Assembly (NCBI GenBank): GCA_027347545.1
Contig: DAIEQT010000217.1
Coordinates: forward strand, 1 to 16,513
Length of the DNA: 16,513 nt
Source: Ignavibacteria bacterium
Lineage (GTDB): Bacteria; Bacteroidota; Ignavibacteria; Ignavibacteriales; Melioribacteraceae
Direction: 5' to 3'
This document shows, in pieces, positions 1-16,513 of the stretch. Position 1 is the stretch's first letter. Each line of letters opens with the position of its first letter. Below the pieces are notes generated by a model, which worked only from the letters and a program-made list of their open reading frames with translations, searched no databases and was not told the origin of the DNA. Position numbers and translations under genes: made by a program.

Positions 1-1
1 T

Positions 2-1222
2 GAAAAAGATAAGATTTACAAAATACGATCTATGAAAAGCGATATTGAAAAAGCTAAAGCAGACGCAGATCGTTTTGAGCGGGAAGGAAATCTTGGTAAG
101 GTTGCCGAGATACGTTACGGTGTTATTAATCAGCTCGAAAGAAATATTAAAAAGGAAAGTGGGGAGTTAGAAGCGATTCAAAAAAATAATAAAATGCTTA
201 AAGAAGAAGTTGATGCCGAAGATATTGCAGAGGTTGTTGCTAAGTGGACGGGAATTCCCGTTAGCAGAATGCTTGAAAGTGAACGAATAAAACTTCTGCG
301 GTTAGAAGAAGAACTTCACAAAAGAGTTGTTGGACAAGCAGACGCCGTTTCGGCAGTTGCTAACGCAATTAGAAGATCACGTGCCGGGTTGCAAGACGCA
401 CACCGTCCAATAGGTTCTTTCATTTTTATCGGAACTACTGGCGTCGGCAAAACAGAGTTGGCTAGAGCGTTGGCAGATTATCTATTTAATGATGAACACG
501 CGATGATTCGAATTGATATGAGCGAGTACATGGAAAAGTTTTCCGTAAGCCGTTTAATTGGCGCGCCTCCTGGTTATGTTGGGTATGATGAAGGCGGACA
601 GCTTACTGAAGCAGTACGCCGCAGACCATATTCTGTTGTTCTTCTTGATGAAATTGAAAAAGCTCATCCGGATATTTTTAATGTTCTTCTTCAAGTGCTT
701 GATGATGGAAGACTAACAGATAACCAAGGAAGAACCGTTGATTTTAAAAACACAATTATAATTATGACTTCCAATCTTGGCTCACATTTGATTCAAGAAA
801 AACTAGCAGAGATAAACGAAGATAATTTTGAAAACATAATGGGTGAGATGCGGGTAAGTCTAAGCGAACTATTGCGCGCTACTATTCGTCCCGAATTCTT
901 GAATAGAATAGATGAAATCGTTTTATTCAAACCTTTGTTGAGAAGCGAACTAAAAAGCATCATTGATATACAATTGCAAAAAGTTGGCGGAATGCTTTCT
1001 GAGAAAAATATTACGCTGGAAGTAAACGAAGACGCTAAAGATTTTCTGCTTCAACATGGTTACGATGCAACTTTCGGTGCCCGTCCGCTTAAACGAACGA
1101 TTCAAAAGTATTTAGTAAACGCGCTTTCTGCCGAGCTGCTAATGAACAAGTTTGAAAGCGGCGATACAATTTACGTTTGCTGCCCAAAAGGGGAGAAGCT
1201 TTCATTTGAAAAACGGAAATAA
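2..1222 (+). CDS. clpB: ClpB-type AAA+ disaggregase, 3' part (5' end outside window)
   Basis: The reading frame is open from base 2, so the ATG at 32 is internal and the true start lies upstream. The visible part begins in the end of the coiled-coil middle domain (EREGNLGKVAEIRYG, typical of ClpB) and then holds the whole second nucleotide-binding domain. Walker A GTTGVGKT is encoded at about 431-454, followed by the pore-loop motif GYVGYDEGG, Walker B VVLLDEIEKAH, a sensor-1 segment IIMTSNLGS and the sensor-2 motif GARPLKR near the C-terminus. ClpB is a cytosolic hexameric ATPase that pulls polypeptides out of aggregates together with DnaK/DnaJ/GrpE. The middle domain and the KWTGIPVSRM linker separate it from ClpA, and no ClpC-type features are visible. 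The gene ends at a strong terminator, so it is the last gene of its unit. Family assignment is very secure. Confidence 0.96.
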   Translation, partial: EKDKIYKIRSMKSDIEKAKADADRFEREGNLGKVAEIRYGVINQLERNIKKESGELEAIQKNNKMLKEEVDAEDIAEVVAKWTGIPVSRMLESERIKLLRLEEELHKRVVGQADAVSAVANAIRRSRAGLQDAHRPIGSFIFIGTTGVGKTELARALADYLFNDEHAMIRIDMSEYMEKFSVSRLIGAPPGYVGYDEGGQLTEAVRRRPYSVVLLDEIEKAHPDIFNVLLQVLDDGRLTDNQGRTVDFKNTIIIMTSNLGSHLIQEKLAEINEDNFENIMGEMRVSLSELLRATIRPEFLNRIDEIVLFKPLLRSELKSIIDIQLQKVGGMLSEKNITLEVNEDAKDFLLQHGYDATFGARPLKRTIQKYLVNALSAELLMNKFESGDTIYVCCPKGEKLSFEKRK

Positions 1223-1235
1223 AAGCCCATCCCAA

Positions 1236-1262
1236 CCCTTCCCAAAGGGAAGGGCTTTTTTT
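1236..1262 (+). terminator. Rho-independent terminator after clpB
   Basis: A perfect 8-bp stem CCCTTCCC (1236-1243) / GGGAAGGG (1247-1254) closes a three-base AAA loop. It is followed by C and seven T (1256-1262), starting 14 bases after the clpB stop codon. This is the clearest intrinsic terminator in the window. Confidence 0.9.
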
Positions 1263-1307
1263 AATTCAGTGAGTTATTTATGCCTCGGCATTCTTATAAC
1301 GTTGCAA

Positions 1308-1358
1308 CCCAAGACGTAACCTGCCCGCCGCTTTGCTCTGGCAGGCGGGGCGTCTGGG
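1308..1358. repeat. Nested hairpin, palindrome inside palindrome, upstream of the PIG-L gene
   Basis: An outer inverted repeat CCCAAGACG (1308-1316) / CGTCTGGG (1351-1358), with one bulged A, encloses a GC-rich inner hairpin. The inner part can pair as CCTGCC (1320-1325) / GGCAGG (1340-1345), or as CCCGCC (1324-1329) / GGCGGG (1344-1349). The GC-rich core stands out from the AT-rich surroundings and there is no T tract, so it does not look like a terminator. It lies in the 152-bp gap between clpB and the deacetylase gene and resembles a dispersed palindromic repeat. The CCCGCC/GGCGGG core recurs in the hairpin at 13502-13528. Confidence 0.6.
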
Positions 1359-1374
1359 AACTAGAGATTAAGCT

Positions 1375-2121
1375 ATGATAAAAAAAATGATGTTGGTTTT
1401 CGCCTTATTAATTTGCGCCGGATATTCATTTGCTCAAGAAAGAATTTTAGTGGTTACACCGCATCCGGATGATGCGGAATCTTCCTGCGGGGGATTAATT
1501 GCAAACTATGTTGCCGCTGGCGATGAAGTAATAATTCTAACAATGACGGGCGGAGAATATGGTATTTATGGAAAGAGTGCTGACGAAGCCCGTTCAATTA
1601 GAACCAAAGAGGCAGTTAACGCAGCAAATGTTTTGGGCGCTATGGTGGAATTTTTCGGCGCAATAGATGCATTCTTAACAGTTGATTCGGCAAACACAAC
1701 GAAATTAAAAAAATTCATTAGTGATCTTAAGCCAACAATTGTATTCTCCGTTTGGCCTCTCGACGTACACCCCGATCATCAAGCTACCGGAATTCTAACT
1801 TGGAGAGTTTTTCTCGAATCATCATCTTCGTTTGATCTATACTTTTATGAAACTTGTAATCCCGCGCATACTAAATCATTTCAATTTGTTCCTACAGATT
1901 ATGTTGATATAACCAATGTTCGTGAAAAGAAAAAGTTGGCAACGCTTCAGCATAAATCTCAATCACCGCAAGATTGGTACGGCATGTATGAAACGTTGGC
2001 TCTTACACGCGGCTATGAATCAGATGTCCAATATGCGGAAGGATATATCAAAGCACAAAATTTCTCCGGAATGGGCGGACGTTCTTCCGTTATCCCAAAA
2101 ACTCTAAAGAAGCGAAATTGA
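1375..2121 (+). CDS. Secreted PIG-L (LmbE-like) family N-deacetylase
   Basis: The 248-residue protein starts with a signal peptide (about 1-20, ending in SFAQE), so it is exported. The PIG-L/LmbE zinc signature follows: PHPDD at residues 29-33 and HPDH at 132-135. By analogy with MshB, H30, D33 and H135 are the expected zinc ligands and D32 the likely catalytic base. Members are zinc-dependent hydrolases that remove acetyl groups from N-acetylglucosamine-type substrates. The actual substrate cannot be read from the sequence; an export signal suggests a cell-envelope or extracellular glycan rather than a cytosolic thiol precursor. The start ATG at 1375 is preceded only by a weak purine stretch. 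A nested hairpin repeat lies just upstream, and the next gene begins 133 bp after the stop, so the gene may be transcribed alone. Confidence 0.88.
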   Translation: MIKKMMLVFALLICAGYSFAQERILVVTPHPDDAESSCGGLIANYVAAGDEVIILTMTGGEYGIYGKSADEARSIRTKEAVNAANVLGAMVEFFGAIDAFLTVDSANTTKLKKFISDLKPTIVFSVWPLDVHPDHQATGILTWRVFLESSSSFDLYFYETCNPAHTKSFQFVPTDYVDITNVREKKKLATLQHKSQSPQDWYGMYETLALTRGYESDVQYAEGYIKAQNFSGMGGRSSVIPKTLKKRN

Positions 2122-2254
2122 AATCCGGCACAAATAATTGTTCAATGCATGTGTTAACCATTGCCTAATTCGAACTTACTGGTTTCATACGAGTCATTCC
2201 TTTCCTATTTTTCTCCTCATAATTGTCTGATTTTTCACCGATAAAAGAAATGAA

Positions 2255-4387
2255 GTGAAATCAAAACAACTTGCAATCCTATCGCTCGGATTAATTTTTA
2301 CTCTGCAATTAACCGCACAGAACAAAATATTCAAGGCAGTAAAAACAACTGACTCAATCACCCTTGATGGCTATTTAACAGAAACGGTTTGGCAAAGCGT
2401 TATTCCAACAACAGATTTTCTCCAACAAGAACCAATTCCCGGTAATACTCCAAGTTTGAGAACCGAAGCGAGAATCTTATATGATAACGAAAACATTTAC
2501 GTTGGTGTAATGTGCTATGATGATGAGCCAGAGAAAATTATTGCCCGGGAAATGAAGTGGGATGGTTTTATCAGCGCAGACGATAACATCAAAATTATTT
2601 TGGATACGTTTGACGATAATCGCTCTGCATACTGGTTCGGAACAAATCCGCTTGACGCAAAAGACGATGCGCTTCTCACCGGATTTGAAATGAACAGTTT
2701 CAATGAAGATTGGAACGGCGTTTGGGATGTTGAATGCAAAATTCTGGAGAATGGCTGGAGCGCAGAGTTTGTTTTTCCTTTTTCTACTTTCAAATTCTAC
2801 GACAAAGAAAAACAGAACTGGGGTTTTAACATTCTTCGCGCAATAAGAAGAAAGAACGAAGAAGTATTGTGGACTTCAATTGGACAAAACCTTGGCTTGA
2901 TGCAAATTTCTTCTGCCGGAGATTTGGTTGGAATAGAAAACATTAAGCGGGGAAATCCGGTTTATCTAAAGCCATACTTCACTGCTGGCGCACAGTTTAT
3001 TAATGGCGAAAGCAAATACAAACATGAGCCCGGTCTTGATTTGAAATATGGAGTTACCGAAACTCTTTCGCTCGACGCCACTTTCAATACGGATTTTGCG
3101 CAAGTTGAAAGTGACCGAGCTAAAATTAATTTAACCCGCTTTCCTCTTTTCTTTCCCGAGAAACGGGAGTTTTTCCTTGAAGGAAAGAAAACTTTTGATT
3201 TCAATCTTGGCGGAAACAATACTTTGTTTTACAGCCGAAGGATTGGTATCAGCAATGGATCTGAAATTCCCATTCTTGCCGGAGTTAAACTAGTTGGGCG
3301 GGTAAGCGATTTTGAAATTGGCGCGATTGATATGCAAACCGCCGGAAAGGGAAACGAGCCAACAACTAATTACGGAACAGCGCGCGTTAAATATGATTTG
3401 TTTAACTCTTCTTATGTTGGCGTTTTAGCTACTAACAAAGTTTCGGAAAAAGGAAGCAGCAGCTCCTTTGGCGGTGATGTAAACTTTTCTTTCAATGATT
3501 TCCTTGGGGATAAAAATTTAGTTGTTTATTCTGCGCTTGCTAAAACAAACGAAAGCGGCGGCTCTAATAATTCTTGGGCTGGAAATTTCTTTATTGACTT
3601 CCCAAACGATTTTGTTGATACTTATCTTGGCTACAGATTTATTCAAGATGGTTTTAATCCAACAATGGGATTTGTCTCCCGCAAAGGCTTCAAACAGTTG
3701 GTTTACAATCTTTCGGTTTCTCCAAGAATTAATGCCGGCGGAATTAAACGGCTAGATTTTGTGCCGGTGGAATCAAGCTTTTATTATAATAACAACAACG
3801 AACTTGAATCCGCTAGTTTATTATTTAGTCCGCTTGAAATTGTTTTTGAAAGCGGAGATGAAATTGGTTTCGGAATTGGGCGAACATTTGATAGACCGAC
3901 GGAAGACTTTGAAATATTCGACACAACAAAAGTGAAAGCCGGAAGATATTGGTACACAACTTACGGCGTTGGAATTGAAACAAATCCATCAAGAACTATC
4001 TTTGGTGAAGTAGAAGTAATAACCGGCGGATTTTATAACGGAACAAATACTTCATTTGAAGCTATGGCGTCAATTACTCTCACGAAACACTTCACTCTTT
4101 CCGGTGATTTCGCCTACAATAAAATTAAAATGAACAACAATTCTTTCAGCACTAGCGAGGTTGGCGCGCGATTAACTCATAATATTTCCACACGAATGAT
4201 AAGTTCTCTTTTCGCACAATGGAATAACGAACTGAACGAGGCAAACATTAATTACCGTTTTAACTGGAAGCCAAATATTGGCAGCGATGTTTATCTGGTT
4301 CTGAATCAATTGCTTTCTACGGAAGGAAAGATGCGCTCCAAAGATTTTGCAGTGTTGGCTAAAGTTGTGTGGATAATCATTCTATAG
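2255..4387 (+). CDS. DUF5916 outer-membrane protein with CBM9-like N-terminal domain
   Basis: The 710-residue protein has a signal peptide (about 1-22, ending TAQ). An N-terminal domain follows (about residues 30-210) with the CBM9/DOMON-like pattern ITLDGYLTETVWQ and ARILYDNENIYVGVMCYDDEPE. The rest is beta-rich, with many alternating aromatic and small residues typical of the DUF5916 barrel-like domain. The motifs FNTDFAQVESDRAKINLTRF and FFPEKREFFLEG are characteristic of this family. These proteins are common in Bacteroidota and relatives and are thought to sit in the outer membrane; no function is established. The start is a GTG: the ATG at 2250 is followed directly by an in-frame TGA, and the signal peptide begins at 2255. 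No convincing Shine-Dalgarno is visible, which is normal for this group. The protein appears complete. Confidence 0.85.
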   Translation: MKSKQLAILSLGLIFTLQLTAQNKIFKAVKTTDSITLDGYLTETVWQSVIPTTDFLQQEPIPGNTPSLRTEARILYDNENIYVGVMCYDDEPEKIIAREMKWDGFISADDNIKIILDTFDDNRSAYWFGTNPLDAKDDALLTGFEMNSFNEDWNGVWDVECKILENGWSAEFVFPFSTFKFYDKEKQNWGFNILRAIRRKNEEVLWTSIGQNLGLMQISSAGDLVGIENIKRGNPVYLKPYFTAGAQFINGESKYKHEPGLDLKYGVTETLSLDATFNTDFAQVESDRAKINLTRFPLFFPEKREFFLEGKKTFDFNLGGNNTLFYSRRIGISNGSEIPILAGVKLVGRVSDFEIGAIDMQTAGKGNEPTTNYGTARVKYDLFNSSYVGVLATNKVSEKGSSSSFGGDVNFSFNDFLGDKNLVVYSALAKTNESGGSNNSWAGNFFIDFPNDFVDTYLGYRFIQDGFNPTMGFVSRKGFKQLVYNLSVSPRINAGGIKRLDFVPVESSFYYNNNNELESASLLFSPLEIVFESGDEIGFGIGRTFDRPTEDFEIFDTTKVKAGRYWYTTYGVGIETNPSRTIFGEVEVITGGFYNGTNTSFEAMASITLTKHFTLSGDFAYNKIKMNNNSFSTSEVGARLTHNISTRMISSLFAQWNNELNEANINYRFNWKPNIGSDVYLVLNQLLSTEGKMRSKDFAVLAKVVWIIIL

Positions 4388-4444
4388 TGTAGAGTGAAGA
4401 GTGTAGAACGAAGAACGAAAACAATTTCAAGCATGAAATAGATA

Positions 4445-5356
4445 ATGAAAAAACTCTTAATTGGTGCGGTAATAATTTCTTTGATTCTTCCTGGTATTCT
4501 TAATGCCCAAGAGAAGAATCAAGAATCAATCAGAACTTACCCGGATGTTTCAATATTCGAAGATGCAACCCGCCATTTCAATGATACGCTTGCTCTAAAA
4601 TTCAAATTCGTTCGTTACAAACCATCGCAAGTATAAGAAATTGCTTGGAACATGGTTAAATACCAAAACGTTGACGGCGGCTGGCGCGGCAGGGGTGTTG
4701 ACGCAATCACTTACAACGATGAAGTGATGACTGGAATAATGAGCTTACTGTTAAATATTAGCAAAGGAAAAAAACATTTCAGCTGGATTGATGCGGAAAG
4801 AAAAGAGAAAGCTGAAGTGGCTCTTCAAAAAGCTATTGATGTAACTTTGAAATGCCAGATAATTGTTGATGGCAAAAAAACCGGCTGGTGTCAGCAGCAT
4901 GATCACAAAACTCTAAAAGCAATTAAAGCGAGAACCTTTGAGCTTCCGGGAATTTCTTCTCTTGAAACGGCAGCAATCGTAAAGTTTTTTATGCTTATGA
5001 AATATCCTACTCCGGAAATTATTGACGCGGTTAACTCTGCAGTTACTTGGTTGGAAAAATCAACTTTGCATGGAATTCGTGTAATAGCCGATAAAAAAGA
5101 TTCACTCAAATCTGCATACAATGCCCGCCGCCCGGATAGAAAATTAATTAACGATAAAAACGCGCCGCCGATCTGGGCTCGCTTTTACGAAATTGAAACG
5201 AACAAACCTTTCTTCTGCAACCGCGATGGAATCAAAGTATATTCGCTTGCACAAGTCTCGCCGGAAAGAAGACGAGGCTACGGCTGGTATGGATACTGGC
5301 CGGTGGAGGTATTTCCTCTTTATAAAAAGTGGAAAGAAAAATATCCAGCTAAATAA
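4445..5356 (+). pseudogene. Pectate lyase, PL10 (Pel-15E) type, decayed
   Basis: Two open segments in the same frame, 4445-4636 and one resuming after the stop (first ATG at 4652), are separated only by a TAA at 4634-4636. Read through, they give a signal peptide (MKKLLIGAV to NAQ), then RYKPSQV-stop-EIAWNMVKYQNVDGGW. The rest has PL10 pectate lyase signatures: ITYNDEVMTGIM, GWCQQHD, ARTFELPGISSLE, PPIWARFYEIETNKPFF, RDG and RRGYGWYGYWP. PL10 enzymes cleave polygalacturonate by beta-elimination in a calcium-dependent way. In the family a GGWPKN-type motif is followed by some 80-90 residues before the ITFND segment; here GGW runs into GRGVDAITYND almost directly, so an internal block seems to be missing. 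With the nonsense codon this argues for a pseudogene. Alternatively, the 4652 ATG could yield a 234-residue fragment, unlikely to be exported since it lacks the signal peptide. Confidence 0.75.
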
Positions 5357-5405
5357 ACTTTACACTGGTTTAATTTGTTGAATTAACAAATAAGGAAAAA
5401 TGTAA

Positions 5406-6035
5406 ATGTCCGGATTAGAAGAACTTTTTGAAAAGAATAAACTGTGGGCTGGTGAGATTACGAAGTCTGATCCGGAATTTTTTAATGAGCTTTCTAAACA
5501 ACAAACGCCGGAATATTTGTGGATTGGCTGTTCGGATAGCCGCGTTCCCGCAAATCAAATTGTTGGACTCCTTCCGGGAGAAATTTTTGTTCACAGAAAT
5601 ATTGCAAACGTAGTTGTGCACACAGATTTAAACTGCCTTTCGGTAATCCAGTTCGCTGTTGATATTCTTAAAGTAAAGCATATAATAGTTTGCGGGCATT
5701 ACGGCTGCGGTGGAGTTAATGCGGCACTCGAAAACAAAGAACATGGACTTATAGATAACTGGCTTCGTCACATAAAAGATGTTTATCATTTTCATCAAGA
5801 TAAAATTGATGCTTGCGGCTCTGAAGAAAAACGCTCCGGCAAATTATGTGAGCTGAATGTTTACGAACAAGTTGCGAATGTTTGTTATACCACCATTGTT
5901 CAAAACGCTTGGAAGCGGGGAAGCGATTTAACCGTTCACGGCTGGATATACAGTTTGGAAGATGGATTAATAAGGGATTTAGGAATCAGCATCTCTGACG
6001 AAGAACAGATAAAATCTGTTTATAGAATGAAATAA
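5406..6035 (+). CDS. Beta-class carbonic anhydrase
   Basis: The 209-residue protein matches beta-carbonic anhydrases over its full length. The zinc ligands are visible as C42 (in CSDSR), H98 and C101 (in CGHYGCGG). The D44-R46 dyad and the segment GEIFVHRNIANVV are also present. It interconverts CO2 and bicarbonate in the cytosol, supplying bicarbonate for carboxylation and pH balance. The start ATG at 5406 has an AAGGA sequence at 5392-5396 with 9-base spacing. An earlier ATG at 5400 is followed at once by TAA. It lies 49 bp after the pectate lyase remnant and has no clear functional link to it. Length is normal for the clade that includes E. coli Can (about 220 residues). Confidence 0.95.
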   Translation: MSGLEELFEKNKLWAGEITKSDPEFFNELSKQQTPEYLWIGCSDSRVPANQIVGLLPGEIFVHRNIANVVVHTDLNCLSVIQFAVDILKVKHIIVCGHYGCGGVNAALENKEHGLIDNWLRHIKDVYHFHQDKIDACGSEEKRSGKLCELNVYEQVANVCYTTIVQNAWKRGSDLTVHGWIYSLEDGLIRDLGISISDEEQIKSVYRMK

Positions 6036-6063
6036 GTTTAGTTATAGCACTTTCTGAAGTGTC

Positions 6064-6092
6064 TTGACAATGAGAGATGATAAAACTACTTT
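6064..6092 (+). promoter_or_regulatory. Possible promoter for the lipoprotein gene
   Basis: TTGACA (6064-6069) is followed after 17 bases by TACTTT (6087-6092). This fits a sigma-70-like layout and loosely fits the TTG / TAnnTTTG pattern known from Bacteroidota. It ends 24 bases before the lipoprotein ATG. Sequence match only. Confidence 0.35.
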
Positions 6093-6116
6093 CTGTTGTT
6101 AAACAAGGGGAACAAC

Positions 6117-6692
6117 ATGTTAAAATCTGCCTTATTATCAGCAAGCCTTTTTTGTGTTATTGTTTTTGTAAGTTGTTCGGGAAATAAGAATGATGATTTA
6201 GTTTATCCTTATCATTACGACACTTATTATCCACTTGGTTTTGGAAACAAATGGGTTTACAAACATTCACCCGGGACTGAAGAACAAACGGTAATAATAA
6301 ACAGCATTCAACTCTTTGAAAGAAAAGAAATATTTACCTTCGGCGGCAATGATATATTTTATTTCAACCTAACAAACGATAAAAACAACTCCGGATTATT
6401 TTACAAACGCGGAGATTTGTGGGGAACCGCAAATGGCAAAGAATGTTTAATTCTACGGGCAGATCCCAGAGTGGGCGAAAAATATGATCTTGCTTTGATC
6501 AAGAAAGGGGCTTTGGAAGTATTATCTCTTTATGAAAAATATGAACATTTCAATTGCCTTAAAATAAAATATACTCTTGGCAATGATTATTGGTATTTTT
6601 GGTTAAGCAAAGGGTTTGGTATTGTAAAAGTTTATTGTTCGTTCGACAACTCTACCTATGAAATACAGTCTTACACCTTAGCAACAGATTAA
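6117..6692 (+). CDS. Putative lipoprotein of unknown function
   Basis: The 191-residue product begins MLKSALLSASLFCVIVFVSCSG, a lipoprotein signal peptide with lipobox FVSC, so C20 would be lipidated and the protein anchored in a membrane facing the periplasm or surface. The ATG at 6117 is chosen because AAGGGG at 6105-6110 lies six bases upstream. A longer reading from the TTG at 6096 would place the Shine-Dalgarno inside the gene and extend the signal peptide needlessly. After a polar linker (GNKNDD) the mature part is rich in tyrosine, phenylalanine and tryptophan, with YYPLGFGNKWVYKH and later FGIVKVYCSF. This 'fixed layout plus W-x-Y' beginning is common in small Bacteroidota/Ignavibacteriota lipoproteins. 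I do not recognise a named domain. A possible promoter lies at 6064-6092. Confidence 0.75.
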   Translation: MLKSALLSASLFCVIVFVSCSGNKNDDLVYPYHYDTYYPLGFGNKWVYKHSPGTEEQTVIINSIQLFERKEIFTFGGNDIFYFNLTNDKNNSGLFYKRGDLWGTANGKECLILRADPRVGEKYDLALIKKGALEVLSLYEKYEHFNCLKIKYTLGNDYWYFWLSKGFGIVKVYCSFDNSTYEIQSYTLATD

Positions 6693-6726
6693 CAACAGCA
6701 AAGAATTATAGACGAAAGCCTTTCAT

Positions 6727-8541
6727 TTGAACAAAGTAAAATTAGAACTTCTTTCTCCAGCTAAAGATTTAGAAACCGGAATTGCTGCTATAGACTGCGG
6801 TGCCGATGCGGTTTACATTGGCGCGCCGAGTTATGGCGCAAGAGAGGCGGCGGGCAATTCAATTGAAGATATTGAAAAGCTTGCACACTATGCACATAAG
6901 TTTTGGGCAAAAGTTTTTGTTACTGTTAACACAATAATATTTGATGATGAGATTAAAGAAGTCCGCCAACTTATTACTACACTATATAATATTGGTGTAG
7001 ATGCGGTAATATTTCAAGACATGGCGGTTTTGGAAATGGAGCTTCCGCCAATTCCGCTTTACGCTTCCACTCAAACACACAACTACGAACTTGAGCGTAT
7101 CAAATTGTTGGATGAGCTCGGCATAAAAAGAATTATTCTTGCGCGTGAACTAACTCTCGAAGAAATAAGAAGCATTAAGAAAGAAGTGAGTGCAGAGCTT
7201 GAGTTTTTTATTCACGGCGCGCTTTGTGTTAGCTTGAGCGGACAGTGCTATATGAGTCACGAGCTAAGCGGGCGAAGCGCAAACCGGGGCGAGTGCGCAC
7301 AGAATTGCCGCTTGCCATATTCTTTGGTTGACGCTAACAGCGAAGTTCTTGTCGCAAATAAACATTTGCTTTCGCTTCGCGATTTAAACCTTTCGGCTTA
7401 CCTAAACGATTTAGTTGGTGCCGGAATTACATCCTTCAAAATTGAAGGGCGCTTGAAAGATGTAAGTTATGTTAAGAACATTACTGCGTTTTACCGCCAG
7501 CAACTTGATGATATAATCAAAAATAATCAGCAGTATGAAAAAGCCTCTTCCGGTTATGCAATAATTCCTTTTGAGCCTGATCCGGAAAGAACATTTAACC
7601 GAGGTTTTACTTCCTACTTTGTAAATGACCGCGGAGATGATGTTTCCTCTCATGATTCTCCCAAATCTAAAGGGAAGTATCTTGGCAAAGTTACTTCGGT
7701 TGCTAAAGATGGATTTGTTATTGGTACAACGGACAAGATTGTTAATGGCGATGGTATTTGCTTCTACGATGACGCCGGTGTTTTACTTGGTATGAGTGTT
7801 AATAAAGTTGAAGGACAAAAAATATTCACAAAGGAATTGCTGGGAATTAGAACCGGGACAAAAATCTACCGCAACTTCGATTTTGCCTTTGATAAAGAAC
7901 TCGGCAAAGAATGCCAAAGAAAGATAAACGTGGAAGTTCACTTCAAAGAATTGCCGGATGGTTTTTCTATATCAGCAACTGATGAAAATGGTGTTGGCGT
8001 AATAAATAAAATTGCTGCACAGAAAGAACCCGCTTCGAATTCAGAGCAAGCATTAGAGACTTTGAAAAAGCAGCTTTCCAAAAGTGGCGGTACAATTTTC
8101 AATGTTACCAATGTTAAAATAGAAACCACCAGCGTGTTTTTCTTTCCGGTAAAAACAATTAACGAGTGGCGCCGGGAAATTTTAGATTTGCTTGAGCAAG
8201 CAAGAATCGAAAGTTATCAGAGAGAAACTTTCGAAATAAAGCAGACGGCTGTAAAAACCCGCAGCAGTCTTGATTACAAAGCCAATGTTGTAAACAAACT
8301 CTCGCAGCAATTTTACCACAAACTAGGAGCGGAAAGTATTGAGCCTGGCTTTGAGCTTCAAAACGATTTCTCCAATAAAACTGTTATGACTTGCAAATAT
8401 TGCATTAAAGACGAGCTCGACCTGTGTCCATTCGACACAGACAAAAAAGTTGCCGAGCCGTTGCATCTAGTAAACGGCAGTACAAAATATCGCCTTGTTT
8501 TTAACTGCAAGGATTGTTTAATGGAGATTGTCCGCGCTTAA
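6727..8541 (+). CDS. U32 peptidase-family protein, probable RNA-hydroxylation type
   Basis: The 604-residue protein opens with LELLSPAKDLETGIAAIDCGADAVYIG, the start of the U32 TIM-barrel-like domain, and carries the U32 signature around residues 163-198 (IHGALCVSLSGQCYMSHELSGRSANRGECAQNCRLPY, shown in part) with cysteines C167, C174, C190 and C194. In E. coli the relatives TrhP (YegQ) and RlhA act in prephenate-dependent hydroxylation of tRNA U34 and 23S rRNA C2501, and the conserved cysteines are thought to bind an iron-sulfur cluster. The length and the extra C-terminal region after residue about 400 resemble RlhA-like members more than the shorter TrhP. The C-terminus adds CKYC and CKDC pairs, a possible second metal site. 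An in-frame TAG at 6709-6711 and the absence of ATG or GTG after it make TTG at 6727 the start. Which RNA, if any, is modified is inference. Confidence 0.85.
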   Translation: MNKVKLELLSPAKDLETGIAAIDCGADAVYIGAPSYGAREAAGNSIEDIEKLAHYAHKFWAKVFVTVNTIIFDDEIKEVRQLITTLYNIGVDAVIFQDMAVLEMELPPIPLYASTQTHNYELERIKLLDELGIKRIILARELTLEEIRSIKKEVSAELEFFIHGALCVSLSGQCYMSHELSGRSANRGECAQNCRLPYSLVDANSEVLVANKHLLSLRDLNLSAYLNDLVGAGITSFKIEGRLKDVSYVKNITAFYRQQLDDIIKNNQQYEKASSGYAIIPFEPDPERTFNRGFTSYFVNDRGDDVSSHDSPKSKGKYLGKVTSVAKDGFVIGTTDKIVNGDGICFYDDAGVLLGMSVNKVEGQKIFTKELLGIRTGTKIYRNFDFAFDKELGKECQRKINVEVHFKELPDGFSISATDENGVGVINKIAAQKEPASNSEQALETLKKQLSKSGGTIFNVTNVKIETTSVFFFPVKTINEWRREILDLLEQARIESYQRETFEIKQTAVKTRSSLDYKANVVNKLSQQFYHKLGAESIEPGFELQNDFSNKTVMTCKYCIKDELDLCPFDTDKKVAEPLHLVNGSTKYRLVFNCKDCLMEIVRA

Positions 8542-8617
8542 GATTTTATCCTTTAGCAAAGAGTATATTTTATAAATTACGGTTAGATAAACAGCCATTA
8601 GTGTTAAAGAGGGTTTC

Positions 8618-9076
8618 ATGATCAAACCTTATCAAAGAGTTACGCTTACATATTTGGTTTTCGGCGTAGCATGGATTTTCCTTTCTGATAATATTTTGGA
8701 GACATTTGTTACTTCCGCCGCCATGCTAACTACTCTTCAGACTTACAAGGGATCGTTTTTCGTAATTATTACTTCCATATTACTTTACTTTCTAACTCGT
8801 CGGATGTGGTTCAAAATTGAAGATCGAGAGTTGGAAAAAGAAGCAGTATTCATTTCTACGATGCGAGCAGTGCAGCACATTCTAAATAACTTTTTAAACA
8901 AAATGTTATTCTTCAAATTGGTGGCTGGTGAGAAGCAAAATCTCCCACAAGAAATAGTTGAACATTACGATAACGTTATTGACGAAACAACAAAGCAGAT
9001 AAAAAAACTAAGCGGTATAAAAGAAATATCGCCGAAAGAAATTGAACGGGTGGCTTACGATAAAGAATCTACTTAA
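8618..9076 (+). CDS. Two-helix membrane protein resembling a sensor-kinase N-terminus without a kinase domain
   Basis: The 152-residue protein has two membrane helices (about residues 9-24 and 48-65). The stretch YLVFGVAWIFLSDNILETFV followed by LQTYKGSFFVIITSILLYFLTRR is a pattern that usually forms the N-terminal membrane anchor of bacterial histidine kinases and GGDEF proteins. Behind it comes one helical region, including AVQHILNNFLNKM, which vaguely recalls the histidine-containing dimerisation helix of kinases. There is no PAS, ATPase or GGDEF domain, and the frame ends after residue 152. The ATG at 8618 has a good AGAGGG Shine-Dalgarno at 8608-8613. Its last 8 bases overlap the convergent TolC-like gene. 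It could be a natural small membrane protein or a kinase reduced to its anchor; the sequence cannot decide. Confidence 0.7.
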   Translation: MIKPYQRVTLTYLVFGVAWIFLSDNILETFVTSAAMLTTLQTYKGSFFVIITSILLYFLTRRMWFKIEDRELEKEAVFISTMRAVQHILNNFLNKMLFFKLVAGEKQNLPQEIVEHYDNVIDETTKQIKKLSGIKEISPKEIERVAYDKEST

Positions 9077-10382
9077 TTAAGCTGCCGCTTTGTTTAAGCA
9101 GATCGCGCTCGCTCATCTTGGCATTAAACTGAGCCGTTGATAACCGGCTTTGAGCTGTTATATAGTTCCTCTGCACATCTCTAAATTCTATTGGAGAAAT
9201 TGAGCCAAGCCGAATTTGTTCTATCGCCAAATCCAAATTCTCTTTTGCAACAGAAACGTTTTCCGCTTCAAGCGCGAGTATCTCGTTATTCTTCTCATAA
9301 TTCTTAAATGCAATTATCAAGTTTGATTCAACTAAAGCTTTTGTTTGCCGGAGTCTAATCTCGCTTTTATCAACCACAATTAGCGCGTTTTGATATTGCA
9401 GCGTTGAAGCAAATCCATTAAATAAATTCCATACTAAGCTAACACCATAGTTATAGCCAAACGTTTTGTTGGACTTAAAGAAGCCGGCATCCGAAAGTAA
9501 GTTTGAGTATGTATATCCGCTGCTCAAAGTTAGTCGCGGCATATATTCCGAGCGGTAAATGCCAACATCGTAAGAAGAAACATTCTTGCTCTTTTCCGAT
9601 TGAACAATATCAACATTGTTTTTGAATGCTTCTTCGCGCAAAAGATTATAGTCCAAGCCGGTTAATATTTCTACTTTGTCTTCAACATCAAACTCTTCGG
9701 AAACTGTTCTGCCAAGTAAATTGTTTAGAACAACTTTCAATCCGTTTAGCACTACTTCCTGGTTAAGCAGATTAGAGCGATCGGTATTCAAATCAACCTT
9801 AGCGCTTAAAACTTCTAACTTAGAAGCCGAACCTACAGAAAACTTTTCTTCAGTGATTTTTAAACGCTGTTCTGAAATTGCTACACTTTCCAGAGTAACA
9901 TTATAGTTGTGTTTCTGGCGGACAATGTCGTAATAATTTTTAATCACTTCTGCTACCGAGGTTTCAACTTGGGAGCGGAGTTTTACTTCACCTATGTCTT
10001 TTAACTCCTTCAGTTTGGAAAGAGATATAAACATTTTCAATCCGTCAAAGATTGTCCAGTTAAGCGTTGCCGCTGCGTTTGTATTGTTCGAGCCGGAACT
10101 GGTTTTATCCACCAAGGAGCCATTAGAGTATTCTTGCTTTGTATTGCTCACGGTTTTTGTTTGCGAAGCAGATACGTTCAGACTTGGTAAGAACCCGGCA
10201 TTGCCAACGGAATAATTATTCTCGCTTATTGCCACATCACTTTTGGCGAGTCTTATATCATAATTGTTTTCCAGTGCAATACTGATTGCTTCTTTCAACG
10301 TAAGTTTTTGCTGTGCTGAAACGCTGCCGCTTGAAAAAATAAACACCAAACAAAAGACTGCTAAAATTTTTCTATTCCACAT
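9069..10382 (-). CDS. TolC-family outer-membrane efflux channel
   Basis: The 437-residue protein is read from the ATG at 10382, which gives a clean signal peptide MWNRKILAVFCLVFIF to VSAQQ. The frame can be extended to 10436, but that would add 18 residues ahead of the signal peptide, deep inside the pump gene. LTLKEAISIALENNYDIRLAKSDVAISENN is the standard first helix of the outer-membrane efflux protein family, and the second internal repeat has the matching pattern (LRQTKALVESNLIIAFKNYEKNNEILALEAENVSVAKENLDLAIEQIRLGSISPIEFRDVQ, in part). It would trimerise into a channel from the outer membrane into the periplasm and serve the RND pump encoded just upstream. It starts 11 bp inside the pump gene, so translation is probably coupled. 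Its stop overlaps the convergent gene at 9069-9076. Confidence 0.92.
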   Translation of the reverse strand: MWNRKILAVFCLVFIFSSGSVSAQQKLTLKEAISIALENNYDIRLAKSDVAISENNYSVGNAGFLPSLNVSASQTKTVSNTKQEYSNGSLVDKTSSGSNNTNAAATLNWTIFDGLKMFISLSKLKELKDIGEVKLRSQVETSVAEVIKNYYDIVRQKHNYNVTLESVAISEQRLKITEEKFSVGSASKLEVLSAKVDLNTDRSNLLNQEVVLNGLKVVLNNLLGRTVSEEFDVEDKVEILTGLDYNLLREEAFKNNVDIVQSEKSKNVSSYDVGIYRSEYMPRLTLSSGYTYSNLLSDAGFFKSNKTFGYNYGVSLVWNLFNGFASTLQYQNALIVVDKSEIRLRQTKALVESNLIIAFKNYEKNNEILALEAENVSVAKENLDLAIEQIRLGSISPIEFRDVQRNYITAQSRLSTAQFNAKMSERDLLKQSGSLIK

Positions 10383-13300
10383 TTGAAACGCTCTTAGTTT
10401 TTTCTGAGAAGTACGTGTAAACAGCCGGAATAACAAATAATGTTAAAATAGTTGAGAACGCGAGACCGCCAATAACCGCGATTCCCATCGAGACACGGCT
10501 TTCTGCGCCGGCTCCAAGCGCCAATGCAATGGGTAATGTTCCAAGAATCGTTGCCAGACTTGTCATCAAAATTGGGCGGAAACGAAGAACCGCTGCCTCT
10601 CTAACCGCATCAACGATTGATAATCCTTGCGCTTTCTTTTGATTCGCAAATTCTACAATCAAAATTCCGTTTTTAGTAACAAGACCGATCAACATTACCA
10701 AACCAATTTCGCTAAAGATATTCATCGTCTGATCGAACAAGAAAAGGGAAATAACCGCTCCGGCGAACGCAAGAGGAACGGTGAACATGATAATGAACGG
10801 ATCGCGGAAGCTTTCGAATTGCGCCGCGAGAATTAAATACAAAAATGTTAGAGCAAGTAAAAATGTAAAGAGAAGGGAAGAAGAGCTTTCCACAAAATCT
10901 TTTGATGTTCCGGTGAGCGCGGTAGAAAATGTTTCATCCAATACTTTATCGGCAATTTTATCCATTGCTTCAATTCCATCGCCAATGGTTTTGCCAGGAG
11001 CTAAACTTGCAGAAAATGTTGCGGCAACATAACGGTTAAATCTGTAAAGCTGCGGCGGTGTGCTTTGTGTTTTTACAGAAATAAAATTATCGAGTTGAAG
11101 CAATTCACCCTTGCGTGATTTTACATAAAGTGTTTGCAGATCTATAGGTTTGCTTCTATACTCTTTGGTAAGCTGACCGATAATCTGATATTGCTTTCCA
11201 TTCATTATGAAATAACCATAACGTTGACCGCTTAATGCAAGCTGCAAAGTTTGGGCAATATCAACAACAGCTACTCCAAGCTCCCGTGCTTTCGATCTAT
11301 CTATTTCAAGAACCAATTCCGGTTTGCTGAATTTTAAGTTAACATCTACTTGCGCAAATGTTTCATCTTTGCGGGCTTCATCTAGAAATTCCGGAATTAC
11401 ATCCCGCAGCTTTTCAATTGTAGGCGCTTGTACGACATATTGAACCGGAAGTCCGCCGCCTCGTTGTGTGCCAATTGTCTGCGCTTGTACGACAAATGTT
11501 CTTCCATCGCTAAGTTTATTTACTTGCTTTGATAAATCATCATAGATTTGCTGTTGCGTACGGTTTCTGTTTTCCGGTTCAACAAGAGATAACCGAATGA
11601 ATCCGGTATTGTTAGCGCCGCCGCCCATTCCAAGAGCAACACCGGATAAAATAGACTCAATTTCCGGAGTCTTTTCTTCGAGCAAATTGTTTAAGCGCTC
11701 CATATAATTATATGTGAAGTTGTAGGTCGAACCTTCCGGAGTTGTTGTAGTGATTCTAATTTCGTTTCTATCTTCTATAGGCGCAAGCTCTGTTTGAAGC
11801 ATTGGCATTATAACAGCAATAAGAAAAACAGAGCCAAGCATTACAACAAAACCAAGCCAGCGTTTCTTTAGAAAAGTTGACAGCAGCGATTCATAACCAT
11901 TGATAAGGCTAACAAAAAATGGTTCTGTTAATTGATAAAACTTGCTGTGATGAGCGCGCCGCTTGATAATACGTGTGCTTAACATTGGTGTTAGTGTAAG
12001 AGCCACAAATGCGGAAATTAAAACCGAGCCTGCAATTACAATTCCAAACTCACGGAAAAGTCTGCCTGTTAATCCTTGTAAGAAAATGATTGGAAGAAAT
12101 ACAACAGCCAAAGAAACAGTTGTGGAAATAATAGCAAAGAAAATTTCCGAAGAACCTTTCATTCCTGCTTCAACCGGATCCATACCATCTTCAATTTTCT
12201 TGTAAATATTTTCCAGCACAACTATTGCATCATCAACAACTAATCCAATTGAGAGTACAATTCCAAGTAAGGTTAAAACGTTAATCGTAAAGTTGGAAAA
12301 ATACATTATGAAGAATGCGCCTATTAAAGAAATTGGAATAGCGAGAATTGGAATGATCGTAGTCCGCCAATCGCGTAAAAACAAAAAGATGATTAAAATA
12401 ACCAGCGCGAACGCAATCAAAATGGTTTCTTCAACTTCTTTAATTGAACTGCGGATATACTTTGTTCCATCAAGACGAATCTCGGGAACGATATCAGAAG
12501 GAATATCTTTCTTTAACAATTCTAATCTCTTATAACATTCATCTGCAATCTCAATATGATTAGAACCGGGTTGTGGCATCAACACAACGCTGATCATCGG
12601 CACGCCATCTATTTTCAAAACGGAGTATTCGTTTTCAGGACCAAGCTCAGCATAACCAATATCGGATAGGCGAATAAACTGCCCCCGGTCTTCTCTAATA
12701 ATAAGATTGTTAAACTCGTATACGCTTAACATTCTCCCTTTTGTGCGTATTGAAAGCTCTGTGTTTTCCCCTTCAATTTTTCCGGACGGGAGTTCAACGT
12801 TTTCGCTGCTGAGCGCGGATCTAATTTCTTGCGGTGAGACTTTTAACGAAGCCATCTTGTAGGGATCGAGCCAGAGGCGCATAGAAAATCTTTTCTCACC
12901 AAAAATTCTAACTTCACTTACACCGGAAATTGTTTGCAGCCTCTCCTTAAAAATGTTTGAGGCTATATCGGAAATTTCCAGCAAATTTTTGGATTCACTT
13001 TTTAAGGTGATATACATAATCGGATTTGCATCGGCATCAGTTTTTGTTACAACCGGCGGATCGGAATCGGGAGGTAAATTTGAGACAGCGCGGGAGACTC
13101 TGTCCCGAACATCATTTGCAGCATCTTCCAAGTTTACATCAACATTAAACTCTACTGTGATGGAGCTTCTTCCATCCCGGCTAACAGAGGTGATTGAGCG
13201 TATGCCGGCAATACCGTTTATGCTTTCTTCAAGCGGCTCTGTAATCTGAGATTCAATAATATCCGCGTTTGCACCAACATAAGAAACGCCTACAGTAATA

Positions 13301-13431
13301 ATTGGAGGATCAATGCTCGGGTATTCTCTAACACCTAAGAATGTAAATCCAATAACGCCCAAAAGAACTATCACCATAGACATTACAATTGATAAAACCG
13401 GACGGCGGATACTTAAGGATGATAAACTCAT
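10372..13431 (-). CDS. RND efflux pump, HAE1 (AcrB/MexB-like) family
   Basis: The 1019-residue protein has the expected length for an HAE1 pump. An N-terminal membrane helix precedes the periplasmic porter domain (VREYPSIDPPIITV, GIRSITSVSRDG). The proton-relay residues are visible as D400-D401 in GLVVDDAIVVLENI and K920 in GLVTKNGILIVEFANQKK, equivalent to D407/D408 and K940 of E. coli AcrB. A second porter domain and the C-terminal helices are complete. The pump trimer in the inner membrane exchanges protons for drugs or other amphipathic compounds; the specificity is not readable. The order adaptor, pump, channel on one strand makes a full tripartite system. The start at 13431 lies 18 bp beyond the MITE-like element, and the end overlaps the channel gene by 11 bp. 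Confidence 0.95.
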   Translation of the reverse strand: MSLSSLSIRRPVLSIVMSMVIVLLGVIGFTFLGVREYPSIDPPIITVGVSYVGANADIIESQITEPLEESINGIAGIRSITSVSRDGRSSITVEFNVDVNLEDAANDVRDRVSRAVSNLPPDSDPPVVTKTDADANPIMYITLKSESKNLLEISDIASNIFKERLQTISGVSEVRIFGEKRFSMRLWLDPYKMASLKVSPQEIRSALSSENVELPSGKIEGENTELSIRTKGRMLSVYEFNNLIIREDRGQFIRLSDIGYAELGPENEYSVLKIDGVPMISVVLMPQPGSNHIEIADECYKRLELLKKDIPSDIVPEIRLDGTKYIRSSIKEVEETILIAFALVILIIFLFLRDWRTTIIPILAIPISLIGAFFIMYFSNFTINVLTLLGIVLSIGLVVDDAIVVLENIYKKIEDGMDPVEAGMKGSSEIFFAIISTTVSLAVVFLPIIFLQGLTGRLFREFGIVIAGSVLISAFVALTLTPMLSTRIIKRRAHHSKFYQLTEPFFVSLINGYESLLSTFLKKRWLGFVVMLGSVFLIAVIMPMLQTELAPIEDRNEIRITTTTPEGSTYNFTYNYMERLNNLLEEKTPEIESILSGVALGMGGGANNTGFIRLSLVEPENRNRTQQQIYDDLSKQVNKLSDGRTFVVQAQTIGTQRGGGLPVQYVVQAPTIEKLRDVIPEFLDEARKDETFAQVDVNLKFSKPELVLEIDRSKARELGVAVVDIAQTLQLALSGQRYGYFIMNGKQYQIIGQLTKEYRSKPIDLQTLYVKSRKGELLQLDNFISVKTQSTPPQLYRFNRYVAATFSASLAPGKTIGDGIEAMDKIADKVLDETFSTALTGTSKDFVESSSSLLFTFLLALTFLYLILAAQFESFRDPFIIMFTVPLAFAGAVISLFLFDQTMNIFSEIGLVMLIGLVTKNGILIVEFANQKKAQGLSIVDAVREAAVLRFRPILMTSLATILGTLPIALALGAGAESRVSMGIAVIGGLAFSTILTLFVIPAVYTYFSEKTKSVSNVE

Positions 13432-13453
13432 TTTTTATTCTCTGTTTTCTTTC

Positions 13454-13589
13454 GAGGCTGTCTCATAAGTAATTCTTCAAATGAATAATCTGCGAAAATT
13501 CCCCGCCTCGACGACGTAGTCGGGCGGGAGTTAAATCTGTGTCATCCGCGGGCTATTCTATGATAAAACATTACTTCTGAGACAGCCTC
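13454..13589. mobile_element. MITE-like element with 20-bp terminal inverted repeats
   Basis: The termini GAGGCTGTCTCATAAGTAAT (13454-13473) and the inverted copy at 13570-13589 match at 19 of 20 positions. The 136-bp element holds no coding frame of note. It fills most of the 175-bp gap between the adaptor and pump genes on the - strand. No target-site duplication is obvious. A GC-rich hairpin (13502-13528) sits in its centre. The structure fits a non-autonomous element moved in trans by a DD(E/D) transposase whose ends share the GAGGCTGTCTCA sequence; no such transposase gene is in this window. RNA of the efflux operon would form a long stem here, which could affect adaptor-to-pump expression ratios. 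Confidence 0.7.
13502..13528. repeat. GC-rich hairpin nested in the MITE-like element
   Basis: CCCGCC (13502-13507) and CGAC (13509-13512) pair with GTCG (13519-13522) and GGCGGG (13523-13528), with a single bulged T at 13508. This 10-bp imperfect palindrome sits inside otherwise AT-rich sequence. The flanks AATCTGCGAAAATT and TTAAATCTGTGTCATCC read like one interrupted stretch. Its CCCGCC/GGCGGG ends resemble the inner hairpin at 1320-1350. Confidence 0.6.
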
Positions 13590-13606
13590 CTAAGTTGTAG
13601 TAAAAT

Positions 13607-14674
13607 TTATTTTTCGATTGATAACACTCTTACTTTTGCGCGTGGACGCATCTGCATGATTCCCGAAGTAATTATGCTGTCGCCAACATTAATTCCGTTA
13701 GTAATCTGAACTTCACTTTCAGTACGGATTCCGCTTTCAACTTTTGTTGGAACAGCAATTCCATTTTTGAAAACAAAAACACGCTCACCGGAAATATCCA
13801 AAGACAACGCTTGCGTTGGAATTGTAACTGCGTTCTTAACGCTGTTCAAACTAACTTCTACACTAACATAAGAGCCTGGAATAAGTTCGCCTCGGTCGTT
13901 ATTGCAAATTGCACGCGCCTGCAGTGCGCGTGTTGCCGGATCAACCTTTGGTTCAATGGCATAAACTTTTGCTGTAAATGTTTTGCCGGCAGCTGTTTTA
14001 AGCTGAACCAAATTTCCGGCAGAAATTTCGTTTGCGTAACGCTGAGGTATTGAGAAATCAATTTTAACCGGATTGGAATTTTGCAAAGATGCAATTTGAG
14101 TTGATGGTGTTACATAACTTCCTTCGCTAATGTAGCGTAAGCCGATTATTCCGTTAAAAGGCGCACGGACTTCTGTCTTTGCAATTTGGGCTTTAATGTT
14201 TTCAATGCCTGCAATTGAAGCATCTAGATCGTTAAGCGCTGTTTCATAAGTCTCTTTGCTAATTCCATTTTTCGAAAGCAAAATTTTTTGGCGGTACTCT
14301 TTATCGGAAGCGTTTTTCTTTTCAACCTCTGCTTTTCTTAATTGCGCTTGAAGATCGGCATCATTCACTTTAACTAAAAGATCTCCTTTATTAACACGCG
14401 CACCTTCTGCAAAACCGATTGAAATAACCTTTCCGGAAATTTCCGACCTAAGCTGTACTTCTTCGTTACCAATAACAGAGCCGGAAACTTGCAGTTTGTT
14501 TGTAAAATTTTCCGGTTTAATTACTTTGATAGTCACAGGAATAACAGCGCCTCTTACAGATGGCGCTGCTCCTTTTTCTTCGTTCCCGGATTTCAGTTTT
14601 GGTATGGTGATGATTGCAATCAACAATATTGCAAATACAGCTATCGAGAGACGCTTGACTAATGTTTTATTCAT
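13607..14674 (-). CDS. Periplasmic adaptor (membrane fusion protein) of the RND efflux system
   Basis: The 355-residue protein begins with an N-terminal membrane anchor or uncleaved signal (MNKTLVKRLSIAVFAILLIA). The biotinyl-lipoyl-like half motif EVQLRSEISGKVISIGFAEGARVNKGDLLVKVND comes next (about residues 73-107). A coiled-coil hairpin follows (about 108-165), then the second half-motif TEVRAPFNGIIGLRYISEGSYV, the beta-barrel domain and the membrane-proximal domain. This is the usual order for AcrA/MexA-type adaptors. No lipobox cysteine is seen, so the anchor is probably a transmembrane helix. It bridges the pump and the TolC-like channel and is the first gene of the three-gene operon. 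It is separated from the pump gene by the MITE-like element. The 131-bp region shared with the divergent transporter gene must hold its promoter, but I cannot pick a convincing one. Confidence 0.93.
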   Translation of the reverse strand: MNKTLVKRLSIAVFAILLIAIITIPKLKSGNEEKGAAPSVRGAVIPVTIKVIKPENFTNKLQVSGSVIGNEEVQLRSEISGKVISIGFAEGARVNKGDLLVKVNDADLQAQLRKAEVEKKNASDKEYRQKILLSKNGISKETYETALNDLDASIAGIENIKAQIAKTEVRAPFNGIIGLRYISEGSYVTPSTQIASLQNSNPVKIDFSIPQRYANEISAGNLVQLKTAAGKTFTAKVYAIEPKVDPATRALQARAICNNDRGELIPGSYVSVEVSLNSVKNAVTIPTQALSLDISGERVFVFKNGIAVPTKVESGIRTESEVQITNGINVGDSIITSGIMQMRPRAKVRVLSIEK

Positions 14675-14805
14675 GTTTGAAGAACCTAAGAATTATTATC
14701 TATTATTGACATTAAAAATATGAATATGGTTTACTTTAGGCTAATTTTTGTTTGTTGAATTGCGTTTTTAACATTTTTATGTTAGAGCCATAATTAAAGT
14801 CGTAA

Positions 14806-15678
14806 ATGAAAAACTTTCTTCTTCTAATAGCTATTGCGCTTGGTGTTCTGCTTCCTTACGGGCACGAGTATGTTTTCCTCATCCGCTATTTCTTAATGGT
14901 TCTCCTTTTCTTTTCCTTCCTTGATGTAAGGACCAACAAAGAGGTGATTAAGCAAAGTCATTTTGTAATTCTGGGAACAATCATTTTTACACCGCTTTTG
15001 CTTTTCTATCTCATCAACATTTTCAATCATACGCTTGCTCAGACAGTATTTGTAACAGCAATTGCGCCCACAGCAATAGCGGCGCCGGTAATAATCAGTT
15101 TAAAGAAGGGAAAAGTTGAGTATGTAATGTTTTCGCTGTTGTTAAATAATATTGTTGTCGCGCTGTTAATTCCATTTATTCTTCCGCTCATTGCAAGCGG
15201 TTCTAATCCGGTTTACGTGAGCGATATCCTCTTTCCGGTTCTGGTAACCATTACGGTTCCGTTTGTGTTAGCGCAGCTAACAAGATTCACTCTTCCACAT
15301 ATTTGGAAAAAGTTAGTTGAGTGGAAAGATTCTTCATTCTACATTTTGGTAGCCAACATTTACATAGCAACTTCTGATGCATCTACTTACATCCGCGAGG
15401 AACTAACTTCTAACCTAACAATTGTATTTTTGATTGCCGCTGTTTCCGGTTTGCTTTGCTTATTCTACTTTGGACTTGGCTGGCTAATCGGCGGGAAAAA
15501 TTATCGCACGGAAGCGAGTCAATCTCTCGGTCAGAAAAACAACGCATTCACAATATGGATTGCACTTACATTCATGTCTCCGCTTGCCGCACTCGGTCCG
15601 GTTTTCTACGTTCTCTTTCAAAACACCTACATTTCTTATACGCTCTGCCAGTTCAACAAAAAACTTAATAATGAGTAA
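14806..15678 (+). CDS. BASS-type (bile acid:sodium symporter-like) membrane transporter
   Basis: The 290-residue protein consists of about nine to ten hydrophobic helices from residue 3 onward, with FLDVRTNKEV after the first pair. ASQSLGQKNNAFTIWIALTF near the C-terminus is similar to the conserved cross-over segment of the BASS fold, in which sodium-coupled organic anion carriers and Acr3-like proteins are found. The substrate is unknown. No strong Shine-Dalgarno precedes the ATG; a TTGACA at 14706-14711 in the divergent gap could be part of a promoter. The last residues, CQFNKKLNNE, are unusual for the family. The stop codon TAA (15676-15678) lies inside the first codons of the following transposase gene, whose ATG is at 15671. 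The natural C-terminus may therefore have been trimmed by insertion of the transposase module. Confidence 0.75.
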   Translation: MKNFLLLIAIALGVLLPYGHEYVFLIRYFLMVLLFFSFLDVRTNKEVIKQSHFVILGTIIFTPLLLFYLINIFNHTLAQTVFVTAIAPTAIAAPVIISLKKGKVEYVMFSLLLNNIVVALLIPFILPLIASGSNPVYVSDILFPVLVTITVPFVLAQLTRFTLPHIWKKLVEWKDSSFYILVANIYIATSDASTYIREELTSNLTIVFLIAAVSGLLCLFYFGLGWLIGGKNYRTEASQSLGQKNNAFTIWIALTFMSPLAALGPVFYVLFQNTYISYTLCQFNKKLNNE

Positions 15679-15730
15679 GTATCAAAACAACTATAGAATA
15701 GACTCTACAAGATTTAAAGATTGGGATTAT
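15671..15730 (+). pseudogene. 5' fragment of the RAYT-like Y1 transposase gene
   Basis: Twenty codons from the ATG at 15671 give MSKYQNNYRIDSTRFKDWDY. This is the usual opening of RAYT-like (REP-associated tyrosine) transposases in the Bacteroidota group, which normally continue after WDY within a few residues to a strand of the type YYFVTICTK. Here that continuation is found only about 280 bp further on (WYYVTINTK, from 16016), in the same reading frame. In between lies the GIY-YIG cassette. The frame reads on through the left cassette end to a TGA at 15785. I infer that this is the severed N-terminus of the gene whose main part is at 16004-16492. Confidence 0.75.
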
Positions 15731-15732
15731 TT

Positions 15733-16005
15733 ACCCCGTGAGATAGATTATGAAGTATTACACTTATGTTTTGCAATCAAAGTCTGACAGTAACTTTTAT
15801 GTTGGATATACTAACAACTTAAATAGACGGCTTGAAGAGCATAAAAATGAGAAAGTGCGATCAACAAGGAACAGGCTGCCATTAGAATTGGTTTATTGGG
15901 AAGGATGCTTGAACCAAAGGGATGCAATAAAACGAGAAAAATATTTAAAGAGTTCTTGGGGAAAAAGATATATCAAGAACAGATTAAGTAATTATCTCAC
16001 GGGGT
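15733..16005. mobile_element. GIY-YIG cassette bounded by a perfect 13-bp inverted repeat
   Basis: ACCCCGTGAGATA (15733-15745) and TATCTCACGGGGT (15993-16005) are exact reverse complements; with one mismatch the match extends to 15 bp. They enclose almost exactly one gene, the GIY-YIG frame. The left copy ends 4 bases before its ATG, and the right copy encodes its last residues (YLTG) and the first base of its stop. The cassette sits between the two in-frame parts of a Y1 transposase gene. A small mobile cassette, or a palindromic repeat interrupted by the nuclease gene, would both give this structure. No empty site is in the window. Confidence 0.7.
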
Positions 16006-16007
16006 GA
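15750..16007 (+). CDS. Small GIY-YIG nuclease-superfamily protein
   Basis: The 85-residue protein is a single GIY-YIG domain of the short UPF0213/YhbQ-like kind. The first motif is YTYVLQS (residues 4-10), the second FYVGYTNNLNRRLEEH (16-31) with R27 as the expected catalytic arginine. The conserved glutamate is probably E63 in AIKREKYLK. All core residues appear present, so the fold should be intact. Members are abundant in multiple copies in Bacteroidota and relatives; cellular function is unclear. The gene is framed by the 13-bp inverted repeat and interrupts a RAYT-like transposase gene. Its stop TGA overlaps a GTG that opens the remainder of that transposase (GTGA, 16004-16007), so translation could be coupled. 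A GTGAG in the left repeat is the only ribosome-binding-like sequence upstream. Confidence 0.88.
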   Translation: MKYYTYVLQSKSDSNFYVGYTNNLNRRLEEHKNEKVRSTRNRLPLELVYWEGCLNQRDAIKREKYLKSSWGKRYIKNRLSNYLTG

Positions 16008-16492
16008 ACCTCTGGTGGTATTACGTAACCATAAACACAAAAGATCACAAAGAATATTTTGGTGTTATTAAAAACGAGCAAATGGTTTTAAATGAACTGG
16101 GAAAGGTTGTTCAATATGAATGGGAGAAAACAAAAACGCTTAGACCAAATGTTGATCTGGATTATTTTGTCGTAATGCCTAACCATATACATGGGATAAT
16201 AATTCTAAACGAAATTAATGTAGAGACTTGCCGCGGCAAGTCTCTACAAGAAACTGAAAGAGTGTTTTCAAAGCCAGTAAAAAATTCTTTATCTATAATT
16301 ATCAATCAGTTCAAAGGTTCTGTTAAACGTTGGGCAAATGGAAATTGTTATTCAGATTTCGTATGGCAATCCCGGTTTTACGATCGCATAATCCGTAACG
16401 AAAAAGAACTTTTTAATGTTAGAAAGTATATCGAGCAAAATCCGCTGAAATGGGAGTTTGAGAAAACCCAGCCGGAAAATATTTTTATGTAG
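16004..16492 (+). CDS. RAYT-like HUH/Y1 transposase, main part (5' end displaced)
   Basis: The frame encodes a Y1 (IS200/REP-associated) transposase domain: strand WYYVTINTK, the HUH motif in VVMPNHIHGIIIL (H61 and H63, counted from the GTG), and the C-terminal segment WQSRFYDRIIRNEKELFNVRKYIEQNPLKW, in which Y126 is the likely nucleophile. These enzymes nick single-stranded DNA at palindromic ends and move REP-like or IS200-like elements. The usual N-terminal residues are absent from this frame and found in front of the GIY-YIG cassette, so the gene appears interrupted. The GTG start at 16004 is the only in-frame start codon before the domain and could work by re-initiation after the GIY-YIG gene. 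Between the HUH and tyrosine motifs the frame contains a 30-bp palindrome (16219-16248). The catalytic residues look intact, so partial activity cannot be excluded. Confidence 0.85.
   Translation: MNLWWYYVTINTKDHKEYFGVIKNEQMVLNELGKVVQYEWEKTKTLRPNVDLDYFVVMPNHIHGIIILNEINVETCRGKSLQETERVFSKPVKNSLSIIINQFKGSVKRWANGNCYSDFVWQSRFYDRIIRNEKELFNVRKYIEQNPLKWEFEKTQPENIFM
16219..16248. repeat. Perfect 30-bp palindrome inside the transposase frame
   Basis: The left half TGTAGAGACTTGCCG (16219-16233) is the exact reverse complement of the right half (16234-16248). It is read in frame without a stop, covering the codons for VETCRGKSLQ. It lies shortly after the HUH motif, in a stretch where related proteins vary in length and sequence. 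As RNA or single-stranded DNA it would fold into a 13-14-bp stem, the kind of structure that RAYT enzymes bind. Confidence 0.85.
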
Positions 16493-16513
16493 AATAGCTG
16501 CGCTCGGTCCGGT

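Follow-up and report, generated by a model that had tools for sequence, protein, structure and literature searches.

Within the window (the whole 16,513-nucleotide stretch of DNA that was analysed), a GIY-YIG open reading frame (15750–16007) flanked by inverted arms interrupts a gene for a REP-associated Y1 transposase (RAYT), which raises the question of whether the frame and its ends form a mobile element and how such an element might move. Most of the familiar GIY-YIG homing nucleases are encoded within introns or by free-standing genes of phages. The initial annotation had proposed that a minimal mobile cassette entered the transposase gene, perhaps with a REP-like palindrome as its target or with a Y1 enzyme as its mover.

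A GIY-YIG cassette interrupts a RAYT gene

The cassette comprises 271 bases that hold one small GIY-YIG gene between matching inverted ends, and its entry point lies between the WDY codons and the WWYY codons of the RAYT gene. The features, in order along the window, are:

15671–15730, plus strand: N-terminal 20 codons of the interrupted RAYT gene, matching the uninterrupted P0122 and L017 and the empty loci L195 and L196
15730–15733, plus strand: left tail TTTA (TTYA in most relatives)
15734–15745, plus strand: left arm CCCCGTGAGATA of the terminal inverted repeat
15750–16007, plus strand: GIY-YIG nuclease ORF, 85 aa, its stop codon inside the right tail
15993–16004, plus strand: right arm TATCTCACGGGG
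16005–16008, plus strand: right tail TGAA (TRAA in most relatives)
16010–16492, plus strand: remainder of the RAYT gene, open, with matches to Y1_Tnp (22.9 bits, cut-off 23) and REP_Tyr_transpos (58.4 bits, cut-off 80), both below the curated cut-offs
16219–16248, plus strand: REP palindrome TGTAGAGACTTGCCG/CGGCAAGTCTCTACA, in frame inside the RAYT gene, a host feature outside the cassette

As had been claimed, the two RAYT halves, 15671–15730 (MSKYQNNYRIDSTRFKDWDY) and from 16010 (LWWYYVTINTK...), share one frame (16004 − 15671 = 333 = 3 × 111). The 13-bp inverted repeat is indeed perfect, and it extends to 16 bp with one mismatch (15730–15745 / 15993–16008); the ends first given for it, 15733 and 16005, bound an inner repeat, and the conserved unit runs from about 15730 to 16008 with the tails TTTA and TGAA.

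Two genomes of the same genus carry the symporter/RAYT locus uninterrupted (L196 in G035 and L195 in G333), and both empty loci read unbroken as GGGATTATTCAACGCC[C/A]TGGTGG. An intact 182-aa RAYT relative (P0122), 89% identical to the C-terminal part, contains the sequence ...WDYSTPWWYYVTI... Because these same-genus genomes have the locus without the cassette, the split in the RAYT gene is an insertion. The earlier concern that close RAYT relatives might naturally lack the WDY N-terminus does not apply, as the relatives possess it.

Filled and empty alleles of one locus, as looked for in a homing endonuclease gene, were found for the window against G035 and G333 and also for RNase P RNA. In one genus the RNase P RNA carried a cassette in 3 of 8 genomes and was empty in the other 5; the cassette arms stand in place of a native hairpin, and the cassette-bearing copy was the only RNase P RNA match in those three genomes. 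For an S23-type gene of one genus, five filled and five empty sequences (putative alleles) were read among 30 fetched loci. Besides its single cassette, the window's genome has two or more RAYT paralogues without interruption, so any homing there is not efficient.

Covarying arms and tails mark a widespread family

A family set of 81 loci was made up of the window and the best 80 of 154 relatives, and therefore leans towards close relatives. Inverted arms scored at least 10 in 72 of the 81 loci and at least 12 in 59, as against 2.9% of composition shuffles reaching 10 (maximum 11); among the 72, the arms of L127 and L128 are of unrelated sequence, that of L128 being a small self-palindrome. 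Nine of the 81 loci, including all three from Planctomycetota, had no arms of score 10. Tails and anchors were aligned in 71 of the 81 loci, after six with scores below 9 and four lacking a CCC/CCA anchor had been dropped, and covariation was counted in 67 of these; in 11 loci, where the first pair of the arms was something other than C-G, the anchor was shifted one base. The two arms covary: covarying cells number 83, where shuffling of the partners gave a mean of 13 and at most 29. By orientation, the tail pairs were TTCA/TAAA in 21 cases and TTTA/TGAA in 16, the GIY-YIG gene lying either way round relative to the tails, and the tail base at −2 was mispaired with its partner in 52 of the 67 loci.

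In another 20 loci from the phylum, with identities of about 49% or higher, the arms reached a score of 10 in 15 and fell short of it in five. By contrast, CCC/GGG arms were found in 0 of 13 GIY-YIG genes below about 49% identity (L053–L056, L058–L062, L002–L005), four of them in the window's genome. GIY-YIG copies without the repeats, which the initial annotation had counted against a cassette, thus exist, though among distant proteins only.

The family spans at least 13 named phyla, Bacteroidota accounting for 35 of the 70 rows with a phylum. The empty same-genus loci, together with relatives that have covarying arms at many unrelated sites, support the proposal that a minimal mobile cassette entered the transposase gene, and suggest that the 271-base element is a very small, widespread mobile element.

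Host genes, target motifs and insertion lengths

Host flanks were read at 70 loci, yielding 121 pieces of at least 30 aa. RAYT genes are not the only hosts, since several other gene families and RNase P RNA carry cassettes too: the hosts (25 of the 46 families matched by flank pieces were listed) include tyrosine recombinase, S23 four-helix, GxxExxY, HATPase/AlbA, RAYT and IS91 transposase genes. Most hosts read were protein genes hit at conserved codons, and both halves of many host genes remain open. The S23 gene is a frequent host, with 14 of the 121 flank pieces matching PF05635; L135 looked by eye like an RNase P RNA host but had no Rfam match, and its flanking sequence was read as that of an S23 gene.

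Read by eye, homologous genes of different lineages appear to be entered at the same motifs, the S23 site 'NI[AV]|.G' being used in Bacteroidota, Ignavibacteriota, Myxococcota and Bipolaricaulota, the site 'I|N..HRDY' in Bacteroidota and Cloacimonadota, and the DinD/BRO-like site 'NM[FL]|.EA' in Bacteroidota and Chlorobiota. By this reading, apparent recurrence at one site was seen across phyla for S23, HATPase/AlbA and DinD/BRO-like hosts and, within Bacteroidota, for GxxExxY. These host labels were set by eye; the DinD scores (17.8 and 15.8 bits) lie below the cut-off of 242, and L067 had no NCBIfam match.

Net insertion length beyond the core was counted in 32 of the 33 loci with readable host codons that were tried (L139 had no anchor), using anchors and spacings picked by eye, six of which were moved by one base; L105 was omitted because part of its host is missing. 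The net length was +4 in 15 loci, +3 in five, +5 in five, −5 in three, +2 in two and +6 in two. Given this variation, the loci cannot all be accounted for by a target duplication of set length, or by a fixed cut. A simple 4-bp target duplication was rejected, as identical four-base flanks occurred in only 3 of 71 loci (L102, L132, L135) and net lengths vary. The cassette has the terminal inverted repeats of a DDE-type IS or MITE and lacks the fixed-length target site duplication (net extra −5 to +6, mode +4, 32 loci). RAYT hosts were entered at no fewer than three positions, all with irregular net lengths (+2, +3, +6, +6 and +5), which is not what classical homing to one site would give.

REP palindromes and Y1 enzymes

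A REP-like palindrome as the target is not borne out. The RAYT's own REP (16219–16248) lies elsewhere and is intact, and the empty site, which has no such palindrome by eye, has no unusual fold (70 nt, z −0.35, equalled or bettered by 69 of 200 shuffles). A search of 395 genomes taken from the phylum gave no exact palindrome CCCGTGAGAT-N(0-30)-ATCTCACGGG; L101 and L126, which belong to other phyla, each have a single one. The idea of a RAYT mover gained no support either, though some Y1 enzyme might still move the cassette in trans: the arms carry no GTAG tag and bear no likeness to the REPs of the window's genome, in which the only two exact copies of the 11-base arm fall inside the window. 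The cassette is not the many-copy, GTAG-tagged palindrome of a REP/RAYT element, nor does it have the Y1 transposase of an IS200/IS605 element, its own gene being GIY-YIG. A flavobacterial arm, GCACATAAC, was considered as a dispersed repeat and rejected (0 of 11 genomes).

The nuclease and its transfer

The cassette ORF matches Pfam PF01541 (E 1.3e-16). Residues Y6, Y17, R27, H31 and E63, which we take to be those of the GIY-YIG active site, are invariant in 80 of 80 tree rows; the nuclease domain of a homing endonuclease gene is thus present with its presumed active-site residues intact, and Pfam detected no separate DNA-binding domain in the protein. The nearest solved structures by sequence are UPF0213 proteins (1zg2, 1.9e-6; 1ywl, 3.6e-4), with SLX1 weak (0.5–0.6). 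Viral contigs contained no exact match to the window's arms, and plasmids and phages gave one weak protein match each, below 40% identity.

The nuclease tree was built from 80 of 83 candidate rows (three shorter than 70 aa were dropped), of which 55 have a host label and 46 both host and phylum; 8 of its 76 inner branches are starred. On the 46 rows, host gene family changed nine times (shuffled mean 26.2, minimum 22) and phylum 15 times (shuffled mean 18.9, minimum 15). It follows, as far as these sequences indicate, that the tree tracks host gene family rather than phylum. Clustering is only weak for the epimerase and RNase P groups, where 21 and 25 of 500 shuffles reached counts as low, and joint transfer of host gene and cassette could partly be the source of the host-family clustering. 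The cassettes of L065 and L067, from two genomes, are identical (273/273) within flanks of 82% and 79% identity, which shows one transfer independent of the host gene.

How the cassette may move

We favour, with a probability of roughly 0.6, the reading of the cassette as an intron-less, homing-type mobile element of about 270–300 bp, with one GIY-YIG gene, reverse-complement arms and, in most relatives, TTYA/TRAA tails. Target sites lacking the cassette would be cut by the GIY-YIG enzyme within or close to a T-rich TTNA(A) motif, and the break would be filled with a copy of the cassette, as in homing but with neither intron nor intein. The arms and tails would mark the cassette ends and may fold, making insertion in structured RNA such as RNase P tolerable. 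More tentatively, it is possible that the family is a separate class of autonomous element of about 270–300 bp, in which an 85-residue GIY-YIG nuclease and a covarying-arm hairpin with a recurrent tail mispair would suffice for movement, its targets being structural RNA loops and the conserved codons of accessory genes or other mobile genes. If so, it would in our judgement be among the smallest self-moving DNA elements and the first with ends recognised by a GIY-YIG enzyme.

A Y1/HUH transposase of IS200/IS605 or RAYT type could instead move the cassette in trans as a passenger hairpin, which we consider rather unlikely; the arms would fold on a single strand, insertion would take place 3' to TTYA on either strand, and the GIY-YIG protein would only aid retention or homing, a role proposed for TnpB in IS605 elements. 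The near-palindromic ends and tails with a recurrent mispair (52/67), the modal net insertion of core +4 (15/32), the occurrence of the gene in either orientation to the tails (TTCA/TAAA 21, TTTA/TGAA 16), and the RAYTs and an IS91 transposase among the hosts are all consistent with such a passenger. However, the arms lack a GTAG tag and are unlike the window genome's REPs, none of the 80 rows departs from the presumed active-site residues, and exact solo palindromes numbered 0 in the 395 genomes taken from the phylum, in contrast to the many empty copies that are often left by elements moved in trans. We are still more doubtful that the protein is a structure-selective nuclease (SLX1/UPF0213-like) acting on hairpins or cruciforms, with the element swapping into existing hairpins and sequence-specific homing secondary; the closest solved structures (1zg2 and 1ywl, SLX1 being weak) and the native RNase P RNA hairpin exchanged for cassette arms point that way, but the empty RAYT site folds no better than shuffles (z −0.35) and most hosts read are protein genes hit at conserved codons.

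Excision of the cassette from RNA, or its bypass during translation, would leave the host gene functional but appears improbable. Many hosts have both halves open, the arms pair the two ends of the cassette, and in 3 of 8 genomes the sole RNase P RNA match carries it; against this, open halves may mean merely young insertions, and net insertion varies modulo 3, so that no single splice rule restores the frame. Moreover, in the loci scanned, Rfam detected neither a group I nor a group II intron core within an insert and no intron overlapping a cassette, the sole intron match (L080:3612–3715) lying about 1.3 kb away. Finally, the 13 distant GIY-YIG genes lacking CCC/GGG arms, including four more in the window's genome, would suit an ordinary repair-type gene that happens to stand beside two hairpins; the arms in 72 of 81 loci and their covariation make such chance very hard to credit, and for the insertion itself it is refuted by the empty alleles.

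Relationship to known systems

On the homing-type reading, the arm-bounded family needs neither an intron nor a phage setting and resides in RNase P RNA, transposases and recombinases. It may account for many small 'GIY-YIG nuclease' or 'putative endonuclease' annotations in metagenomes, and for broken integrase, RAYT and S23 genes there. A defined empty allele in one bacterial genus offers a directly testable system for the movement of a 270-bp element.

Like REP/RAYT and IS200/IS605 elements, the cassette has hairpin ends, inserts near a T-rich tetranucleotide and makes no long target duplication; unlike them, it has no Y1 enzyme or GTAG tag and is not repeated in the window's genome. The intervening sequences of 23S rRNA place a small ORF in a long hairpin that is tolerated in structured RNA. 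The cassette resembles those with an IVP/S23 protein in its small ORF within a hairpin and its structured-RNA host; its protein differs, and the S23 gene is itself a frequent host. Single-domain GIY-YIG proteins of the UPF0213/YhbQ type are sequence relatives (1zg2, 1ywl), and the 13 armless genes below about 49% identity, compared under this type, differ from the family in that respect.

Intron-less GIY-YIG homing endonuclease genes of phage type are also known. Such genes, whose superfamily is treated in PMC1564403, share with the cassette a nuclease, filled and empty alleles and spread at conserved sites; the cassette differs in its single-domain protein of about 85 aa, with no separate DNA-binding domain found by Pfam, in interrupting a host ORF, and in its covarying terminal arms and tails. 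The nearest antecedent found is the set of GIY-YIG ORFs in non-intron insertion sequences of CPR 16S and 23S rRNA genes (PMC11270868), likewise carried in inserts that are neither group I nor group II introns and are sparse at several sites. The main text of that paper mentions neither 'inverted repeat' nor 'palindrom' and takes its GIY-YIG to be outside spread by homing. Going by that description, the present cassettes are set apart by lying mostly in protein genes, half of them in Bacteroidota, and by their covarying arms and recurrent motifs. The RNase P RNA of a Parcubacteria MAG (L126) carries a cassette of the present family.

Insertion of the cassette into a RAYT gene

The initial annotation had proposed that the cassette was inserted into a transposase gene, and same-genus genomes bear this out. 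In G035 and G333 the symporter gene is followed by a cassette-free RAYT (REP-associated Y1 transposase) gene, reading ...GATTGGGATTATTCAACGCCCTGGTGGTATTACG... and ...GATTGGGATTATTCAACGCCATGGTGGTATTACA..., respectively. The uninterrupted relative that it suggested seeking was also found: P0122, a 182-aa protein with 89% identity to the C-terminal part of the RAYT, is continuous through MSQYQNNYRIDSTRLKDWDYSTPWWYYVTINTKDHEEYFG.... The window cassette is thus an insertion into the RAYT gene, with the following features.

15671-16492: interrupted RAYT gene, with the break between the WDY and WWYY codons
15750-16007: GIY-YIG ORF of 85 aa, within the insert and between the arms
Cassette arms: CCCCGTGAGATA and TATCTCACGGGG; the tails outside them are TTTA and TGAA

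Nine host bases between GATTAT and TGGTGG are replaced by TTA, the 271-bp arm-to-arm core and TGAACCTC. This is a net gain of +2 bases beyond the core, and hence not an entirely clean insertion. The upstream RAYT frame meets a stop codon inside the cassette (15785-15787), and the downstream portion is open as far as 16492; here, as elsewhere, protein-gene hosts seem simply to be broken by the cassette. The RAYT portion matched NCBIfam REP_Tyr_transpos with 58.4 bits, below the curated cut-off of 80, and the cassette protein had no match there beyond a weak one to a group I intron endonuclease (21.6 bits versus 56 needed). Two uninterrupted RAYT paralogues lie elsewhere in the genome (L017 and L019). 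The cassette itself is single: in the recommended search, exact copies of the 11-base arm were confined to the two in the window, in a genome that is 75% complete.

A sodium/bile-acid-type symporter gene has the RAYT gene at its 3' end; 79 bp of that end (15586-15664) recur 3' of the RAYT with 91% identity (L016:125-203), on another contig (C438) whose overlap with the window end is exactly 141 bp, as if the gene end had been duplicated on insertion. G035 has the same layout. Within the RAYT ORF, a perfect REP palindrome (16219-16248) encodes in frame NVETCRGKSLQ, a peptide common to RAYT relatives (P0122, P0123 and variants), and has close copies at nine other places in the genome. In the G035 orthologue (L196), two inverted GTAGAGACGA-type REPs replace part of the gene, forming a REPIN-like unit.

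Independent movement and filled and empty sites

Two cassettes from genomes named as different families of Rhodothermota (L065 and L067) are identical at 273/273 bases, and their surroundings share 82% identity upstream (108 bp, to the contig end) and 79% downstream (about 260 bp); identity drops right outside the left tail and, on the right, 24 bases past the core. RNase P RNA gave one match in each of eight genomes of one genus, with the cassette present in three and the site empty in five. The site is a hairpin, which we take to be P3, between GGGTAATCGC (GGGTGATCGC in two genomes) and GGAGGAAAGTCC, where cassette arms of 19-24 bp substitute for the native stem. In filled genes Infernal set the RNA 5' end within the cassette; the true 5' part was located upstream by eye. 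A Parcubacteria RNase P RNA with a cassette (L126) fell short of the 100-bit gathering score, at 91.9 bits. Another stem of this RNA has a solo CCCGTGAGAT...ATCTCACGGG hairpin (L126:2486-2518). For an S23-type gene in another genus, five sequences were empty (ATGGA-TAATA-T.GC, with CAACA in one) and five filled (ATGGA-cassette-T.GC), compared as similar genes rather than as established orthologous loci.

The family scan, in which each species was represented by a single genome, confirmed 154 loci, of which the best 80 were kept. Flanks of 70 loci (121 pieces) matched, among the 25 of 46 families listed, Phage_integrase (22), 23S_rRNA_IVP (14), HATPase_c_4 and PDDEXK_3 (4 each), YhcG_C, SLFN_AlbA_2, Y2_Tnp and Bro-N (3 each) and DUF1016_N (2). 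GxxExxY hosts (L102, L105, L113) and an IS91 transposase (L130) exceeded NCBIfam cut-offs; the matches of L063 and L083 to RAYT and of L071 and L077 to DinD were below them, and the L067 host was called RAYT by BLAST similarity to RAYT relatives (1.7e-6 in a set of 120 proteins). By eye, the same host motifs were hit repeatedly. For S23 genes, 'NI[AV]|.G' was hit in Bacteroidota, Ignavibacteriota, Myxococcota and Bipolaricaulota; GxxExxY genes of four Bacteroidota were entered near 'VY|.EA' (with host sequence also lost in L105); 'I|N..HRDY' was hit at three loci in two phyla, and the recombinase motifs were 'LLGH|' and 'RHS|FATH'. At two sugar-epimerase gene starts, part of the start is repeated across the cassette (L142, in DNA; L137, in protein reading), resembling the symporter duplication in the window.

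Arms and tails

Arm scores reached at least 10 in 72 and at least 12 in 59 of 81 loci (the best 80 of 154 plus the window). Composition shuffles reached 10 in 2.9%, and right arms swapped in from other loci did so in 35% because the consensus is common to the arms; covariation is the sharper test. Across 12 positions and 67 loci, 783 cells paired versus 642 (maximum 672) with partners shuffled, and 83 covaried versus 13 (maximum 29). Tail positions -4, -3 and -1 paired in 54-56 of these loci, and -2 was mispaired in 52. Where TT.A occurred on both sides, the commonest tail combinations were TTCA/TAAA (n=21) and TTTA/TGAA (n=16), followed by TTTA/TAAA (n=4), TTCA/TGAA (n=1) and others (n=6). 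Up to 25 bases outside the tails, no position had one base in half of 71 loci (maximum 34).

CCC/CCA arms occur in rows from 13 named phyla. The initial annotation had held that GIY-YIG copies lacking the repeats would count against a cassette; the association stood for further loci of the phylum with at least about 49% identity (score of at least 10 in 15/20) and failed for more distant GIY-YIG genes, where CCC/GGG arms were absent from 13/13 (four in the window's genome). The arms thus mark a clade, not every such protein.

Nuclease phylogeny and mechanism

Residues Y6, Y17, R27, H31 and E63, presumably those of the GIY-YIG active site, were constant across 80 tree rows. On the nuclease tree, which is short and poorly resolved (8/76 inner branches starred), arm type changed 10 times over 54 rows (shuffled mean 19.3, minimum 17), tracking the tree; over 46 rows, host family, labelled by us, changed 9 times (mean 26.2, minimum 22) and phylum 15 times (mean 18.9, minimum 15). 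Epimerase and RNase P groups clustered weakly. The rows nearest to the window by tree path (L065, L067, L063) all have RAYT hosts, at two other positions.

Beyond the CCCC...GGGG core, the net change was +4 bases in 15 loci out of 32, with five loci each at +3 and +5, three at -5 and two each at +2 and +6, relative to intact lengths mostly deduced from codons of homologous proteins rather than from true empty alleles. The +4 mode points to roughly four bases contributed by the element at a T-rich TTNA(A) site; we claim no exact rule. We think that the cassette spreads by homing without an intron or intein, in which the nuclease would cut the empty site and repair would copy the cassette in. 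Site usage, transfer and the invariant nuclease residues support this mechanism, of which the cutting step is inferred. The arms probably aid tolerance in structured RNA. The main alternative to homing is mobilisation of the cassette in trans by a Y1 enzyme, because the ends look hairpin-like and are found in either orientation.

In the open-licence PMC literature, judged mainly from titles and abstract starts, we recognised no description of such cassettes. The closest prior work found is PMC11270868, which describes GIY-YIG ORFs in CPR rRNA insertions matching neither type of intron and considers these ORFs to lie outside spread by homing. Text searched in the GIY-YIG superfamily paper PMC1564403 yielded no mention of 'palindrom', 'inverted repeat', COG2827 or UPF0213.

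Two other, distant GIY-YIG genes in the window's genome (L004 and L005, on C312 and C421) lie between different inverted repeats, one of 11 bp and perfect, one of 16 bp with one mismatch, and are perhaps other cassette families. At L101:1190-1236 and at L091, a cassette is directly adjoined by a short palindrome whose arms are the same as or similar to its own (junction GGGGTTCACCCC). Tandem GIY-YIG genes occur with an exact 450-bp period in five copies (G236:C1:120135-122165) and an exact 323-bp period in three (G132:C1:1384628-1385510).
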